Origin: Exiguobacterium sp. J17977
GTDB taxonomy: Bacteria; Bacillota; Bacilli; Exiguobacteriales; Exiguobacteriaceae
Assembly (NCBI RefSeq): GCF_018616375.1
Contig: NZ_JAEQBB010000008.1
Span: 1-64,000, forward strand
Reading direction: 5' to 3'
Length of the DNA stretch: 64,000 nucleotides
The notes under the pieces are model-generated. The model was not told where the DNA came from and did no database searches. It was given only the letters and a program-made list of their open reading frames with translations. The translations under genes were made by a program, and so were the position numbers. How positions within the stretch are numbered: the stretch's first letter is position 1; every line of letters starts with the position of its first letter. Of this stretch, positions 1-64,000 are shown one piece after another.

Positions 1-56
1 ATGTATTAGGCACGCCGCCAGCGTTCGTCCTGAGCCAGGATCAAACTCTCCAAAGA
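1..56 (-). rRNA. rrs: 16S rRNA gene, 5' end (partial)
   Basis: The reverse complement contains the universal 16S start region: GAGTTTGATCCTGGCTCAG followed by gacgaacgctggcggcgtgcctaa. The gene runs leftward out of the window, so only about the first 56 bases are present. The mature 5' end is placed about 8 bases before GAGTTTGATC by comparison with other bacteria and is approximate. The 57-172 stretch upstream is the transcribed leader and contains a small GAAGC-GCAA-GCTTC hairpin, as expected for pre-rRNA processing signals. Confidence 0.97.
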
Positions 57-172
57 ATTTGATATAGCTCTTTAAAACATGACGAAGCTTGCGCTTCATT
101 CAAAAATTGTAAATCATTTTTGCCTCATCGTTCAGTTTTCAAAGTTCGTCTGTCGCTCTTGGCGACTAAATG

Positions 173-202
173 ATAATAACATTTATCATTATTGTGTGTC
201 AA
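173..202 (-). promoter_or_regulatory. rrn promoter P2 (candidate)
   Basis: Reading leftward, a perfect -35 TTGACA (197-202) is followed after 18 bases by TATTAT (173-178); shifting the -10 by one base gives TTATTA with a 17-base spacer. It points at the 16S gene about 115 bases away, the usual leader length. Tandem rrn promoters are common in Firmicutes; this would be the proximal one. Confidence 0.7.
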
Positions 203-246
203 CCAGTTTGTTTACTAAGTTGTAAGCATCGCTGGCAACAGAGATA

Positions 247-311
247 ACTATAGCATCCCCTTCTACCACATGGCAAGCATTATTCTAAAAAAACTTTAAA
301 AGTTTTTTATC
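247..311 (-). promoter_or_regulatory. rrn promoter P1 with A+T-rich upstream element (candidate)
   Basis: Reading leftward, TTGCCA (271-276), an 18-base spacer and TATAGT (247-252) form a plausible sigma-A promoter. Just upstream (about 277-311) lies an A/T-tract-rich stretch with AAAAAACTTTAAAAGTTTTTT-like symmetry, which fits an UP element bound by the RNA polymerase alpha subunit. It could alternatively be a weak bidirectional terminator, but nothing is transcribed into it from the left. Inference from motif match only. Confidence 0.5.
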
Positions 312-400
312 CTCTTCATTTTAACTCCTTGATTTCGAGAAGGGCATTATCCCCTGTTGGCGAATACACACCAATACCAACTTAAAGAAGGTGACACTCA

Positions 401-1234
401 ATGCTTCAACTGCAGCCAAAGAAACGATCGAACCTGCGCATATGGGCAGGAACCCAGTATTACACATTAAAACGCCAGGCTCAATGGATGACGGACGGGA
501 AACGGTATACCGCTCAACGAAACACTATACCGTTGCCTTATCTTATCCACGAGCATCGCACCCCACTCTACCGAAGATTACGCGACGTCGATCTCGAGAT
601 GCAACAGAACAAAGTCATCAATCTCAATATCGCCATCAAACAGTTAAATGGCATCATCGTCTCTCCGAACGAAGTGCTCTCGTATTGGAAAACCATCGGG
701 CGACCTACCAAACGAAAAGGCTATGTGGACGGAATGATTTTGCATTACGGAAAGGTCACGACCGGAACCGGGGGCGGATTGTGCCAATTATCCAACTTGA
801 TTTATTGGATTACGCTCCATAGCCCACTCACAGTGACCGAGCGTTACCGTCACAGTTATGATGTCTTCCCTGATTCACGAAGAGATCAACCATTCGGGAG
901 TGGCGCCACATGTTCCTACAACTATTTAGACCTTCAAATCACCAACCGGACGGCGCAGACGTTTCAACTCCTTCTATATATAGAGGGTGATTATCTCGTA
1001 GGGCAATGGCGGTCCAATACGCCACCAACCGTTAAATATAAGATATATGAAGAAAACCATCACTTCACGAACGAATGGTGGGGCGGAACCGTTCGGCATA
1101 ACCAAATATTTAGAAGCGTCCTCTCACAGGATGGCACGTTTATCCGAAATGAGTTCATCACAGAAAACCATGCTTTAACCATGTACGACCCCTTCTTACC
1201 TGAAAACACAGCATACAAAAAAGCCGACTCATAA
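401..1234 (+). CDS. VanW family protein
   Basis: A 277-residue protein. The family hallmark is seen at residues 106-160: KGYVDGMILHYGK, then GTGGGLCQLSNLIYW (about 122-136) and the HSYDVFPDS segment. VanW-type domains are found in vancomycin-resistance gene clusters and in many unrelated Firmicute cell-envelope proteins; the biochemical role is unknown. There is no clear signal peptide or membrane segment, so it may be cytoplasmic. The start is the ATG at 401, preceded by AAGAAGGTGA about 6 bases away; a second open frame from 391 to 822 overlaps it in another phase but lacks family features. The gene is alone between the rrn promoters and the convergent purine permease. Confidence 0.85.
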   Translation: MLQLQPKKRSNLRIWAGTQYYTLKRQAQWMTDGKRYTAQRNTIPLPYLIHEHRTPLYRRLRDVDLEMQQNKVINLNIAIKQLNGIIVSPNEVLSYWKTIGRPTKRKGYVDGMILHYGKVTTGTGGGLCQLSNLIYWITLHSPLTVTERYRHSYDVFPDSRRDQPFGSGATCSYNYLDLQITNRTAQTFQLLLYIEGDYLVGQWRSNTPPTVKYKIYEENHHFTNEWWGGTVRHNQIFRSVLSQDGTFIRNEFITENHALTMYDPFLPENTAYKKADS

Positions 1235-1250
1235 ACCGAGTCGGTTTCGT
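1220..1250. terminator. Bidirectional terminator
   Basis: Inverted repeat CCGACTC (1224-1230) / GAGTCGG (1238-1244), flanked by A-rich sequence on the left and T-rich sequence on the right. It includes the VanW stop codon and lies 5 bases from the end of the convergent permease gene, so it can serve both. Confidence 0.7.
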
Positions 1251-1254
1251 TTCA

Positions 1255-2616
1255 TTACGCGTGTGGCAAGAATATAAAGTAAGCCAAGAAAATCACTAAC
1301 ATGCCGTACATGATTGGGTGGATCTCTTTTGTCTTCCCTTTCGCGATCATCATGAGTGGATACAAGATGAACCCGAGTCCAATCCCCGTCGCAATCGACG
1401 AAGTGAGCGGCATCATCAGAATCGTCATGAATGAAGGAATCGCGATTTCTAACTTTCTCCAGTCGATATCGAGTAAAGCCGAAGCCATGAGCACTCCCAC
1501 GATAATCAATGCAGGGGCTGTGACTGCCGATGTAACGACTGCCAAGAGTGGCGAGAAGAAGAGCGCCAATCCGAAGAACAAACCAGCGAATACAGCCGTC
1601 AAGCCCGAACGACCACCGGCCGCTACACCTGCTGACGATTCTACATATGACGTCGCAGTCGATGTCCCGAAGATTGCACCTGCCACTGTTGCTGTTGAGT
1701 CAGCCATGAGCGCTTTACTCGCACGCGGCACTTTGTTGTCTTTCATGATTCCTGCTTGACGAGCTACCGCTACGAGCGTACCCGCTGTATCAAAGAAGTC
1801 AATGAAGAAGAACGTCAAGATGACGACTAGCATTTGGACTGTGAAAACCTCTGAGAAATTGATGAACGCTTGGCCGAACGTCGATGACATGCTCGGTGGT
1901 GCCGAGATGATGTCCGAGATGGCAGTCGGTGTCGGTACAAGATTGAAGATCATCCCGACAATTGCTGTGAGAAGCATCCCGATGAAGATTCCACCTTTAA
2001 TGTTTCGAACCATTAACAAGGCTGTCACGACAAGACCAAATACTGACAGGAGTGTCGTCCCTGTTCCGAGTGAACCGAGACCGACGAGCGTCGCTTCGTT
2101 GGCAACGACGATACCAGCATTTTTCAAACCAATGAAGGCGATAAAGAAACCAATCCCTGCCGCGACCGCCATTTTTAGTGGTCCCGGAATTGCGTTGACA
2201 ACTGTCTCACGAATCCCTGACAGTGTTAACACGATAAAGAATAAACCAGAAACGAGAACCCCCGATAGTGCCGTCTGCCATGGAATCCCCATGCCGAGAA
2301 CTACACTATAAGCGAAGAAGGCGTTAAGTCCCATACCTGGAGCGATGGCAATCGGATAGTTAGCGAACAAACCCATCATGAGAGAACCGACGAGGGCAAC
2401 GAGGCCTGTTGCTACGAAGACAGCACCCATATCCATACCAGTTTCCCCTAATACGTTCGGGTTAACAAACAAAATGTAAGCCATCGCTAGGAACGTAGTG
2501 AATCCTGCGACCAATTCCGTTTTGACGTTCGTTCCAAGCTCATTCAATTGGAAGTAACGTTCAATCCGGTTTCCTGATGGTTGGTGATTTGGTTCTTGCT
2601 TGAGCTGTGTGCTCAT
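1255..2616 (-). CDS. pbuG: NCS2 family guanine/hypoxanthine permease
   Basis: A 453-residue polytopic membrane protein with about 12-13 hydrophobic segments, importing purine bases by proton symport. AzgA-branch NCS2 features are visible: ERYFQLNELGTNVKTEL near the N-terminus, NPNVLGETGMD, and GMGLNAFFAYSV. The start is the ATG at 2616, preceded by AAGGAGGAAAACC; the frame is open further upstream, but that part lies in the riboswitch expression platform. A guanine riboswitch with terminator precedes it, and guaA is the next gene upstream, the same order as in B. subtilis, which supports the PbuG assignment over other NCS2 members. Confidence 0.92.
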   Translation of the reverse strand: MSTQLKQEPNHQPSGNRIERYFQLNELGTNVKTELVAGFTTFLAMAYILFVNPNVLGETGMDMGAVFVATGLVALVGSLMMGLFANYPIAIAPGMGLNAFFAYSVVLGMGIPWQTALSGVLVSGLFFIVLTLSGIRETVVNAIPGPLKMAVAAGIGFFIAFIGLKNAGIVVANEATLVGLGSLGTGTTLLSVFGLVVTALLMVRNIKGGIFIGMLLTAIVGMIFNLVPTPTAISDIISAPPSMSSTFGQAFINFSEVFTVQMLVVILTFFFIDFFDTAGTLVAVARQAGIMKDNKVPRASKALMADSTATVAGAIFGTSTATSYVESSAGVAAGGRSGLTAVFAGLFFGLALFFSPLLAVVTSAVTAPALIIVGVLMASALLDIDWRKLEIAIPSFMTILMMPLTSSIATGIGLGFILYPLMMIAKGKTKEIHPIMYGMLVIFLAYFIFLPHA

Positions 2617-2640
2617 TGGTTTTCCTCCTTGGCTCGCCGT

Positions 2641-2677
2641 AAAACGAGAAAAGGTCCCCGATTGATAACCGGAGACC
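2641..2677 (-). terminator. Riboswitch-controlled terminator upstream of pbuG
   Basis: On the transcribed strand GGTCTCCG and CGGGGACC (one G-U pair) enclose a 9-base loop and are followed by TTTTCTCGTTTT. It lies between the guanine aptamer and the pbuG ribosome binding site, exactly where the expression platform is expected, so it should form when purine is bound. An alternative GGGAC/GTCCC pairing just upstream may act as antiterminator. Confidence 0.75.
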
Positions 2678-2720
2678 CCACGCGAAACATACAGGGACAT
2701 ACGTCCCCGATCTATGTCTC

Positions 2721-2787
2721 GCCGTAGTGAAATCATTTAAGGTGATTTCGTAGAGACTCTCGGGCCATATTCCCGATATTATACGGC
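2721..2787 (-). promoter_or_regulatory. Guanine-class purine riboswitch aptamer (pbuG)
   Basis: The transcribed strand has P1 GCCGTA/TACGGC, J1/2 plus P2 with ATATGGCCCGAGAGTCTCTAC, P3 GAAATCA/TGATTTC with the CCTTAAA loop, and J3/1 CACTACGG. The base that pairs with the ligand in J3/1 is C (CACTACG), as in the xpt guanine aptamer; adenine aptamers have U there. It should switch off pbuG when guanine or hypoxanthine is abundant. Confidence 0.93.
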
Positions 2788-2911
2788 AAAATAATTTTTA
2801 ATTGTTCGGATATGATAAGAACGTTTTTATCTTAACAACGACGAAATCGAATGTCAACTTAAATGACGGATTTTAATCGATTAATTTGCTTTAATGTTCG
2901 GATTTACCAAA

Positions 2912-2940
2912 TAAAAACAGAGGGGATGGCTCCCCTCTGG
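2912..2940 (-). terminator. Terminator after guaA
   Basis: Leftward: AGAGGGGA-gcca-TCCCCTCT followed by GTTTTTATTT, immediately after the guaA stop codon. Confidence 0.85.
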
Positions 2941-2943
2941 TGA

Positions 2944-4485
2944 TTATTCCCACTCGATCGTTGCTGGTGGCTTCGATGTGATGTCGTACAAGACACGGTT
3001 GACGTGACTGACTTCGTTGACGATGCGAACTGAGATTTTCTCGAGTACATCCCATGGAATGCGAGCCCAATCTGAAGTCATCCCATCAATCGAGGTGACG
3101 GCACGGACGCCGACCGCATAGTCGTATGTCCGCTCGTCGCCCATGACACCAACCGAACGAATCGGTGTAAGGACCGTGAAGTATTGCCAAATGTCACGTT
3201 CAAGACCGGCTTTCTTCACTTCTTCGCGCAGAATCGCATCTGACTCTCGCACGATTTCAAGTTTCTCTTCTGTGATTTCACCGAGGACACGAATGCCAAG
3301 ACCTGGTCCCGGGAACGGTTGACGCCAAACAATATAGTCCGGTAACCCAAGTTCCGTCCCGAGTTCACGTACTTCATCTTTAAAGAGCGTGTTGAGTGGC
3401 TCAATCAATGTGAAGTTCATATCTTCCGGAAGTCCACCGACGTTATGGTGCGACTTGATCGTTTGAGCCGTATCCGTCCCACTCTCGATGATATCCGTAT
3501 AAAGCGTACCTTGGGCAAGGAAGTCCATGTCCACAAGTTTCGACGCTTCTTCGTCAAACACGTAGATGAACTCGTTGCCGATGATTTTACGTTTTTGTTC
3601 CGGATCCGAAACGCCAGCAAGTTTCGCCATGAAACGGTCCCGCGCGTCAATCTTGATGACTTTCATGTTGAAGCCGTCCGCGAACGTCTTCATGACGCTG
3701 TCCGCTTCGTTTTTACGGAGCAAACCATGGTCGACGAACATACACGTCAACTGGTCGCCGATGGCACGATGAACGAGCGCTGCGACAACCGATGAGTCGA
3801 CGCCGCCTGACAACGCGCAAAGAACTTGCTTGTCGCCGACGATCTCGCGAATCTTCTCGACTTCGATGTCGATGAAGTTCTCCATCGACCACTCACCTTT
3901 AGCTCCACACACTTCATAGATGAAGTTTTTCAAGATGTCGTTACCGTACTCAGAGTGACGGACTTCCGGGTGATACTGGACGCCGTACATTTTGAGGTCG
4001 TCGCTCTTGATTGAAGCGACCGGACATGACGGGTTCGTCCCATCAACGATAAATCCTGGCGGGGCTTCCATTACAAGGTCGCCGTGGCTCATCCATACCG
4101 TATGCTCCACTGGGAGGCCCGTGTAGAGCGCCGACGCTTCTGGTGTCGAGAAAAGCGTCGCTTTTCCGTACTCGCGATGCGCCGCTCGTTCGACACGTCC
4201 ACCGAAGTGATGCGTCATGAGCTGCATGCCGTAGCAGATTCCGAAAATCGGAATGCCAAGTTCGAAAATTTCCGGGTCACAGCGATAGGCGCCTTCCGCG
4301 TACACACTGTTCGGTCCACCCGAGAAAATAATCCCGGCTGGTGCCAGTTCACGAATCTCAGCAGCGGTCATCTTGTGGGAATGAAGCTCACTATATACGC
4401 CAAGGTCACGCACGCGACGTGTGATTAACTGGTTGTACTGGCCTCCAAAGTCGAGCACCAAAATCATCTCTTGTTCTATCTTCAC
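2944..4485 (-). CDS. guaA: GMP synthase (glutamine-hydrolysing)
   Basis: Converts XMP, ATP and glutamine to GMP, the last step of guanine nucleotide synthesis. The 513-residue length equals the B. subtilis enzyme. Domains in order: class I glutamine amidotransferase (GGPNSVY, nucleophile Cys84 in FGICYGMQ, later HPEV with catalytic His/Glu), ATP pyrophosphatase with SGGVDSS at about residue 230, and the C-terminal dimerisation domain ending KPPATIEWE. The start is GTG at 4485 behind GGAGGTTTT; an upstream ATG at 4515 has no ribosome binding site. Expression is controlled by its own guanine riboswitch. Confidence 0.98.
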
Positions 4486-4592
4486 AAAACCTCCACCTTT
4501 CTGCCTTCTTCTCAAAAAAAGAGCGAGCTTCTCCTACGGATTCACCAAACCGAAGAAGAAGCACGCCCTTTTCTGTGTATACGAAACGTGCT

Positions 4593-4662
4593 CCTTCATA
4601 GTCGGTCCATTTACGGTGGTCCGGTAGAGACTCTCGCGCCAATTCGCGAGTATATACGAAGG
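4593..4662 (-). promoter_or_regulatory. Guanine-class purine riboswitch aptamer (guaA)
   Basis: Transcribed strand: P1 CCTTCGTA/TATGAAGG (8 pairs), the conserved GTCTCTACCGG segment, P3 GGACCA/TGGACC with CCGTAAA loop, and J3/1 GACTATG with the C that selects guanine. Downstream, an 11-pair hairpin GAAGGAGCACG/CGTGCTTCTTC overlaps the 3' side of P1 and can compete with it (antiterminator), while CTTCTTC can instead pair with GGAGAAG ahead of a T7 run at 4514-4520 (terminator). The terminator assignment is less certain than the aptamer. Confidence 0.93.
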
Positions 4663-4718
4663 AATGCTGTTCAATTATCTAACTAATGCGTCTATCTTAC
4701 TGTATGCATCCGCCCACT

Positions 4719-6815
4719 TCAACTCATAATTCGACGAATCATGATTTTCCAATATTCTTTATATTTTGAATTTGGCGTTTTTTCGGCGTAAATACTTTGT
4801 TCAAATAACCGGGTCAATCGCGTCATTTCCGTCGATTCATAATAAGCATCGACCTCGGCTGCGAGTTCGGACGGCGTGCGACCGTCAACTTTGAAACCAG
4901 CTCCGCGAAGCCGTTTAACCAAATAGCGATGCATGGCAACGAGTCGATTTTCATTCAAGGGACGCCGTGTCCACCAGATCATCATGACGAGGCGTTCAAT
5001 TGATTTACGATTCCATACGAGAACGGCAACCGTAAAGACAATTACAATCCAGCCCCATACCGGCATATTCCAGTTTTCCGTCGCCGCTTCTCCTGACGTC
5101 ACATCATCGAGTGCCAAATCTTCTTGTGGACGATTTGTCGGCTCGTCATCTTGCGACGCTTGTGGATCATTGGCCGCTGGATCGTCTGCATTCGCTTCGT
5201 CCTCAGTCTCGACTTGAAGCAAGTTGGCATCCGAGAAACTGATGGTCGCCTCGAGCGGGACCCAACCTGCACCCTCCACAAAATATTCTACCCATGAGTG
5301 GGCGTGTCGATTCCGGACGGTATATTCTTCTTCCCCTTGGATAATTCCGCGCGCATCGCCCATCGTGAAACCTTTGACCCAACGCGTCGGAACTCCGCTC
5401 GCCCGAAGCAGGACGGCAGCAGAGGTCGAGAAGTTGTCGCAGTACCCGATTAACGTATCGAACAAAAATTGATCGACATAATCGGTATCCCCTTCCGGTA
5501 CGGCCACATCTTCCGTATTGTATTGGAAATCCCCAGATTGGAAGTAGGCTTCGACCGCTTGGGCCTGATCATAAGGCGTCTCGCTGTCGGCTGTGATGTC
5601 CGCCGACAAGTCACGGACCCGATCCGGAAGCGAATCCGGCAATTGCAAGTACGCCTGCCGCTCTTCTTCCGTCAACGTCGTCACCGGTTCATTCAATGCC
5701 AGTTGCTCTTCTGTAAAGGAAGGAACACTGTAGCGGAGTTGAATCGTCTGAGGCGTCGTCTGTCCATCATTGTCGAACACGATTTTCCCGGACGGTCGGA
5801 TGTGAATCGTCTCGTTCGGAAACGGTTCTTCGATATTTCCAACTCGGAACTCAGTGCCGTTTTCCGTCTCGGTCGCCTGCGGATATTCCCCGCCGTACGG
5901 GACGAACGTCTGGCGCCGGTCAAATCGGAGCAACGCCTGTTCCGGTGTCGTATCGACAGCTTGATCGACGAGTTGTCCCCGGTTATATTCGGAATCGAGA
6001 ACCGGCGACTCAATCCAGCCTTTCCCTGTATAAATCTCTTTTGATTCGATGCGCCAATAGCGTGCCGGCACACCACGGGCGATGAAGACGATGCCGTCAT
6101 CTTGCTCAAACGGCCCGCCGAGTTGTTCATCGTTCACCCCATAGCCGACTCGACCGCTGCCTGAACCTTCATCGTTCACCGCGTTTTGAAAACTCGTCGT
6201 CAAACGGTCGGACCAATCACCCTCGAGCGTCGGTGACACGCTTGCGAGCGCCAATACGACTGAGGCAAGGAGCGCGATGCTGACGTAGCGAACGAGTGAT
6301 TTACTTGGTCGCTTCGCCAGGTCGGTGACAAAGAGCAAGAGAAGCGACGCTAAAATCGCGAGTAAAATCTTTCCTTCCCCGTCATAAAGCGTCCACGTGT
6401 CAAAGTAAGCCATCAATCCGAGCGTCGAGACGATCATGCCGAGGACGAAGCCGTAGCTTGGATACGTGCGTCCGACCAAGATGGCGAACAGTACCCCAAT
6501 GAGCGCCATCGCCGAGAAGAAAATCGCTTCTTCTGGCAAAGCCCCGCTCAATACTCCGCTCAAATCATCTAACCACAGACCGAACCAATCCAGGATACTC
6601 CCATGGTATACGTACAAGACGATAAAGAAGTTGAAGACGACCACGCCAATAAAACCATACCAAGGCAACAAGCTCGCAAACATCGGAACGAGAAGCAGGA
6701 ACAAGAACGGCCAGTTGACATCAAATGTCGTACTGCCAACAATCGGTTCGGCCCAAAACGACAACAAGTAGGCGGCAAGCGCCGTATAGACAATTCGCTT
6801 TATCCATGCCGTCAT
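4719..6815 (-). CDS. yebA: Transglutaminase-like membrane protein (YebA type)
   Basis: A 698-residue protein: about six N-terminal membrane segments (TgpA-like N-terminal domain, residues 1-210), an extracytoplasmic transglutaminase-like core with Cys in GYCDNFSTS (about 458) and His in RNRHAHSWVEYF (about 505), an acidic Asp/Glu/Asn-rich linker (VETEDEANADDPAANDP), one more membrane segment (MPVWGWIVIVFTVAVLVW) and a cytoplasmic DUF4129-like tail. The third triad position reads GWVPLEATIS, Glu where many family members have Asp. It overlaps the upstream DUF58 gene by 4 bases (ATGA) and sits in the operon yeaC-yeaD-yebA. The exact reaction is unknown; a role in protein crosslinking or proteolysis at the envelope is inferred. 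Confidence 0.88.
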   Translation of the reverse strand: MTAWIKRIVYTALAAYLLSFWAEPIVGSTTFDVNWPFLFLLLVPMFASLLPWYGFIGVVVFNFFIVLYVYHGSILDWFGLWLDDLSGVLSGALPEEAIFFSAMALIGVLFAILVGRTYPSYGFVLGMIVSTLGLMAYFDTWTLYDGEGKILLAILASLLLLFVTDLAKRPSKSLVRYVSIALLASVVLALASVSPTLEGDWSDRLTTSFQNAVNDEGSGSGRVGYGVNDEQLGGPFEQDDGIVFIARGVPARYWRIESKEIYTGKGWIESPVLDSEYNRGQLVDQAVDTTPEQALLRFDRRQTFVPYGGEYPQATETENGTEFRVGNIEEPFPNETIHIRPSGKIVFDNDGQTTPQTIQLRYSVPSFTEEQLALNEPVTTLTEEERQAYLQLPDSLPDRVRDLSADITADSETPYDQAQAVEAYFQSGDFQYNTEDVAVPEGDTDYVDQFLFDTLIGYCDNFSTSAAVLLRASGVPTRWVKGFTMGDARGIIQGEEEYTVRNRHAHSWVEYFVEGAGWVPLEATISFSDANLLQVETEDEANADDPAANDPQASQDDEPTNRPQEDLALDDVTSGEAATENWNMPVWGWIVIVFTVAVLVWNRKSIERLVMMIWWTRRPLNENRLVAMHRYLVKRLRGAGFKVDGRTPSELAAEVDAYYESTEMTRLTRLFEQSIYAEKTPNSKYKEYWKIMIRRIMS

Positions 6816-7879
6816 GTCGTCACCTCGTTCGCCGTGTACAAGTGATAGCTGCCTTGTGTCTCATTCATGATCTCGCGCACCCATTTCGTCTCAAGCGGGC
6901 TAATCAAAATCAAGTTCCCTACTTCTTGTGGCAGGTTGCGCTTCACTCGTTCGACAAGGCGCCCTTCCGGCTCCGGCGTCGCCGTCAACAAGTAATGACC
7001 GACCTCGGCGCTTTGGTCCGGCAAATGGAATAGACGGACCTGTTCTTCGATGACGTACAGCTCGAACGGCAGATTTTTCCGTTCGAGTTGTCGGATCGCC
7101 CCGACGAGAAGCGACAACGAGCGTTCGAACGCCTCTTCATGCCCGGCCGTGGTCGATGGGACGAAGACGAGCGACAGTTTTTTCTCCTGCTCTTCGTCGA
7201 ACGTTTTCGTCATTAAATTCCCGCGTCGAGCCGATGCTTTCCAATCGATGCGACCGATGCGGTCACCGGCCGCATACTCACGGACACCGCTCGTCGTATT
7301 GGCGACCTCGGTATACGTCCGCGTGCGGCGATACTGCTCGCCCCGCCCACCGACTTGCTCGTCACGCGGCAAGTCGAACGGAAGTTCAGCCGGTGACACT
7401 TCGACGACCGTCTCGAGCCGCAACGTCCGTTTGCGGTCGAACAGTCCGAACACATCACGCACGTGAAGGACGGTCCGATCGAATACATGAATGCCTCGAC
7501 GAATCTGTTCGATTTCGTAATGGACCTTTTCCGTCCGTCGAAAGAAGCGGTCGACTGGGGTAACGATGACGTCCGTCGATGTCGCGAGTCGCGGCGGCGG
7601 TGTCTCTTCTAACGTGACGACCCCGACAAGGAACGGGTATTTCCGTTCCACTTGCAACTCCACGTCCATCGTTTGTCCCGAGACGAGCCGTTTCGTCGTC
7701 ACACGACGTGACACGTTCGCAGCCGTGACCGGATAAATCATAAACATCGTCCAATAGACGGCCAGGACGAAAAATGACCACCAGAGCGTCGACGCGACGA
7801 TACTCCCTTCAATCCGGGCGAATGCGTAAAGTCCGAATGCCGCCGCCCACACAAGGAACAGCTTCATCCAATTTTTCAT
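6812..7879 (-). CDS. yeaD: DUF58 domain protein (YeaD type)
   Basis: A 355-residue protein with two N-terminal membrane segments (WMKLFLVWAAAFGLYAFARI and ASTLWWSFFVLAVYWTMFMIY) and a C-terminal DUF58 region marked by GVREYAAGDRIGRIDWKASARR at about 200-220. DUF58 proteins are regularly encoded beside MoxR AAA+ ATPases and transglutaminase-like proteins and resemble von Willebrand factor A folds. It overlaps both neighbours by 4 bases, so translation is coupled. The molecular function is not established. Confidence 0.88.
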   Translation of the reverse strand: MKNWMKLFLVWAAAFGLYAFARIEGSIVASTLWWSFFVLAVYWTMFMIYPVTAANVSRRVTTKRLVSGQTMDVELQVERKYPFLVGVVTLEETPPPRLATSTDVIVTPVDRFFRRTEKVHYEIEQIRRGIHVFDRTVLHVRDVFGLFDRKRTLRLETVVEVSPAELPFDLPRDEQVGGRGEQYRRTRTYTEVANTTSGVREYAAGDRIGRIDWKASARRGNLMTKTFDEEQEKKLSLVFVPSTTAGHEEAFERSLSLLVGAIRQLERKNLPFELYVIEEQVRLFHLPDQSAEVGHYLLTATPEPEGRLVERVKRNLPQEVGNLILISPLETKWVREIMNETQGSYHLYTANEVTT

Positions 7880-8829
7880 ACTTCTTTGACCTCACGATCC
7901 ATCGGCACCGGAAGTGTATCGAGCCAACCTTTGACGAGCTGTTCGGCCGTTTTCCCTTTATAACGCGCTTCGGCCGTCAATAAGATTCGATGGCCGAGTA
8001 CACTGCCGGCGAGTGCCTTCACGTCATCCGGTAGCACGAAGTCACGGTTATGGATATACGCCCACGCCTGTGAAGCCTTCATTAGAGCGAGTGTCGCCCG
8101 TGGACTGCCCCCGAGATACGTGTTCGGATCGTTGCGCGTCTCGTGAATCAAGCGGACGATATACTGTTTGACCGCACTCGAGACGTGCACATCACGCACC
8201 TCCCGCTGCATTTGTTCGACTTCATGCTTCGTAATGACGCTCTGTAGCGCCTCAAGCGGTTCCGCTTTCTCAAACCGCGTCAGCAATGCGATCTCTTCAT
8301 TAAAAGATGGATAGCCCATCTCGATTTTTAGGAGGAACCGGTCTAGCTGGGCTTCCGGAAGCGGGTATGTCCCTTCATGCTCAATCGGGTTTTGCGTCGC
8401 CATGACGAAAAACGGGGACGGTAAGATTTTGACTTCACCGTCGACGGTCACGCTGCGCTCAGCCATCGCCTCAAGCAAGGCCGATTGTGTTTTCGGAGAG
8501 GTCCGGTTGATTTCGTCGGCCAACACGATATTACCCATCAAGGGACCCGGCCGATATTCGAATTCTTTCGTCTTTTGGTTATACATCGAGATTCCGGTCA
8601 AATCGGACGGCAACATGTCCGGTGTGAATTGGACACGCTTGAAATCCAAATCGATGGCTCGACTGAACGTCCGGACGAGCATCGTTTTCCCGACACCTGG
8701 GACATCTTCTAACAACACGTGCCCTCCGGCAAGTAAAGCAGTCAAACTCTTTGCGATGACGTCTTCTTTTCCGACGATCACCGTCTCAACGGCATTGATG
8801 ATTGATTGAATGGCTGGACGATATGACAT
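7876..8829 (-). CDS. yeaC: MoxR family AAA+ ATPase (YeaC type)
   Basis: A 317-residue cytoplasmic AAA+ ATPase. Visible motifs: Walker A in DVPGVGKTML, Walker B LADEINRTSPKTQSALLEAM, sensor 1 FVMATQNPIEHEGTYPLPEAQLDRF, and the C-terminal lid PDDVKALAGSVLGHRI. MoxR ATPases act as chaperone-like assembly factors for partner proteins encoded beside them, here the DUF58 and transglutaminase proteins. The start is the ATG at 8829 behind GGGGAGTCGGCT; an in-frame start 36 bases upstream has no clear ribosome binding site. First gene of the leftward operon. Confidence 0.92.
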   Translation of the reverse strand: MSYRPAIQSIINAVETVIVGKEDVIAKSLTALLAGGHVLLEDVPGVGKTMLVRTFSRAIDLDFKRVQFTPDMLPSDLTGISMYNQKTKEFEYRPGPLMGNIVLADEINRTSPKTQSALLEAMAERSVTVDGEVKILPSPFFVMATQNPIEHEGTYPLPEAQLDRFLLKIEMGYPSFNEEIALLTRFEKAEPLEALQSVITKHEVEQMQREVRDVHVSSAVKQYIVRLIHETRNDPNTYLGGSPRATLALMKASQAWAYIHNRDFVLPDDVKALAGSVLGHRILLTAEARYKGKTAEQLVKGWLDTLPVPMDREVKEV

Positions 8830-8957
8830 AGCCGACTCCCCTTTTTTCTCTGATCGTTGACACATTAGTATTTAGAATGTTCTGACTTTATTGTGACACA
8901 TTCGAGCGCTCGTGTGAAAGAAAAGTATCATGCCAATGGGCTTTCCGTTCTTTACCC

Positions 8958-8996
8958 GAAAAAAGGCGCCTTGTCTCCGATTTGAGCAGGCGCCAG
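8958..8996 (-). terminator. Terminator after flavin reductase gene
   Basis: Leftward: GGCGCC, an 18-base loop-bearing segment, GGCGCC, then TTTTTT. It lies just after the 9002 stop and before the yeaC operon. Confidence 0.75.
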
Positions 8997-9001
8997 TGCA
9001 T

Positions 9002-9607
9002 TTATTTCGGCCGTTCGATTTCGAACGATTCGCCGAGCGTCGCATAGAAGTTTCCGGCGAGTCGACTCACCGGTGCCAATCGTTCGGCATCAATTCTACC
9101 GACTTCATAAAGGGCTGGGTCGATATGGAATCGCACGACTCGCGCAATCAATAAGTCGGCTGTCACTTTCCCGTCATGCTCGATTGGGACGTGATGATGT
9201 AGTTTGCACTCCATCCGGATTTTGGCTTCTTTTACGCCTGGCGTCACGATGACATCACTCGGTACGGTCGTGAACGTCGTCCGATCGAGCTCACTTTCCG
9301 TTGGTCCTAGATTCGCTGCCGTCTCGTTGACGAGCGCCACATTCGTCTCATCGACGATATGGATGACGAGCTCTTCGGTCGCGACCGCATTGCGCGCCGT
9401 ATCTTTCATGACACCGTTCTTCCGTTGCACCGATACCGACAGTAGTGGCGGTTCAGAGGTCACAATGTTGAAGTAGCTAAACGGCGCAGCATTGATTGTC
9501 TCACCGTTTCGGGTCGTCACGAATGCAATCGGCCGCGGAACGACACTTCCGATTAGAAATTTATACGTATCTCGTTCGGTTAACGCTGATGGTTCAATCG
9601 ATAACAT
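9002..9607 (-). CDS. Flavin reductase-like FMN-binding protein
   Basis: A 201-residue protein of the DIM6/NTAB flavin reductase family, which binds FMN in a split barrel. Seen: RDTYKFLIGSVVPRPIAFVTT near the N-terminus, NAAPFSYFNIVTSEPPLLSVS (FMN-binding region), and FHIDPALYEVGRIDAERLAPVSRLAGNFYATLGE at the C-terminus. The closest described relatives are NADPH/NADH:FMN oxidoreductases and isoflavone-reductase-like proteins of unknown substrate. The ATG at 9607 is preferred, preceded by GGGAGAGGGTGC; an alternative start 24 bases upstream lacks a site. Single-gene unit. Confidence 0.82.
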   Translation of the reverse strand: MLSIEPSALTERDTYKFLIGSVVPRPIAFVTTRNGETINAAPFSYFNIVTSEPPLLSVSVQRKNGVMKDTARNAVATEELVIHIVDETNVALVNETAANLGPTESELDRTTFTTVPSDVIVTPGVKEAKIRMECKLHHHVPIEHDGKVTADLLIARVVRFHIDPALYEVGRIDAERLAPVSRLAGNFYATLGESFEIERPK

Positions 9608-9869
9608 AAGAGCACCCTCTCCCTTAATCATGTCTTCTCTTTCAAGCTATCCTGTTCGCTTCGTCCGTGTCAATCGGAAGCACATTTGAATGTGTAAGAT
9701 ACGTAAATCCGGGGTATATCGGTCTAGATATAACATTTAAATAGAGAATCTTAAATGACACGTTGTTTGAGCAATTCGGTGTTCATCAGATTTATCTTTA
9801 TGTATATTTCCGTTATACGACGATGGAATTGGAGATGGTTTTTAGTTAAGGAAGGAAGTAGAGCGTATT

Positions 9870-11708
9870 ATGAGCAAGTGGGTTGAACAATTGAACAGTC
9901 GTCAAATTCTCGGCATCCTCTACGGGGTCTGTATCGCCAGTCTCTTTTTAACGGCGACCGGCGCATGGTTCGTCCGGGACAATAACGTCTCACCGACCGA
10001 ACTGTTGACGTTGCGCTGGATTTGGATGATCGGGCTAGTCATGTTTATCACTGCTATTTTATTAATTGGACGTCCGTTAATTACACGGATGCTCAGACAA
10101 AACGAGAAGATGCACGCGAAGCAAGCAGAGATGCAATCGGTGCTCGAGGCATCAAAACAAAACGAGACAAAACTGCAATACCGGAACGAGTTGATTGAAG
10201 TGCTCGCTTCAAAAGAATCGTTACTCGATTATTCAGCTGTCATCGAAAAGATTGTCTGGCTGACCGAAGCCGAGTTTGGAGCTGTATTGCTGGTCAAGGA
10301 CAATGAAATTACCTCTGTCGTACCAAAAGGGATGACGGAAGAGCAACAAGAAGATTTGAAAGTACAGTCGCTCTTGCTCAAACGCGTCATGATTTCCCGA
10401 ACGCTCGAGGCAAGTTCGAAGAAAGTTGCTGACCAGCTCCATGGCTACCCGTACTATATCCATGAAACGGTCATACCGGTAAAAGACCCGTCAGATGGGA
10501 CGATGATCGGTTGCTTATATTTGGCTTGTTACGATGAACCGTTCGATGCGAGTGAAACATCCGAATTGAACGCTTTCGCGAACCAGTTAGCCATCTCGCT
10601 CTTACGGACACGGCTTTATCGCCAGATGCAGCAAGACCGAAAAGAGACGGCACAGTTAATCAACTCGGTTCGCGAAGCCATACTTTATTTTAACTACGAG
10701 GAAGATACGATTGTCGGCAACCGCGCCTTCATTCGTATGTTCGATGAACTTCAATTCGAATACGCGGGCTATGAAGAACTGACAACGTTATCGATTGACA
10801 TCGAACAGTTCGCTGAACGCGTCGACCAACAAGACCGCTTCATCAGTTATATCGAGCGTGTGTTCGATCAAGAGCCACCAGAAGATGGCCTATCGATTTC
10901 ATTGGATCAAGGTGATTGCTTCCTTCAGGTTTATGCCGAGAGCATCTACCGAGATGGAAAAATCCACGGCACGATGCTCGTGTTGCGCGATGTGACGGCC
11001 GAGACGGAAATCGACCGCATGAAGTCGGAGCTCGTCTCGACGGTCTCTCACGAATTGAGAACGCCGCTGTCATCTATCTACGGATTCACAGAGTTGATGC
11101 TTGAGCGTGATTTGAAGGAGAGCCGCCGCGAGCTGTACTTGAAGACGATTCATGACGAAGCAAAGCGCCTCTCTTACTTGGTCAACGATTTCCTCGACCT
11201 TCAAAAAATGGAAGCCGGAAAACAGACGTTCGAATGGGAGACGGTCGATTTACTCGAGCTCGCCCGCGATAGTATCAGTTTTTATCAAGAGACGACCGAC
11301 TTGCATCACCTACACCTTGATGCCGATGTCGGACAGGACTTTAAAATCGAGGCCGACTTGGAAGGCATGCGGCAGTTGCTCGGTAACCTACTCAGTAACG
11401 CCATCAAGTATTCCCCAGAAGGCGGCAACGTCCTCGTTTCATTAGAACGATTAGAAGATCAAGTCGTCATGAAAGTTCGAGACAACGGGATGGGCATCCC
11501 TTCATCGGCGTTACCGAACTTGTTCGGCAAGTTTTACCGAGTCGATAATTCAGACCGCCGGAAAATCGGAGGCACGGGACTTGGTCTCGCCATCTGTAAA
11601 GAAATCGCGAAAGCGCACGACGGACATTTACATGTTGAATCAATTTACGGGGAAGGCAGTACCTTTATTTGTGAGTTGCCGACGTCAAAAGAAGTGATTC
11701 ATCAATAA
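9870..11708 (+). CDS. Orphan sensor histidine kinase with GAF and PAS domains
   Basis: A 612-residue membrane histidine kinase. Two N-terminal membrane segments (about 13-33 and 50-68) leave almost no external loop; then a coiled coil, a GAF-like domain (about 110-250), a PAS-like domain (about 265-375), HisKA with the phosphorylated His in VSTVSHELRTPLSSIYGFTE (about 393), and HATPase with N-box NAIKYSPEGG, DNGMGIP and GGTGLGLAI. The lack of a large external domain suggests a membrane or internal signal. No response regulator is adjacent, so it is an orphan here. ATG with AAGGAAGGAAGT upstream. It is followed directly by a strong terminator. The 9608-9869 region upstream holds its promoter, but I see no convincing boxes. 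Confidence 0.92.
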   Translation: MSKWVEQLNSRQILGILYGVCIASLFLTATGAWFVRDNNVSPTELLTLRWIWMIGLVMFITAILLIGRPLITRMLRQNEKMHAKQAEMQSVLEASKQNETKLQYRNELIEVLASKESLLDYSAVIEKIVWLTEAEFGAVLLVKDNEITSVVPKGMTEEQQEDLKVQSLLLKRVMISRTLEASSKKVADQLHGYPYYIHETVIPVKDPSDGTMIGCLYLACYDEPFDASETSELNAFANQLAISLLRTRLYRQMQQDRKETAQLINSVREAILYFNYEEDTIVGNRAFIRMFDELQFEYAGYEELTTLSIDIEQFAERVDQQDRFISYIERVFDQEPPEDGLSISLDQGDCFLQVYAESIYRDGKIHGTMLVLRDVTAETEIDRMKSELVSTVSHELRTPLSSIYGFTELMLERDLKESRRELYLKTIHDEAKRLSYLVNDFLDLQKMEAGKQTFEWETVDLLELARDSISFYQETTDLHHLHLDADVGQDFKIEADLEGMRQLLGNLLSNAIKYSPEGGNVLVSLERLEDQVVMKVRDNGMGIPSSALPNLFGKFYRVDNSDRRKIGGTGLGLAICKEIAKAHDGHLHVESIYGEGSTFICELPTSKEVIHQ

Positions 11709-11741
11709 ACACGACCGGAGTCGTTCCGGTCGTGTTTTTTA
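11707..11741 (+). terminator. Terminator after orphan histidine kinase
   Basis: ACACGACCGG / CCGGTCGTGT stem with 7-base loop followed by TTTTT, a few bases after the stop codon. Confidence 0.9.
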
Positions 11742-11910
11742 CGCCGTAGCTTCTATTTTTTGCAGGAATGTTTTGGGATAATCTAGAAAAAGAATAATAT
11801 CGAGAAGCGGAGGCAATATCGTTGCACCCTTCCTATTTTTCTCGCAGGCTAATTCTAGAAAAAGAGCTATACTAGTAAGGAAGAGACAGACAAGATTGGA
11901 GGTCATGAAG

Positions 11911-12228
11911 TTGGATCACCGCGACCCACCGTTTTCAGAACTAGGCGACTTTAAACAATGGGGACGTTTTGATATAAACGTGCCACTTCAAGGCGGGCAA
12001 GCTGAACTGCAAGCTGCCGTATCGATTGTTAGACGTCATATTCCTTTGCGGTTGGGTGGATTTTATATCATCGCGAGTGAAGATGGCATTTTGCGAAGCG
12101 GCTCACACGACGCCAATTTGCAAAAACATATCATTCACCTGCTCCAACAAGTTCAAACGGGCCATGTGGAAGATGAAGCATTAATGAACGAACCGATTTG
12201 GACGATTCATTATTTCACCACTCCATAA
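11911..12228 (+). CDS. Hypothetical protein, TTG start
   Basis: A 105-residue soluble protein that I do not recognise. It begins with MDHRDPPFSELGDFKQWGRF if translation starts at the TTG at 11911, which has GGAGG (11898-11902) 8 bases upstream. Other in-frame starts (TTG at 11896, ATG at 11905) overlap or sit too close to that site. It has no membrane segment and no obvious motif; the middle contains IVRRHIPLRLGGFYIIASEDG, a likely alternating strand-helix fold. It stands alone between two terminators. Confidence 0.65.
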   Translation: MDHRDPPFSELGDFKQWGRFDINVPLQGGQAELQAAVSIVRRHIPLRLGGFYIIASEDGILRSGSHDANLQKHIIHLLQQVQTGHVEDEALMNEPIWTIHYFTTP

Positions 12229-12229
12229 A

Positions 12230-12262
12230 TAACGAGAGACGATTCGGGCGTCTCTTTTTTTG
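12230..12262 (+). terminator. Terminator after the 105-residue protein
   Basis: AGAGACG-attcggg-CGTCTCT stem followed by a T7 run. Confidence 0.85.
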
Positions 12263-12264
12263 TG

Positions 12265-12291
12265 CAAAAAAAGAACGCCTGAGGAGGCGTT
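12265..12291 (-). terminator. Terminator of the HTH-TPR regulator gene
   Basis: Leftward: AACGCC-tcctca-GGCGTT followed by CTTTTTTTG; the stem overlaps the stop codon of the regulator gene. Confidence 0.8.
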
Positions 12292-13552
12292 AATCCCATC
12301 GAGACATAATCGCAATGGATTTTTCATAGTATTCAGTGGATAGTTTATACTTCCCATTTTCACGTAACTCACGCGCTAACCAAAGGGCGTATTTGTTTGT
12401 GTACAAATAGTCATCGAAAGACTCAAAATATTGGACAGCTTTTTTCAAGCTACTAATCAATTTTAATTTATCGTGCTCTTTATAACAATTTCGATAAACC
12501 TCAAAGTGATGATGAAATTCTTCTAACCCTTCATGGTTACCTATAATCTCATATCCATTGCCAAGCCATTTTATAACGCCATTTGAATCCTCTTGTTCAG
12601 CATAAACTTCAATCAAAGAAAGTACACTATAGAGTTTGCTTTTAGGATCGGACTTGTAAGACAGACTCTCAAGAAAGTACTCTAACGCTTTTTCTTGATT
12701 ACCTAACAAAGAATAAATTTCACCCATATTATTATACAACATTCCGTTGTAATACTTTAAATCGGTTGCGCTAGTAACTTTAGTAGCGCGTTCGTAATGG
12801 GACAATGATTCTGAATAACGCTTTCTTCTTTTGTAAGAAAGCCCAATAATTAAATGACATTCAATTATTCGTTCTACATAAAAGTTATCTTTAAAATAAC
12901 CGAGTGCAAATTTAACGTTTTCAATGGCCTGTAAATAATCCGTCGACTTATAGTACAATCCTCCCATGATATATCGCATATCTGCAATCTCCCAATCAGG
13001 AATATTAGACGTAGGCAATTGTTCATTTAATTGTTCTAAAAGTTGCAATGAGGATTCTTTATCGTTTGATTGAAAATGAGTCAAACTTTGCATGAGCAAA
13101 TATCTGATTTTATTATCGCGATCTAATTGGTCTTCGAGCCATCCAAGTTCGTTTAAATAGCGCCCTTTTCCTCCAGGCATCAAATCGAATCTTGCTAATG
13201 TAATCAATAGCATGATGTATAATTCTTTTGATTGATTAACTACTGGATTAGAAATGTATTTTTCAATCTGCTTTCTTTTATCTTCATCTTTTCTCGTTAG
13301 AACTGCTTCTCTTAGAATAGTTTGAATTTCTTCTCTGACTTTATCAACTTGCTGACTAAAATCAAAATAAACAGGGACATTTATATTTAACTTTTCAAAA
13401 ATTAATTCTAGTACTTCTTCACTAGGTGTAGTTTGATTATTCTCAATCTTACTTAAATACGATATAGAACAAATACCTCTCGCTAAGACAGATTGCTTCA
13501 TGTTCCTACGCATGCGCTCTACTTTAATAAGGTTACCGTAGTTATATTCCAT
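12290..13552 (-). CDS. HTH-TPR regulator, candidate RRNPP peptide receptor
   Basis: A 420-residue cytoplasmic protein. Residues 5-60 form an XRE-type helix-turn-helix (MKQSVLARGICSISYLSKIE with the typical YLSKIEN recognition end). The remainder (about 75-420) is a helical array readable as tetratricopeptide repeats: ADMRYIMGGLYYKSTDYLQA, CHLIIGLSYKRRKRYSESLS, YNNMGEIYSLLGNQEKALEY, LARELRENGKYKLSTEYYEK. N-terminal XRE HTH plus C-terminal TPRs is the architecture of Rgg/PlcR/NprR/PrgX/AimR receptors, whose TPR domain binds a re-imported peptide. It is divergent from two genes, the second encoding a repeat peptide precursor. Codon use is strongly A/T-rich compared with neighbours. No other enzymatic domain is visible. 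Confidence 0.85.
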   Translation of the reverse strand: MEYNYGNLIKVERMRRNMKQSVLARGICSISYLSKIENNQTTPSEEVLELIFEKLNINVPVYFDFSQQVDKVREEIQTILREAVLTRKDEDKRKQIEKYISNPVVNQSKELYIMLLITLARFDLMPGGKGRYLNELGWLEDQLDRDNKIRYLLMQSLTHFQSNDKESSLQLLEQLNEQLPTSNIPDWEIADMRYIMGGLYYKSTDYLQAIENVKFALGYFKDNFYVERIIECHLIIGLSYKRRKRYSESLSHYERATKVTSATDLKYYNGMLYNNMGEIYSLLGNQEKALEYFLESLSYKSDPKSKLYSVLSLIEVYAEQEDSNGVIKWLGNGYEIIGNHEGLEEFHHHFEVYRNCYKEHDKLKLISSLKKAVQYFESFDDYLYTNKYALWLARELRENGKYKLSTEYYEKSIAIMSRWD

Positions 13553-13610
13553 CTCAAGTAGTAGCTCCTTCGTCCCAAATATGATTAGTTTTTATATTAA
13601 TTATTCGCTA

Positions 13611-13629
13611 TTTCCTACCGTTTAGGAAA
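13611..13629. promoter_or_regulatory. Perfect inverted repeat, candidate operator
   Basis: TTTCCTA-ccgtt-TAGGAAA, a perfect 7-5-7 inverted repeat in the 274-base region between the divergent HTH-TPR regulator and the acyltransferase-like gene. It is about 60 bases upstream of the regulator start. Position and symmetry fit an autoregulatory HTH binding site; there is no T-run, so it is not a terminator. A weak promoter for the rightward genes may be TTAAGA (13715-13720), 16 bases, TATATT (13737-13742). Confidence 0.45.
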
Positions 13630-13826
13630 ATGGAAGCTAAAAACCTCAAAAAATCTAATGCTTTTTGCACTAATTTTCCCAACCGAATACTGAACGAATG
13701 TCCTAATATACATGTTAAGATTTATATAAGAACTAGTATATTAGTGATTAACTTAGGTCCATTGGTTTATTAACAATCTGCCACCAGAAAAATATGGACA
13801 TTCAATAATGGAGGTGAATTTAGCAT

Positions 13827-14501
13827 ATGGGAAAGTTAAATTTCTTGCTTGCTGAAGACTACATTAAACCAAAAATCTATTTTCAATCAAAACAACAAAA
13901 CATCTTTGATGCCTCATATTCTTCGTCTGATCGAAGTCAATTTGAAGGATTAGAACATTTAACCCAATTGTTACGTTCATCAACAGGATTTATAGTTAAC
14001 GCTTTCCAAGTTGATTACTATCAAACTTTACCACGACTCATAGCTAAAACATTGAAAGAAAACAAAATGTACAAGCGCATTTATGTTTTAGGCCCTGAAC
14101 TATCTCTTTCTATTTTAAAGCGCAGTTCGAAAACCGTCTATGAGAAACATTTCCAAGAATTCGGATATATAAATATAGAACAAGCATATGACAGTGTCCT
14201 TAAACAGTGTTTAGCACTATTGAAAGAAGGTCATATTTTATATGTTCTTCCTGAAGCCTCTATTTGTTGGAATCCAGAACCACTTACACAATTTAAAAAC
14301 AGATTTACTCCTTTATGTAGCACCTTACTCAGTCAAGAAGCAAACGTTCCAATTTTGTCATCTAGCACAAAAGAAAATAATGACAAATTTATTTTACATG
14401 AACCAAATATACCTCAACAGTACATTGGTGACTTAGAATCTCGCATTGAACAGCAATCTGATGCGATTTATTCATTGCTAGAATCACCATTTTCTGAGTA
14501 A
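13827..14501 (+). CDS. Unknown protein, LPLAT acyltransferase-like (weak)
   Basis: A 224-residue soluble protein that I cannot assign firmly. The overall pattern resembles the lysophospholipid acyltransferase/HtrB superfamily: GFIVNAFQVDYYQTLPRLIA in the place of the usual HX4D block, KRIYVLGPEL, then LLKEGHILYVLPEASICWNP (cf. the G-x-x-v/i-x-P-E/D-G block) and FTPLCSTLLSQEANVPIL (cf. the x-x-LA-x-x-T/S-G-A-x-V/I-P block). The catalytic His of HX4D is not visible, so it may be inactive or the likeness may be superficial. ATG at 13827 follows GGAGGTGAATTTAGC. A+T-rich like the regulator. It lies 57 bases ahead of the repeat peptide gene with no terminator between, so the two are probably cotranscribed. 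Confidence 0.6.
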   Translation: MGKLNFLLAEDYIKPKIYFQSKQQNIFDASYSSSDRSQFEGLEHLTQLLRSSTGFIVNAFQVDYYQTLPRLIAKTLKENKMYKRIYVLGPELSLSILKRSSKTVYEKHFQEFGYINIEQAYDSVLKQCLALLKEGHILYVLPEASICWNPEPLTQFKNRFTPLCSTLLSQEANVPILSSSTKENNDKFILHEPNIPQQYIGDLESRIEQQSDAIYSLLESPFSE

Positions 14502-14558
14502 AATCATATTAGGGATCGCAGCTTACAAAATACACCACCCTACAATGGAGGAATTATC

Positions 14559-14810
14559 ATGAAAAAATTAACTGGAATTTTCTTTATTGCCACAGCACTC
14601 TTTTTACTCGGAACTTCTTTCAAGCCGCTAGCAGACGATTTTCCACGTTTGACGAAAATCGATATGATTGTAAAACCTGCAGCAGATGACTTTCCGCGTT
14701 TAACTAAACTTGAGGCCCCTATTCAAAAATTTGCAGATGATTTTCCACGCCTTACGAAAATCGAAGAGCCTGTTAAAACATTCGCTGATGATTTCCCACG
14801 CCTTACTTAA
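14559..14810 (+). CDS. Secreted precursor with four ADDFPRLT peptide repeats (candidate pheromone)
   Basis: An 83-residue pre-pro-peptide. Residues 1-20 are a Sec-type signal sequence (MKKLTG followed by a hydrophobic core IFFIATALFLLG). The rest is four copies of ADDFPRLT at residues 25-32, 42-49, 59-66 and 76-83, exactly 17 residues apart, joined by 9-residue linkers starting K(I/L)(D/E). The last copy ends at the stop codon, so the natural C-terminus is ...PRLT; the first three would need cleavage before Lys. Every copy is preceded by a hydrophobic residue or Ala. Strong GGAGGAATTATC site and ATG. The design matches secreted precursors of short signalling peptides (Phr, PapR, NprX, AimP) except for the multiple copies. 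Alternatives: bacteriocin or structural repeat, less likely given the HTH-TPR neighbour. Confidence 0.8.
   Translation: MKKLTGIFFIATALFLLGTSFKPLADDFPRLTKIDMIVKPAADDFPRLTKLEAPIQKFADDFPRLTKIEEPVKTFADDFPRLT
14631..14807 (+). repeat. Four 24-base peptide-coding repeats with 51-base period
   Basis: Copies at 14631-14654, 14682-14705, 14733-14756 and 14784-14807 all encode ADDFPRLT. They differ almost only at synonymous positions (GAC/GAT, TTT/TTC, CCA/CCG, CGT/CGC, TTG/TTA/CTT), while the linkers between them vary in sequence. That is the mark of selection on the peptide, not of a recent DNA duplication. Confidence 0.92.
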
Positions 14811-14816
14811 TCGTTA

Positions 14817-14856
14817 AAAGAGACGCCAGAGACGCCCTCGTGCGTCTCTTTTTTTA
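14817..14856 (+). terminator. Terminator of the peptide-signalling unit
   Basis: AGAGACGC / GCGTCTCT stem followed by TTTTTTTATTT, right after the precursor gene. Confidence 0.85.
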
Positions 14857-15014
14857 TTTCCGAAACTCTGGAAATGAACGTATTGAAAAAAAGTCAAACA
14901 ATTTACATATTAACCTCCATTTTTTTCTTGTTTCCTTATATAATAACGGAGACATGATGACGATTTCATTTCACAGCTACTTCACCTATCTATGAATAAA
15001 GGAGCGGATCTCGA

Positions 15015-16343
15015 TTGAACCAAACGAAATCATCTTGGAACTTGAAACTGTTGCTTAGCTCTTCCCTTGTCATTGGTGGCATGGCCGTCGCCCCATTCGA
15101 CTTGACGCCGACCGGTTTCGAATCGAGCCGAGTCGAAGCTGCCTCTACATACACGACAACAGCTAACTTGAACCTTCGCTTAAGTGCCGCTACATGGAGT
15201 CCCGTCCTCTTGACGATTCCAAACGGAGCGACCGTCAAATATGTCAGCACGTACGGATCTTGGTACAAGGTCAGCTACGGTGGCAAGACCGGCTACGTCG
15301 CTTCGCAATATGTGAAAGTTTCGACTGCCTCGACGATGACGCCGAGCTCAGCCTCGTACTATAAAACGACGGTCAACTTGAACATGCGCTTGACGGCTGC
15401 CTCATGGAGCACGGTTTTGACGACCATCCCGAACGGCGCCACTGTGAAATACGTCAGTCGTTACGGCTCTTGGTATAAAGTCAGTTACAACGGTAAGACT
15501 GGCTACGTCGCTTCGCAATACTTAACTGCTACGGGAGCCCCGACCACGACGACTTCTACGACGTCATACCAGACGACGGTCAACTTGAACATGCGCTTGA
15601 CGGCAGCCTCATGGAGCACGGTCTTGATGACCATCCCGAACGGCGCCACCGTTAAGTACGTCAGCAAGTACGGCTCTTGGTATAAGGTCAGTTACGGCGG
15701 CAAGACCGGTTACGTCGCTTCCGAATACTTGAAGCCCGCCACGACGACGACACCGACGACCTCAACCGGTACTGGCCGGACGATTGTCATCGATGCCGGA
15801 CACGGCGGGAATGACCCAGGCGCTGTTTACAGATCCGTATACGAAAAAGTCATCGCTTTCGATATCGCCGCACGCCTTGCGAGCACGCTCTCGAATACAT
15901 ATGGCTATAATGCACGAATGACGCGTTCGAACGACGTGTACTTGTCGCTCGCACAACGCGTCGAATTGACAAAGTCGTATAAAGGTAGCGCCTTTGTCAG
16001 CATTCATAACAACTCGTCGACGAACACGTCTTACCACGGTCACGAAGTCCTCGTCCCGACCGGTGAAAGTTATACGACGAACCCGTACATCTCGGCCAGC
16101 CGCAGTTTAGGGGCAGCCATCAACCGTGAGCTCGGTGTCCGCATCCCAACGATTCGTAACCGCGGTGTGAAATATCAAAACGTTTATGTCGTCGGCAAGA
16201 ACAGCGTCCCATCGACGCTTGTCGAATATGGCTTCATCAGCAACTCGAACGACCGCTCGCACTTGACGAGCACCACATACCGGCAACGAATGGCAGATGC
16301 CACCGCTTCTGGGATTCATCAATTCATGAGCACTTATAAATAA
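15015..16343 (+). CDS. N-acetylmuramoyl-L-alanine amidase with three SH3 domains
   Basis: A 442-residue secreted autolysin that cleaves the amide bond between MurNAc and L-Ala. Signal peptide about 1-42 (ending SSRVEAAS), then three SH3b repeats (about 45-98, 118-168, 188-238; each with NLN(L/M)RL, IPNGATVKYVS.YGSWYKVSY and GKTGYVAS), Ser/Thr-rich linkers, and an Amidase_3 domain from about 252: DAGHGGNDPGA (zinc His), YEKVIAFDIAARL (zinc Glu), FVSIHNNS (zinc His) and VEYGFISNSND (catalytic Glu). The SH3 domains probably bind the wall peptide. The start is a TTG at 15015 preceded by AAAGGAGCGGATC. Single gene with its own terminator. Confidence 0.95.
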   Translation: MNQTKSSWNLKLLLSSSLVIGGMAVAPFDLTPTGFESSRVEAASTYTTTANLNLRLSAATWSPVLLTIPNGATVKYVSTYGSWYKVSYGGKTGYVASQYVKVSTASTMTPSSASYYKTTVNLNMRLTAASWSTVLTTIPNGATVKYVSRYGSWYKVSYNGKTGYVASQYLTATGAPTTTTSTTSYQTTVNLNMRLTAASWSTVLMTIPNGATVKYVSKYGSWYKVSYGGKTGYVASEYLKPATTTTPTTSTGTGRTIVIDAGHGGNDPGAVYRSVYEKVIAFDIAARLASTLSNTYGYNARMTRSNDVYLSLAQRVELTKSYKGSAFVSIHNNSSTNTSYHGHEVLVPTGESYTTNPYISASRSLGAAINRELGVRIPTIRNRGVKYQNVYVVGKNSVPSTLVEYGFISNSNDRSHLTSTTYRQRMADATASGIHQFMSTYK

Positions 16344-16344
16344 G

Positions 16345-16380
16345 CAAGAGACCTGATCGCACGCGATCAGGTCTCTTTTT
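16345..16380. terminator. Bidirectional terminator between amidase and GNAT genes
   Basis: AGAGACCTGATCG-cacg-CGATCAGGTCTCT with T-run rightward (CTCTTTTTC); 13 perfect pairs, overlapping the 3' end of the convergent GNAT gene. Confidence 0.9.
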
Positions 16381-16900
16381 CATCGGCGGGGCAACACCAA
16401 ATTTTATGATGCGCCCCCGGCCCCCAATAGTGCTCAATCGTCACGAGCGGCGGGCCGAGTCGCTTCTCCCAATAAGCTTGTGACGTCGGAAAGCCGGCAT
16501 CTAAATAGAACGCCGTTTGTCGATTCGCCACGAGCTGCCGTCTCAGGTTGTCAATCAGGAAACGACCGACACCTTGGCGTTGGGATCCAGGCGAGACGTA
16601 CATACATCCGATTTCAGGAACGTTTGGCTCGATGTCGACGTGGGCGGTAATGATGTCGTTCGGAGGTAAAATCGCGGCCGTCCCTACGATGACGTCATCT
16701 TGAATCACCACGAAAATTTGAACGGTCTCGTCCTCGAAACTGTCTTGGACGGTCGTATTCAACCGCCCTACTTCCTCATCCAACAAGTCTGCATCCTCAA
16801 ACTGTTCTCGGCGAATCAAATCACTCAGACTCTCCATAAACAGCCGTTGGAGCGGCTTTACATCTTCACGTTCGAGCGGGCGAAATTTCAATCTGTCCAC
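16367..16900 (-). CDS. GNAT family N-acetyltransferase
   Basis: A 177-residue GNAT fold protein. N-terminal KFRPLEREDVKPLQRLF, central VIVGTAAIL, and the acetyl-CoA loop CMYVSPGSQRQGVGRFLIDNL (Q/R-x-x-G-x-G/A), then a C-terminal strand FYLDAGFPTSQAYWEKRLG. Substrate unknown. The start is GTG at 16900 after CAGAGGGAA, with no better downstream start. Upstream lies the CPBP protease gene in the same direction, 27 bases away, so the two may be one transcript. Confidence 0.85.
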   Translation of the reverse strand: MDRLKFRPLEREDVKPLQRLFMESLSDLIRREQFEDADLLDEEVGRLNTTVQDSFEDETVQIFVVIQDDVIVGTAAILPPNDIITAHVDIEPNVPEIGCMYVSPGSQRQGVGRFLIDNLRRQLVANRQTAFYLDAGFPTSQAYWEKRLGPPLVTIEHYWGPGAHHKIWCCPADEKET

Positions 16901-16926
16901 TTCCCTCTGTTCCTGAATGATACGTG

Positions 16927-17769
16927 CTAGTCTTTACCCGCGTCCGGTTTTGGCGTAACGTTCGATTGATGCGACCCTTCCACCGCCTCGAGCTGCTCGA
17001 GGTGATCGTAGCCGAGATGTCCGTGTGTCTGCCAAATCAAGACGATCGCGGTCGTGACAAGCAATAACGTCAAATGAAGAAAGCCGATTGGGAACACGCC
17101 TGGCTCCATTAACGGAATAAGTGCGAAAGAGACGTTGAACATCGTATGAAGCAAGAAAACGGACCATAAATTCATTGTCGTCACGTTATAGAGCCAAGAG
17201 ATGATGAACGTGAAGGCGAGAATCGCCATGGCGTAAGCCCAAAACGGGATGAGCGCTTGAGCGGTCCCCTCCATCAAAAAGAGTGGTGTATGCCAGACGG
17301 TCCAAACGCCACCTACAAACAGACTCGCTTTGATTGGGGTCGTCTTCAATTGACACGCGTCGAGCAAATAACCTCGCCAGCCGTACTCTTCTTGAATCGT
17401 CCCGCCAAGGAACAGCATGTAGAAGAACGTCGGCACGATGAGCCATGGACGTTCAAACAATAGCCCTCCTCCTGTGTCAGACCACCAATGGGAAATCAGG
17501 AACACTAACGGCAGAAACAATAGGCCGAACGCATAATATTTTCCGGACATTCGCCACTCGAATCCCCGCTTCCATAACGTCGTGACACCTTCCCAACCGT
17601 TCTCCCGGAACGCCATATAACTGCCGGCTAGACTTGGACCGAACGCCCCAATCAGCACGATCGCCTGAATCGGCAATCCGGTTGCGGAATACAGTCCCCA
17701 CCACGCCAGCCATGAGAACCCGAACGCGATGAGGAGAAATAAGATGATTTCTTTCTTTGTCGGAATCAC
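16927..17769 (-). CDS. CPBP family intramembrane metalloprotease
   Basis: A 280-residue polytopic protein with about eight membrane segments. Abi/CAAX-protease motifs are present: EEYGWRGYLLD (motif 1, E-E-x3-R), VWHTPLFLM (motif 2, W-H) and a later LHTMFNVSFAL (motif 3 with H/N). These proteins cleave within the membrane; in Firmicutes several act in bacteriocin self-immunity, but the substrate here is not inferable. The C-terminal 35 residues are hydrophilic. ATG start near 17769 behind GGAGGGGAG. Confidence 0.88.
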   Translation of the reverse strand: MIPTKKEIILFLLIAFGFSWLAWWGLYSATGLPIQAIVLIGAFGPSLAGSYMAFRENGWEGVTTLWKRGFEWRMSGKYYAFGLLFLPLVFLISHWWSDTGGGLLFERPWLIVPTFFYMLFLGGTIQEEYGWRGYLLDACQLKTTPIKASLFVGGVWTVWHTPLFLMEGTAQALIPFWAYAMAILAFTFIISWLYNVTTMNLWSVFLLHTMFNVSFALIPLMEPGVFPIGFLHLTLLLVTTAIVLIWQTHGHLGYDHLEQLEAVEGSHQSNVTPKPDAGKD

Positions 17770-17930
17770 TCGTCTCCCCTCCTTCTATCCGTAGTTTACC
17801 CGCTTTCCGAACGACTTCCCTATTTCACGCAAAAAATATTTTCATTATAAAAAGCAAAATGATAGATGGACTTTTGTTTTCCAAGGTATAATGAAAATTA
17901 CAACAAAATTACATTCATAGTGAGGTATAT

Positions 17931-20288
17931 ATGGAACCAGTCGTTGAACACTCAATGAGTCACAATGGTTTTCTTGTGATTCTGTCTTATCTGATTGCCG
18001 CCGTTTCCGCTTACGCCGCCATTGAACTGGCGCGTCGTGTCAATTCAGCGAACCGTTCCGTCCAAAACGTCTGGATCATCGCTGGCGGCGCGACGCTCGG
18101 TCTCGGCATTTGGTCCATGCACTTTATCGCCATGCTGGCCCATGAGGTGTTGCGACCGATTACGTATGCGGTCCCTTACGTCGTCTTGTCCGTCGTCATC
18201 GCCATGGCCGGCTGCGTGTTCGGCTTCTTCATCGTCTCGCGCCGCACAACCCGTCCGGCCCTGATTGGTGCAGCCCTTGTCATGGGAGGCAGTATCGCCA
18301 GCATGCATTATGTCGGAATGGCCGCGCTCCAAGGCGTCACGACTTCCTACAATCCATGGTTGGCGGCACTCTCGATTTTAATTGCGCTCGGCGCATCGCT
18401 CGTTGCCTTGTGGATCGGTTTCTTTTCGAAATATACCGAGAAAAAAATGCACATCGAATTGAAAGTGTTCTTCTCCCTCTTGATGGGTGTCGCCATCTTC
18501 GGCATGCATTTCGTCGGCATGATGGCGGCGACGTTCACGTTTGTCGAGACAGACAGACCGTTCGCCAATGCGATTGAGCCTTCGTTGCTCGCATGGCTCG
18601 TGACGGCAATCACGATTCTTTTGTTTGCCATCTTCTTCTTATCACTCACGATTGACCGTCATCTTCGGAAACGGGATTTCATTCAAGCAACGATTCTTGA
18701 CTCCACGACGGATGCGGTCGTCACGACGACGAAAGACGGGATGATTCAATACGCGAACACAGCGTTCTATCGCTTGTTCGACCAAGTCGAGAAGGATGCA
18801 TTCTTCCAAGACTATCATCCGTCGCTCACCATCAATCAACCGTTTCATGAACCGAGACGCGTCGATTTCGACGACCGGACGATTGAAGTGACGAGCTATC
18901 CGCTCAAAGGGGAAACGATGGACCAAGTACTTTGGTTCATGCGCGACGTCTCGGAGACGATTGCCTCACAGCGGCTCGTCGAACATATGGCGTATCACGA
19001 TACGCTCACAAATTTGCCAAACCGGCACAAGTTGGAACAAATTTTGGCTGAGCATATCCGAATCGAAGATCCGGTCGCTTGCCTCTACATCGATATCGAT
19101 CGTTGGCGCTTCTTGAGCGATATGCTCGGGCATCACGGATCGGACGAACTGACGATGCAAATCGCGGAGCGTCTACAAGTGACGATTCATCCGGATGACA
19201 TTTTGACACGCGTCGGTTCATCCGAGTTCATCATCTTGCTATTCGACAAGCGCAGCACGCTCGCCAAACAGAAAGCCGAAAAGTGTATCAAGGCGATCTC
19301 GCAACCGTTCGATATCGATGGCACGACTGTCGATCTGACGCTCAGCGCTGGAATTAGTCATTATCCAAACGATACGAAGTCGGCTGAAGAGCTCGTCCAG
19401 TACGCGCGTCTCGCCGTCCACGAATCGAAACGGACCGGGAAGAACCAAATCAAAGAGTTTGAAGACGAGTCGAAACATCAAATCCTGCGCACCGTCGAAA
19501 TCGAGAAGGGGCTCGCTCAAGCGCTCGACCGCAACGAGTTTTCACTCGTGTACCAGCCAAAAGTGTCACTCACGCAAAATCGACTCGAAGGGGTCGAGGC
19601 GCTCCTCCGTTGGAACAATCGGGAACTCGGTTCTGTAGCACCGGACGACTTCATTCCGATTGCAGAGAACACCGGCCTGATTCATCCAATCGGTGGCTGG
19701 GTCATGCGTGAGTCCTGTCGGGCATGGGTCCGTTGGAAGAAGTCCGGCGTGAAACCGTTCACCCTTTCGGTCAACGTCTCGCCGCTCCAGTTCGCGCGGG
19801 AAGATTTCGTCGAGTCGCTTCAGGCCATCTTGGATGAGACCGGGATGGATCCGATGTTCCTCGAGCTCGAAGTGACGGAGTCGTCGATGCTGTTTTATGA
19901 GGCATCGACACGGGAGAAACTTTCCCAACTGCATCAGTTTGGGATTTTAATCTCACTCGACGACTTTGGGACGGGCTACTCATCGTTCCGTCAATTGCGT
20001 GAGCTGCCGGTTCAAGTGTTGAAAATCGATCGGTCGTTCATCGTCAACTTGTTCACCGACCGGAACCAGGAAGCCATCGTTCGCTCGATGATTCAGCTCG
20101 GCCACAACCTCAATATGAAAGTGCTCATGGAAGGTGTCGAGACGTCAGATCAGCTTGAATGGTTATTGAACGAACAGTGTGATTATGTCCAAGGTTATTA
20201 CTTCAGTCGTCCACTTCTTGAAAAGGACGTCGTGAAACATGTCAAATCGGTCACAACGTATATTGAGTTCGGAAAGACCCGTGCTTGA
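17931..20288 (+). CDS. MHYT-PAS-GGDEF-EAL cyclic-di-GMP protein
   Basis: A 785-residue membrane protein. Residues 1-240 are seven membrane segments with three MHYT motifs (SMHFIAMLAHEV, SMHYVGMAAL, GMHFVGMMAA), proposed to sense a diatomic gas through copper. A short PAS-like region (about 250-340) follows. The GGDEF domain (about 355-510) has GSSEF at the active-site loop instead of GG(D/E)EF, so it is probably not a cyclase. The EAL domain (about 520-775) keeps all key residues: GVEALLRW, NVSPLQF, LEVTESS, DDFGTGYSS, KIDRSF, EGVET, QGYYFSRP. Net activity is therefore probably c-di-GMP phosphodiesterase, with GGDEF as a GTP sensor. Resembles B. subtilis YkoW in layout. ATG behind GTGAGGTATAT. 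Confidence 0.93.
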   Translation: MEPVVEHSMSHNGFLVILSYLIAAVSAYAAIELARRVNSANRSVQNVWIIAGGATLGLGIWSMHFIAMLAHEVLRPITYAVPYVVLSVVIAMAGCVFGFFIVSRRTTRPALIGAALVMGGSIASMHYVGMAALQGVTTSYNPWLAALSILIALGASLVALWIGFFSKYTEKKMHIELKVFFSLLMGVAIFGMHFVGMMAATFTFVETDRPFANAIEPSLLAWLVTAITILLFAIFFLSLTIDRHLRKRDFIQATILDSTTDAVVTTTKDGMIQYANTAFYRLFDQVEKDAFFQDYHPSLTINQPFHEPRRVDFDDRTIEVTSYPLKGETMDQVLWFMRDVSETIASQRLVEHMAYHDTLTNLPNRHKLEQILAEHIRIEDPVACLYIDIDRWRFLSDMLGHHGSDELTMQIAERLQVTIHPDDILTRVGSSEFIILLFDKRSTLAKQKAEKCIKAISQPFDIDGTTVDLTLSAGISHYPNDTKSAEELVQYARLAVHESKRTGKNQIKEFEDESKHQILRTVEIEKGLAQALDRNEFSLVYQPKVSLTQNRLEGVEALLRWNNRELGSVAPDDFIPIAENTGLIHPIGGWVMRESCRAWVRWKKSGVKPFTLSVNVSPLQFAREDFVESLQAILDETGMDPMFLELEVTESSMLFYEASTREKLSQLHQFGILISLDDFGTGYSSFRQLRELPVQVLKIDRSFIVNLFTDRNQEAIVRSMIQLGHNLNMKVLMEGVETSDQLEWLLNEQCDYVQGYYFSRPLLEKDVVKHVKSVTTYIEFGKTRA

Positions 20289-20321
20289 TCAGACTGTAGC
20301 CCCTGCGCTACAGTCTTTTTG
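20289..20321 (+). terminator. Terminator after the c-di-GMP gene
   Basis: AGACTGTAGC / GCTACAGTCT stem followed by TTTTTG. Confidence 0.88.
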
Positions 20322-20326
20322 TATGC

Positions 20327-20360
20327 AAAAATTCTCCCATGCCACCAGGCACGGGAGAAT
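20327..20360 (-). terminator. Terminator of the mtlAFD operon
   Basis: Leftward: ATTCTCCCGTGCC-tggt-GGCATGGGAGAAT followed by TTTTTGC, just past the mtlD stop codon. Confidence 0.9.
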
Positions 20361-20364
20361 TGGT

Positions 20365-21510
20365 TTACGAGACTTGCGCTTTTTCTTGCTCGCGAATCAA
20401 GTGGTATTGCTCGAGAATCAGCTTTGTCAGCGTATCGTCCTCATGCAATTGGAGATATTTTTCTACCGTTGAGACGATGCCGTCTTCTTCGATGGAAAGA
20501 TTGAGTTCAGAAGATTCTGAATCCTCAGGGTTGTAATAGGTTAAGGCAGCCGCGATTCCGTAGGCCAGTTCATTCGGTTCGATGCCGTTATCGATGAGTT
20601 CGCGGGCCGGTTTGACGAGCCGATCACTCGGTCCGAGCTTACGAATCGGTGAGCGGGCGACACGTGAGACTTCATCTTTCAACTTCGGATTCTCGAATCG
20701 TTTGATGATCTTTTGAATGTATTGGCTGTGTTCTTTCGCCTCGAACCCGTATTTCTCGAGGAGGAGCCAACCGGTCTCATACAACGCGCCTTGCACGACT
20801 TGGCGGACACGGCGGTCTTTCAACGCCTCGTCAATCGTCTCTTTCCCGAACAAGGAACCGATATACGATGCGATGGCGTGGCCGGTGTTGACCGTGAACA
20901 GCTTCCGCTCGATGTATGGTCCAATCTCGTCGACCCACGTCACACCTCGAAGCGGCGGCCGCTCGGCCAATCCGTTCGTCTCAATGACCCACTCGTAAAA
21001 CGTCTCGACCTCGACGAATAGCGGGTCTGCGTGCTGTTGCAGCGGGACAATCCGGTCGACGGCCGCATTCGGGAACGAGGCATTTGCTGTTCCGACACCG
21101 CCAGACGCTTCGATGGCTTGGTGCAGCGATGCGCTACCGCCAATCATGTTCTCGCAAGCAATCACATAAACTGGTGCCGACGTCTCGCGTTCACGGAGTC
21201 CTTCGCTGATGAGTGGCGCGACTTTCGGTAACAGCGTCGGCCCGACCGCGGTCGTGACGAGATCGGCCTCGGCGATGAGGGCAATGACACGCTCCGGATC
21301 CGTCAAGCTGTTGACCCCACGGACTCGGTCGACGACGACGTTGTCGACGCCTTCTTCGGCGAATCCTACCTCATAAAATCGCTTTTCTTCTAACGCTTGG
21401 ATGACGGTATCGTTAATATCGACGAACGTGACCTCGTAACCACTCTGATTGAGCAACAATCCGATAAAGCCACGGCCGATGTTCCCTGCCCCAAAATGTA
21501 CGGCTTTCAT
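20365..21510 (-). CDS. mtlD: Mannitol-1-phosphate 5-dehydrogenase
   Basis: A 381-residue NAD-dependent enzyme oxidising mannitol-1-phosphate to fructose-6-phosphate. N-terminal Rossmann motif AVHFGAGNIGRGFIGLLL, and the polyol dehydrogenase signature around ERKLFTVNTGHAIASYIGSLFG (about residues 200-220) with the catalytic Lys. The length matches the family (about 380). The ATG overlaps the mtlF stop by one base (TAATG) with GAGGTGGCG upstream, so translation is coupled. Confidence 0.97.
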   Translation of the reverse strand: MKAVHFGAGNIGRGFIGLLLNQSGYEVTFVDINDTVIQALEEKRFYEVGFAEEGVDNVVVDRVRGVNSLTDPERVIALIAEADLVTTAVGPTLLPKVAPLISEGLRERETSAPVYVIACENMIGGSASLHQAIEASGGVGTANASFPNAAVDRIVPLQQHADPLFVEVETFYEWVIETNGLAERPPLRGVTWVDEIGPYIERKLFTVNTGHAIASYIGSLFGKETIDEALKDRRVRQVVQGALYETGWLLLEKYGFEAKEHSQYIQKIIKRFENPKLKDEVSRVARSPIRKLGPSDRLVKPARELIDNGIEPNELAYGIAAALTYYNPEDSESSELNLSIEEDGIVSTVEKYLQLHEDDTLTKLILEQYHLIREQEKAQVS

Positions 21511-21941
21511 TACGCCACCTCTTCCATGAATAGCGACAAAATCTCTTCTTTCGTCTTCGCCTGTACGAGGCGTTCGACGTTATCCTCATCGGAACAGATG
21601 ACCGCGATTTGGGACAGGAGTTCCAAATGTTCGTCATCCACACCGGCAATCCCGATGACGAGTTTCGCCGTCTGGCCACCGAAATCGACGCCGGCCGGCA
21701 CTTGGAGGATGGAAATCCCCGTCTTTTGAACAGCGGATTTCGCTTCCTCGGTCCCGTGCGGAATCGCGACGTGGTTCCCGATATACACGCTCGAGAGCGC
21801 TTGACGTTCGTGCATCGCTTGGACGTAAGCCGGCGACACGCACCCGGCTGCTTCTAACACTTGACCGGCTGCGTCAATTGCTTCGGCCGACGTGTTGAAC
21901 GATTGGTTGAGTCGAATCATCTCTGTCTGAATGAATGGCAT
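21510..21941 (-). CDS. mtlF: PTS mannitol transporter subunit IIA
   Basis: A 143-residue IIA of the mannitol/fructose family. The phosphorylated His is in YIGNHVAIPHGTEEAK (about residues 55-66). It accepts phosphate from HPr and passes it to the IIB domain of MtlA. Second gene of the mtlA-mtlF-mtlD operon; start ATG at 21941 behind AGGAGGAACTAAA. Confidence 0.95.
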   Translation of the reverse strand: MPFIQTEMIRLNQSFNTSAEAIDAAGQVLEAAGCVSPAYVQAMHERQALSSVYIGNHVAIPHGTEEAKSAVQKTGISILQVPAGVDFGGQTAKLVIGIAGVDDEHLELLSQIAVICSDEDNVERLVQAKTKEEILSLFMEEVA

Positions 21942-21985
21942 TTTAGTTCCTCCTATACCTTAACCCTTGTCTCTGTCTACTTGTG

Positions 21986-23407
21986 TTATGAGATTTTGCT
22001 GCGTTCTGCTTTAATTTCTTCGATCAATTGATCGTAATAGTCGGCGTTCAAGAAGTTCGTGACCGAACGGTGAATCGCATCCGGCACTTGTGCCTCGGCC
22101 CGGTCCGTCAAATCCTCGTGGGTGATGATGAATTGAGCGTCTTTCGGCAATTGACTGATTGACGTGTTCGTGACTTTGATTGGCAAATTCGCCTTATTCA
22201 CTTTATTGCGAAGCACCGACGCGCCCATCGCGCTCGAACCCATCCCGGCGTCACAAGCGAAGATGATGTGATCGACTTTATCGAGACGGTCGTGGACGAG
22301 AGCCGACGCATACGACTGCTTGCCTTTCATCGCGCTGACGTTCTGTGTCGCTTCTTCGAGTGACACTTCTTCTGCTGCGCTTGATTTCAAGATGACACTC
22401 GCCACAGCGAACGTGACCGCTGCGGACAAGAGAATCCCCGCAATCAATCCAACGTAAGAACCGCGTGACGCCATCGCGAGAATCGCGAAGATACTACCTG
22501 GTGACGCTGGTGCGACGAGACCGACATCGAACAAGACGAATGTGAACACGCCTGTTGCGCCCCCAGCGATCATTGCCAAAATCAAGACTGGCTTCATCAA
22601 GACATATGGGAAGTAAATCTCGTGAATCCCACCGAGGAAGTGAATGATGGCAGCTCCTGGTGCTGTGCGTTTGGCCGCCCCTTTAGCGAACACCATGTAC
22701 GCGAGCAGTAAGCCAAGACCTGGTCCTGGGTTTGCTTCAAGTAAGAACAAGACCGACTTCCCAGCGTCTGCCACTTGGTCGACACCGAGCGGGCTCAAAA
22801 TCCCGTGGTTGATTGCGTTGTTCAAGAACAAGATTTTCGCCGGTTCAATGAACAAACTTGCGATTGGCAACAATTTCGCGCCGACGATCCAGTCGACACC
22901 GGCCGCCATGACTTTATCGAGGCCGCTCATGATTGGCCCGAACACTTCGAAGCCACCAATCATGAGAAGACCACCGATGATACCGACCGAGAAGTTGTTG
23001 ACGAGCATTTCGAATCCAGCTTTGACTTTACCTTCGATGAGACGGTCAAACTGTTTAATGACATATCCGCCGAGTGGACCCATGATCATCGCACCGAGGA
23101 ACATCGGAATGTCCGTCCCGACGATGACCCCCATCGTGGCGAGTACCCCGACGACTCCGCCTCGTACGTCATGAATCAACTTACCGCCGGTGAAGCCGAT
23201 TAAGAGCGGTAACAGATACGTGATTGTCGGACCGACGAGTTCTGCTAATTTTTCATTCGGCCACCAGCCCGTTGGAATGAAGAGGGCGGTGATAATCCCC
23301 CAGGCGATGAAGGCACCGATGTTCGGCATGACCATCCCGCTCAGGAAACTCCCGAACCGTTGTACTTTGACTCGAACCCCGCCCGAGCCAGCTTGCGCAT
23401 TCGCCAT
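21986..23407 (-). CDS. mtlA: PTS mannitol transporter subunit IICB
   Basis: A 473-residue membrane protein that imports and phosphorylates mannitol. The IIC domain (about 1-340) has the GGIHEIYFPYV substrate motif and NNAINHGILSPLG. The IIB domain (about 375-473) has the phosphocysteine loop FACDAGMGSSAMGAS. No fused IIA, consistent with a separate mtlF. Start ATG at 23407 behind GGAGGTTTTATAC. A cre-overlapped promoter lies upstream. Confidence 0.97.
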   Translation of the reverse strand: MANAQAGSGGVRVKVQRFGSFLSGMVMPNIGAFIAWGIITALFIPTGWWPNEKLAELVGPTITYLLPLLIGFTGGKLIHDVRGGVVGVLATMGVIVGTDIPMFLGAMIMGPLGGYVIKQFDRLIEGKVKAGFEMLVNNFSVGIIGGLLMIGGFEVFGPIMSGLDKVMAAGVDWIVGAKLLPIASLFIEPAKILFLNNAINHGILSPLGVDQVADAGKSVLFLLEANPGPGLGLLLAYMVFAKGAAKRTAPGAAIIHFLGGIHEIYFPYVLMKPVLILAMIAGGATGVFTFVLFDVGLVAPASPGSIFAILAMASRGSYVGLIAGILLSAAVTFAVASVILKSSAAEEVSLEEATQNVSAMKGKQSYASALVHDRLDKVDHIIFACDAGMGSSAMGASVLRNKVNKANLPIKVTNTSISQLPKDAQFIITHEDLTDRAEAQVPDAIHRSVTNFLNADYYDQLIEEIKAERSKIS

Positions 23408-23483
23408 GTATAAAACCTCCAGTCGATTATTGTGAAAGGTAGATTGTTGTAGTGTAGCTAACCGGTTTGTGCTCTACACTCGT

Positions 23484-23513
23484 ATTGTAGTCCCAGCGTA
23501 AGCGCTTTCTCAA
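23484..23513 (-). promoter_or_regulatory. mtlA promoter with overlapping cre site
   Basis: Leftward: -35 TTGAGA (23508-23513), 18 bases, -10 TACAAT (23484-23489). A cre-like element AGAAAGCGCTTACG (23497-23510), 12 of 14 matches to the CcpA consensus, covers the -35 and spacer, so CcpA binding would block polymerase. The untranslated leader of about 70 bases between here and mtlA probably carries no further element I can see; the MtlR site would lie upstream. Confidence 0.65.
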
Positions 23514-23551
23514 TTCAATTCAGTTCATACTTTGGCAACATTCTATGCCAA

Positions 23552-23579
23552 ATAAAAAAATGACCACGGCGGGTCATTT
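23552..23579 (-). terminator. Terminator of mtlR
   Basis: Leftward: AATGACC-cgccgt-GGTCATT followed by TTTTTTTATT; the stem overlaps the mtlR stop codon. Confidence 0.8.
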
Positions 23580-25607
23580 TTCGTGCAACGTCTCTTGAAT
23601 CAGTTTCTTCATACATTCATGGAGCAACAGACGCAGTTGTTGCGTTGAACCGGTACTATATACATTCATATGTTGTTCGCTCTCAATCAACGAGCCGCTG
23701 ACGGCACTGAGGAACTGAAGTTCGACGTCGTCTGCCTCTTCCGGTGCGAGCAGGACGAGCAGACGTGACACCGGCTCGGTCGATTGATCCATCATCAGAA
23801 GTGGAATCGACTGTTTCAAATCGAACGCGAACACACTCGCCCGCTCGATTGACGCATGACGTCCGTGGAATAACGCCAGCTTCGTGCCGGGAATCCCGAG
23901 ACCGGCCACTTCATGACGCCGGAGCAATTGGGCCGATAACTGGATGCCGCTTTGGACGAGACCCCGTTCTTCGAGGTGCGTCCCAATATCGAGCAAGATA
24001 TCTTCTAATCGGTCGCTATTATCGAGCGTGACGAGATCGAACTGCCGGTCCATCCGTTCGAACGTCTCGACAAGGGCACCGAGTTCGTTGAAGTCGAGCA
24101 TCGTCGAGTGGCTCTTCTCTTTCGTCTGGAACGACTGTGGGAGCGATAACAGCAAATGGCGGACGCGTTGCACTTCTTCGTTCGTCAACAACGGATTGAC
24201 GATGAGCGTCGGTACGGACAACGGTGGCAACGGGACTGTCGATAAGATGACGTCATAGTCGTCGAGCCGATGCTGCTCGAGCCCGAACAACGAGGAGTTG
24301 ACGACGTCCTGCATCTCCGGAAACTCTTGTTTGACCCGGTTGACGAGCATCTTTGAGGAACCGAGACCGGCCGAACAGACGACAAGGGCCCGATATTCGC
24401 GACGCCGGACCGGTTTGACGAGCGCGGCGGCGAAATGCATCGCCCAAAACACGGTCTCTTCTTCCGTGAACGTATTCGTCCCGAAGACGATATCGGCCGC
24501 CTGCTGGATGGCCGATCGCAGATGCGGATAGTCACGGTCGATGTGGGGACGGACCGTGTTCGTATCAGGCAGGGCTTGCGTGTTCATACTCGACAAGATG
24601 TGGGCGAGGAGCCCTTTCTCGAGCGCGGCATCGTCCGTGAAGGCGAATCCGTGAATAAGCGAGACGTGATGGATGAGTTTATGCACTCGGATCTGCATGA
24701 CCCAGCGCTCTTCCTCATCTTCTTTCATCTGTTCTTTTAACGAACGGAGTCGGTTCGCTTCCTCGGCAAACCAGACGCGCTCCGCCATCGAGAACGGCGT
24801 CCCGAGTGCCGTCTCCATGTCGTGTGCGACTTTCAAATAGTCGTCTGATCGTCCTTTCGTATACATCTCTAAGAAGAAACCAGCGTCGAGACGGGCTTGT
24901 TGTACGCCATAGGCGAACGTCACCCGCATGATGGTCCGGTCGTCCATCCGCTCATACGGATGTTCCTTTAGATAGTCATAACCGTCACGGAGCGCCTCAA
25001 GCATGACATCACACGGAACCGTCTTTAAGAACGCCGGGATATAGTCATCCTCCCCGCGCACGAACCGATAAAACGCGAGCGTGTCCCAATGGGCGAGGAG
25101 CGCATTGATCATCAGCTTCCGCTTCTCGGCTTCGAGGCCGAGGACGCGAGCCCCGACCCCTTTCTTCCGTTCGACTTCTAGATGATACTCATCGAACCAA
25201 CGATCGAGTTTCTCGAGGTCTTGTGTGAGCGTGCTCGGGGAGACGTGCATCTGTTTCGCGACCGCCTGCAGCTTGAGCGTGTCTTTTTCAAACAGTAGCC
25301 GCCAGGCGAGCTCGAAGATACGGTCCTCGGCCGTCGGAATCGCCTCGGCCGACAAAATCAAATCTTCGCGTAACTGCTGTTTCGCATCGGAACGACCGAT
25401 GAGACTGAGACCGTGCCCGCGCTGCCAAGCGAGTTCCAACTCGAACTCGCGCAAGATGCCCTCGAGCAGTTGACGCTCCCGTTGAATCGTCCGCTCAGAC
25501 AAATTGACCGCTTGCGCGATTTCCGCGAGCGGTGTCGACGTCTCCGTTGCCAATAGATGTAGTAAAATCGAGCGCTCCCGCGCGCTCCACTCATGTTTCA
25601 TATCCAT
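23574..25607 (-). CDS. mtlR: Mannitol operon transcriptional activator MtlR
   Basis: A 677-residue PTS-controlled activator. Order: two N-terminal HTH domains (about 1-130; LSERTIQRERQLLEG and MHVSPSTLTQDLEKLDRWF), PRD1 and PRD2 (about 190-400, with histidines such as YDYLKEHPYERMDD and DRDYPHLRSAIQ), a GatB-like IIB domain (VVCSAGLGSSKMLV, phosphorylatable Cys, about 410), and a C-terminal IIA-like domain (LALFHGRHASIERA, His about 575). Phosphorylation at PRD2 activates and at IIB/IIA inhibits in Bacillus MtlR. It overlaps the upstream IIB-like gene by 17 bases, its ribosome binding site lying inside that gene. Reads leftward toward mtlA from the same strand. Confidence 0.93.
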   Translation of the reverse strand: MDMKHEWSARERSILLHLLATETSTPLAEIAQAVNLSERTIQRERQLLEGILREFELELAWQRGHGLSLIGRSDAKQQLREDLILSAEAIPTAEDRIFELAWRLLFEKDTLKLQAVAKQMHVSPSTLTQDLEKLDRWFDEYHLEVERKKGVGARVLGLEAEKRKLMINALLAHWDTLAFYRFVRGEDDYIPAFLKTVPCDVMLEALRDGYDYLKEHPYERMDDRTIMRVTFAYGVQQARLDAGFFLEMYTKGRSDDYLKVAHDMETALGTPFSMAERVWFAEEANRLRSLKEQMKEDEEERWVMQIRVHKLIHHVSLIHGFAFTDDAALEKGLLAHILSSMNTQALPDTNTVRPHIDRDYPHLRSAIQQAADIVFGTNTFTEEETVFWAMHFAAALVKPVRRREYRALVVCSAGLGSSKMLVNRVKQEFPEMQDVVNSSLFGLEQHRLDDYDVILSTVPLPPLSVPTLIVNPLLTNEEVQRVRHLLLSLPQSFQTKEKSHSTMLDFNELGALVETFERMDRQFDLVTLDNSDRLEDILLDIGTHLEERGLVQSGIQLSAQLLRRHEVAGLGIPGTKLALFHGRHASIERASVFAFDLKQSIPLLMMDQSTEPVSRLLVLLAPEEADDVELQFLSAVSGSLIESEQHMNVYSTGSTQQLRLLLHECMKKLIQETLHEK

Positions 25608-25860
25608 TCACCCATTCCTCGACGAGTTGTCGATATTCCGTGAGCGATAACATGTATCTGACCGAGCGAACGTGCGCGGTCGGATGATCGATCGTCGCAG
25701 TCCCGGCTTGATAGATAATCCAATCCACGTCTTCCGGAATGTCCCGATACGTGCCGTGTTGAATCACACATGACAATTTTGCCGAACACGCTTCAGCAAA
25801 CAGCTTCGCCGCCATCGCGCTCGTGACGAACCCGCATGGACAGGCAATATATACGTTCAT
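25591..25860 (-). CDS. Stand-alone PTS IIB-like protein (galactitol type)
   Basis: An 89-residue protein resembling a GatB-type IIB domain: strand MNVYIACPCGFVTSAMAAKLFAE, with Cys residues at 7 and 9 in the phosphate loop position (family pattern C-G-x-G-x-x-T/S-S). The second cysteine and the CPCGF order are unusual. No IIA or IIC partner of the same class is adjacent. It precedes and overlaps mtlR by 17 bases, so the two are cotranscribed and probably coupled, which suggests a role in signalling to MtlR rather than transport. ATG at 25860 behind AAGAAGGTCTGAC. Confidence 0.7.
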   Translation of the reverse strand: MNVYIACPCGFVTSAMAAKLFAEACSAKLSCVIQHGTYRDIPEDVDWIIYQAGTATIDHPTAHVRSVRYMLSLTEYRQLVEEWVNGYET

Positions 25861-25902
25861 GTCAGACCTTCTTTCATCGCTTATCTTTATATAACCATAC
25901 GA

Positions 25903-25916
25903 TGGAACCGCTTACT
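25903..25916 (-). promoter_or_regulatory. cre-like site upstream of the IIB-like gene and mtlR
   Basis: Leftward AGTAAGCGGTTCCA matches the cre consensus at 12 of 14 positions, about 45 bases upstream of the IIB-like start. A TATA-rich stretch (25886-25893) downstream could hold the -10. Motif match only. Confidence 0.4.
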
Positions 25917-25958
25917 TCACCTACTATTTTGCTTGTTGGCAAAAATATCGGCAAGCAG

Positions 25959-25992
25959 TAAAAAGCACCCCTCTGTTTAGAGAAGTGCTTTG
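25959..25992 (-). terminator. Terminator of glmS
   Basis: Leftward: AGCACTTCTCT-aaac-AGAGGGGTGCT (two G-U pairs) followed by TTTTTACTG. Confidence 0.85.
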
Positions 25993-26004
25993 ATGATAGA
26001 TTGA

Positions 26005-27801
26005 TTATTCAACCGTCACTGATTTCGCCAAGTTACGCGGCTTGTCGACGTCACAGCCACGTGCGAGCGCGGCGTAATACGCCATCAATTGGACCGGTAA
26101 CACCGTGATGAGCGGCGCGAGAATCGGTTCGACGTGCGGCAAGATGAACTCGTCGTTCTCGTGCTCGACGCCTTGCATCGAGATGATACACGCGTTCGCA
26201 CCACGGGCGACGACTTCTTTGACGTTGCCGCGAATGTTCAAGTTCGTCTTCGGTTGCGAGATGAGCGCGATGACCGGTGTACCGTCTTCAATCAAGGCAA
26301 TCGAGCCGTGTTTGAGCTCTCCACCCGGATACCCTTCCGCCTGGATATACGAGATCTCTTTTACTTTGAGCGCGCCTTCGAGACAGACCGACGCATCGAG
26401 GCCGCGTCCGATGAAGAACGTGTTCGGCGTCGTCTTCAGGTAGCGGTCCGACAAATCTTCAAACAGTTCTTTTTGTGACATGATCGAGTCCATGATCGTC
26501 GCGACGCGCGCGAGTTCCGGCATCAACTCGAACGGCAAGTCTTTCCCGTTCGCACGGGCGATATCGTACGCGAGAATCGCGAGCACGGCGATTTGGGCCG
26601 TGTACGCTTTCGTCGACGCGACCGCGATCTCCGGGCCGGCGTGGAGGAGCATCGTCTCGTTCGCTTCACGCGAGAGCGTCGACCCCGGCACGTTCGTCAT
26701 CGTGAGTGCCTTGTAGCCGCGCTTCTTCACTTCGACAAGGACGGCACGGCTGTCAGCCGTCTCTCCAGACTGTGACAAGAAGACGAAGAGCGGACGTGAA
26801 CTTAAGAGCGGCATATTGTAGCCGAACTCTGACGAGACGTGAACCTCGGTCGGGATGCCGGCAATCCGCTCAAGGATGTCTTTTCCGACGAGCCCAGCGT
26901 TATAGCTCGTGCCGCAAGCGACGATATAGATGCGGTCGGCTTCCGAGACGAGCGAGCGCACGCCTTCCGTGAGCTCGATGTCACCGTTCTCGTTCTGGTA
27001 GTGCTGGATGATGTTGCGGATGACGGCCGGTTGCTCGTCCATCTCCTTCAACATGTAGTGCGCGTACGTGCCCTTCTCGATGTCTGACGCATCGATCTCG
27101 GCCGTGTACGGCGCACGCTCGAGGATCTCGCCGTCGAGCGTCTTGATCGTCGCCGACTCGCGCGTCAAGATGACGATCTCGCCGTCGTGGAGCTCGAGGT
27201 ACTGGTCCGTCACCTGGAGCATCGCCATCGCGTCAGACGCCACGACGTTGAACGTGCCGTCGCCGAGTCCGACGAGGAGTGGCGACTTGTTCTTGCCGAT
27301 GTAGAGACGCTCTTTGTCCTCTGAGTCGATCATCGCGATCGCGTATGAGCCGTGAAGCTCAGCCAACGTCTTGCGGAACGCCGCCTCGACGTCCTTGAGC
27401 ACGACGAAGTTCTTCTCCATCAACTGGACGATGACTTCCGTGTCCGTCTCTGACAAGAACGGGACGTCGAGTGTCGCTTTGATCTGCTCGTCGTTCTCGA
27501 TGACGCCGTTGTGGACGAGCGTGAAGCGGCTCGTCGTGCTCTGGTGCGGGTGGGCGTTCGGGACGCTCGGCACGCCGTGTGTCGCCCATCGTGTGTGGCC
27601 GATGCCAATGAATCCTTCCGCTTCGACCGGTACGATGTCACGAAGTGCGGCGATGCGACCTACTTCTTTGAACACATGGACATCATCACCGACGAGCGCG
27701 ATTCCGGCTGAGTCATAGCCTCGATACTCGAGCTTCTCCAACCCTTTTAATAAAATCTCTTTCGTTCCAACTTGACCAATCATTCCTACAATTCCACACA
27801 T
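26005..27801 (-). CDS. glmS: Glutamine--fructose-6-phosphate aminotransferase
   Basis: A 598-residue enzyme making glucosamine-6-phosphate, the entry to wall amino sugars. The N-terminal nucleophile Cys is residue 2 (MCGIVGMIG); the glutaminase domain has GHTRWATHG and THPH-type loops, followed by two SIS sugar isomerase domains ([46 protein letters not shown]) and the C-terminus [13 protein letters not shown]. The start is the ATG at 27801 behind GAGGAGAATTGTT; five more codons are open upstream, but Cys must follow the initiator Met. Controlled by a self-cleaving ribozyme in its leader. Confidence 0.98.
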
Positions 27802-27849
27802 AACAATTCTCCTCATCGATTCGATTTCTCGAAAAAGGAAACGGGCTTT

Positions 27850-27996
27850 TTAGAGTGCTGTCAACGTGTTCTTCGTTGTCCGTCCGGTCACCCGAACGTT
27901 TTAAAAGAACACTTGTAGTCGTGACAGGCGACTAGGAGGCATCCGCCGAAACATCGATTACCCCCACCTCGTCAACTCCGCAGAGTTCTGGCGCTT
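27850..27996 (-). ncRNA. glmS ribozyme
   Basis: On the transcribed strand AGCGCCAGAACTCTGCGGAG, then TTGACGAGGTGGGGGT, ATCGA..TTTCGGCGGATGCCTCC and a downstream pseudoknot/P4 region with GGTGACCGGACGGACAA match the glmS ribozyme core element by element. Cleavage is expected between A at 27995 and G at 27994, using glucosamine-6-phosphate as cofactor; the cleaved mRNA is then degraded by RNase J1 in B. subtilis. The 3' boundary is approximate. Confidence 0.96.
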
Positions 27997-28214
27997 TCCC
28001 TTCATAGCTGGCCGTTTCTCCAGATACCCTTTCATGCTAGCCGGTCTCAATTGAAACCGAAAGCGTTTATGTCACAACAGAATCCAATACTTTTTTACTG
28101 TTCATGTAAAAGTCACCACTTTCACTAAAAAGCTACTTTTTTTGAACAGGCTTGTCCCGGCGAGCTCGTTCGGTCATGATGGAAGTATCTATTAGATGGA
28201 GTGGAGGAATGGCT

Positions 28215-28550
28215 ATGAATATCGTCTTTCTCGTCATCGGCATCATCTTATCGACCGCATCCAAATGGTTGCAATTCGAAGGACAGAGTGAACTTGGAGA
28301 TTTACTTGTGTTTCCCGCCGCTTCGTTTTTGGCGCTCGCGCTCATGTTCAGCTTCCCGTTTTTTAAAGAGTGGTGGGACGACCCGTCGCTCCGTCCGAAA
28401 GCGTACCGCTTTGCCGGGTTTGCTACTGCAGGCGTGTTGTCATTTCAACTCTTCGCCTGGCTCGTCTTCGGACAAGGGGAATGGCTCGGGGCACTGTTCC
28501 TCATCCCGTTCCTGATTTGCCTCTACTTCGTCATCCGCACGTTTAAATGA
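28215..28550 (+). CDS. Small membrane protein, three to four TM segments
   Basis: A 111-residue integral membrane protein of unknown function. Hydrophobic segments: 1-17 (MNIVFLVIGIILSTASKW), about 30-50 (LLVFPAASFLALALMFSFPF), 65-85 and 90-108, with a cytoplasmic or external WWDDPSLRPKAYRF loop between. The start at 28215 is chosen because GGAGG lies 7 bases upstream; ATG at 28209 is too close to that site. Stands alone, divergent from the glmS leader. Nothing else recognisable. Confidence 0.75.
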   Translation: MNIVFLVIGIILSTASKWLQFEGQSELGDLLVFPAASFLALALMFSFPFFKEWWDDPSLRPKAYRFAGFATAGVLSFQLFAWLVFGQGEWLGALFLIPFLICLYFVIRTFK

Positions 28551-28582
28551 AAAAGGGGGAGCGCCTAGGCGTTCCCCTTTTT
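28551..28582. terminator. Bidirectional terminator
   Basis: AAAAGGGGGAGCGCC-ta-GGCGTTCCCCTTTT with one mismatch, flanked by A- and T-runs; serves the small membrane gene and the convergent EEP operon. Confidence 0.9.
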
Positions 28583-29340
28583 TACGTGATGTCGAGGTCG
28601 AGTTGCACCCCATAGTGATCACTCGGCAACACGTCGGTGTCCGTGACGGACGTCTTTCCAAACACGCCCACGTTCAAGATAAGCGGAACGTCCTCTTCGT
28701 CGTGACGCAATAACATCCAATCATAGCGTGCCGGTTGTTTCTGCAAGGAATCCTGCTTCAAATATGGGTTGTGTACATAATCCAGCGTCGGCTCATCCCC
28801 ACCACGACCACACATGGCGACATCGATCCAACGATGTGCGGTCAAATCACGATAGATTTCCGAGTGTGGGTCGTCATTGAAGTCACCACATAGCAGCTCG
28901 TAACGTTCTCCCGCACCGATCCACTCGCGGACGGCCCGCACTTGCGTTTCCCGAATGTCCGGCGACCGCCAATTCAGATGGACGTTCGTCAATCCGAACG
29001 CGTGACCTCCTGCTTGAAACGTCACCCGCATCGCACAGTAGTTCGCTTCTTCTACCTCGTGGTGCCAAATCGCATCATTCGTATCGAGCGGAATATGACT
29101 TAGGATTGCGAGCCCTTCATCGGGTGAATCCGGATAGGCGAGAAATACGCAAAACGGATAGCCCGTTTCGTTGGCGATATGCCGCGCGACATCGATTCCT
29201 TGCTCCCCTTCCACATACGTTTTGACTTCTTGAAGCGCCAGCACATCGGCGTTAATCATCTTCACTGTGGCACAGATGGATTCGATTCGCTCGGACCATA
29301 ATGTCGGATTGTTCCAAATGTTGAACGTCGCAATCCTCAT
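28582..29340 (-). CDS. Endonuclease/exonuclease/phosphatase family hydrolase
   Basis: A 252-residue metal-dependent hydrolase of the EEP superfamily. Motifs: RIATFNIWNN (N-terminal Asn), DVLALQEVKTY (catalytic Glu), TNVHLNWRS, LLCGDFNDDP (Asp/Asn) and DVLPSDHYGVQL (Asp-His). The substrate could be nucleic acid, a phosphoinositide or another phosphodiester; not decidable. No signal peptide, so cytoplasmic. Its ATG overlaps the preceding stop (ATGA), so it is translationally coupled and last in the 32.2-28.6 kb operon. Confidence 0.87.
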   Translation of the reverse strand: MRIATFNIWNNPTLWSERIESICATVKMINADVLALQEVKTYVEGEQGIDVARHIANETGYPFCVFLAYPDSPDEGLAILSHIPLDTNDAIWHHEVEEANYCAMRVTFQAGGHAFGLTNVHLNWRSPDIRETQVRAVREWIGAGERYELLCGDFNDDPHSEIYRDLTAHRWIDVAMCGRGGDEPTLDYVHNPYLKQDSLQKQPARYDWMLLRHDEEDVPLILNVGVFGKTSVTDTDVLPSDHYGVQLDLDIT

Positions 29341-29882
29341 GTGTCGGTCCCACTTTGATGCATATCTGTCAGTATGAACTGTTCGCTTTCTTGAAGCTGT
29401 TGAATCGTCTCGCTCAATTCGCCTTCCGTGTTATCCAAGTAGTAGCGTTCTGGTGCACCCGAGCTTCGAAACTCGTTCCGTAATATGAGGACCCGCTCCC
29501 CCATCTGCGCATCGCTCGGCCGGTGCTGATCGCGTTCGACATGAACGTCTTGATCTGCCCATAAGATGACGTAGCGCACTTCGATGCCTTGCTCGATCCA
29601 GTGCGCCGTGTAGCGCTTCACGTCTTGCCAAAAGGCGACCCAGTCCACGACGACGTCATAACCTGCCTCAAGAAAATTTTCGGTCAACGCGACGATGTTT
29701 TTCCACACCAGGTCGTTCGCCCGCTCGGACTCCCACGGTCTTTCACGACCGGACACCGTCATATGACTAATGTCATCGCCTGACACGTATGCACTCTTCT
29801 CGATACTTTGAGCGAGCCGTCTCGCCGTCGTCGACTTTCCGACGCCAGCTGGTCCCGATATGATCCATACTTTCCTTGCCAC
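29337..29882 (-). CDS. P-loop kinase/AAA-type NTPase (zeta-toxin/CPT-like)
   Basis: A 181-residue P-loop protein. Walker A is ISGPAGVGKSTTARRLA near the N-terminus; SAYVSGDDISHMT and DVVVDWVAFWQDV (Walker B-like) follow, then VILWADQDVHVERDQHRP, a lid-like region as in small-molecule kinases such as chloramphenicol phosphotransferase and zeta-toxin relatives. Substrate unknown. The GTG start at 29882 has AGGAGGGAG 5 bases upstream; a longer in-frame reading to 29975 overlaps the preceding gene and has no ribosome binding site. It lies between the membrane paralogues and the EEP gene. Confidence 0.8.
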   Translation of the reverse strand: MARKVWIISGPAGVGKSTTARRLAQSIEKSAYVSGDDISHMTVSGRERPWESERANDLVWKNIVALTENFLEAGYDVVVDWVAFWQDVKRYTAHWIEQGIEVRYVILWADQDVHVERDQHRPSDAQMGERVLILRNEFRSSGAPERYYLDNTEGELSETIQQLQESEQFILTDMHQSGTDT

Positions 29883-29916
29883 ACGTTCTCCCTCCTTCAT
29901 ATAGAAGAGGAAACGC

Positions 29917-30387
29917 CTAAGCGCTCCCCCACTTTTGTTCTTCTCGCAATTCAGCCTCGGTGACATAGTTGTCATCGAGTTGAACCATGTGCCGCTCGTA
30001 CAGACGATGCTCGAGAATGGCGAGCACGTATGCCCCTAGCCCAATCAAAGCGAACGATTGGAGTGAAATGAGATCTGTGAACAATGCGTAAACCCATAAT
30101 AGGAAAAATGGTAGCGTCACAAGTCCGAAGATGGAGTTAAGATGGATGAGCCGTTTTGCTGCTTCCGACTTTAAAAACTGCTTTTTGATGTTCTCGCGTT
30201 GCCACATCTTGCGAAAATCAGGTAGACCTGCCGCGATACTGAGGAAGATGACCGTCATGGGTGATAGCCAATTATACTCCAATGAGAAAAAGAGAAGTGC
30301 GGCCAACACCGCTGACAAGAACACGTGTGTGGAATGTTTTCTCTGGTCGAACGCCGTCAATTCACGCATTTGGCTCCGTTTATCCAT
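29917..30387 (-). CDS. Small membrane protein, paralogue family member 5 of the array
   Basis: A 156-residue protein with four predicted membrane helices in two pairs (about 23-38, 42-57 and 82-97, 104-120), separated by a basic cytoplasmic loop, MWQRENIKKQFLKSEAAKRL. The C-terminal tail LDDNYVTEAELREE is the acidic signature shared by this family across the window. Overlaps the preceding paralogue by 8 bases, with AAAGGAGCAAAGTC upstream of its ATG. Function unknown. Confidence 0.8.
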   Translation of the reverse strand: MDKRSQMRELTAFDQRKHSTHVFLSAVLAALLFFSLEYNWLSPMTVIFLSIAAGLPDFRKMWQRENIKKQFLKSEAAKRLIHLNSIFGLVTLPFFLLWVYALFTDLISLQSFALIGLGAYVLAILEHRLYERHMVQLDDNYVTEAELREEQKWGSA

Positions 30388-30889
30388 GACTTTGCTCCTT
30401 TTCGATATCGCGTGCTTCCCGAATCAGCTTTAAATCCGCCCCCGTTAAATAATGATCGTCATGCTTTTGGATGATGCGGTCCAACCATTTGCCGAAAAAG
30501 GCGGCTCCCCAGAAAAAGGCTTGCGACAACAAAAAGGCTTGGAACGTTTGCGGTTGTGGCGTCTCATAGAATACGACAATCCCGTAGTATCCGATTGCGC
30601 TAACCCCAATCAAATAAATCGTATACCGGAGCGTAAGCAATTTCCGTGCCTGTCCATTTTTCACGAACCGACGCCACATGAGAAATCGAGTCGTTTCGAT
30701 GCTAATCATCAGAGCGAAAACCGATACTAAGAGCACAAGGATAAATGACTCGGGCATGTCCCAATACGATGCATAAACGAGCATCCCAACGACTGCAGAA
30801 ACGACCAGGATGCCGAAGCCCCAACTCGTCCACTTCTCAAATCGAAGAATCGTATCAATCTGTTGCTTTGAATGTGGTGACAGTTCCAT
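30380..30889 (-). CDS. Small membrane protein, paralogue 4 of the array
   Basis: A 169-residue protein: short N-terminal helix (LSPHSKQQIDTILRFEKW), four membrane helices (about 19-36, 43-63, 90-107, 117-133), a basic loop RFLMWRRFVKNGQARKLL between the pairs, and the C-terminal tail HDDHYLTGADLKLIREARD. The ATG directly follows the stop of the preceding gene (TAAATG), with AAAGGATGAG upstream. Function unknown; same architecture as its neighbours. Confidence 0.8.
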   Translation of the reverse strand: MELSPHSKQQIDTILRFEKWTSWGFGILVVSAVVGMLVYASYWDMPESFILVLLVSVFALMISIETTRFLMWRRFVKNGQARKLLTLRYTIYLIGVSAIGYYGIVVFYETPQPQTFQAFLLSQAFFWGAAFFGKWLDRIIQKHDDHYLTGADLKLIREARDIEKEQSHG

Positions 30890-31333
30890 TTAGCTCATCC
30901 TTTCAATCAATTCTTCATATGTCGGTACATGAGGATCATGCCTTTTCAACTGACGTTCAATGAATCGTTTCCGATAATTTGCAGTTAACCCCCAAATCCC
31001 AAATAGAAATCCAATCCCAATGCCAAGCGACTCCATTGTTAATAACGCCGTCATAAACGTGCCCATCAACAGCGCGCTAATCCACGTATCCGCATATTCG
31101 ACCTTTAGCCACTGTAAGCTTTTTGGGTGCGTCGAGACATGGCGAAGGAGACGGTATTGTTTATGCCCCATGACAATCAGAAACACAGAGACGGTCCACA
31201 TTAAAGGAATCAATAACATCTTTTCGAATAGAAGCGCAACAATCATTAGTAGAATGTAGATGCCCAGGACCGCGCCGCGAAAGCGTTGAATTCGTTTAAT
31301 CGATTGGACTTCTTGTTGAATAGAATATTCCAT
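30890..31333 (-). CDS. Small membrane protein, paralogue 3 of the array
   Basis: A 147-residue protein with four membrane helices (about 20-36, 39-56, 88-106, 108-123), basic loop GHKQYRLLRHVSTHPKSLQW and tail RHDPHVPTYEELIERMS. Start ATG at 31333 behind GGGGGTGAGCGG; the frame is open further upstream inside the previous gene. Tail is close to that of paralogue 2 (LPTYEQLRG). Function unknown. Confidence 0.8.
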   Translation of the reverse strand: MEYSIQQEVQSIKRIQRFRGAVLGIYILLMIVALLFEKMLLIPLMWTVSVFLIVMGHKQYRLLRHVSTHPKSLQWLKVEYADTWISALLMGTFMTALLTMESLGIGIGFLFGIWGLTANYRKRFIERQLKRHDPHVPTYEELIERMS

Positions 31334-31337
31334 CCGC

Positions 31338-31766
31338 TCACCCCCTAAGCTGTTCATATGTAGGAAGCCACACATCCTCTTCTTTCATCCGCTTTTCGAT
31401 TCGTATCGTCAACAACCCTGCTACTATAAGCATGAACAGCCCACTTAGATACAGAACGTTCGACTCAAACAACTCACCGCCATTTAAAGCGATAAAGAAG
31501 GCGATCGTATTGAAGCAGTCACTTCTTAATTGTTGGCGATAGCGCTGCGCCAATTGTGGATTCAATGTCCGTCGCATCCGGGACCGTCGAATATACATGA
31601 CATTGACGGGGACGAGCGCTAGTCCGGTATAGACAATTCCCCAAAACAGATGATCCGTCCACGCTATAACTGGAAGGACGACAATCAAGAACACACCGAC
31701 AATCCCAAAGATGAGTTGATGGAACGAACGAAACCACGCCCGTTCCTGTTCGATTCGTTCCCTCAT
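31338..31766 (-). CDS. Small membrane protein, paralogue 2 of the array
   Basis: A 142-residue protein with four membrane helices in two pairs, basic loop MYIRRSRMRRTLNPQLAQRY and tail EEDVWLPTYEQLRG. ATG overlaps the stop of paralogue 1 (ATGA) with GGAAG upstream. Function unknown. Confidence 0.8.
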   Translation of the reverse strand: MRERIEQERAWFRSFHQLIFGIVGVFLIVVLPVIAWTDHLFWGIVYTGLALVPVNVMYIRRSRMRRTLNPQLAQRYRQQLRSDCFNTIAFFIALNGGELFESNVLYLSGLFMLIVAGLLTIRIEKRMKEEDVWLPTYEQLRG

Positions 31767-32206
31767 CGCGCTTCCTCTAATTCAAGGGCGCGTAACATCG
31801 GGTCATGCGCCTGTAGCACACGATTCAAGCGACGCGACACGACCTCGGTAATGATTCCCCAAATGACGACCGCGAACGCCCAATAGAGGTTATCTCGACT
31901 AAAAATCAATAGTCCGCCGACCATGATGATGAGTACGCCCGTATTTACGACGTCGTATCCTAACTGCCAACGAAGCATTTTTTGTGCGGCGGACTCGAAC
32001 AAAAACGACCGTCTCATTCGATATTTTGCCACGTCTGAGACGAGCAGGGCGACGCCGACCAGGCCGAGCGGGACGGTAATCCACGTTGCCCGTCCAAAAA
32101 ACATGAAAGCGAACGCCAGAATGACCACCGCCAATAAAGCGTAGCCGATGCGTGTATGTCGTCGCTTCCATTCTCGTTCCCGTTCCATCCGAACTGATTG
32201 TGTCAT
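31763..32206 (-). CDS. Small membrane protein, paralogue 1 of the array
   Basis: A 147-residue protein, first gene of a seven-gene leftward operon. Basic N-terminus RMEREREWKRRHTRIGY, four membrane helices (about 20-35, 38-54, 83-101, 103-119), loop DVAKYRMRRSFLFESAAQKM and tail LQAHDPMLRALELEEAR. Strong GAGGAGGAGAAGCG site before the ATG. The 199 bases upstream, shared with the divergent GntR gene, must hold its promoter. Function unknown. Confidence 0.8.
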   Translation of the reverse strand: MTQSVRMEREREWKRRHTRIGYALLAVVILAFAFMFFGRATWITVPLGLVGVALLVSDVAKYRMRRSFLFESAAQKMLRWQLGYDVVNTGVLIIMVGGLLIFSRDNLYWAFAVVIWGIITEVVSRRLNRVLQAHDPMLRALELEEAR

Positions 32207-32349
32207 ACGCTTCTCCTCCTCACTCTTCTCCTTTTCTATACGAATCCCTTTCTAATTCGTTTCGCTGTTTTCAAGAATCACCCTCACAATCGTTCGACGT
32301 TTTTCAACAAATGCCGAAGGATTGTCCTCCACCGATATCTAATTTCTGA

Positions 32350-32379
32350 TATACTGATAGCGTATTCATACCTACAAAT
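32350..32379 (+). promoter_or_regulatory. gntR promoter with GntR operator O1
   Basis: Extended -10 TGATATACT (TATACT at 32350-32355) followed from 32364 to 32379 by ATTCATA-cc-TACAAAT, an imperfect palindrome placed at the start of transcription. The same element in the other orientation lies at 33220-33235 in front of the PTS genes. The position suggests autorepression by the GntR protein encoded immediately downstream. Confidence 0.6.
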
Positions 32380-32405
32380 TTTTGTTGTGAAAGGTGCAGA
32401 CAGTC

Positions 32406-33116
32406 ATGGGTCCAAAGTATAAACAAGTTGCCGAACAGATTGAGACGGATATTATGAATCACGTCTATCAACATACGAACAAGCTCCTCACCGAGGAAGA
32501 ATACGCCACGAAATACGGCGTCAGCCGCAACACCGTCCGAAAAGCGATTGAGATTCTCGTCAACAAAGGGTACGTCTATCAAGTACAAGGCAGCGGCGTC
32601 TTCGTCCGTGATCATTATATGAGTGATTACGTGAACCTCGAGAAGTTACAAGGTCTCACGAGCGACTTCAGCGGACGAAAAGTCGAGACGCGTGTGCTCG
32701 ATTTCGAGTTGACGACAGCAAACGACGAAGTGGCTGAACGGATGAAGTGCAACGTCGGGACACCCGTTTATTACGTCAAACGTCTCCGTCTCGTCGATGA
32801 CCATCCGTTCTCGGTCGAGGACTCGTATTTCCGAAAAGACCTCGTCGTCTATCTCGATCGGAACATCACCGAGAAGTCGATTTACAACTACTTCCGCAAC
32901 GATCAAAAGCTCGCCATCGGTTTTGCCGACCGTGTCATTTACGCCGATTTTTTAAACGCTGCAGATGCTGAGCTACTCGGGTTGAACGAGAACGACCCGG
33001 CCCTCCTCGTCGACAACACCGTCTATTTGACGAACGGGCAAATCTTCGACGTATCGCGCTCGACACATCATTTCCGCCATGTTAAGATGCTCAAAGTCTC
33101 GAACATCAAGTCTTAA
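32406..33116 (+). CDS. GntR/HutC family regulator of the cellobiose PTS operon
   Basis: A 236-residue repressor. N-terminal winged helix (about 1-70: QVAEQIETDIMNH, LLTEEEYATKYGVSRNTVRKAIE, KGYVYQVQGSGVFV) and C-terminal UTRA effector domain (about 85-232: VGTPVYYVKRLRLVDDHPFSVEDSYF). In related regulators the effector is a phosphosugar, here probably a phospho-beta-glucoside. The start is set at the ATG at 32406 with AAGGTG 9 bases upstream; GTG at 32394 is an alternative. Probably binds ATTYRTA-N2-TAYRAAT sites at 32364 and 33220. Confidence 0.88.
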   Translation: MGPKYKQVAEQIETDIMNHVYQHTNKLLTEEEYATKYGVSRNTVRKAIEILVNKGYVYQVQGSGVFVRDHYMSDYVNLEKLQGLTSDFSGRKVETRVLDFELTTANDEVAERMKCNVGTPVYYVKRLRLVDDHPFSVEDSYFRKDLVVYLDRNITEKSIYNYFRNDQKLAIGFADRVIYADFLNAADAELLGLNENDPALLVDNTVYLTNGQIFDVSRSTHHFRHVKMLKVSNIKS

Positions 33117-33152
33117 ACGCGCCCGAGAGATTGTTCTCGCGTGCGTTTTTTT
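33117..33152 (+). terminator. Terminator after gntR
   Basis: ACGCGC..CGAGA / TCTCG.CGTGCGT stem followed by TTTTTTT. Confidence 0.8.
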
Positions 33153-33179
33153 CGTTCGTATATTTTATAAAAGAAAGGG

Positions 33180-33235
33180 TTTACATGTAAGCGGTATCGT
33201 GCTACTATCAATTTGTAGAATTTGTACCTATGAAT
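33180..33235 (+). promoter_or_regulatory. Cellobiose PTS promoter with cre and GntR operator O2
   Basis: TTTACA (33180-33185), 17 bases, TACTAT (33203-33208). The spacer is a cre site, TGTAAGCGGTATCG (33186-33199), 13 of 14 matches to consensus. Just downstream, at the expected start of transcription, ATTTGTA-cc-TATGAAT (33220-33235) matches the operator at the gntR promoter, with an extra direct ATTTGTA at 33211. The operon should be repressed by GntR without substrate and by CcpA with glucose. Confidence 0.78.
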
Positions 33236-33266
33236 TTTGGTTATCCATACAAAAAGGAGAGATACT

Positions 33267-33614
33267 ATGGTTTCTGAAACAATCGAAATTACACCCGAAG
33301 ATATTTTCGGTTTAATCGCTCTTTCAGGCGACGCCAAAGCGAGCTACCATCACGCGATGCTATTGATGCAAGAAGGCAAAGCAGAGGAAGCGGCTGAAGC
33401 GGTCAAAGCTGGTGACGCGACATTGAAAGAAGCACACGCCATCCAGACGAAATTCGTCACACTCGAAGCACAAGGGAAAACGGCTACGGTCGGCGTCCTC
33501 ATGGTGCACGCGCAAGACCACTTAATGAACACAATCCTCGTCAAAGAGATGCTCGGCTATATGATGAACATGCAAAACGAAATCAACCAATTGAAAGGAA
33601 TGGATCAAAAATGA
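33267..33614 (+). CDS. PTS lactose/cellobiose-family subunit IIA
   Basis: A 115-residue helical IIA protein. The family active His lies in GVLMVHAQDHLMNTILVKEM (about 75-80), and GDAKASYHHAMLLMQEGKAEEA is the N-terminal helical hairpin. It passes phosphate from HPr to the IIB encoded next. The ATG at 33267 has AAAGGAGAGATACT upstream. The stop overlaps the next start (ATGA). Confidence 0.93.
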   Translation: MVSETIEITPEDIFGLIALSGDAKASYHHAMLLMQEGKAEEAAEAVKAGDATLKEAHAIQTKFVTLEAQGKTATVGVLMVHAQDHLMNTILVKEMLGYMMNMQNEINQLKGMDQK

Positions 33615-33919
33615 TGAAAATCGGACTCTTCTGTGCAGCAGGTATGTCAACAAGTATGTTAGTAGAAAAAATGAAAGCGGTTGCCGCTGAACGAGGCCTT
33701 GAGGCTGAAATCGCTGCTTACCCAGAATCAGAAATGGAAACGTACGTGGACAACCTCGACGTCGCCCTTCTCGGACCACAAGTCAAATACTTGCTCGCGA
33801 AAGGCAAACAAATCTGTGAGCCTAAAGGCGTTCCAATCGACGTCATCAACACAGTCGACTACGGCATGATGAACGGAACGAAAGTATTAGACCACGCGTT
33901 AAAACTCGCGAATAAATAA
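33611..33919 (+). CDS. PTS cellobiose-family subunit IIB
   Basis: A 102-residue IIB protein. The phosphocysteine loop is LFCAAGMSTSMLVEKM (Cys about 8), followed by the family blocks DVALLGPQVKYLLAKGK and IDVINTVDYGMMNGTKVLDHAL. The start is the ATG at 33611 overlapping the IIA stop; the next codon is also ATG. Works with IIA and the IIC at 35353. Confidence 0.95.
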   Translation: MMKIGLFCAAGMSTSMLVEKMKAVAAERGLEAEIAAYPESEMETYVDNLDVALLGPQVKYLLAKGKQICEPKGVPIDVINTVDYGMMNGTKVLDHALKLANK

Positions 33920-33934
33920 ACTGAGGTGACCACT

Positions 33935-35341
33935 TTGAAAATGCCAAACAATTTCTTGTTCGGCGCCGCATCGGCTTCTTACCAAGTCGAGGGTGCATGG
34001 AACGAGGACGGGAAAGGACTCTCAAACTGGGACGTCTTCTCGAAAATTCCTGGAAAAACATTTGAAGATACGAACGGCGACGTCGCAGTCGACCACTACC
34101 ACCGTTATAAAGAAGACATCGCGCTCATGGCAGAGATGGGACTCGAATCATATCGCTTCTCGATCTCATGGCCGCGTGTCTTCCCGAACGGCACAGGTGA
34201 AGTGAACGAAAAAGGACTCGAGTTTTACAACAACTTGATTGACGAGTGCTTGAAGCACAACATCGTCCCATTCGTGACACTCTACCACTGGGACCTCCCG
34301 CAAGCGCTTGAAGAAAAAGGCGGCTGGAAAAATCCAGAGACGGTTGACGCATTTGTCCGTTTCGCCGATACTTGCTTCCAATCGTTCGGCGACCGTGTCC
34401 GTCACTGGATCACGTTCAACGAAGCGGTCATCTTCTGCTCGCTCGGCTACTTGACTGGGGCACACCCGCCCGGCATCGAAGGCGACGTCAAAGGTTACTT
34501 CCAAACAACACACCACGTCTTCGTCGCTCACGCTCGTGCCGTCGAGTTGTTCAAACAAAACGGATACGTTGGCGAAATCGGAATCACACACGTGTTCAAC
34601 CCGGCTTTCAGCATCGATGACGCCGAAGAGAACAAGTTCGCTGAAATGCACGCGAACGCTTACTCGACGCATTGGTTCTATGATCCGATCTTGAAAGGTG
34701 AATACCCAGCGTACGTGGTGAAAGGACTCGAGGAGCAAGGCCTTCTCCCTGAAATGACAGATGAAGAACTCGACCTCTTGAAGCGCACGGCTTCGATGAA
34801 CGACTTCATCGGCCTCAACTACTACAGTCCGCAACGCGTCATGAAAAATGACTCGGCGCTCGTCATGGCCGGTGGCCGCGAGAACTCGACAGGCCGCCCG
34901 GGTAACCCTTCATTCGATGGCGTCTATAAGACGGTCATGATGGATGACAAAGTGTACACGAAATGGGCTTGGGAAATCTCACCGGAAGCGTTCCTTGACG
35001 GCATGCACATGCTCAAAGATCGTTACGGCGATGTGAAAATCTACATCACAGAGAACGGTCTCGGTGATGTCGACCCGATCGTGGACGGCGAAATCGTCGA
35101 CGACGCTCGTATCGAATACATCGAAGGCCATATCCGCGCCGTGAAACATGCTGTCGAACAGGGTGTCAACGTCGCAGGTTACTACGCTTGGTCGGCAATC
35201 GACCTTCTCAGCTGGCTCAACGGATATAAGAAGCAATATGGCTTCATCTACGTTGACCACGCTAACGGACTTGCTCGTAAGAAGAAAAAATCGTTCTACT
35301 GGTACAAAGACATTATCGCTACTCGCGCTGAAAACCTATAA
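33935..35341 (+). CDS. GH1 6-phospho-beta-glucosidase
   Basis: About 468 residues, glycoside hydrolase family 1. N-terminal FLFGAASASYQVEGAWNEDGKG signature, acid/base Glu in HWITFNEAVIF (about 165), nucleophile Glu in IYITENGLGD (about 370), and YKKQYGFIYVDHANG near the end. Being between PTS subunits, it should split imported phospho-beta-glucosides into glucose-6-phosphate and glucose or aglycone. The start is uncertain: TTG at 33935 has GAGGTG 6 bases upstream and is preferred; ATG at 33941 would also give a complete enzyme. Confidence 0.93.
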   Translation: MKMPNNFLFGAASASYQVEGAWNEDGKGLSNWDVFSKIPGKTFEDTNGDVAVDHYHRYKEDIALMAEMGLESYRFSISWPRVFPNGTGEVNEKGLEFYNNLIDECLKHNIVPFVTLYHWDLPQALEEKGGWKNPETVDAFVRFADTCFQSFGDRVRHWITFNEAVIFCSLGYLTGAHPPGIEGDVKGYFQTTHHVFVAHARAVELFKQNGYVGEIGITHVFNPAFSIDDAEENKFAEMHANAYSTHWFYDPILKGEYPAYVVKGLEEQGLLPEMTDEELDLLKRTASMNDFIGLNYYSPQRVMKNDSALVMAGGRENSTGRPGNPSFDGVYKTVMMDDKVYTKWAWEISPEAFLDGMHMLKDRYGDVKIYITENGLGDVDPIVDGEIVDDARIEYIEGHIRAVKHAVEQGVNVAGYYAWSAIDLLSWLNGYKKQYGFIYVDHANGLARKKKKSFYWYKDIIATRAENL

Positions 35342-35352
35342 GGAGGTTCCCC

Positions 35353-36681
35353 ATGAGCCGCTTAGAAACCGTATTTGAAAAATTCACGCCAGGGTTCGTT
35401 CGTTTCGCGAACGCCAAGCCCGTCCTTGCAATTAAGGACGGGTTCATCCTGACGATGCCGATGACGATCATCGGGTCATTGTTCTTACTCATCCTTGCTC
35501 TCCCAATTCCAGGTTGGGCTGACTTCATGTCAGGATTGTTCGGAGCCGATTGGACGCTTCCACTCACGCAAGTCGTCGGTGCGACGTTCGACATTCTCGC
35601 TTTAATCGGTGTATTCGGAATCGCTTACTCGTATGTTAAAAACGAAAAAATCGAAGGTGTACCAGCTGGTATCCTCGGGATTATCTCGTTCTTGATTATC
35701 ACGCAAGCGTCTGTCCTCTCTGAAGGCGGAGAAACAGTCGGCGGAGTCATCCCGAAAGTATGGACAGGTGGACAAGGTGTCCTCGCTGCCATCGTCGTCG
35801 GATTGGTCGTTGGATTCATTTATTCGCAGTTCATCAAACGCGGCATCAGCATCAAAATGCCTGACGGTGTTCCACCAGGCGTATCGAACTCATTCTCAGC
35901 ACTCGTTCCTGGTCTTGCGATTATCACACTTGCGGTCGCGACATTCGCGATTTTCCAAGCGGTTGCAGATCGTACGTTCACAGAAGTCGTCTATGACGTG
36001 CTTCAAGCACCACTTCAAAACTTGACAGACACACTTGCTGGAGCCGTTATCATCATGGTGCTCATGTCAGTCATGTGGTGGTGTGGAATTCACGGTGCTG
36101 CCATCCTCATGGGGATTATGGGACCACTTCTTACAGCTAACGCGCTTCAAAACCAAGCACTCATCGATGCGGGTGAAACACTCGTTGCCGGTGAGAACGC
36201 GAAAATCGTTACAATCCAGTTCCTCGACGTCTTCACGAAGCTCGGTGGATCAGGAATCACAATCGGTTTCATCATCGCGACACTCATCGTCGCCCGTTCG
36301 GCTCACTTGAAGCAACTCGGTAAGCTCTCGCTTGCACCAAGTCTCTTCAACATCAACGAGCCGGTCATCTTCGGGATGCCGATCGTGTTCAACCCGATCA
36401 TGTTCGTACCGTTCGTTATCGTTCCTGCCATCGCATCGTTCATGGTGTACTTCTCAATCCTTTGGGGCTGGGTCGACCCGTTCAACGCACTTCAAGTGCC
36501 ATGGACAACACCACCGATCATCTCTGGTTTCTTAATCGGCGGATGGCGTGCAGCGCTCTTGCAGATCGTTACGATCGCAATGGCCGTAGCCGTCTACCTC
36601 CCGTTCGTTCGCATGCAAGACCGCGTCTCGTACGGTGAAGAGTTGAAAGCACAAGAAGACGCAGACAAAGCGTCAGCCTAA
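35353..36681 (+). CDS. celB: PTS cellobiose-family subunit IIC
   Basis: A 442-residue polytopic permease, about 10 membrane segments. N-terminal FEKFTPGFVRFANAKPVLAIKDGF and the middle GIHGAAILMGIMGPL and SLFNINEPVIFGMPIVFNP blocks are typical of the lactose/cellobiose IIC family. ATG behind AAGGAGGTTCCCC. Last gene of the operon, followed by a strong terminator. The sugar is likely cellobiose or another beta-glucoside; aryl-glucosides or chitobiose cannot be excluded. Confidence 0.93.
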   Translation: MSRLETVFEKFTPGFVRFANAKPVLAIKDGFILTMPMTIIGSLFLLILALPIPGWADFMSGLFGADWTLPLTQVVGATFDILALIGVFGIAYSYVKNEKIEGVPAGILGIISFLIITQASVLSEGGETVGGVIPKVWTGGQGVLAAIVVGLVVGFIYSQFIKRGISIKMPDGVPPGVSNSFSALVPGLAIITLAVATFAIFQAVADRTFTEVVYDVLQAPLQNLTDTLAGAVIIMVLMSVMWWCGIHGAAILMGIMGPLLTANALQNQALIDAGETLVAGENAKIVTIQFLDVFTKLGGSGITIGFIIATLIVARSAHLKQLGKLSLAPSLFNINEPVIFGMPIVFNPIMFVPFVIVPAIASFMVYFSILWGWVDPFNALQVPWTTPPIISGFLIGGWRAALLQIVTIAMAVAVYLPFVRMQDRVSYGEELKAQEDADKASA

Positions 36682-36685
36682 GCAA

Positions 36686-36726
36686 ATAACGACAGCCCTT
36701 CTCAGCGATGAGAAGGGCTGTTATAT
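36686..36726 (+). terminator. Terminator of the cellobiose PTS operon
   Basis: ACAGCCCTTCTC-agcgat-GAGAAGGGCTGT followed by TATATTT, flanked by ATAACG/TTAT. Confidence 0.88.
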
Positions 36727-36758
36727 TTAGGAAAATGAGTATGAGAGTTGGTACATAG

Positions 36759-36905
36759 ATGAAACGAAATTATACGGTCGCGTTCTGCTCCCTCATGAGC
36801 GCTTCCTTCCTGGCCGGGATTGCTCTTGAATCAATCATCCCGTTCGTGCTAGGAGTCGTCTTTCTGTTCGCAGCCGGTTATCAGGTAGCTCAACGTCCAG
36901 CCTAA
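36759..36905 (+). CDS. 48-residue membrane peptide (candidate)
   Basis: A short reading frame from ATG at 36759 to TAA: MKRNYTVAFCSLMS at the start, then a hydrophobic stretch SIIPFVLGVVFLFAAGY and a short tail QVAQRPA. The basic N-terminus and single or double membrane segment are protein-like, but the ribosome binding site (GAGAGTTGG) is weak. Not recognised. It sits between the PTS terminator and the oxidoreductase. Confidence 0.4.
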   Translation: MKRNYTVAFCSLMSASFLAGIALESIIPFVLGVVFLFAAGYQVAQRPA

Positions 36906-36963
36906 CGACCTGTCATCGCAGTATGCTATAGTGGTCATGACTTTTAAAGAAGGATGTGAACGT

Positions 36964-37929
36964 ATGAAGGCACTCGTATTTCATCAGTTTGGTGGTCCAG
37001 AAGTGTTGTCTTATGCCGATATCGCAACACCGACAATTCAAGCAGATGAGGTGCTCGTCCGCATGAAAGCGGTTGGTTTAAATTTTGCTGACGTGTATCG
37101 ACGAAAAGGTAACTACCATTTAGTGGGAGAACCACCTTATGTCCTCGGTTACGAAGGGGCGGGAATCATCGAGGCGGTCGGGACCGACATCACCTCGCTT
37201 CAAATCGGAGACAGGATTGCGTTTGCCGATGTCCCGCACGCCAATGCAGAATTCGTTGCTGTACCGTCGGAGAAAGCTATCCCTCTCCCCGACTCCATCT
37301 CCTTTGAGACGGCTGCCTCCATCATGTTACAAGGGTTGACCGCACATTATCTAGTACACGACAGCTATATGATTCAACCAGGCGATGTCGCAGTCGTCCA
37401 CGCTGCCGCAGGCGGTGTCGGTCAATTGCTCACGCAAATGATTCAACTTCGTGGCGGTTCCGTCCTCGGACTCACGTCATCCGAGGAAAAGAAAAGAACG
37501 ATAGAAGCGCTTGGTGCGAAATATGCTTGCCGTTACGATGCAGATTGGGTCACTGAAGTGCACGCAAAGACAGACGGCGCCGGGGCTGACGTCGTCTACG
37601 ATTCTGTCGGCTCGACATTGCGCGACAGTTTCGAGGCGACGCGCATCGGTGGAACGGTTGTATTTTATGGAATGGCGGGCGGTGACCCCGAGCCGATTGA
37701 CCCCCGCATGTTGATGGATACGTCCAAGACGTTGACCGGCGGAGATCTTTGGAACGTGCTGACGTCTAGAGAAGAGAGAGTCCGTCGCGCGAATGAATTA
37801 TTTAGTTGGGTGCAAGACGGCGCCTTACTCGTTCAGGCTCCAACGACGTTCGCGCTGAGCGATGGAGCTTCTGCCCACCGGTTGTTAGAAAGTCGACAAA
37901 GCCAAGGAAAGATTTTGCTTTTCCCATGA
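36964..37929 (+). CDS. Zinc-independent quinone oxidoreductase / MDR alcohol dehydrogenase
   Basis: A 321-residue medium-chain dehydrogenase/reductase. N-terminal MKALVFHQFGGPEVLSY and LNFADVYRRKGNY(H), the VLGYEGAGIIEAVG block, and NADPH-binding AVVHAAAGGVGQLLTQM (about 140-155) identify the QOR branch; the catalytic zinc ligands of true alcohol dehydrogenases are absent. Probably reduces quinones or enals with NADPH. The start is ATG at 36964 with AAGAAGGATGTG upstream. Single gene with its own terminator. Confidence 0.9.
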   Translation: MKALVFHQFGGPEVLSYADIATPTIQADEVLVRMKAVGLNFADVYRRKGNYHLVGEPPYVLGYEGAGIIEAVGTDITSLQIGDRIAFADVPHANAEFVAVPSEKAIPLPDSISFETAASIMLQGLTAHYLVHDSYMIQPGDVAVVHAAAGGVGQLLTQMIQLRGGSVLGLTSSEEKKRTIEALGAKYACRYDADWVTEVHAKTDGAGADVVYDSVGSTLRDSFEATRIGGTVVFYGMAGGDPEPIDPRMLMDTSKTLTGGDLWNVLTSREERVRRANELFSWVQDGALLVQAPTTFALSDGASAHRLLESRQSQGKILLFP

Positions 37930-37967
37930 CAAAAGGCCAGCTCCCAACAAGAGCTGGCCTTTTGTTT
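37929..37967. terminator. Terminator after oxidoreductase gene
   Basis: ACAAAAGGCCAGCTC-ccaacaa-GAGCTGGCCTTTTGT, 15 perfect pairs, usable in both directions; the convergent gene ends right beside it. Confidence 0.92.
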
Positions 37968-37968
37968 G

Positions 37969-38423
37969 TTAGACGTTTCGAATCGGATATGCGTCGGCAA
38001 TGTCCTGTAACCCTTCTATAAAGCGCGCTACATGGCTTACGGACGTCTCAAACGTGAACGCAAGCTCCTCAGACTCCCCTTCAAGCGGATGTTCGACATA
38101 CCCCTTCACCGTGACCTCATCTCCATCTCCGTCTCGTCTCGTCTCGTCACCGTCAAGCTGACGAACGGTTCGGTCGGCTCAAACTCGACTTCAGACAAGT
38201 CGCCCGCTACGAACGACGCGAACATCGGTATGTAGTGAGCCACGAGCAGACTGTCGAGCATGACGTCATCGAAGGTGATGCGATGGTCCGGCGTATGGAG
38301 CCCGACCCAATTACGATGCCAGGCCGCGTCATGGATGTTGTCGGCGTCAGGATAGGCATACGCATAACTCTCGATTGTCACATCACAGGACTCGTCTCGT
38401 GACATCAGTTTGGCAATGGGCAT
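37969..38423 (-). pseudogene. Frameshifted, possibly phase-variable gene (WapI-like immunity protein?)
   Basis: The frame from ATG 38423 (MPIAKLMSRDES) runs to a stop at 38106, but the next frame continues as VTVKGYVEHPLEGESEELAF to a stop at 37969. The two frames differ by two bases, and the break coincides with 3.8 copies of CGTCT at 38130-38148. Removing exactly one 5-base unit joins them: TVTRRDGDGDEVTVKGYVE, giving 149 residues. The restored pattern (YAYAYPDADNIHDAAWHRNW, EVEFEPTEPFVSLTV, hydrophobic FIEGLQDIADAYPIRN end) resembles small WapI-type immunity proteins, weakly. Good AAGGACGGG site before the ATG, 2 bases after the stop of the upstream gene. Sequencing error is possible but would be a 5-base unit, not a homopolymer. 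Confidence 0.75.
38130..38148. repeat. Pentanucleotide tandem repeat, CGTCT x 3.8
   Basis: Units start at 38130, 38135, 38140 and 38145 (last lacks the final T). A unit change shifts the reading frame, and loss of one unit restores the full-length gene. Next to it lies a doubled 6-base GGAGAT on the coding strand. Confidence 0.9.
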
Positions 38424-38425
38424 CG

Positions 38426-38668
38426 TTACCCGTCCTTCCTGAGCGAATAACCGTCAATCTCTTGCAGACGCATCCGTTTCTGATCGACGGCCGCATGGAC
38501 GATGACCGTCACGCCTGGATTGAGCTCCATCATCTTCTTGATTTTCGTCAAGTCGTCCCCTTTGATCTCGACCGGCAAGACGAACTCACCTTCCTTCAAG
38601 TGGATGAACTTGATTTTCCCTTTGTCATCATAGCCTGTCACTTCGTACGTCGCATACTCGCGTTTCAT
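38426..38668 (-). CDS. Hypothetical protein, 80 residues
   Basis: A small soluble, mostly beta protein: REYATYEVTGYDDKGKIKFI, GEFVLPVEIKGDDLTKIKKM, NPGVTVIVHAAVDQKRMRL. Not recognised. The ATG at 38668 is chosen because AAAGGGG lies 9 bases upstream; the frame is open for 25 further codons without such a site. It is followed after 2 bases by the frameshifted gene, so both are one transcript. No promoter boxes are evident in the 100 bases upstream, which also hold the terminator of the GH1 gene. Confidence 0.75.
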   Translation of the reverse strand: MKREYATYEVTGYDDKGKIKFIHLKEGEFVLPVEIKGDDLTKIKKMMELNPGVTVIVHAAVDQKRMRLQEIDGYSLRKDG

Positions 38669-38730
38669 TTGAACGGCCCCTTTCATACGTTGTCCTCTTC
38701 TATACGTTCCCCGCATGAATCGGTTCCACA

Positions 38731-38764
38731 CAAAAAAAACCACCCCTGTAGCGGCAGGGATGGA
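38731..38764 (-). terminator. Terminator of the beta-glucoside ABC operon
   Basis: Leftward: CCATCCCTG-ccgcta-CAGGGGTGG followed by TTTTTTTTG, directly after the GH1 stop. Confidence 0.9.
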
Positions 38765-38770
38765 TTTAGC

Positions 38771-40123
38771 TTACGCCTCGACGCTATCCGCGTGTTTGGC
38801 TTTATGGTCCGCGATGACACCAGCGTACCATTTTGCGCTGTCTTTCCAGACGCGCTCTTGCGTGTCGAAGTCGATGTAGAGAATGCCGAAACGCTTCTCG
38901 TAACCGAAGCTCCATTCGAAGTTGTCCATCAAGGACCAAAGATAGTAGCCAGCGATGTTCATGCCTTCATCATTCAAATCAGATACGGCTGTGAGGTGCT
39001 TTTGGACGTAGTCGATCCGTTTATCGTCATGGACTTCGCCGTTCTCAAGCACGTCGTCGTATGCGGCGCCGTTCTCGGTGATGATGATTGGAAGGTCAGT
39101 GTACTCGTTACGTAAGCGACGGATCAGGTCTTTGAATTCGTTCGGGGCGATATCCCAGCCCATGCCCGTCTTGTCGTAATCGGAGTAAGCAGCAACCGTC
39201 ATGAAGTCGTTGGCCGCGCTGAACTCGACGAGTCCACGGCTATAGAAATTGATGCCGAAGAAGTCGCACTCGGTCGAGATCGTCTCCATGTCACCTGGTT
39301 TGATGAAATCGTACGTGTGAACGTATTTCGCGAACAAGTTCATCATGTCGACCGGATACTGACCTTTGAATACTGGATCGAGGAACCAGCGATTCGAGTA
39401 TCCGTCCGAGTTGTTTTGGGCGAGACGGTCGTTCACCGAGTCCGTCTTCGCATAGACCGGTGACAAGTTGAGCGTGATGCCGATTGGCGTCGTCGACTTC
39501 AACTCTTGTTTCAACAGTTCGACCGCTTTCCCGTGCGAGAGAAGCATATGGTGCACGGCGCGAACCGCTTCGTTCATATCACGATGGCCCGGTGCGTGAA
39601 CGCCGAGATGGTAGCCGAGGAATCCGGCACACCATGGCTCGTTGTGTGTGATCCACGAGTCGACGATTCCGTCGAGCTCATCGAAACATACTTTGGCGTA
39701 GTCGAGGAACCAGTCGACCGAGTCGCGGTTCACCCAGCCGCCTTCTTCGTGCGCCCACATCGGGAGGTCCCAGTGGTAGAGCGTGACGGCCGGCTTGATG
39801 CCTTCCTCACGGAGGCGTGTCGCCAGCTTCTTGTAGAACGCCATCCCAGCCGGGTTGAACTCACCCTTCGCCGGGAAGATGCGCGGCCAGGCGATTGAAA
39901 AGCGATACGTATCGACACCGAGCTGTTTGATGTGCTGGATGTCTTCTTCGAAGCGGTGGTAGTGGTCGCAGGCGACGTCACCGTTATGCTTCTCGAACAC
40001 GCGTCCGTCGATGTCGCAGAACATGTCCCAAATCGACGGGGTGCGCCCGTCTTCGTTATGCGCGCCTTCAATTTGATACGACGAAGTCGCGGTCCCGAAG
40101 ACGAAGTCTTTGTTAAACTGCAT
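38771..40123 (-). CDS. GH1 beta-glucosidase
   Basis: A 450-residue family 1 glycosidase: FVFGTATSSYQIEGAHNEDGRT at the N-terminus, acid/base Glu in DSWITHNEPWCAGF (about 165), nucleophile Glu in IITENGAAYDD (about 350), and NFEWSFGYEKRFGILYIDF at the C-terminus. Unlike the PTS-linked enzyme at 33.9 kb it is encoded with an ABC importer, so its substrate should be unphosphorylated beta-glucoside or cello-oligosaccharide. Last gene of the LacI-controlled operon. ATG behind GAGAAAAGAGGAATAGACT. Confidence 0.95.
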   Translation of the reverse strand: MQFNKDFVFGTATSSYQIEGAHNEDGRTPSIWDMFCDIDGRVFEKHNGDVACDHYHRFEEDIQHIKQLGVDTYRFSIAWPRIFPAKGEFNPAGMAFYKKLATRLREEGIKPAVTLYHWDLPMWAHEEGGWVNRDSVDWFLDYAKVCFDELDGIVDSWITHNEPWCAGFLGYHLGVHAPGHRDMNEAVRAVHHMLLSHGKAVELLKQELKSTTPIGITLNLSPVYAKTDSVNDRLAQNNSDGYSNRWFLDPVFKGQYPVDMMNLFAKYVHTYDFIKPGDMETISTECDFFGINFYSRGLVEFSAANDFMTVAAYSDYDKTGMGWDIAPNEFKDLIRRLRNEYTDLPIIITENGAAYDDVLENGEVHDDKRIDYVQKHLTAVSDLNDEGMNIAGYYLWSLMDNFEWSFGYEKRFGILYIDFDTQERVWKDSAKWYAGVIADHKAKHADSVEA

Positions 40124-40147
40124 AGTCTATTCCTCTTTTCTCTCTAG

Positions 40148-41074
40148 TTATTCTTTGACCGCACCAGCCGAGATACTGCTGACGATATATTTCGACAAGA
40201 ACAAGAAGGCGATCATGATTGGCACGACCGAAATGGCGATACCGAGGTAAAGGGCACCGAGGTTCTCGGCGACTTGTGAACCTTTCAAGAAGCCCATGAG
40301 TACCGGCAACGTGTACTTCTCTGGTGAGAACAAGAGCACGAGCGGCATCAAGTAGTTGTTCCACGAGCCGATGAACGTGAAGATCGACATCGTCGCGACG
40401 GCCGGCATCATCATCGGGAGCGCAATCGTATGGAAGATGCGCAGTTCGCTCGCTCCATCGATGCGCGCCGCTTCAATCATGCTGACGTGCAACGTCGCTT
40501 GTGTATACTGGCGGATGAAGAAAACGACGAACGGACTGGCGATTGACGGGATGATGAGCGGGATGAACGAATCGAGAATCCCAAGCGTCTTCGAAATCTC
40601 GTAGAACCCGATGAGTCCGAGTTGCCCTGGAACCATCATCATGACGAGCATGAAGATGAACATCACGTTTTTGCCTTTAAAGTTATAGAAGGCGAATCCG
40701 AATGCGGTCATCGCTGAGAAGTAACCAGAGAGCAACGTCACGAGCACCGCAACAATCAAACTATTTTTAAAGCCGGTCCAGATGTTGATATAGTCGCTCA
40801 AAATCGCATAGTTGTCGACGAGCGCCGATCCCGGGATGAGCGAGAAACCAGACATGATTTCACCGTTCGTCCGAGTCGCGTTGACGAGCATCATCAAGAA
40901 TGGGATGAAACAGACAATCGTTAAGATAATCAAGCCCGTGTAAATCAAGCCACGGCTGAACCATTTCTTTTTCGGTTTCTTACTGGGCGGTAGCACACGG
41001 AGCGGTTTCTCCTCGCGCGGCGGCTGAACTTCGCTGTCGGCGAGCATACGCCGTGATTCTGCATTTTGTTCCAT
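40148..41074 (-). CDS. Sugar ABC transporter permease (MalG type)
   Basis: A 308-residue inner-membrane permease, six membrane segments after a 40-residue cytoplasmic N-terminus. The EAA loop is EAARIDGASELRIFHTIALPMMMPA (about 205-225; only the core is quoted: EAARIDGA...G...I.LP). CUT1 family, paired with the permease encoded 3 bases upstream. The ATPase (MsmX-type) is not encoded here, as usual for CUT1 systems in Firmicutes. Confidence 0.94.
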   Translation of the reverse strand: MEQNAESRRMLADSEVQPPREEKPLRVLPPSKKPKKKWFSRGLIYTGLIILTIVCFIPFLMMLVNATRTNGEIMSGFSLIPGSALVDNYAILSDYINIWTGFKNSLIVAVLVTLLSGYFSAMTAFGFAFYNFKGKNVMFIFMLVMMMVPGQLGLIGFYEISKTLGILDSFIPLIIPSIASPFVVFFIRQYTQATLHVSMIEAARIDGASELRIFHTIALPMMMPAVATMSIFTFIGSWNNYLMPLVLLFSPEKYTLPVLMGFLKGSQVAENLGALYLGIAISVVPIMIAFLFLSKYIVSSISAGAVKE

Positions 41075-41077
41075 TGC

Positions 41078-41977
41078 TTATGCTCCCTTCTGCGCAGCGC
41101 GTTCTTTACGGAACATACCTTTGAAGACGATCGCCGAGAAGACGAGTGTAATCAAGAACAAGCCGTAAGCGACCGCTGCCGCATAGCCATAGTTGTTATA
41201 TTTGAATGCTTGGTTGTACAAGTAGAGAACCATCGTGTTCAGTGAGCCATCTGGGGCGCCGATTCCATCCGTCAATAACAGCGGAAGATCGAACAGTTGG
41301 AGACCACCGATGAGCGACGTGATCATGATGTACAAAAGAATCGGTTTGAGTAATGGGACCGTGACGTTCGTGAACATCTGCCAACGGTTCGCGCCATCGA
41401 TATGGGCGGCTTCGAAGAAATCTTGTGAAATTCCCGATACACCGGCCATGACGATGATGAACGAGTGACCGAACCACATCCATGTCAAAATGAGTGAGAC
41501 GGACAGTTGTGCCGTCACCGGTTGCGATAACCAATTGATCGGGTCAGAGATGATACCAAGTTTCAAGAGCATCATGTTGAGTGATCCATGTTGCCAGTCG
41601 AGCAAGATTCCGAACAAGAGCGCGACCGAACTGATTGTAATCAAGTTAGGAAGATAGAAGAATGAGCGGAAGAACGCGAGGCCCTTCAACTTCAAACGTA
41701 AATCTGAGAACAAGAGCGCGAGTGCCAGTGCGAGACCGATTTGCAAGACAAAGTTTATTCCCCAAATCTTGATCGTATTGACGAACGCCTCGATGAAGTA
41801 TGTGTCTGTCAACAGGCGCGCGTAGTTCGCAAAGCCGACGACCTCTTCTCCTTGGCTGCCGGTATAGTTGGTGAAACTGTAGTACAGGGTCAAGAAGACC
41901 GGGTAGATACTGAATGTCAAAAAGACGACCCAAAATGGGGCAATAAACGCATAGCCGTAACGGTCTAGTTTTTTCAC
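41078..41977 (-). CDS. Sugar ABC transporter permease (MalF type)
   Basis: A 299-residue CUT1 permease with six membrane segments. N-terminal FIAPFWVVFLTFSIYPVFLTLYYSF and EAA loop EAAHIDGANRWQMFTNVTVP (about 195-215). Forms the membrane channel with the next gene. An upstream RNA hairpin separates it from the more abundant binding-protein message. Confidence 0.94.
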   Translation of the reverse strand: MKKLDRYGYAFIAPFWVVFLTFSIYPVFLTLYYSFTNYTGSQGEEVVGFANYARLLTDTYFIEAFVNTIKIWGINFVLQIGLALALALLFSDLRLKLKGLAFFRSFFYLPNLITISSVALLFGILLDWQHGSLNMMLLKLGIISDPINWLSQPVTAQLSVSLILTWMWFGHSFIIVMAGVSGISQDFFEAAHIDGANRWQMFTNVTVPLLKPILLYIMITSLIGGLQLFDLPLLLTDGIGAPDGSLNTMVLYLYNQAFKYNNYGYAAAVAYGLFLITLVFSAIVFKGMFRKERAAQKGA

Positions 41978-41999
41978 GTCGTGTTACTCCTTCCATAGC

Positions 42000-42031
42000 A
42001 ACCCTTCAGGGGGGAAATCCCCCCACGGGTT
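42000..42031 (-). promoter_or_regulatory. Intercistronic RNA hairpin between binding protein and permeases
   Basis: AACCC-(ttc)-AGGGGGG...CCCCCC-ac-GGGTT: a very stable G/C stem with AAAT loop, without a T-run, in the 62-base gap after the binding-protein stop codon. Such hairpins protect the upstream message from 3' exonucleases and raise binding protein over permease levels; a weak attenuator is an alternative. Confidence 0.65.
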
Positions 42032-42039
42032 AGCTTGCT

Positions 42040-43350
42040 TCAGTCAACTGTAATGTCTGGGTAAGCGTTCTTCGCTTGTTTTTTGAACTCTTCGATTGCT
42101 TCTTCTTTCGACTTCTTACCTTCTACATACTGAAGGACTGAAGCGCCGTAGAGCGTGTCGAGCTGTTGGTCGTATTTCGTGACGATTCCTGGTGTGATTT
42201 CATCCGCTTGGTCGAGGAAGAAGTCGTAGTTGTTCTGTCCGCCGAGGAACTCATCGCTGAAGTCGTCTTTGATTTTGTCGGTAACTGGTTTGTAAGCGAG
42301 GACGTCGCCTGTCTCTTCAGCCCAGCCAGTCAAGAACTCTTCGTCTTGTGTCATGAGCTTAACGAAATCATATGCAGCTTCTTTGTTCTTCGATCCTTCA
42401 TAAACGCCGAGCCATGTGCCACCCCAGAAGTACGGGCTTGGACCGTTCGTGACTGCCCAGTCACCGGCTGTGTCTTTCGCGCTGTCTTTCAAGACGCTGT
42501 GGAGACCCCATGTTGGGAGGACATAAGAGAAGACTTGTGTCTCTGTCTCTTTGCCGCCTTCTTTAACTTTGATCGGCTTCGACATGCCTTCGAACCAAGA
42601 TGGTGACCATTCTGGAGCGAGTGCCGTGTATTGTTTCTCACGAAGTTCTTTCGCGTAGTCCATGTAGTTGATTTTGTCTTCTGTCAACACGAGTTCGTTG
42701 TTGTCGTTTACCCATGCTTCTGGGTTCGCGCCTTGTGAGAACCAACGGATCGCGCCTTCGTCTGGGAACATTTTGTAGCCTTTTTGCTTCATCTTCTCAG
42801 CAACTTCTAAGACGCCGTCCATCGAGCTCATCATGTTTCCGATTTCAGTCGGGTCATCTGTCCCGAGGACTTCTTTCGCTAAGCTACGTTTGTAGTAGAC
42901 GCCACCTGGTGTCGTTTGCCACGAGAGAGCGCGCACGTTGCCATCTTTGTCTTTCCCGAGGTCGAAGACGTAAGGGATGTAGTCGTCTGAGATTTCATTG
43001 ACATTGTAAGGCTCGTCTGAAAGGTTTTCCCAGTAGCCTGCGTCAACCCATTGCTTGAGGAACGCGATTTCGCCTGTGAAGACGTCCGGTGCCCCAACGC
43101 CGCTTTCAAGTGCCGGCTTAAGTTTTGTCGGATAGTCCGCGATTGGAACGATTGTCAATTCGACTTTGACGCCGTTCTTCTCTTCGTATGTTTTGATTGG
43201 CTCTTTGAGTTCATCCGTGAACGACCAAACTTTGAGAACGTCGTCTTTTCCGTTTGACGATTCTGAAGAACCTTCATCGTTTGAGCATGCACCCAAGACG
43301 CCGACTGATAGTGCTCCGATAGAGAGTAAGCTAACTAATTTTTTACGCAT
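42040..43350 (-). CDS. Sugar ABC transporter solute-binding lipoprotein
   Basis: A 436-residue extracellular lipoprotein. Signal peptide MRKKLVSLLSIGALSVGVLG with lipobox LGAC (Cys about 21), then an acidic Ser-rich tether (SNDEGSSESSNGKDD) and an SBP type 1 fold: VLKVWSFTDELKEPIKTYE, GAPDVFTGEIAFLKQWV, PEAWVNDNNELVLT, WGGTWLGVYEGSKNKEAAYDFVKLM. The start is the ATG at 43350 behind AAAGGATGGTT; 78 further codons are open upstream but run through the regulatory region. Likely ligand: beta-glucosides or cello-oligosaccharides, from the linked GH1 enzyme. Confidence 0.94.
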   Translation of the reverse strand: MRKKLVSLLSIGALSVGVLGACSNDEGSSESSNGKDDVLKVWSFTDELKEPIKTYEEKNGVKVELTIVPIADYPTKLKPALESGVGAPDVFTGEIAFLKQWVDAGYWENLSDEPYNVNEISDDYIPYVFDLGKDKDGNVRALSWQTTPGGVYYKRSLAKEVLGTDDPTEIGNMMSSMDGVLEVAEKMKQKGYKMFPDEGAIRWFSQGANPEAWVNDNNELVLTEDKINYMDYAKELREKQYTALAPEWSPSWFEGMSKPIKVKEGGKETETQVFSYVLPTWGLHSVLKDSAKDTAGDWAVTNGPSPYFWGGTWLGVYEGSKNKEAAYDFVKLMTQDEEFLTGWAEETGDVLAYKPVTDKIKDDFSDEFLGGQNNYDFFLDQADEITPGIVTKYDQQLDTLYGASVLQYVEGKKSKEEAIEEFKKQAKNAYPDITVD

Positions 43351-43379
43351 GTGTGAACCATCCTTTATAAGTAGTTTTG

Positions 43380-43393
43380 AGAAAGCGTTTGCA
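43380..43393 (-). promoter_or_regulatory. cre-like site in the binding-protein leader
   Basis: AGAAAGCGTTTGCA (plus strand) matches the CcpA cre consensus closely, 30 bases upstream of the binding-protein start, a roadblock position. It could also be a third, degenerate site for the local LacI regulator, since the cores are alike. Confidence 0.5.
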
Positions 43394-43411
43394 AGAAGAG
43401 GTAATAATTTG

Positions 43412-43427
43412 TCGAAAGCGCTTTCGA
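43412..43427. promoter_or_regulatory. LacI-family operator 1
   Basis: TCGAAAGCGCTTTCGA, a perfect 16-base palindrome with the central CG typical of LacI sites. Confidence 0.75.
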
Positions 43428-43445
43428 AAACATCAAAAATAAAAT

Positions 43446-43463
43446 ATCGAAAGCGGTTTCGAT
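43446..43463. promoter_or_regulatory. LacI-family operator 2
   Basis: ATCGAAAGCGGTTTCGAT, 18 bases, palindromic except for the central base pair. It lies 34 bases from operator 1, about three helical turns, which would allow joint binding on one DNA face. Confidence 0.75.
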
Positions 43464-43549
43464 TTAGGATGAATGATTTTCGAAATCGCTCTCTTCTCTC
43501 CATTCCGCTGAAGCGAACAGAGCGACTTCGAAAGATCATCGTGACTTGT

Positions 43550-44563
43550 TTACTTTTTGACCGGCGCGCATGACGCCCGTTCAATCAAGCGGACTGGGAT
43601 GACGCGTCGTTCGGTGCGTCGTTCTTTGGCCGTCATCTGTTCAATCAACAGTTCAGCAGCCGCTTCCCCGATTTCGTCTGTATCTTGACGAATCGTTGTC
43701 AGCTTCGGTGTGATGTACTTAATCATCTCGATGTCATCGTAACCGATGATGGAAATGTCTTCTGGCACCCGGAGGCCGTGTTCATGAACGGCTTCAATCG
43801 CGCCAATGGCCATTTGGTCACCTGCGACGAAGACGGCAGTCGGCGGAGATGGGAGTTGCAGCAGCTTCTCCATCGCTCGCTTACCTTCCTCGACCGAGAA
43901 GAACCCGGCGTTGACCAAGTACCCTGGTTGAATCGGTAACTCGAGTGCTTGCATTGCAAGCTCATATCCTTTGACGCGGGCCGCACCGGCATCAATCGAC
44001 GAATCTCCGGCGATGTGTGCGATGGCACGGTGGCCCAGCCCGTACAAGTACTCGACCGCAAGGCGAGCTCCAGCCGTGTTGTCCGAGTAGACGACGCTGC
44101 AATTGGCGCTGTCCATGTCGACGACGACGATCGGGATGTCGCTTTGCATGAGCTCTTGAACTTGCTCATCCATCCGGTCCGAGCAAATGACGACGATGCC
44201 GTCGACCGCTCGATGTTTAAAGTGTTCGAGGTAACTCATGTCACGATTGCGGAGGTTCCGTGAGGCGAAAATCAAATCATAGCCATGTTCCTCGGTGGCG
44301 TGACGGAAACTTTCAATGATGCCGTTAAAGAATGGATGCTTCATTCCGACTTCATTCGCCTCTGAGAACATGACGCCGATCGCCCACGATTTCTTCGTCG
44401 ATAACGACTGTGCGTGCGCGTTTGGCAAGTAGTCCATCTCAGCAGCAGCTTGTAATATTTTGGCTCTCGTCTTCTCACTAACGTCCTTGTAGTTGTTTAA
44501 CGCTTTGGAAACGGTCGTGATGGAAAAGCCTGTTTTTTTCGCTAAATCATAAATCGTACCCAT
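43550..44563 (-). CDS. LacI family repressor of the beta-glucoside ABC operon
   Basis: A 337-residue regulator. N-terminal HTH with hinge: TIYDLAKKTGFSITTVSKALNNYKDVS and LPNAHAQSLSTKKSWAIGVMF; then a periplasmic-binding-protein-like effector domain (FFNGIIESFRHATEEHGYDL, GARLAVEYLYGLGHRAIAHIAGD, PEDISIIGYDDIEMIKYITPKLTTI). Three matching palindromes (43412, 43446, 44579) flank it, so it should repress both its own gene and the downstream transporter genes until a sugar binds. ATG near 44563 behind GAAGAGGAGACTGAC. Confidence 0.93.
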   Translation of the reverse strand: MGTIYDLAKKTGFSITTVSKALNNYKDVSEKTRAKILQAAAEMDYLPNAHAQSLSTKKSWAIGVMFSEANEVGMKHPFFNGIIESFRHATEEHGYDLIFASRNLRNRDMSYLEHFKHRAVDGIVVICSDRMDEQVQELMQSDIPIVVVDMDSANCSVVYSDNTAGARLAVEYLYGLGHRAIAHIAGDSSIDAGAARVKGYELAMQALELPIQPGYLVNAGFFSVEEGKRAMEKLLQLPSPPTAVFVAGDQMAIGAIEAVHEHGLRVPEDISIIGYDDIEMIKYITPKLTTIRQDTDEIGEAAAELLIEQMTAKERRTERRVIPVRLIERASCAPVKK

Positions 44564-44578
44564 GTCAGTCTCCTCTTC

Positions 44579-44594
44579 CCGAAAGCGCTTTCGG
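44579..44594. promoter_or_regulatory. LacI-family operator 3 at the regulator promoter
   Basis: CCGAAAGCGCTTTCGG, perfect palindrome sharing CGAAAGCGCTTTCG with operator 1, 15 bases upstream of the regulator start; indicates autoregulation. Confidence 0.75.
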
Positions 44595-44709
44595 TAATTT
44601 GATTGTAGCGCATGAATTTGTAGGAATCAATTCTTTTTCGTGGAATATTTTGAGATTTATTTTCGTACCGTTTTTCTTCTATATTACTGCATCCAAACAC
44701 TTTTTGTCG

Positions 44710-45582
44710 TTAGTGTGTCCGTGTATACAGCCAAACGAGATTCGTAAATTTCTGTACTTCCGTCTCTCCCGTTACACCTTTGAACAGACGTTGGAACGGT
44801 TTGAGCAATTGCTCGATGACAATCTTCCGCAACCGGTCTTGATGCAACTCATACGTGATCGCCTCAAACAAATCCGCTTGTTCTTCGGTCATCTTGACGT
44901 GTGCATGAATCCGTTCCGCCATCTCAATCAACTCGTCTTTCGTGACGAGGTTTTTATCCGTCGTGCCGCGCATTTGGTCGACCGTAACCGGATTTAAAAT
45001 ATGCTCGTTCGTCTCAACCATGCGGGCCGCCATCAGCTCGACGTACGCGTACAAATTCCGAATCAATTTCTGAATCGAATAGGCCGTGTTCGTGATGCGG
45101 AGCGTGAACAGGATATGTTGCAACATCCCATTGAAGAGCACCGTCAACTCGACCGAGTACGGGCGAATCTCCTCACCGATAATCTCGGTCAAACGCATGG
45201 CAAGCCACTCAATCTCATAGACTCGGTGCTGCAAGACGAGCTTCTTCAGCTCGGGCTCGTTCGCCGACATGATTGACTCGAACAAGGCGTGAAGGTTCCG
45301 CTCTTCATTCAGTTGAATCAGAATCGAAATCTGTTCGATAAAGACGTCCTTGTCACGCTTGTCCCGTCCCATCTGCATCTCGATGCGGCGTTGGCCGGCA
45401 TCATAGCGCAAATTCTCGAGGATATTGGCGACACAGTCCGTCTTCGAGGCGAAGTAATTGTAGAATGTCCCTTTCGAGATGTTCGCCCGCTCAATGATTT
45501 CTTGGACCGACGTCTGTTGGACCCCGTTCTCAATGAAGAGGTTCATGGCGACATCGGCAACTTTTCGTTTCTTATCTTTCAT
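44710..45582 (-). CDS. TetR family regulator
   Basis: A 290-residue regulator, longer than the usual 190-220 because of an extended C-terminal helical domain. N-terminal HTH: KVADVAMNLFIENGVQQTSV, EIIERANISKGTFYNYFASKTD. It is divergent from the MFS exporter and probably represses it, with an inducing drug bound in the C-terminal part. The ATG at 45582 with GGAGCAGGAAACG upstream is preferred; another ATG 27 bases upstream has no site. Confidence 0.9.
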   Translation of the reverse strand: MKDKKRKVADVAMNLFIENGVQQTSVQEIIERANISKGTFYNYFASKTDCVANILENLRYDAGQRRIEMQMGRDKRDKDVFIEQISILIQLNEERNLHALFESIMSANEPELKKLVLQHRVYEIEWLAMRLTEIIGEEIRPYSVELTVLFNGMLQHILFTLRITNTAYSIQKLIRNLYAYVELMAARMVETNEHILNPVTVDQMRGTTDKNLVTKDELIEMAERIHAHVKMTEEQADLFEAITYELHQDRLRKIVIEQLLKPFQRLFKGVTGETEVQKFTNLVWLYTRTH

Positions 45583-45627
45583 ATCGTTTCCTGCTCCGTT
45601 CTGTTTCATTTATAGATTCAGTATATC

Positions 45628-45650
45628 ATTTTGAACTGATAGTACAAAAT
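45628..45650. promoter_or_regulatory. TetR operator (candidate)
   Basis: ATTTTGAACT-gat-AGTACAAAAT: 9 of 10 symmetric pairs, in the 155-base region between the divergent TetR and MFS genes. A rightward promoter TTGATT (45653-45658), 17 bases, TAAAAT (45676-45681) abuts it. Confidence 0.65.
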
Positions 45651-45737
45651 GGTTGATTTATTTATACGACGGGTATAAAATCATCACATCGACACTTACT
45701 AGTATATAACTATTCAGAACATAAAGGAGCAATTCGT

Positions 45738-47237
45738 ATGAAACCAGAATTCCAAAAGAAACCGCCGTATCTCATGCTCGCGGTCCTCTTTGCGGGGGCG
45801 TTCATCGCCTTCCTGAACAACTCTTTACTTAACGTCGCGCTCCCATCGATCATGGTCGATTTGGAGATTGCCGACTACTCGACCGTGCAATGGCTCGCGA
45901 CAGGCTTCATGCTCGTGACTGGTGTGCTCGTCCCGGCATCGGCCTACTTGATCACCCGGTTCTCGAACCGAAGCCTCTTCATCACCTCGATGGCGATTTT
46001 CGCTATCGGGACGGCCATCGCCGCCTTTTCACCGAACTTCGGTGTCTTACTCACCGGTCGGATGATTCAAGCGGTCGGTGCCTCGACGATGGGTCCACTC
46101 CTCATGAACGTCATGCTCGTCAGTTTCCCGCGTGAAAAACGTGGAACGGCGATGGGGATTTTCGGTCTCGTCATGATTTCCGCACCAGCCATCGGACCGA
46201 CGCTTTCAGGTTATATCGTCGAGTATTACGACTGGCGCGTCTTATTTGAGATGATTCTCCCACTCGCTATCATCGGTCTCGGTCTTGCCATTTGGAAAGC
46301 CGAGAACGTCATGGTCCAAAACAAAGAACAATCGCTCGACTATCTGTCACTCGTCTTGTCGACGATTGGATTCGGTGGCGTCTTGTACGGTGTCAGCTCA
46401 GCGAGTTCGGATGGCTGGGACAACCCGATCGTCTTGACGACGATGATTGTCGGATTCGTCGCGTTAATCGCCTTCGTCATCCGTCAGCTCAACATGGAGA
46501 AACCGCTACTCGACCTTCGGGCGTACAAATACCCAATGTTCGCGCTTGCCTCGATCATCGCGATGGTCAACGCCGTCGCCATGTTCTCTGGGATGATTTT
46601 GACACCGGCCTACGTTCAAAGCGTCCGCGGCATCTCGCCGCTCGACTCTGGGCTGATGCTATTGCCGGGTGCCATCATCATGGGAATCATGTCGCCAATC
46701 ACCGGGAAACTGTTCGATAAGTTTGGACCGAAGTTGCTCTCGATTACAGGTCTCACTATCACCGCAATTTCGACGTATATGCTCGCCCACGTTCAACTCG
46801 ATTCGACGTACACGTACATCGTGACGACGTATACGCTCCGCATGTTCGGGATGTCGATGGTCATGATGCCGATTATGACTAACGGTCTTAACCAGTTGCC
46901 GACGAGCCTCAACCCGCACGGGACGGCCATCAACAACACGGCCCAACAAGTATCCGGTGCAATCGGTACGGCCGTCCTCGTCACCATCATGAACTCGGTG
47001 ACGCGAACCGAAGCCGAATCGCTCATGACCGGCGTCGACCCAGCGACACTCACCGAGAGTGCCATGGGCGCGTTGACTCAGCAAGCACTCCTCTCAGGGA
47101 TTCAGTACTCGTTCTATGTCGCACTCGGCATGAACATTTTGGCGCTCGTCCTCGCCTTCTTCGTGAAGCGCGTCGATGTGAAGAACCAAACGTTTGCCGA
47201 AGATGCTTCGAATGAAGAACTCAAAAAAGCGAATTAA
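45738..47237 (+). CDS. DHA2 family MFS drug exporter (EmrB/QacA type)
   Basis: A 499-residue transporter with 14 membrane segments. MFS signature blocks: FIAFLNNSLLNVALPSIMVDL (TM1, D/N motif), WLATGFMLVTGVLVPASAYL, GRMIQAVGASTMGPLLMNV, and motif C-like GLVMISAPAIGPTLSGYIVE. Exports lipophilic cations or antibiotics with protons; resembles LmrB/QacA lineage. ATG with AAAGGAGCAATTC upstream. Controlled by the divergent TetR regulator. Confidence 0.93.
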   Translation: MKPEFQKKPPYLMLAVLFAGAFIAFLNNSLLNVALPSIMVDLEIADYSTVQWLATGFMLVTGVLVPASAYLITRFSNRSLFITSMAIFAIGTAIAAFSPNFGVLLTGRMIQAVGASTMGPLLMNVMLVSFPREKRGTAMGIFGLVMISAPAIGPTLSGYIVEYYDWRVLFEMILPLAIIGLGLAIWKAENVMVQNKEQSLDYLSLVLSTIGFGGVLYGVSSASSDGWDNPIVLTTMIVGFVALIAFVIRQLNMEKPLLDLRAYKYPMFALASIIAMVNAVAMFSGMILTPAYVQSVRGISPLDSGLMLLPGAIIMGIMSPITGKLFDKFGPKLLSITGLTITAISTYMLAHVQLDSTYTYIVTTYTLRMFGMSMVMMPIMTNGLNQLPTSLNPHGTAINNTAQQVSGAIGTAVLVTIMNSVTRTEAESLMTGVDPATLTESAMGALTQQALLSGIQYSFYVALGMNILALVLAFFVKRVDVKNQTFAEDASNEELKKAN

Positions 47238-47240
47238 CAC

Positions 47241-47279
47241 AACAAGCCGTCCTGTCCAAACAGGGCGGCTTGTTTTTTC
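47241..47279 (+). terminator. Terminator after MFS exporter
   Basis: ACAAGCCGTCCTGT-ccaa-ACAGGGCGGCTTGT (one G-U) followed by TTTTTC. Confidence 0.9.
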
Positions 47280-47281
47280 GT

Positions 47282-47740
47282 TTATCCTTTTGTAAAACTC
47301 AAGTCATGCCGACTCGGATGTTCCGGGTCGAGCTGGCGAATCTTGCGTTCGTAATACATCGTCGTCGCCGCTTGGCCCGCAACCGCCCCAAAGAAAATCA
47401 TCATCCATAAGAATAGATTTGACTGGAATCCGTTCTTAAACAACAAACAGAACCCGATGGCCCCGAACAACGAGACGGCGTTGCGGCCGAGATACGTGCG
47501 GCGAATGAACATCTGGACGGACGGTTCGTCTGTCAGTCGTTGCATGAATTGGCTTTCGCGCCACTCCAAATAAATCAACACGACGAGCGCCGCCAAGAAG
47601 GCGATTCCATAACCCGTTTGAAATTCGTTCATGACCAATAACGCAAATGACATCCCGACCGCGATGACGACGGATACGTGTAAGGGCATCCATCTTTTTT
47701 GATACGATTGAATCGAACGCATCCGTGCTTGTTTCTCCAT
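47282..47740 (-). CDS. Small membrane protein, isolated member of the paralogue family
   Basis: A 152-residue protein with four membrane helices in two pairs, a basic N-terminus (EKQARMRSIQSYQKRW), a polar loop SQFMQRLTDEPSVQMFIRRT and C-terminal IRQLDPEHPSRHDLSF. This tail matches the HxxxEL-type signature of the arrays at 29.9-32.2 and 60.7-63.1 kb. The ATG at 47740 with GAGGTGATGGGA upstream is chosen over the ATG six bases earlier, which overlaps that site. Function unknown. Confidence 0.78.
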   Translation of the reverse strand: MEKQARMRSIQSYQKRWMPLHVSVVIAVGMSFALLVMNEFQTGYGIAFLAALVVLIYLEWRESQFMQRLTDEPSVQMFIRRTYLGRNAVSLFGAIGFCLLFKNGFQSNLFLWMMIFFGAVAGQAATTMYYERKIRQLDPEHPSRHDLSFTKG

Positions 47741-47921
47741 TCCCATCACCTCGTTTCTATTTACGTAAGCAAATTGATTTAAGTTTCGTGAAAAGTAATG
47801 CTCCATAATTTAACTTCATAAATTTGGATGATTCATCCCGCTTAATCAAAATGAAATAATTTAAAACCCTAATATATGGTATTATTTGCATAGTTTATTT
47901 ACTGATTAGGGAGGAACAAGG

Positions 47922-48539
47922 ATGAAAAACATGTTCGTTTATTCGATCGGAATTGCTTTAATCCTATTTTCGTTGATTATATCGATGCCATCCGTTTCAG
48001 CTGCGTCAAAAAAAGAAAATCGTGCTATTATGGGAACATCAGCATTAACACCTCAACAGATGGCGGACTTTGTCAAAAAGAAAAATCCGAAAAACGTCCG
48101 GCTTGAAGGTGTGACCGTCGAAGAGCTCGCCAAGTTGTTCGTCGTCATCGGAGCAAAAGAAGGTGTCCGTGGCGATGTCGCGTTCGCGCAGGCGTTGAAG
48201 GAGACCGGCTACTTCAGTTACAAAGGGGACGTCCTCCCGAGGCAACACAATTATGCGGGCATCGGAACGGTGGGTAATGGGGTAAAAGGCCATACGTTCC
48301 GCTCGCCTTTCCAAGGCGTCACAGCCCATATTCAGCATTTGAAGGCATACGCTTCGAAAGACAAACTGAACATGAAGCTTGTAGACCCTCGCTTCCGTTA
48401 CGTGAAACGAGGATCCGCACCAACATGGCCCGCCCTACAAGGCAAATGGGCGATGCAGCCGAGAGGCAACTATGGCAACGACATCCTTGCAATCTACAAA
48501 GAGATGGAACGGACAAAACTTCGCGTCGCCAAAAAATGA
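47922..48539 (+). CDS. Secreted N-acetylglucosaminidase
   Basis: A 205-residue protein: signal peptide about 1-28 (ending SVSAAS), short linker, then a glucosaminidase domain (GH73-like): AKLFVVIGAKEGVRGDVAFAQALKETGYF (catalytic Glu in KETGYF, about 92), QHNYAGIGTVG, FRSPFQGVTAHIQHLKAYA, and PTWPALQGKWA. Cleaves the glycan backbone of peptidoglycan. Short and without wall-binding repeats. ATG behind GGGAGGAACAAGG. Confidence 0.88.
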   Translation: MKNMFVYSIGIALILFSLIISMPSVSAASKKENRAIMGTSALTPQQMADFVKKKNPKNVRLEGVTVEELAKLFVVIGAKEGVRGDVAFAQALKETGYFSYKGDVLPRQHNYAGIGTVGNGVKGHTFRSPFQGVTAHIQHLKAYASKDKLNMKLVDPRFRYVKRGSAPTWPALQGKWAMQPRGNYGNDILAIYKEMERTKLRVAKK

Positions 48540-48572
48540 ATGACCTACAATGACTTACAGGGGTGAAAGATA

Positions 48573-48650
48573 GTGACTTGCAACCAAGTACGATTGTTTA
48601 GCGGACTCGCACTTCTCGTGACCGGCGTCGCTTTACTACTTAAACGTTAA
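48573..48650 (+). CDS. 25-residue membrane microprotein (candidate)
   Basis: GTG start at 48573 preceded by GGGGTG with a 7-base spacer. The peptide begins MTCNQVRLFSG, then a single hydrophobic segment LALLVTGVALLL and ends with Lys-Arg directly before TAA, which abuts a strong terminator. The site, hydrophobic core and positive end make a real microprotein plausible. It follows the glucosaminidase gene by 33 bases and may share its transcript. Confidence 0.55.
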   Translation: MTCNQVRLFSGLALLVTGVALLLKR

Positions 48651-48690
48651 CAAGCATTCGGGGTATTCGCCCCGATGCTTTTTTATTTTA
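48651..48690 (+). terminator. Terminator after glucosaminidase/microprotein
   Basis: AAGCAT(T)CGGGG-tattcg-CCCCGATGCTT followed by TTTTATTTTA. Confidence 0.9.
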
Positions 48691-48783
48691 CTTATAAATC
48701 TCGATTTGGCGGTTGCCTTGAATCAATGCATGGACGAATTTTAAATGGATCACTTGTTGAGGAAATCGTGATTCGAAAAAACA

Positions 48784-49878
48784 TCAAGTTCTGTCAGCAT
48801 CGCTTCCTCGTTCAATCGGAAAGCTAGCTTCAAAACAAATTCGGTTATCTCCCGATGCATACGCTGTCAGCATGCCTTCGTGCAGAAGCATGATTTGCCG
48901 GGCGATTGACAGGCCGAGCCCATCCCCCGGCGTCTCGCCTCGTGATGCGTCCACCCGATACGTCCGGTCAAATAAATGGTCGATGGATGCAAGCGTCCGC
49001 GGTGTCGTCTCGTTACACAATTGCCACAAGACATACTCATCTCGTTCGACGAGCGTCAATTCGATCGGTCCATCCGGTGTTGCGTATTTCAATGCGTTCG
49101 ACATCAAGTTCTGAAAGACGCGAATCAGTTGGTCTTGATCGGCTTCGATGTAGAGATCGGGCTGAACATTGATCGATACACGATACCCTGCTTCTTCAAA
49201 CAACGGACCCATCTCATGGACGAGTTGCGTCGTCAACAGACTGATGTTCATCCGATGTTTCAAGAGCGTTACTTGAGATGAGTATAAGCGATTCACGTCC
49301 ATCAACTGATCAAGCAATTGTTCGAGCTGAGCCGTTTTCTCATTCAACACGTTAAAATGATTCTGTTCGACGTCCGTCATGACACGTTCGCTTTCTAGCA
49401 ATTGCAGATACCCGCGAATACTTGTCAGCGGTGTCCGCAAGTCGTGAGACAGGTTAGAGAACAACTGGTTCCGTTCTTCTTCATAGGCACGTTCTTTATC
49501 GAATAATTCTTGCAGTTGCTGTGACATTTGATTCACACTTTGCCCTAGTGAAGCCAGCTCGTCCCGTCCTTCCACCTCGACCGTCCGACCGAGGTCGCCA
49601 CTAGCGATTTGCTCAATCTCGCTCGATAAGTACGTGATTTTGCGTAACGTTTTGCGCATCATCAACGAGAAGCCAATCACAAAAATGATAATCGTAATGA
49701 ACGTCACGCTTAAAAACGCCAAATTGGACGTCAAAGGGTCAGGCGTGGTCTCGTTCCGAATGTAATACATACTGATCGAGTAGCCCATGATTAAAAACGC
49801 AATCGTCGCAATCAGTGCATTGATCAAGATAATCCCAATCAGCTTGACGAGTAATCGGTCCCACTGTCGCTGTCTCAT
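48784..49878 (-). CDS. Two-component sensor histidine kinase
   Basis: A 364-residue kinase with two membrane segments (about 14-38 and 58-80) and a short external loop, HAMP domain, then HisKA with FSNLSHDLRTPLTSIRGYLQ (His about 150) and HATPase with N-box NALKYATPDG and GDGLGLSI. The small external loop is typical of intramembrane-sensing kinases responding to envelope stress. The ATG overlaps the response regulator stop (ATGA). Open reading continues past the TGA for 31 codons; see findings. Confidence 0.94.
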   Translation of the reverse strand: MRQRQWDRLLVKLIGIILINALIATIAFLIMGYSISMYYIRNETTPDPLTSNLAFLSVTFITIIIFVIGFSLMMRKTLRKITYLSSEIEQIASGDLGRTVEVEGRDELASLGQSVNQMSQQLQELFDKERAYEEERNQLFSNLSHDLRTPLTSIRGYLQLLESERVMTDVEQNHFNVLNEKTAQLEQLLDQLMDVNRLYSSQVTLLKHRMNISLLTTQLVHEMGPLFEEAGYRVSINVQPDLYIEADQDQLIRVFQNLMSNALKYATPDGPIELTLVERDEYVLWQLCNETTPRTLASIDHLFDRTYRVDASRGETPGDGLGLSIARQIMLLHEGMLTAYASGDNRICFEASFPIERGSDADRT

Positions 49879-50567
49879 AACCGGTACCCTACGCCCCAAA
49901 CCGTCTTGATAAACGATGGTTTCCGAGGCGTATCTTCTATTTTCTCGCGAATTTTCGTGATGTGCACCATCACGGTATTATCGACCTCAAATGCATCCTC
50001 GCCCCACACGGCCTCATAAATCTGTTCGACCGTCAGCACTTGATTCGGATGCCTCATGAAATAGGCGAGAATATCAAACTCTTTTGGGGTGAGGCGAATC
50101 AGCGTCTCGCCTTTTTGACATTGTCTCGTCTGCACGTCGAGCGTCAATTCTTGAAACATGAGTTTCCCAGACTGGCTCGCTTGATGTGCCCCATAGTCAC
50201 GATAACGTCGGAGCAACGACTTGACCCGAAGCGTCACCTCGAGCGGATTGAACGGCTTTTTCATATAGTCATCCGCTCCGACAGAAATCCCTTGCATCAA
50301 ATCCAGGTCACTCGTTTTAGCCGTTAGCATCAAAATTGGCATGAACTGTGTCTTCCGGATTTCGATGCATGTGGAAATGCCGTCCATGACGGGCATCATC
50401 CAATCCAAAATGAGTAAATCGATTGGTTCATGCGCGACGATGTCGAGCACCTCTTGGCCGGTTTTCGCAAACCGAAGCAAATACCCTTCATTCTTTAAAT
50501 AAATCGCGAGCAGCTCGCGAATTGCCTCATCGTCATCAGCAATCAAAATGGTCGGTTGTGACCGCAT
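49875..50567 (-). CDS. OmpR family response regulator
   Basis: A 230-residue regulator: receiver domain with ADDDEAIRE (acidic pocket), LLILDWMMPVMDG (phosphorylated Asp about 54), MLTAKTSD (Thr) and KPFNPLEV (Lys), then an OmpR-type winged helix (LTPKEFDILAYFMRHPNQVL, VWGEDAFEVDNTVMVHITKIREK). Cotranscribed with the kinase. Candidate binding repeats lie upstream at 50730-50748. ATG near 50567 behind AAGGAGGAAGATC. Confidence 0.95.
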   Translation of the reverse strand: MRSQPTILIADDDEAIRELLAIYLKNEGYLLRFAKTGQEVLDIVAHEPIDLLILDWMMPVMDGISTCIEIRKTQFMPILMLTAKTSDLDLMQGISVGADDYMKKPFNPLEVTLRVKSLLRRYRDYGAHQASQSGKLMFQELTLDVQTRQCQKGETLIRLTPKEFDILAYFMRHPNQVLTVEQIYEAVWGEDAFEVDNTVMVHITKIREKIEDTPRKPSFIKTVWGVGYRL

Positions 50568-50729
50568 GATCTTCCTCCTTGCCTGAGTTACGCGTTATCA
50601 TGGACGTCCTAATCATCGTCTCGATTGAATCTAGCGTAGCATCTTTTTTCCGCTTCTGTTCCATCCTACACGTCAACTTGTCTATTTATCTTAAGGATAC
50701 CGAGCAGATTGCAACGATTTCTGTGGTAC

Positions 50730-50748
50730 TTCTTAAGATTTCTTAAGA
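50730..50748. promoter_or_regulatory. 10-base-phased direct repeats, candidate response regulator site
   Basis: TTCTTAAGA repeated at 50730-50738 and 50740-50748, one helical turn apart, as OmpR-family dimers require. A related ATCTTAAGGA occurs near 50688. They lie in the 243-base region between the divergent response regulator and DedA genes, about 60-80 bases upstream of DedA. Confidence 0.6.
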
Positions 50749-50810
50749 TGATGCTAAAAACTCCTTACGTTTGTCGGGGAATACTAGACAAAGGTAAGGA
50801 GTGAACGAAT

Positions 50811-51275
50811 ATGGATATATTGACGCAATACGTAATGCTCGCCATCGGTATCATGTTTACCCCACTATCAGACGACGTATTGATGATTACCCACCTGACC
50901 GTCGCACCTTCTGGTTGGGCGCTCTTCTTCACGACGTGGGTTGTCTTTACGCTCGCGTTCAGCTGGTTTTATCTTGTCGGTCGCGGCCTTCATCGCGTGA
51001 TCCCGTCTTCCAAGCGCGATTCTCGATATTTGAATCGGGCGAAAGCACTTTATGAAACGTACGGCTCACGGATTGTCCTCATCTCTTATTTCATTCCCGG
51101 TTTGCGCCATCCGCTCCACTACGTCGCCGGATTCACATCGCTCAAGTTTCGGACGTATGTGCTCTATAATGCCATCTCGGCCTTTCTTTATACTGGCGCT
51201 TGGTTCATCGTGATTCGCTTGGCCGGACAGGTACCAGCATTTCAACAGTTCCAAGATTGGGTGCTCGCTTTATGA
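50811..51275 (+). CDS. DedA/VTT family membrane protein
   Basis: A 154-residue membrane protein, shorter than the usual 190-220. Family marks: FTLAFSWFYLVGRGLHRVIP, YLNRAKALYETYGSRIVLISYFIPGLRHPLHYVAGFTSLKFRTYVLYNAISAF (core G-x-R-x-x-x-x-x-F-x-P-G-x-R). DedA proteins move or scramble phospholipids or undecaprenyl phosphate and affect resistance to cationic peptides. ATG behind GGTAAGGAGTGAACG. Probably a target of the divergent two-component system. Confidence 0.85.
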   Translation: MDILTQYVMLAIGIMFTPLSDDVLMITHLTVAPSGWALFFTTWVVFTLAFSWFYLVGRGLHRVIPSSKRDSRYLNRAKALYETYGSRIVLISYFIPGLRHPLHYVAGFTSLKFRTYVLYNAISAFLYTGAWFIVIRLAGQVPAFQQFQDWVLAL

Positions 51276-51276
51276 C

Positions 51277-52290
51277 TCAATGCCCTCGATATTTCCCGAG
51301 TGCTCGCATGTTGAGCAAGTAGAGTACCCCGGCATAGACGACCAAACCGAGCACGTAGACCCAGATGCCAGAGAAGCCGCTGCCGTACACCATGACTTCT
51401 TTAATCGCGGTCGCCCCGTAAAAGATCGGCATGATATAGCTCAAATTGCCTAGTCCGTACGGAATCAAGTCGAGCGGGATTAACCCTGAGAAAAACACTT
51501 GCGGGATGATCGTGAACGGAATCATCTGGACGACTTGGAGCTCAGAACGGGCGAACACCGAAATTGTTGCGCCGAACAAGACGGCTGTCCCCGCCATTAA
51601 AATCATCACCAGAAACACCCAACCGATATTGCCGAGCGAGGTCAGCCCGAGCACGTAAATCGTATACAGAACGATGAAGACGGATTGAACGACCGCGAAC
51701 ACGCCGTAGCCGAGCGTATACCCTAAGATGACCTGTCCACGTTTGATTGGTGTCATCAGGAGCCGTTCGAGCGTGCCACCGCTCCGCTCTTTGACGAGCG
51801 CCATCGCCGACAGGATGAAGACGAAGAAGAACGAGAACAGCGACAAGAACACGTAGCCGAACGAATCGAACGTCGATTGGCCTTCTTCCCCATATACATA
51901 GTTCATCTCGATATCAGCCGCCGGATTCAATGCCGACAACGCCGCTTGAATCTCTCGTACCGCCTTCGAAGACTTCGTCGAAGGTTCTCGGAGCGTGATG
52001 GTCGTCCCTTCCTGAGTCACTTCAAAAATCGCATCGACGTCTTTATTGTCCTCTAAATACCCGAACGGATTGTCGACCGTATCCAACCGGACGTCGAGTG
52101 TCTCGGCTTCGAACGCTTCGACGAGTTGCGTTTGTGCGTTCTCATCGAGCACGACGACCGGCACATAATCCGAGTCCCCGAGCAGGAAGTAGACGAGCGT
52201 CAAGATGAGGAGCGGCGCAATCAAAATCAAGGCGACACTCCGCTTATCGTTAAGCGTCTGAAAGATGACGCGTTTCGCCAAGTTACGCAT
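51277..52290 (-). CDS. ABC-2 type exporter permease
   Basis: A 337-residue permease. One N-terminal membrane segment (VALILIAPLLILTLVYFLLG), a large external domain (about 45-140) and five C-terminal segments with the ABC-2 signature RSGGTLERLLMTPIKRGQVILGY. Forms an exporter with the ATPase encoded upstream (8-base overlap). Substrate unknown; possibly a drug or lipid-like compound, given TetR control. Confidence 0.9.
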   Translation of the reverse strand: MRNLAKRVIFQTLNDKRSVALILIAPLLILTLVYFLLGDSDYVPVVVLDENAQTQLVEAFEAETLDVRLDTVDNPFGYLEDNKDVDAIFEVTQEGTTITLREPSTKSSKAVREIQAALSALNPAADIEMNYVYGEEGQSTFDSFGYVFLSLFSFFFVFILSAMALVKERSGGTLERLLMTPIKRGQVILGYTLGYGVFAVVQSVFIVLYTIYVLGLTSLGNIGWVFLVMILMAGTAVLFGATISVFARSELQVVQMIPFTIIPQVFFSGLIPLDLIPYGLGNLSYIMPIFYGATAIKEVMVYGSGFSGIWVYVLGLVVYAGVLYLLNMRALGKYRGH

Positions 52291-53011
52291 GATCCGTCCC
52301 TCCTTCTCGACCGGCGATGAGGAACAGTTCCTCGACGCGACCGTTCTCCGTCTGGTCTAACAGATGTGGCACCGTATCATAGGCAATCAAGCGACCATTA
52401 TAGATGAGCGCGGCCCGGTCACACTCGAGTACTTCATCCATGACGTGCGTCGAGACGATGATGGTCGTCCCGCTCGCCCGAATCGCTTGAAACTGATCCC
52501 AAATCTGACGGCGTAAGATTGGGTCAATCCCGACCGTCGGCTCGTCTAAAAACAAGACGTCCGGCTGATGCAGGATGGCGATTGCGAGCGACAACCGTTT
52601 TTTCATCCCGCCTGAGAAGTTTCGGACGAGCTTCTTGCGGTCGACTGTCAAATCGACGAGCGTGAGCACGTCGGTGATGCGTTGTTCTAACTGTGTCTTC
52701 CCAAGTTTATAAATGGAACCGAAGAACTCGAGGTTCGCCTCGGCCGATAAGTCATCGTACAGCCCGTCGTTTTGCGGCATGAAGCCGATGTTGTGCAACA
52801 TGCTCATGTTTGGCATGATCGTCTCCCCGATTTGAATCGAACCTTGGTCCGCGGCCAACGCACCAATCATCAGTCGAATGAGCGTCGTCTTCCCCGAACC
52901 GGACGGGCCCAGCAAGCAACAGATGTCCCCTGAGTTGATGGTGAAGCCGACGTGGTCGATGGCCAATTGGTCACCGAACGATTTGCTGACGCCGTTCAGT
53001 TGAATGTCCAT
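52283..53011 (-). CDS. ABC exporter ATPase
   Basis: A 242-residue ATPase: Walker A GPSGSGKTTLIRL (about 38), signature NFSGGMKKRLSLAI, Walker B VLFLDEPTVGIDP, and switch His in IVSTHVMDE. DrrA/CcmA-like subfamily. The ATG at 53011 with AAAGGAGAATCGTT upstream is chosen; 17 more codons are open upstream in the promoter region. Divergent from a TetR gene that probably controls it. Confidence 0.93.
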   Translation of the reverse strand: MDIQLNGVSKSFGDQLAIDHVGFTINSGDICCLLGPSGSGKTTLIRLMIGALAADQGSIQIGETIMPNMSMLHNIGFMPQNDGLYDDLSAEANLEFFGSIYKLGKTQLEQRITDVLTLVDLTVDRKKLVRNFSGGMKKRLSLAIAILHQPDVLFLDEPTVGIDPILRRQIWDQFQAIRASGTTIIVSTHVMDEVLECDRAALIYNGRLIAYDTVPHLLDQTENGRVEELFLIAGREGGTDHA

Positions 53012-53183
53012 AACGATTCTCCTTTTCGATGCCCGATTCATATACACTTGACTAATAGACACCGTGTTGGTTTATATGTTCAGTATAGACCTCGTCCGAC
53101 AGCCCAACAATCGGCAATATCGGGCATCGTGTCGGTTATCAGACAGTCCGCACTCAAGTGTTGGATAAAGGAGAAAAAAACAG

Positions 53184-53783
53184 ATGGGACATGAAGATTT
53201 ACGCATCATACGAACGAAACAATTGATCAAGCATGCCTTTTTGGATTTGATTGACGAGCACGGGTTCGAGGCGGTCACGGTGAAAGCCATCACCGAACGG
53301 GCGGGTATCAATCGCGGGACGTTTTACAGCCACTATGTGGATAAGTTCGACTTGATGGAGAAACTGATTGAAGTCATCTTTCACGAGGCCGAACAGAAAC
53401 TGGTCAAACAGATTCCACGCGTCTTCGGTGACCAACGCGGACCCGCCGCTCATGAGTTGCTCGTCCCGTTCATCCGGTTCATCGAGGACAATAAAATCTT
53501 GATGAAACCGCTCCTCGGACCGAACGGTGACCCGCAGTTCCAGGCCCGGCTCCGGTCGTACATGCATGCGGCGCTGTTCCAACGTTCCCCGACGGTGTTG
53601 TTCGATGCGACGAAAGCGCTCGTGCCGGCCGATTATCTGGTGTCTTACATCTCGTCGGCCCATATGGGGGTCATTTACGAATGGCTGTACAACGACCGTC
53701 CCGAAACGGCCGAGGACATCGCCCGCATCATCTATACGATCACGTTCGAAGGACCGCTGACCGCAGGCGGCTTGAAACCATAA
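53184..53783 (+). CDS. TetR family regulator
   Basis: A 199-residue regulator with N-terminal HTH: RIIRTKQLIKHAFLDLIDEHGFEAVTV and ITERAGINRGTFYSHYVDKFDL (FYSHYVDK typical of TetR). The C-terminal ligand domain is of the TetR_C_7/YcdC-like type. It lies divergent from the ABC-2 exporter and presumably represses it. ATG behind AAAGGAGAAAAAAAC. Confidence 0.9.
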   Translation: MGHEDLRIIRTKQLIKHAFLDLIDEHGFEAVTVKAITERAGINRGTFYSHYVDKFDLMEKLIEVIFHEAEQKLVKQIPRVFGDQRGPAAHELLVPFIRFIEDNKILMKPLLGPNGDPQFQARLRSYMHAALFQRSPTVLFDATKALVPADYLVSYISSAHMGVIYEWLYNDRPETAEDIARIIYTITFEGPLTAGGLKP

Positions 53784-53814
53784 AAAGAGACAGGTCATTA
53801 TCACCTGTCTCTTC
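53781..53814. terminator. Terminator between TetR and kinase genes
   Basis: AGAGACAGGT-cattatc-ACCTGTCTCT; leftward it is followed by TTTTTA (kinase operon end), rightward there is no real T-run. The stem overlaps the kinase stop codon. Confidence 0.8.
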
Positions 53815-55108
53815 GAAGTGGCAACGTGACGGTCACCGTCGTTCCGACGTGTACCTCACTGTTCACCTGAATCTGTCCACCATGCAACGTGACAATCTTT
53901 TGAACGATGGCCATGCCGAGCCCCGAGCCACCTTGATGTCTCGAGCTATCGGCCTGGTAAAACCGTTCGTACATGCGACTCACTTGATCCGGTGTCATCC
54001 CTTCCCCCTCGTCTTGAATCTCACATACGATTGCTTCGGACGTCTGCGTCAAGTGGACGCGCAACATCCCATCCTCATAGGCATGAGTCATCGCATTTTG
54101 AAGCAGGTTCATCCACACTTGTTGCAGTAGACCTGCATCCCCGACCATGTCGACCTCATCCAATTCAACGACCCAATTCAATCGCTTCCGAGTCGATTCG
54201 CGCTCGAACGATAGGATACTTTCCCGAATCTGTTCGGTGAGCGAGAAACGGGTCAGGTCCAAACCGACGACCGTGTGATCGAGTTTGGCGAGACGGAGTA
54301 AATCGCGAGACAATCGCGACAGCCGCTTCCCTTCCTGCTCGATCATTGTCGCATAATCGATTCGTTTCTCGGTCGAGACGTCCCCCCGTTTCAACATCGT
54401 CGCATACCCGAGAATCGAGGCGACAGGCGTTTTGAACTCGTGGGCCATAATCGACGTCAGCTCTTCATTCTTCGATTCATTCGTCGCGAGCGTCTCGGTC
54501 ATCTGATTGAACTGACTGGCCAATTTGCCAATCTCATCATTCCCACCGTCTTGGACCCGTACCGTCAAATCGCCAGAAGCGACCCGGCTCACGGCTTCCG
54601 TGACCCGATCAATCCGACGCGTCATAAGCCGTACCGCGAGTAGGACGAACCCGCTCGAGACGAGCGCCGTCAACAGTAACGTCTGGAGGGATAGATTACG
54701 GAAGATAGAGATCGGGTTGTCTTCCGCATTCGGCGTCAACGTTACAATCGTCTCGTCAATCAACAAGACGACTGCGGGCAACCGTTCATCGCGAACCGTT
54801 AATGCGTCTCCTCGTTCTAAGCGAGCACGTTCGGAGACGGACCACTCAGCGGCGTCATACCGATCCGTCGCCATGATGAGCGTCTGTTCCGAGAACAGCT
54901 CGACGACCTCATCAGCCCCGAGTTCGTAGCGTTCGGATGCCGTCCGCATGCTGTCGGCCCGTTCGACGAGCATCGTCTCGACTTGCGTCGTCAATGAATT
55001 GAACTGGAACGTCAGGAAGAGTGCGAGCGTCAACAGAATCGGGATGAGCAACAGCCCGAAGAAGATGATCAGGAAGCGGCCATAGATGGAACTGAGGAAC
55101 CGCTTCAT
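53801..55108 (-). CDS. Two-component sensor histidine kinase with HAMP
   Basis: A 435-residue kinase: membrane segments at about 9-32 and 145-165 enclose a 110-residue external sensor domain; HAMP (SRVASGDLTVRV), HisKA with TSIMAHEFKTPVASILGYAT (His about 226), HATPase N-box LLQNAMTHAYEDG, DEGEGM and GGSGLGMAI. Overlaps the response regulator by 4 bases. It is in one operon with an efflux system, so it probably senses the exported compound. Confidence 0.94.
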   Translation of the reverse strand: MKRFLSSIYGRFLIIFFGLLLIPILLTLALFLTFQFNSLTTQVETMLVERADSMRTASERYELGADEVVELFSEQTLIMATDRYDAAEWSVSERARLERGDALTVRDERLPAVVLLIDETIVTLTPNAEDNPISIFRNLSLQTLLLTALVSSGFVLLAVRLMTRRIDRVTEAVSRVASGDLTVRVQDGGNDEIGKLASQFNQMTETLATNESKNEELTSIMAHEFKTPVASILGYATMLKRGDVSTEKRIDYATMIEQEGKRLSRLSRDLLRLAKLDHTVVGLDLTRFSLTEQIRESILSFERESTRKRLNWVVELDEVDMVGDAGLLQQVWMNLLQNAMTHAYEDGMLRVHLTQTSEAIVCEIQDEGEGMTPDQVSRMYERFYQADSSRHQGGSGLGMAIVQKIVTLHGGQIQVNSEVHVGTTVTVTLPLRRDR

Positions 55109-55779
55109 GACTTCAACTCCAACCGATAACCGAGACCCCAGGCCGTACTGATTTGGAACGCCTCGACATGCTTCAAACGACTGCGTAACCGGTTGATATG
55201 CACATCAATCGTCCGAACATCACTCTCCGTCTCATAGCCCCAAATCCGATCGAGCAACTGTTGTCTCGTGAACACTTGGTTCAAGTGCGTCGCCAGATGG
55301 TACAACAGCTCGAACTCTTTTTTCGGCACTTCAATCGTCTCGGACGGCGTGACCACGGTGAGCGACCGTTCGTCGAGCACGCAGTCGTTCAATTGAATCT
55401 GGTGCTCCCGATAGATGTTGGCCCGCCGGAGCATCGCCTCGATGCGGAGCTCAAGTTCTTCCAAATCGACCGGTTTGACGAGATAATCGTCCGCCCCGGC
55501 TCGAAACCCTTTCTTCTTATCCGGTAACGTCTCGAGCGCGGTCAACATTAAAATCGGGAACGTGTATCCGGCATCGCGCAACTGTTCCGTCAATTCACGG
55601 CCGTCGAGCCGAGGCATCATGATGTCGGTGACCATCAAATCGATTGGTTCCCGTTCGAGCACGTCTAGCGCCGCTTCTCCGTCGACCGCCAAGTGGACGC
55701 GGTAACCCGACGTCGTCAAATATTCATCTAATAGACTCCCGAGCGCCGGGTCGTCTTCGACCAGTAGGATGGTGACCAT
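55105..55779 (-). CDS. OmpR family response regulator
   Basis: A 224-residue regulator: VEDDPALGS acidic pocket, DLMVTDIMMPRLDG (Asp about 51), MLTALETLP, KPVDLEEL, and C-terminal winged helix (VPKKEFELLYHLATHLNQVF, IWGYETESDVRTIDVHINRLRSR). Follows the exporter permease by 18 bases and precedes its kinase. Probably activates the operon through GTTTAYA-type repeats near 58310 (weak inference). Confidence 0.94.
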   Translation of the reverse strand: MVTILLVEDDPALGSLLDEYLTTSGYRVHLAVDGEAALDVLEREPIDLMVTDIMMPRLDGRELTEQLRDAGYTFPILMLTALETLPDKKKGFRAGADDYLVKPVDLEELELRIEAMLRRANIYREHQIQLNDCVLDERSLTVVTPSETIEVPKKEFELLYHLATHLNQVFTRQQLLDRIWGYETESDVRTIDVHINRLRSRLKHVEAFQISTAWGLGYRLELKS

Positions 55780-55797
55780 CGTGAACCCCTGCTTTCC

Positions 55798-56949
55798 TTA
55801 TGCGTTTCGTAACGCTTCAATCGGTTGTAAATTCGACGCCTTTCGGGCTGGAATATAACCGAAGACGACGCCGATGAGAATCGAGAATCCGAGCGCGAGC
55901 CCGATCGTCGAACTTGCGAGTGTGAACGGCACACCCATGACGAGCGTCAACCCGAACGCGAGCAGTCCGCCCACGACCACACCGACGAATCCGCCGAGCA
56001 GCGATAATAGCACCGACTCGAACAAGAATTGTTGGCGAATCTTGCCGGGTGTCGCCCCTAACGCTTTTCGTAAGCCGATTTCGCTCGTCCGCTCCGTCAC
56101 GGAGACGAGCATCATGTTCATGATGCCAATCCCACCGACGAGGAGTGAAATGGAGGCGATCCCGACGAGTAACATACTGAGCAAGGCGTTGATTTGATCG
56201 ATCGAGGCAAGCGCGTCCTCAAAGCTCGTGACGGTAAACGTGTCGCGGCCGTTGAAGGCGGTCGTCAGCTGTTGCGTCACCGCTTCGTTCACCGTCTCCG
56301 ACTGTCCGGTATCGGTGTAAATATCGAATGACGCAATCGTGTTTTGGTGAAACTGTTGGAGTGCGGTCGTCACCGGAATGATGACCGCATCATCGGTCGA
56401 CATCGAAAATTCAGATGACGGGGCGAGTGTCCCGACGACCGTATAGCGAATGCCACCTATGACAATCGTCTCTCCGAGCGGCGAGGTCGTCGGGAACGAT
56501 TCTTTGGCGAGCGTGTCTCCAAGCAAGGCAACATGCGTCTGTTGCGAGACGTCGACCGGTGTGAGGCCACGACCGGTCGCGACGGTGGAATCATCGAAAT
56601 AGGAATTGCTCTTGCCGATTACTGACTGCGTCGACGTCTGGCCCGTCACATAAACGTCCGTCTGTTGGGTCGTCGTTGGTGAAACCGAGCTTACACCGTC
56701 GATGGCTTCGAGCCGGTCGAGTTCAGCGACGCTGACGCCGTTCTTGCTCACGTCTTCGATTTGAACGGTCATCCGATCCGCCCCGAACGTCGCCACTTCT
56801 TCATTGATGGAATCGGTCACCCCGGAGATGATCGTCATCAAGGCGATGATGGATGCCGTCCCGATGACGATTCCGAGAATCGTCAAGAAGGAACGCATCT
56901 TATGACTGATGACCGTCAACCAGGCCATGCGTATATTTTCTCGAATCAT
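55798..56949 (-). CDS. MacB-like ABC transporter permease
   Basis: A 383-residue permease: N-terminal membrane segment AWLTVISHKMRSFLTILGIVIGTASI, a MacB periplasmic-type domain (about 45-240) and three C-terminal segments of the FtsX domain (SLLVGGIGIMNMMLVSVTERTSEIGLRKALGA). Works with the ATPase (4-base overlap) and adaptor upstream. Resembles B. subtilis YvrN/YknZ-type systems; substrate probably an antimicrobial peptide or similar. Confidence 0.93.
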   Translation of the reverse strand: MIRENIRMAWLTVISHKMRSFLTILGIVIGTASIIALMTIISGVTDSINEEVATFGADRMTVQIEDVSKNGVSVAELDRLEAIDGVSSVSPTTTQQTDVYVTGQTSTQSVIGKSNSYFDDSTVATGRGLTPVDVSQQTHVALLGDTLAKESFPTTSPLGETIVIGGIRYTVVGTLAPSSEFSMSTDDAVIIPVTTALQQFHQNTIASFDIYTDTGQSETVNEAVTQQLTTAFNGRDTFTVTSFEDALASIDQINALLSMLLVGIASISLLVGGIGIMNMMLVSVTERTSEIGLRKALGATPGKIRQQFLFESVLLSLLGGFVGVVVGGLLAFGLTLVMGVPFTLASSTIGLALGFSILIGVVFGYIPARKASNLQPIEALRNA

Positions 56950-57629
56950 CGTACCCGTTCCTCCTTTTCAATCTTCCCGTCCCGCACATGGACGATGCGT
57001 GTCGCTTCTCTCGCGATATCGATGTCGTGCGTGATCATAATAATCGTCTTCCCTTCGGCGTGCAGGTCATGGAACAATTTCATGATTTGGCGCCCGTTCG
57101 CTTGATCGAGCGCACCGGTCGGTTCATCAGCCAACAGTAATGACGGATTCGTCACCAACGCCCGCGCGATGGCGACCCGTTGTTGTTGCCCGCCGGACAA
57201 TTGGTTCGGGAAGGCGCCTAACTTGTCACCGAGTCCGACGCGCGTGAGCATTTGCTTCGTCCGCGCTTGGCGGTCTGCTTTCGAGCTCCGTTGGTAAATG
57301 AGCGGCAACTCGACGTTCTCGTACGCCGATAGGCGCGGCAACAGATTGAACTGTTGAAAGATGAACCCGATTTGTTTGTTTCGAAACAACGACAGCTCGT
57401 TCTCAGACAATCCTGTCACGTCCTTATCGCCGAATCGGTACCGCCCACTCGTATATCCATCCAGGCAACCGAGAATGTTTATGAGCGTCGACTTGCCGGA
57501 CCCCGACGGCCCAAGGATGGCGACGAACTCCCCTTCTTGAATCTCGAGGTCAATCCCACGTAAGACGGTCTGTTCATTGTCACCCGACCCGTATGTTTTC
57601 GTGAGCCTCTCTACTTCGATTAAAGTCAT
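56946..57629 (-). CDS. MacB-like ABC transporter ATPase
   Basis: A 227-residue LolD/MacB-type ATPase: Walker [21 protein letters not shown]-loop [14 protein letters not shown], signature [16 protein letters not shown], Walker [13 protein letters not shown], switch IMITHDIDI. Overlaps adaptor and permease genes by 4 bases each. Confidence 0.95.
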
Positions 57630-58264
57630 TGGGCACCTCCGATTCGTGGAGGCATCAAGCCGCCGCTCGCCGCTTCATCGAGCAACAAGACGCGGTCTGC
57701 GTCCAAACCATCTTTGATTTCGACACGGCTCCCGTCCGTGATGCCAAGTTCGACTTGTCGTTTGACCGGACCGTCGTCTCCTTCGACGTAGACATAGGCA
57801 TCTTCCTCTTCGAACGTGATGCTGTCGAGCGAGAGCGTATCCACTTCCTCGGCGCGGGCAGCGACGACGGAGCCTTCGAGCGTCATCCCGTTCCGCATGC
57901 CGTCCATCTCAGGCAGGTCGACGTCCATCGCATACCGTGCCGATGCGCCCGGTGTCGTCATCGGTTCTGCCTCATCCGCAAGCGATTCGATGGTCGCATC
58001 CACCTCAAGGTCAAGGGCGCTCACATAAATCGTCAGCGGATCTCCTTCCTCGACTTTGCCGACATCTCGCTCATCGACGAACAACGTCCCTGTGCTTTCT
58101 TCGACGCTCGTCACTTGGCCCGCGAACGTGTACACATTCTCAATCGTCTCGACCGATACGGCTTCCGTCTTATAGTCGACCGACTGTGGCATCAACGCGA
58201 CGCCTGCCCCTAACGTAATCGCTAATACCCCGATGCCGAGGCCCCATTTCCATTTCTGTTTCAT
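57626..58264 (-). CDS. Short efflux adaptor (MacA/HlyD-like)
   Basis: A 212-residue membrane fusion protein with one N-terminal membrane anchor (WGLGIGVLAITLGAGVALM). It has the beta-barrel and membrane-proximal domains (VDERDVGKVEEGDPLTIYVS, ARYAMDVDLPEMDGMRNGMTLEGSV, YVYVEGDDGPVKRQVELGITDG) but no lipoyl domain or coiled-coil hairpin, so it is about half the normal length of 350-400. First gene of the exporter/two-component operon; ATG near 58264 behind AAAAGGAGGAATACAC. Confidence 0.87.
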   Translation of the reverse strand: MKQKWKWGLGIGVLAITLGAGVALMPQSVDYKTEAVSVETIENVYTFAGQVTSVEESTGTLFVDERDVGKVEEGDPLTIYVSALDLEVDATIESLADEAEPMTTPGASARYAMDVDLPEMDGMRNGMTLEGSVVAARAEEVDTLSLDSITFEEEDAYVYVEGDDGPVKRQVELGITDGSRVEIKDGLDADRVLLLDEAASGGLMPPRIGGAQ

Positions 58265-58509
58265 CTGTGTATTCCTCCTTTTGGTGATGCCTTAAGGATA
58301 ATCAGAAGATGTAAACAAAGTATAAACACGTCAGATGACGTCCTTTTGATCTAGGAATTTCGCGGTGCATTTATACATTCGAGCGCGATATGCGTGTTCA
58401 TTCATCACAAAGCAGGGAATAAGAGACGTGATGGCAAACTGTTAGAGTAGACATCACGCGTTTCTACTTAACAATAAAAAATACATGGTGGAAGAAGGGC
58501 GAAACACAT

Positions 58510-60012
58510 ATGCAAAACGTGAACAAATCGGTGATTGTGATTGGCGGCGGGCTCGGCGGGATTTCCGCGGCCATCTCGCTCGCACAAAAAGGATACGACG
58601 TCTCCTTATACGAAAAGAACGACCATATCGGCGGTAAAGTGAACCGGCTCGAACAGGACGGCTTCGGCTTTGACCTCGGCCCGTCGATTTTAACGATGCC
58701 ACAGATTTTTGAGAAGCTGTTCGCAGGCAGCGGCAAGCGGATGGAGGACTACGTGCCGATCAAACGGCTCGATCTCGAGTGGCGCTCGTTCTTCCCGGAC
58801 GGCACCGTGCTCGATCTCTACCATGATTTGGACGTGATGGAGCGCGCCAACCCGACGTTGTCCCGAAAAGACATGTACGAGTATCGCGAGCTGTTGAAAT
58901 ATGCCGAGAGGATTTACAACACGACGGAGAAGGCGTACTTGAAAGAAGGGTTCGAATCGCCGCGCGAAGCGGTCGCGAAGAACGGTCTGTTCTCGACGTT
59001 GTTCGGCTTCGATTTGACGTCGACGATGTACGACGGCATCGCCAAACGGATCAGCAACCCGCATTTACGGACGATGCTGTCGTATTACGTGAAGTATGTT
59101 GGGTCGTCCCCGTACAGCGCGCCGGCCGTTCTGAACATGATGATTTACATGCAGCACGCCCAAGGCTGCTGGTACGTCGAAGGCGGGACACATAAACTGG
59201 CGGAAGGGCTGACGAAACTCGCGGAAGAGATTGGCGTCCAGCTCCATACCGGTCAAGGCGTCGTCCAGGCGCACACGCTGAACGGCCAACTGACGGCCAT
59301 CGAGCTCGAGGATGGACGGCTCCGCTCGGCTGACTATTTCGTCTCCAATATGGAAGTCATCCCGTTCTATCAGAAGATGGTCGAGGCGGACGAACCGTTC
59401 GTCGATAAGCTCGTCGAGAAATATGAGCCGGCCAGTTCCGGCTTCGTGCTCCATCTCGGTGTGAACAAAGCGTATCCGGCGCTCGGTCACCACAACTTCT
59501 TCTTCTCGGAGAACTTGCATGAACAGATGGACAAGATCTTTGAGCAGCACGAACTGCCGGACGACCCGACGATTTACTTGGTGAACGTCAATAAGACCGA
59601 CCCGACACAGGCACCGCCCGGGCACGAGAACATTAAAATCTTGCCGCACATCCCGTACATCCAAGACAACCCGTTCACACCAGAGGACTACGCCGCATTC
59701 GAAGAGCGCGTCCTCGATAAGCTCGAGCGCATGGGCTTGGACGGGTTGCGCGAACATACGGTGACACGCGACGTCTGGACGCCGCATGACATCGAGCGCA
59801 CGTACGGCTCGGACCGGGGCGCGATTTACGGGACCGTCGCCGATAAAAAACGGAACGGCGGCTTTAAGCACAAGAAGCAGAGCGAGCTGTACGACAACCT
59901 CTATTTCGTCGGCGGTACGGTCAATCCCGGCGGCGGCATGCCGATGGTGACATTGAGCGGCCAACAAGTGAGCGACAAGATTGCGAAGCGCGACGGAGTC
60001 ACGAATCGATGA
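58510..60012 (+). CDS. Phytoene/diapophytoene desaturase family protein
   Basis: A 500-residue FAD-dependent carotenoid enzyme of the CrtI/CrtN/CrtP family. N-terminal dinucleotide fold SVIVIGGGLGGISAAISLAQ and YEKNDHIGGKVNRLEQDGF, FDLGPSILTMP, middle YVKYVGSSPYSAPAVLNMM and WYVEGGTHKLAEGL, and C-terminal FAD motif LYFVGGTVNPGGGMPMVTLS. It desaturates or oxidises a carotenoid, probably part of the orange pigment pathway. No synthase (crtM/crtB) is next to it. ATG behind GAAGAAGGGCGAAACAC. Its stop overlaps the next small gene. Confidence 0.9.
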   Translation: MQNVNKSVIVIGGGLGGISAAISLAQKGYDVSLYEKNDHIGGKVNRLEQDGFGFDLGPSILTMPQIFEKLFAGSGKRMEDYVPIKRLDLEWRSFFPDGTVLDLYHDLDVMERANPTLSRKDMYEYRELLKYAERIYNTTEKAYLKEGFESPREAVAKNGLFSTLFGFDLTSTMYDGIAKRISNPHLRTMLSYYVKYVGSSPYSAPAVLNMMIYMQHAQGCWYVEGGTHKLAEGLTKLAEEIGVQLHTGQGVVQAHTLNGQLTAIELEDGRLRSADYFVSNMEVIPFYQKMVEADEPFVDKLVEKYEPASSGFVLHLGVNKAYPALGHHNFFFSENLHEQMDKIFEQHELPDDPTIYLVNVNKTDPTQAPPGHENIKILPHIPYIQDNPFTPEDYAAFEERVLDKLERMGLDGLREHTVTRDVWTPHDIERTYGSDRGAIYGTVADKKRNGGFKHKKQSELYDNLYFVGGTVNPGGGMPMVTLSGQQVSDKIAKRDGVTNR

Positions 60013-60098
60013 CCGACTCGTTTTGGGAACGACATCGTTTCAAATTCTATACGATTGGCATGGTCATCTGTGGAATCTTGGTGGGCATGTTTTCATGA
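60009..60098 (+). CDS. 29-residue membrane peptide coupled to the carotenoid desaturase
   Basis: ATG at 60009 overlaps the desaturase stop (ATGA). The peptide starts MTDSFWERHRFKFY and ends with one hydrophobic segment TIGMVICGILVGMF. Coupled overlap, aromatic/basic head and single membrane helix support a real small protein, perhaps a membrane anchor or partner of the enzyme. Not recognised. Confidence 0.6.
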   Translation: MTDSFWERHRFKFYTIGMVICGILVGMFS

Positions 60099-60138
60099 AA
60101 AGAAGCATCTGACGTCGTGTCAGATGCTTCTTTTAGTT
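60098..60138. terminator. Bidirectional terminator
   Basis: AAAAGAAGCATCTGAC-gtcgt-GTCAGATGCTTCTTTT, 16 pairs, between convergent small genes. Confidence 0.92.
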
Positions 60139-60240
60139 GCGTATTCTCGATTTTCCTACAATCAGCTTCAATACAACCAGGATTCCGCCTAACACGACAG
60201 CATAGGTCCCAAGCGACCAGAGCATGTCAAACACTCGCAT
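60133..60240 (-). CDS. 35-residue membrane peptide (candidate)
   Basis: ATG at 60240 after AAGGTGGAT. The peptide has a polar start MRVFDMLWSLG, a hydrophobic stretch TYAVVLGGILVVLKLIV and a basic tail GKSRIRN. Its stop lies in the terminator stem. It follows the lipoprotein gene by 25 bases in the same direction. Confidence 0.5.
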   Translation of the reverse strand: MRVFDMLWSLGTYAVVLGGILVVLKLIVGKSRIRN

Positions 60241-60265
60241 ATCCACCTTAATCTACTCACTCCAT

Positions 60266-60658
60266 TTAAAAGTTATTTAGACTCAAGATCTCGTTCACTT
60301 CTTCGGTGTACATCGAATCGACTTCAAATACATCGGTTCCTTCCAATCCACGAGTGAAGAGCATCTTGTTATCATCTAGTACCCAGACGTTCACCGTCGC
60401 TTCCATCGTCGACTCGGACCGGTTGTTCACCGTGATGACGTAGTCGGGCAAACCTTTGACTGTTGATTCAGACAAAGGACTCGTCTCAATCAACTCAAGA
60501 AACCGTCCAATTTCTGCTTCGTCCGTGAGCGTATCGCCAGAATAGACGATGGTGCTTTCATCTGTATACGTCCCGACGACGAGTTCACGACCATTCGCAT
60601 GACACGCATTCAAAAACAACAACCCGACAATTAGAAAGAAGATTAGTCTTCGTCTCAT
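60266..60658 (-). CDS. Small lipoprotein
   Basis: A 130-residue lipoprotein: signal peptide RRRLIFFLIVGLLFL with lipobox LNAC (Cys about 19), then a mostly beta domain (VVGTYTDESTIVYSG, YVITVNNRSESTMEATVNVWVLDDNKML). Not recognised. It lies downstream of two family membrane proteins and shares their direction. An overlapping ATG four bases upstream is in another frame. Confidence 0.75.
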   Translation of the reverse strand: MRRRLIFFLIVGLLFLNACHANGRELVVGTYTDESTIVYSGDTLTDEAEIGRFLELIETSPLSESTVKGLPDYVITVNNRSESTMEATVNVWVLDDNKMLFTRGLEGTDVFEVDSMYTEEVNEILSLNNF

Positions 60659-60679
60659 TCATCTGCACGTCCCTCCGTT

Positions 60680-61165
60680 TTACTTGAAACGATTATTGGA
60701 CGCGTCGCGATGAGCCGTCCGCAGTTCGTGATTCGTCACGTGCTCCGAATCAATCAACTCGATTTTCCGATTCACCCACACTGACAAGAAGATGAATGGG
60801 ATGAACAAGGCAATCAGCATGATTGCAAAGACGACGAGAGACCCTTCAATCGCCCAAGCGATAGCGATGAAGACCCCAAGCAAGATGACGTTCGCGAGCA
60901 CGATACCGAACTCGAGGCGCACGAACTTTTGATACCGTGCCTCGTCATTGAACGTAAGAAGTAAATTCATCCGATGCCATGCCCGATACAGGCTCGGCAA
61001 TTGGGTCGCCATGATGATGACGGCGAACGTCGCGAGAGTGATCTCTTGCGTGAAGATGAAGTAAAAGGCGATTCCTAAAATCGCGAACGTGAGCAAGAGC
61101 GCCGTCCGGTTTACCTTCCGGTCGTTCTCGACCATTTGTTTCAGTCGTTCATTTTTATTAACCAT
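60680..61165 (-). CDS. Small membrane protein, second cluster paralogue C
   Basis: A 161-residue protein. Basic N-terminus KNERLKQMVENDRKVNR, two helical pairs (about 20-37, 41-57 and 93-110, 113-130), loop LLLTFNDEARYQKFVRLEFG and tail LIDSEHVTNHELRTAH. Very similar to the next gene upstream (ERMMENDRKRQ; LLLTFNDDTRYQ; IDPEHVTATEL), a recent duplicate. ATG with GGGAGTACC upstream. Function unknown. Confidence 0.82.
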   Translation of the reverse strand: MVNKNERLKQMVENDRKVNRTALLLTFAILGIAFYFIFTQEITLATFAVIIMATQLPSLYRAWHRMNLLLTFNDEARYQKFVRLEFGIVLANVILLGVFIAIAWAIEGSLVVFAIMLIALFIPFIFLSVWVNRKIELIDSEHVTNHELRTAHRDASNNRFK

Positions 61166-61180
61166 AGTTAGGTACTCCCA

Positions 61181-61660
61181 TCATGATGACTTTCGTTTTT
61201 CGCGCTCGAGTTGCGCCTTACCAAGCTCCGTCGCGGTAACGTGCTCCGGGTCAATCGTTTTCAACTCACGGTCCATGCGAATCCCAAGCGCTAGGAACGT
61301 GATCAGACCCACGATAACGACGATGACGAGCGTGAGTAGCGTGATCCATCCGAGCATCGAACTCGCAATCAACAGCAAGAGAAACACGATGTTCCCGACG
61401 GCCAAGCCGAACTCGGACCGTACTTTCTGTTGGTAGCGAGTATCGTCGTTGAAGGTGAGCAACAACTTCATCCGATGCCATCCTTTATACAGCACGGGTA
61501 GCTGTCCGGCCAAGATGATCGGCAACAGCAAGAGGACGTCTGTCACCCAAAAATAGATGATGAACAGTGCGATGATTCCTATCGTCGGGTACAACATTTG
61601 TTTTTGTCGCTTTCGATCGTTCTCCATCATGCGTTCAAGTCTTACGTCATGATCAACCAT
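61181..61660 (-). CDS. Small membrane protein, second cluster paralogue B
   Basis: A 159-residue protein with basic N-terminus DVRLERMMENDRKRQK, four membrane helices in two pairs, loop KLLLTFNDDTRYQQKVRSEFG and tail TIDPEHVTATELGKAQLERE. Clearly paralogous to the gene 15 bases downstream. ATG behind TTAGGGGGATTGG. Function unknown. Confidence 0.82.
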   Translation of the reverse strand: MVDHDVRLERMMENDRKRQKQMLYPTIGIIALFIIYFWVTDVLLLLPIILAGQLPVLYKGWHRMKLLLTFNDDTRYQQKVRSEFGLAVGNIVFLLLLIASSMLGWITLLTLVIVVIVGLITFLALGIRMDRELKTIDPEHVTATELGKAQLEREKRKSS

Positions 61661-61718
61661 CCAATCCCCCTAATCAAATCTCGTTACCTTCTTTTACGAA
61701 AGGAAACGGCAAATCGTT

Positions 61719-62537
61719 TCACTCAACTCGAATATCGTTATCGAGAATGTACATCGTCTCTTCGTAGCGTTGTTTACTATAGACATCGTCTTGCCTGTGG
61801 AGCGTCTCAAAAAATGCTTCGAACAGTTGTTGATCTAAGGGCTTCCGTCGAATAATGACTTCTTGAATGACGCTTGTCGCCGTCTCTCGCAACGTCTCGT
61901 CATCCATCCAGGTCAATAGCTCACGAACGAGCTCGTTCGCCTCAAGTGAATCCAATCCATTGAACCAAATAACCGCACCGTCCAGTTTTTCTTTCGGTTC
62001 TTCACTATAAAGCAGGCGTCGTGCATCGTCCAAGAGTGTTTTCCCTTGTTTCATTTCAGTGATTGGTTCTGGGAAAATTTCTGCAAACATTGCCATGTCG
62101 ACCGTCGTGAGCGCTTCGCTAAATTGACTGAACGAATCGAACAAGACATCAATCTCTTCCGTATCCGTATCGATATAGGCGATCTTAGGCGTCGCGCCTT
62201 CACGGTAGTCGAATGCGAGGAAAAAGTGCCCGTCACCGGCGAACGCAATCAATCGTTCATCCTCGACACCCCATTCCGTTAATAAAGTTTTCGATTCGAT
62301 CAGCCCTTTGTGACGCCCTACCCCAGCAATTGAATCAACGAGGGCGATGTCAGCTTGTCCATTCCAGGTAATCGGTAAGTCGCGATTTTCGACATATCCC
62401 CCGTTTTGGATACGAAGCGACTCAAGATAATCGTCCGGCAGCTTCACCCCGAGGCGCCCTTCCACTTCAGTCAATACGTCGTCCGTTAATGCGGGCAACC
62501 GATTCGGGTCGTCCGGTATGTCATTCCAAATGATCAT
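61719..62537 (-). CDS. SMI1/KNR4 (SUKH) family protein
   Basis: A 272-residue cytoplasmic protein. The SUKH domain spans about 1-145: LPALTDDVLTEVEGRLGVKLPDDYLESL (helix with LPDDY), IQNGGYVE (the N-G-G turn), IAFAGDGHFFLAFDYRE and IAYIDTDTEEIDVLFDSF. The remaining 125 residues are helical. Many SUKH proteins are immunity proteins neutralising contact-dependent toxins; others are regulatory. It lies between members of the small membrane protein family. ATG after GCAGGGGAGCA. Confidence 0.88.
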   Translation of the reverse strand: MIIWNDIPDDPNRLPALTDDVLTEVEGRLGVKLPDDYLESLRIQNGGYVENRDLPITWNGQADIALVDSIAGVGRHKGLIESKTLLTEWGVEDERLIAFAGDGHFFLAFDYREGATPKIAYIDTDTEEIDVLFDSFSQFSEALTTVDMAMFAEIFPEPITEMKQGKTLLDDARRLLYSEEPKEKLDGAVIWFNGLDSLEANELVRELLTWMDDETLRETATSVIQEVIIRRKPLDQQLFEAFFETLHRQDDVYSKQRYEETMYILDNDIRVE

Positions 62538-62553
62538 TGCTCCCCTGCTTTCT

Positions 62554-63054
62554 TTAATCGCTATATTTCTTATCCCAACTGCGCTTCAAGCGCTCGCGTT
62601 TTGTAAAGCTAATCAAGCTATCCGCGACATGCTCGTGATCGATCCGAAGCAAGCGATAATCAAGCCATGTCTCAACCACTAACATACCTACAATCAACGT
62701 TGCCGACAGTCCGCTGAACACGGACAATGCAAAGAATCCGGATACGTGTCCAAACATCAGACCAAGCATACCCCATAACATCGCAATCGCGATGATGCCC
62801 TTCGCCTGAATCAATCGTTGGTAGGAGCGATGCTCATTGAATGTCAAAAGTGTACGTGTCTTCTGCCACGTGACAAAACTAAACGGGACAGCAGTCATGA
62901 TCAAAAAGGAGAAGACTGCAAGTAGCTGCAACGACGCATTGGCGTAAATCCACCATCCCACTCCTACTCCAGCTGCGGCGGCCCATAACAAGTTAAATGC
63001 ACCTTTTTTCGGGCGCTTCTGTAACTGCTCGATTCGTTCTTCTCGCGTCATCAT
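62554..63054 (-). CDS. Small membrane protein, second cluster paralogue A
   Basis: A 166-residue protein, first gene of the second cluster. Basic N-terminus REERIEQLQKRPKKG, four membrane helices (about 20-37, 40-57, 90-107, 110-130), loop TLLTFNEHRSYQRLIQAKG and tail LLRIDHEHVADSLISF. ATG behind AAGGAGGAACAAATT. Function unknown. Confidence 0.8.
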   Translation of the reverse strand: MMTREERIEQLQKRPKKGAFNLLWAAAAGVGVGWWIYANASLQLLAVFSFLIMTAVPFSFVTWQKTRTLLTFNEHRSYQRLIQAKGIIAIAMLWGMLGLMFGHVSGFFALSVFSGLSATLIVGMLVVETWLDYRLLRIDHEHVADSLISFTKRERLKRSWDKKYSD

Positions 63055-63132
63055 AATTTGTTCCTCCTTGAAACCAATTCGGACCGTTTACCGTACATAG
63101 GAGTAGCATACCAATAATTAGGAGGTATTTCG

Positions 63133-63336
63133 ATGGATATTCTCATTTTAGTCGTCCTGCTCGGTATCGCCGGATTCATCGTAACCCGTTCTTATACCAT
63201 CTATCCGTCATCGTTCGGCGACCGTTCACCCGTTCAACCACGCGCCTCGCTCACGACAACATGCCCGCATTGCCAAACCGTCGTCAAACGGCAGGAACAC
63301 GGGCAGACATGTCATATTTGTCGTAAATCCTTTTAA
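63133..63336 (+). CDS. Membrane-anchored zinc ribbon protein
   Basis: A 67-residue protein: one N-terminal membrane helix (ILILVVLLGIAGFIVT), a linker with proline and serine, and a C-terminal zinc ribbon CPHC-(13 residues)-CHIC. Role unknown. ATG behind AGGAGGTATTTCG. Its stop overlaps that of the convergent transporter gene. Confidence 0.75.
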   Translation: MDILILVVLLGIAGFIVTRSYTIYPSSFGDRSPVQPRASLTTTCPHCQTVVKRQEHGQTCHICRKSF

Positions 63337-63806
63337 CCGACTTGTTTTACTTTCTGATGGGCCGTCTCTTTCTTCCCACTCAATTGGAACAACAACACCC
63401 CACCGACAATCAACACGATGCCAAGCGCTGTCTTCCACGTGAACGGGATGGCTTCAAGCCCGAACCAGCCGAGCGTGTCCCACAGGAGCGCGAAGAGGAT
63501 TTGTGACACCATGACAATCGAGATGGCGTGGCTCGGTCCAAGCTGTTGAACGCCTTGCGTCACACTCATGACGACGCCGACCCCGATGATGCCGCTGAAC
63601 CAATACCACGTCTCCATCCCGGTGACCGCGAACAGACCCATTCCTTCACTGATCAGTCCGACGACTAGCGATGCCAGGAAACCAAGGGCGAGCACGAGCG
63701 TCGTCGTCGCCCACGCCCCGACCTGTTCTTTCACTTTGGCGTTGAACGTGTTCTGCACACAGACGAGCATGCCGCCCATGACCGCGAGCATCATTCCAAG
63801 TGCCAT
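63333..63806 (-). CDS. DMT family transporter, YdcZ (DUF606) type
   Basis: A 157-residue membrane protein with five segments, half the size of classical DMT transporters: MMLAVMGGMLVCVQNTFNAKVKEQVG (typical NxxxxK start), GFLASLVVGLI, GIIGVGVVMSVTQGVQQLGPSHAISIVMVSQ, and a basic C-terminus. Such proteins work as dimers. ATG behind GAGGAGGACACGTT. The Crp/Fnr-like regulator gene ends 12 bases upstream, an arrangement suggesting one transcript. Confidence 0.87.
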   Translation of the reverse strand: MALGMMLAVMGGMLVCVQNTFNAKVKEQVGAWATTTLVLALGFLASLVVGLISEGMGLFAVTGMETWYWFSGIIGVGVVMSVTQGVQQLGPSHAISIVMVSQILFALLWDTLGWFGLEAIPFTWKTALGIVLIVGGVLLFQLSGKKETAHQKVKQVG

Positions 63807-63818
63807 AACGTGTCCTCC

Positions 63819-64000
63819 TCATTCATAAATACTCTCCCCGGCGACAGCAATCAATCCGGTGCGATCAACGATTGCGATCGATCGACGATCCCGTTCAATC
63901 AAGCCCTGTTCGACGAAACGCTTGAGCGTTCGGTTGACGTGGCGATAGCTCGTCCCAATCAAATCGGCGATGTCGGTCAACTCATCGACGGTCGACCCGA
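63819..64000 (-). CDS. Crp/Fnr family regulator, C-terminal part (partial)
   Basis: The last 59 codons of a gene entering from the right edge. They read as a winged helix: VDELTDIADLIGTSYRHVNR (recognition helix) and TLKRFVEQGLIERDRRSIAIVD, ending VAGESIYE. This is the C-terminal HTH_Crp pattern (SYRHVNRTL...G.I), as in Crp/Fnr proteins of YeiL type. The sensor part lies outside the window. Confidence 0.75.
   Translation of the reverse strand, partial: GSTVDELTDIADLIGTSYRHVNRTLKRFVEQGLIERDRRSIAIVDRTGLIAVAGESIYE

Follow-up and report, generated by a model that had tools for sequence, protein, structure and literature searches.

The window, by which we mean the whole stretch of 64,000 nucleotides analyzed here (Exiguobacterium sp. 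J17977, contig NZ_JAEQBB010000008.1, positions 1 to 64,000), carries a cassette in which the gene for a 420-residue HTH-TPR regulator diverges from a two-gene operon encoding a 224-residue protein and then an 83-residue precursor. The three open reading frames were found as an earlier note on this DNA had given them, and the locus is laid out as follows.

12274-12291, minus strand: terminator-like hairpin after the receptor gene
12290-13552, minus strand: receptor, an NprR-like regulator of 420 aa with XRE-HTH, 3-helix bundle and TPRs (Pfam, model, structural superposition)
13361-13552, minus strand: HTH domain of the receptor, residues 1-64 (Pfam HTH_3, alignment)
13553-13826, no strand: divergent promoter/operator region (17-genome alignment)
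13624-13629, plus strand: AGGAAA, with at least 16 of 17 genomes agreeing at every column
13675-13683, plus strand: conserved TTTCCCAAC, candidate receptor-binding site (17-genome alignment)
13713-13721, plus strand: extended -10 like sequence TGTTAAGAT, without a clear -35 by eye (alignment)
13827-14501, plus strand: middle gene, 224 aa, predicted to adopt the lysophospholipid-acyltransferase (LPLAT) fold but lacking the HX4D His
14559-14810, plus strand: putative pheromone precursor of 83 aa, in which a signal-like N-terminus precedes four repeats
14559-14630, plus strand: signal-sequence-like residues 1-24 (MKK, hydrophobic core; by eye)
14631-14654, plus strand: ADDFPRLT copy 1
14682-14705, plus strand: ADDFPRLT copy 2
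14733-14756, plus strand: ADDFPRLT copy 3
14784-14807, plus strand: ADDFPRLT copy 4, abutting the stop codon
14828-14849, plus strand: terminator-like hairpin and T run after the precursor gene

The regulator had been proposed to be an RRNPP-type receptor, with its TPR fold as the point to be checked, and the predicted structure speaks in favor of this. Pfam recognized HTH_3 (E = 1.9e-9) and TPR_12 (E = 1.1e-14), and at 420 aa the protein lies within the 250 to 500 residues with TPRs that PMC10075063, in its account of detection criteria, gives for RRNPP(A) receptors. The model (pLDDT 84.5) consists of helical repeats, with the HTH modelled poorly and at low confidence. Its 3-helix-bundle and TPR part could be superposed on RapI with a Z score of 30.7 and on NprR (5dbk_B) with a Z score of 30.0 over 344 residues (67-417 on 67-418), whereas among TPR proteins that do not belong to the RRNPP family the highest score was 23.5. 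In profile comparison, NprR was the top natural match (E = 2.5e-10), behind three designed TPR proteins and with Rap3T close (E = 3.7e-9). Asn275, invariant in the receptor alignment, aligns with an Asn of NprR. The best-conserved part of the receptor is the HTH (mean pairwise distance of 0.131 versus 0.354 to 0.390 elsewhere; 15 genomes). In phage databases, the TPR part matched phrog_5208 of PHROGs (function unknown; E = 1.6e-23), and the receptor had no match in the phage collection at E = 1e-5.

The predicted protein thus has the NprR-subfamily architecture of HTH, 3-helix bundle and nine-TPR domain, and an RRNPP-type receptor of the NprR-like branch is its best reading. NprR-NprX of the Bacillus cereus group shares this architecture and is superposable over the whole ligand part, but there the propeptide gene lies downstream of the receptor gene; here it is third in a divergent cassette, its peptide has the core [DE][DE]xPR[LI], and a middle gene has been added. 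Rap differs as well, being described in PMC9765709 as lacking the HTH and acting on other proteins, and its gene order is also unlike that of the cassette. PlcR is placed among the five-TPR receptors by the structure-based tree in PMC12700828, whereas the ligand part here matches those of the nine-TPR NprR and Rap.

The four ADDFPRLT copies are spaced 51 nt apart from start to start. Such a repeat is hardly expected by chance: the precursor contains one 8-mer four times, while only 1 of 20,000 residue shuffles reached even a 4-mer four times. Among the six pairs of copies we counted 28 synonymous and no replacement codon differences; this silent divergence shows that the repeat did not arise by recent duplication of the DNA. 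Repeats are present in all 17 complete precursors of the genus, each of which has two to five octapeptide copies with the consensus x-[DE]-[DE]-x-P-R-[LI]-x. In the 11 precursors whose copies are all identical in protein, 78 pairs showed 0 replacement and 278 synonymous differences; for all 17 (106 pairs) the counts were 43 and 361, with the copies not all alike in six precursors and G009 irregular, exceptions that count against the signaling reading. The linkers, by comparison, gave 227 replacement and 86 synonymous differences in 52 equal-length pairs. P and R are kept in 68/68 copies, Lys follows 45 of the 51 internal ones, the last copy forms the C-terminus in 17/17, and 15 distinct octapeptides occur among the 17 precursors, with GEDFPRLA, VDEMPRLT and VDDMPRIV among the types besides ADDFPRLT. 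These counts support the repeated octapeptide, which the earlier note had singled out, as a unit under selection, with linkers that change freely. Counted from MKK, all 17 precursors measure 66 to 100 aa, in line with the 10 to 100 residues that the criteria in PMC10075063 allow for propeptides, and all start with MKK and a hydrophobic stretch, judged by eye, that may serve Sec secretion.

The multi-copy precursor, previously taken as unusual and compared to yeast alpha factor, is not new as such, since multi-copy propeptides have been published for Rap, NprR, PlcR and AimR (PMC11343458, PMC9765709). For NprR, PMC9765709 gives multi-copy propeptides in 17 of 17 atypically long ones. The Rap-Phr pheromones described as duplicated in PMC11343458 (Phr3T, Phr105) have several identical or near-identical pheromones per precursor, which are released by extracellular proteases; as in the cassette, there are multiple copies per chain and these are better conserved than the linkers.

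Per-genome counts refer to 19 genomes of the genus, with 17 complete precursors, 17 genomes in the promoter alignment and 15 in the receptor domain distances. The architecture, whose presence in other Exiguobacterium genomes had been proposed as a check, recurs: regulator and middle gene are present in 18 of the 19, and the precursor is complete and repeat-bearing in 17 of these 18 (own genome included), the contig ending inside it in the remaining one. The middle gene was found in 0 of 19 genomes searched in the sister genus. It had been argued that precursor homologues without the regulator would refute the interpretation; this is touched on once in 18, in G012, where the receptor gene reads as frameshifted and the precursor is intact, which counts against the best reading.

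The distance from receptor to precursor gene is 1,006 bp and includes one intervening gene, so that the cassette falls outside the adjacency rule for RRNPP(A) systems (detector default of -60 to 400 bp, as stated in PMC10075063). That the precursor is not beside the receptor, contrary to the usual RRNPP order, is a point against the best reading. Adjacency is nevertheless a search rule more than a definition, as PrgX pheromones are, according to PMC9765709, usually not in the vicinity either.

The nearest relatives of the receptor found outside the genus are HTH-TPR receptors with downstream propeptides in other Bacilli, at chromosomal loci (L135-L142, family f3; E = 1e-39 to 1e-72) and on Bacillaceae plasmids (H1, H2, H6, H7, H9). 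Of eight distant loci in six genomes, seven have a propeptide-like ORF whose start lies no more than 60 nt past the end of the matched receptor region, and [DE][DEQ]xP fits six of these seven. In a control on the six ORFs detected by script, five fit the pattern and 0 of 10,000 residue shuffles equalled that, while it occurred in only 2 of 143 other ORFs at the eight loci. The peptide grammar is similar (DEMPKLT, EEIPRP, DDKPKIT). Unlike in Exiguobacterium, where the multi-copy precursor is third in a divergent cassette, the distant propeptides are encoded directly downstream on the same strand and are mostly single-copy, Mesobacillus foraminis being multi-copy (DEEFPPPLAP). PapR, the peptide of the HTH-TPR receptor PlcR, is likewise a short acidic-hydrophobic-Pro peptide (ADLPFEF) and had been noted as superficially similar; the nearest peptide relatives are instead these propeptides beside distant homologues of the receptor.

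From the sequence, we consider it highly probable (about 0.88) that the locus is an RRNPP-type peptide signaling cassette of the NprR-like branch with rearranged gene order. The operon promoter would drive production of the middle protein and the precursor, and the latter would be exported through Sec. Extracellular proteases would cleave on both sides of each repeat, close to a preceding hydrophobic residue and at the Lys that follows, freeing up to four octapeptide-like signals, ADDFPRLT or a trimmed form, which an oligopeptide permease would re-import. The signal would then bind the receptor in its TPR groove, and the receptor would act at TTTCCCAAC in the divergent promoter, where activation of the operon is the most likely effect. 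Such activation would imply positive feedback and would make the middle gene a density-controlled output.

We propose TTTCCCAAC as a candidate receptor site. It is the longest conserved run of the region, with only 4 of 10,000 column shuffles reaching equal length, and is exact in 15 of the 17 aligned genomes, the other two reading TTTCCCAAT. In all 15 exact genomes the TG of the extended -10 like sequence follows 38 nt from its start, and AGGAAA mirrors it 48 to 50 nt away. A consensus promoter scan did not list TGTTAAGAT among its sites; it listed others, including 14475-14504, from which the precursor might be expressed on its own, yet the scan carries little weight, as it found 16 promoter-like sites against 11.1 expected by chance. 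In the genome of the strain itself, the pattern TTTCCCAAC-N26-36-TGNTAAGAT matched the cassette locus only, and no further target genes are therefore named from this one pattern. An inverted repeat over the -10 (13703-13744), considered as an operator, was rejected as window-specific because its pairing (12/14 in the window) is not kept in the other 16 aligned genomes (1 to 6 of 14 at the same columns).

NprR is an activator, and an extended -10 like sequence that lacks a clear -35 but has an element at a constant distance of 38 nt resembles an activated promoter. Both argue against the receptor repressing the operon until the peptide inhibits and releases it, in PrgX- or Rap-like logic. We regard this reversed arrangement as possible, if on the unlikely side, as the sequence cannot give the sign of regulation and the mirrored element pair would also suit a repression loop.

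Whichever the sign of regulation, the operon begins with the middle gene, whose product had been called acyltransferase-like. The predicted fold agrees with this. The model (pLDDT 73.6) matched PatA (Z = 11.3), PlsC (Z = 9.7) and LpxM (Z = 9.5), with unrelated proteins reaching up to 7.7; all 14 Foldseek matches in the PDB library at E up to 0.001 are LpxM or PatA, and all three in a viral fold library at that threshold are acyltransferases of large viruses. We thus assign the model to the LPLAT fold. The catalytic motif does not agree: at the place expected for HX4D/HX4E, inferred from the order of structural elements rather than by residue-level superposition, the stretch 59-66 that follows strand 55-58 is A-F-Q-[VI]-D-Y-Y-Q in 18/18, and the sole invariant His of the alignment of 18 is His136. 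No Pfam family matched the protein at E up to 1, and when its profile was compared with those of PlsC-like proteins, the alignment was limited to residues 111-146 or 123-202 at 8 to 13% probability. The expected catalytic His is hence missing at that place of the middle protein.

Its gene adjoins the receptor gene in 18/18 genomes having it, with a precursor behind (17 complete, 1 cut by the contig end), is under purifying selection (dN/dS of 0.03 to 0.14 in eight pairs), and its product has a single match in its own genome. These observations would suit a protein that belongs to the signaling machinery rather than to its output, modifying, guarding or trafficking the peptide in the cell or tuning the receptor. 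We nevertheless think such a role rather unlikely. The middle gene follows the species tree and not the peptide type (partial r of 0.238 with peptide distance; in G010 it stays with the species clade while the receptor does not) and is hence hardly peptide-specific. Moreover, receptor homologues occur on plasmids, where, in contrast to the Exiguobacterium cassette, a search at E = 1 gave nothing related to the middle protein; on viral contigs, 65 stretches fitted a pattern and none was a relative.

Peptide type follows the ligand-binding domain of the receptor far better than it follows rpoB or the middle gene. Given rpoB, the partial r between peptide distance and TPR domain was 0.746, reached in 0 of 2,000 permutations, compared to 0.388 for the signal sequence, and the receptor tree rejected all five rpoB-derived groupings, which were picked with the trees already in view (AU p of 4e-5 to 3e-70); both kinds of test leave the relatedness among genomes in place. 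This co-variation supports the earlier pairing of regulator and repeat as receptor and putative ligand. The HTH also tracks the peptide (partial r of 0.545), so part of the correlation reflects exchange of whole genes and not groove contact. A per-column scan gave candidates such as residue 419 with peptide position 2, from which we name no contacts because 15 related genomes are too few.

Close species carry differing receptor-peptide alleles, and the sequence comparisons show that the cassette has been replaced as an allele between lineages. Between the window and G008, flanks of 93.1 and 93.8% identity enclose a receptor gene of 70.4%, a middle gene of 74.7% and a precursor stretch of 58.6%. 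Between G005 and G018 (200-nt windows), the downstream region (84 to 93%) and the middle gene (76 to 90%) are similar, while most of the receptor (65 to 74%, its HTH end 80%) and the precursor (64%) diverge; since upstream the two sequences cannot be aligned (about 50%), this pair is not a clean picture of exchange. Block replacement in some pairs and the HTH correlation could suggest that shared ancestry and whole-cassette exchange account for the co-variation, without specific recognition. We find this improbable, as the middle gene, although it lies between receptor and precursor, correlates far less (0.238 versus 0.746), and as G005 and G018 differ in receptor and precursor around a similar middle gene. 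Finally, that the repeated protein is antimicrobial or structural (a bacteriocin or wall protein), with a regulator that controls the operon from the shared divergent promoter without binding its product, is highly improbable even though such control needs no peptide binding and G012 retains the precursor despite a broken receptor gene: the repeats vary between close species and the receptor TPR part varies along, the selected unit is 8 residues between freely changing linkers, a similar core occurs beside distant receptors, and Pfam and NCBIfam give only sub-threshold DUF-type or unrelated matches.

Taken together, the receptor type, the selected octapeptide and their pairing held up from the original interpretation. 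The multi-copy novelty did not, PapR is not the nearest peptide relative, and the term acyltransferase-like holds for the predicted fold but not for the catalytic motif. The new elements are the cassette as such, the variants of its peptide across the genus, and the middle gene. Our literature search, which covered the main texts of published articles, found no paper joining RRNPP and Exiguobacterium, none that by its title concerned this cassette, and no description of an acyltransferase-fold third component of an RRNPP system.

Pherotype polymorphism is familiar from quorum-sensing loci such as comQXPA and agr. In these loci as in the cassette, variable signal-receptor alleles sit in a conserved chromosome and move between lineages. 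Exchange between lineages is also described for Rap-Phr (PMC5199041). Unlike in the other pherotype loci, the cassette shows, in some places, receptor and precursor alleles that have switched on either side of a middle gene following the species tree. We tentatively raise the idea, doubtful as it still is, that the middle protein is a dedicated, probably non-catalytic third component, a resident pseudo-LPLAT around which receptor and precursor switch as pherotypes, and that it acts as a density-controlled output at the membrane or as a tuner of peptide handling.

Because a gene separates precursor and receptor, this cassette would escape any search built on adjacency, and other rearranged systems may be overlooked likewise. 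The rule that all copies are alike, combined with their silent divergence, offers a sharp test of why several pheromone copies are carried per chain, and the 15 octapeptides with their paired receptors constitute a ready set for reading how the TPR groove chooses its ligand.

Comparative and structural analysis gives good support to reading the locus as a pheromone cassette of a known kind that is arranged differently. The earlier note had proposed RRNPP-type peptide signalling here, and its positions for the three open reading frames and the four repeats were confirmed on the window sequence.

11896-12228 (+), gene for a 110-residue protein, adjoining the cassette
12274-12291, terminator-like hairpin 3' of the receptor
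12290-13552 (-), receptor, a 420-residue HTH-TPR regulator
13553-13826, divergent region
13827-14501 (+), middle gene, 224 residues
14475-14504, promoter-like site from a promoter scan
14559-14810 (+), precursor, 83 residues with four ADDFPRLT copies
14828-14849, terminator-like hairpin 3' of the precursor
15015-16343 (+), directly 3' of the cassette, N-acetylmuramoyl-L-alanine amidase with three SH3_3 repeats

Each flank of the cassette is thus closed by a terminator-like hairpin. The gap between the middle gene and the precursor is just 57 nt, so the two are likely to be co-transcribed, and the promoter-like site leaves room for separate precursor expression. The repeats are spaced by 51 nt, with the fourth running up to the stop codon.

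The receptor model, built from 17 sequences (pLDDT 84.5, with the HTH poorly modelled), superimposed on RapI with a Z score of 30.7 (345 residues, 3.6 A) and on NprR with 30.0 (344 residues, 3.5 A, 67-417 on 67-418), compared to 23.5 for the highest-scoring TPR protein from other families and 20.5 for AimR. A profile search placed three designed TPR proteins on top, followed by NprR (E = 2.5e-10) and Rap3T (E = 3.7e-9). Asn 275 is invariant in the receptors and, in the residue alignment with NprR, matched an Asn of that protein; in Rap3T the peptide backbone is anchored by a conserved Asn (PMC11343458).

Counting by pattern across 17 complete precursors yielded 68 copies, two to five per precursor, comprising 15 different octapeptide sequences. 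All 68 have P at position 5, R at position 6, D or E at position 2, and L or I at position 7; position 3 is D or E in 67/68, while positions 1, 4, and 8 vary. Neighboring copies lie 17 residues apart in 48 of 51 cases, and the last one invariably (17/17) forms the C-terminal end. Lys directly follows 45 of the 51 internal copies, and F or L directly precedes 50 of the 68. Copies within one precursor differed by 278 synonymous and no replacement codon changes in 11 genomes (78 pairs), and by 361 and 43, respectively, in all 17 (106 pairs). Linkers of equal length showed the reverse (227 replacement, 86 synonymous; 52 pairs), which argues that the copies are selected for their amino acid sequence and the linkers far less so. 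From genome to genome the copies change in concert (GEDFPRLA, GEELPRLG, GEDLPRLT, VDEMPRIG, ADEMPRIG, VDDMPRIV, and others). The last copy has diverged in four genomes (SEELPRLI in two, VDELPRLV in two) and also in genome G010 (NESMPRIV). In the irregular precursor of G009 (locus L029), two copies are regular (ADERPRLF, ADELPRLF) and one is degenerate, with 23-residue spacing.

A receptor search over 299 genomes sampled from the class (E up to 1e-25) gave matches in 20, of which 14 belong to the genus and the other 6, with eight loci, to a single further family (f3). At seven of these eight, a small secreted-looking ORF begins no more than 60 nt past the receptor match; locus L139 has no such ORF there. 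The pattern [DE][DEQ]xP fits six of the seven (DEMPKLT, DQMPKVF, DETPRPT, DDLPPIT, EEIPRPV, DDKPKIT), with ADFQIPKIT falling outside it. As a control, five of six script-detected f3 propeptides fit, a result reached by 0 of 10,000 residue shuffles, compared to 2 of the 143 remaining ORFs of the eight loci. Receptor homologues with 25-35% identity were found in 10 plasmid records, whose names all indicate Bacillaceae genera. In six of these records the ORFs behind the receptor were inspected, revealing KDDEILPPL, SEEEFPEPT, and FEEDPGPM; the KDDEILPPL protein accession also occurs behind homologue H8, where the receptor is divided between two ORFs. Also among the six, a Cytobacillus spongiae plasmid (L048:5259) holds an unannotated 38-residue propeptide-like ORF (GNEEEFPPF, end GNEEEFPPFSSKL) beside an HTH-TPR receptor, and in Mesobacillus foraminis (L045:5254-5667) an NprR-like receptor is followed by a precursor with multiple copies of DEEFPPPLAP, in the vicinity of a non-ribosomal peptide synthetase gene. 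Across these f3 and plasmid propeptides, an acidic-x-Pro peptide is thus a property of the wider receptor group, with receptor then propeptide as its customary order. The Exiguobacterium gene order differs from this and may be derived.

Within the genus, receptor and middle gene were each matched in 18 of 19 genomes; in the sister genus of the same family, none of 19 genomes had a match to the middle gene. Seven named records have the receptor, all Exiguobacterium, including E. chiriqhucha, E. alkaliphilum, and E. aurantiacum. The neighboring 110-residue protein, unmatched in Pfam (E up to 1), was likewise found in 18/19 genus and 0/19 sister-genus genomes. G011 is the sole genus genome without the cassette; against the 8.1-kb region it gave only seven matches (67-81% identity), inside the kinase gene plus one in the amidase gene, and none to the upstream 110-residue gene, as if the entire stretch had been lost. 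Close matches to the genes flanking the cassette on either side are absent there too. Complete precursors could be read in 17 of the 18 cassette genomes; in G002 the contig stops within the precursor, after MRKVTGVLLIATAVLLLGSSVRPLVD. In G012 (locus L018) the receptor gene carries a frameshift around residue 375 and the precursor retains five intact copies, possibly a signal-maker without a receptor or else an assembly error.

In the 15 of 18 genomes with an intact receptor and a regular precursor, peptide distance correlated with that of TPR residues 145-300 at 0.79, compared to 0.39 for rpoB and 0.44 for the middle protein. Given rpoB, partial correlations were 0.746 and 0.755 for the TPR, 0.737 for the three-helix part, 0.545 for the HTH, 0.388 for the signal sequence, and 0.238 for the middle protein, each reached by 0-2 of 2000 permutations, in which relatedness stays. 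The receptor tree rejected all five tested rpoB groupings, which were picked after the trees had been seen: six genomes of one clade (p = 7.6e-8), G005+G018 (p = 3e-70), G004+G009 (p = 4e-5), G000+G007 (p = 1.9e-6), and G000+G007+G008+G017 (p = 2.4e-7). The middle-gene tree retained the six-genome clade (support 100/100) and rejected joining G010, a long branch, with its receptor's partners G018 and G006 (p = 4e-6); joining G004 with G005 was not rejected (p = 0.15). For G005 and G018, divergence is greater in receptor and precursor than in the middle gene, whereas G004 and G005 show the opposite pattern (receptor dN 0.025, middle dN 0.118).

Compared to G008, 1.8% apart in rpoB, the window is 93.1% identical upstream of the cassette and 93.8% after it, and 70.4% in the receptor, 62.5% in the intergenic region, 74.7% in the middle gene, and 58.6% in the precursor stretch, the shift falling inside 100-nt windows at the cassette ends. 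Between these two genomes the cassette thus acts as an allele-swapped island. The plus-strand terminator hairpins around it (12234-12256 and 14828-14849) have an 18-nt stretch in common at 94%, which could aid homologous exchange of the intervening block. The first part of the amidase gene has diverged too between G007 and G008 (64-73%), and for G008 and G017 the 110-residue protein shows 98% identity, compared to 71% for the receptor.

When the divergent region was aligned across 17 genomes, conserved columns formed their longest run at TTTCCCAA (8 columns, a length attained by 4 of 10,000 column shuffles). Fifteen genomes have TTTCCCAAC exactly, and the remaining two have TTTCCCAAT. In all 15, the start of TTTCCCAAC lies 38 nt ahead of a TGATA- or TGTTAAG-type extended -10, and AGGAAA (AAGAAA in G001) lies 48-50 nt upstream of TTTCCCAAC. 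This fixed spacing, together with the lack of a clear -35, suggests an activated promoter; the proposed extended -10 was not among the sites listed by a consensus promoter scan.

No Pfam family matched the middle protein at E up to 1. All 14 PDB hits of its model (pLDDT 73.6; low at residues 1-24 and 148-162) at E up to 0.001 in Foldseek were LPLAT enzymes. Z scores for the model were 11.3 for PatA, 9.7 for PlsC, and 9.5 for LpxM, compared to up to 7.7 for unrelated rows. At the place expected for HX4D, all 18 members have A-F-Q-[VI]-D-Y-Y-Q, and block III PEG aligned to PEA at 142-144 with low probability. Since dN/dS is 0.03-0.14 in eight pairs, the gene encodes a maintained protein.

The oligopeptide-binding family SBP_bac_5 gave seven matches in the genome, apparently six genes with two in one frame, which points to available permeases for peptide uptake, the matches not being specific to this peptide. 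Published accounts describe multi-copy propeptides with up to 8 copies processed by extracellular proteases (PMC11343458), up to six copies for AimR, NprR, PlcR, and Rap (PMC9765709), duplicated Phr as a step toward new specificity (PMC5199041), the direct adjacency required by RRNPP_detector (PMC10075063), and the assignment of NprR and Rap to a nine-TPR clan (PMC12700828). The genus name Exiguobacterium is absent from the main text of PMC11343458, PMC9765709, PMC10075063, and PMC12700828, and our literature search found no paper combining RRNPP and Exiguobacterium. The cassette offers a rich natural series of specificity variants, together with an odd third gene.
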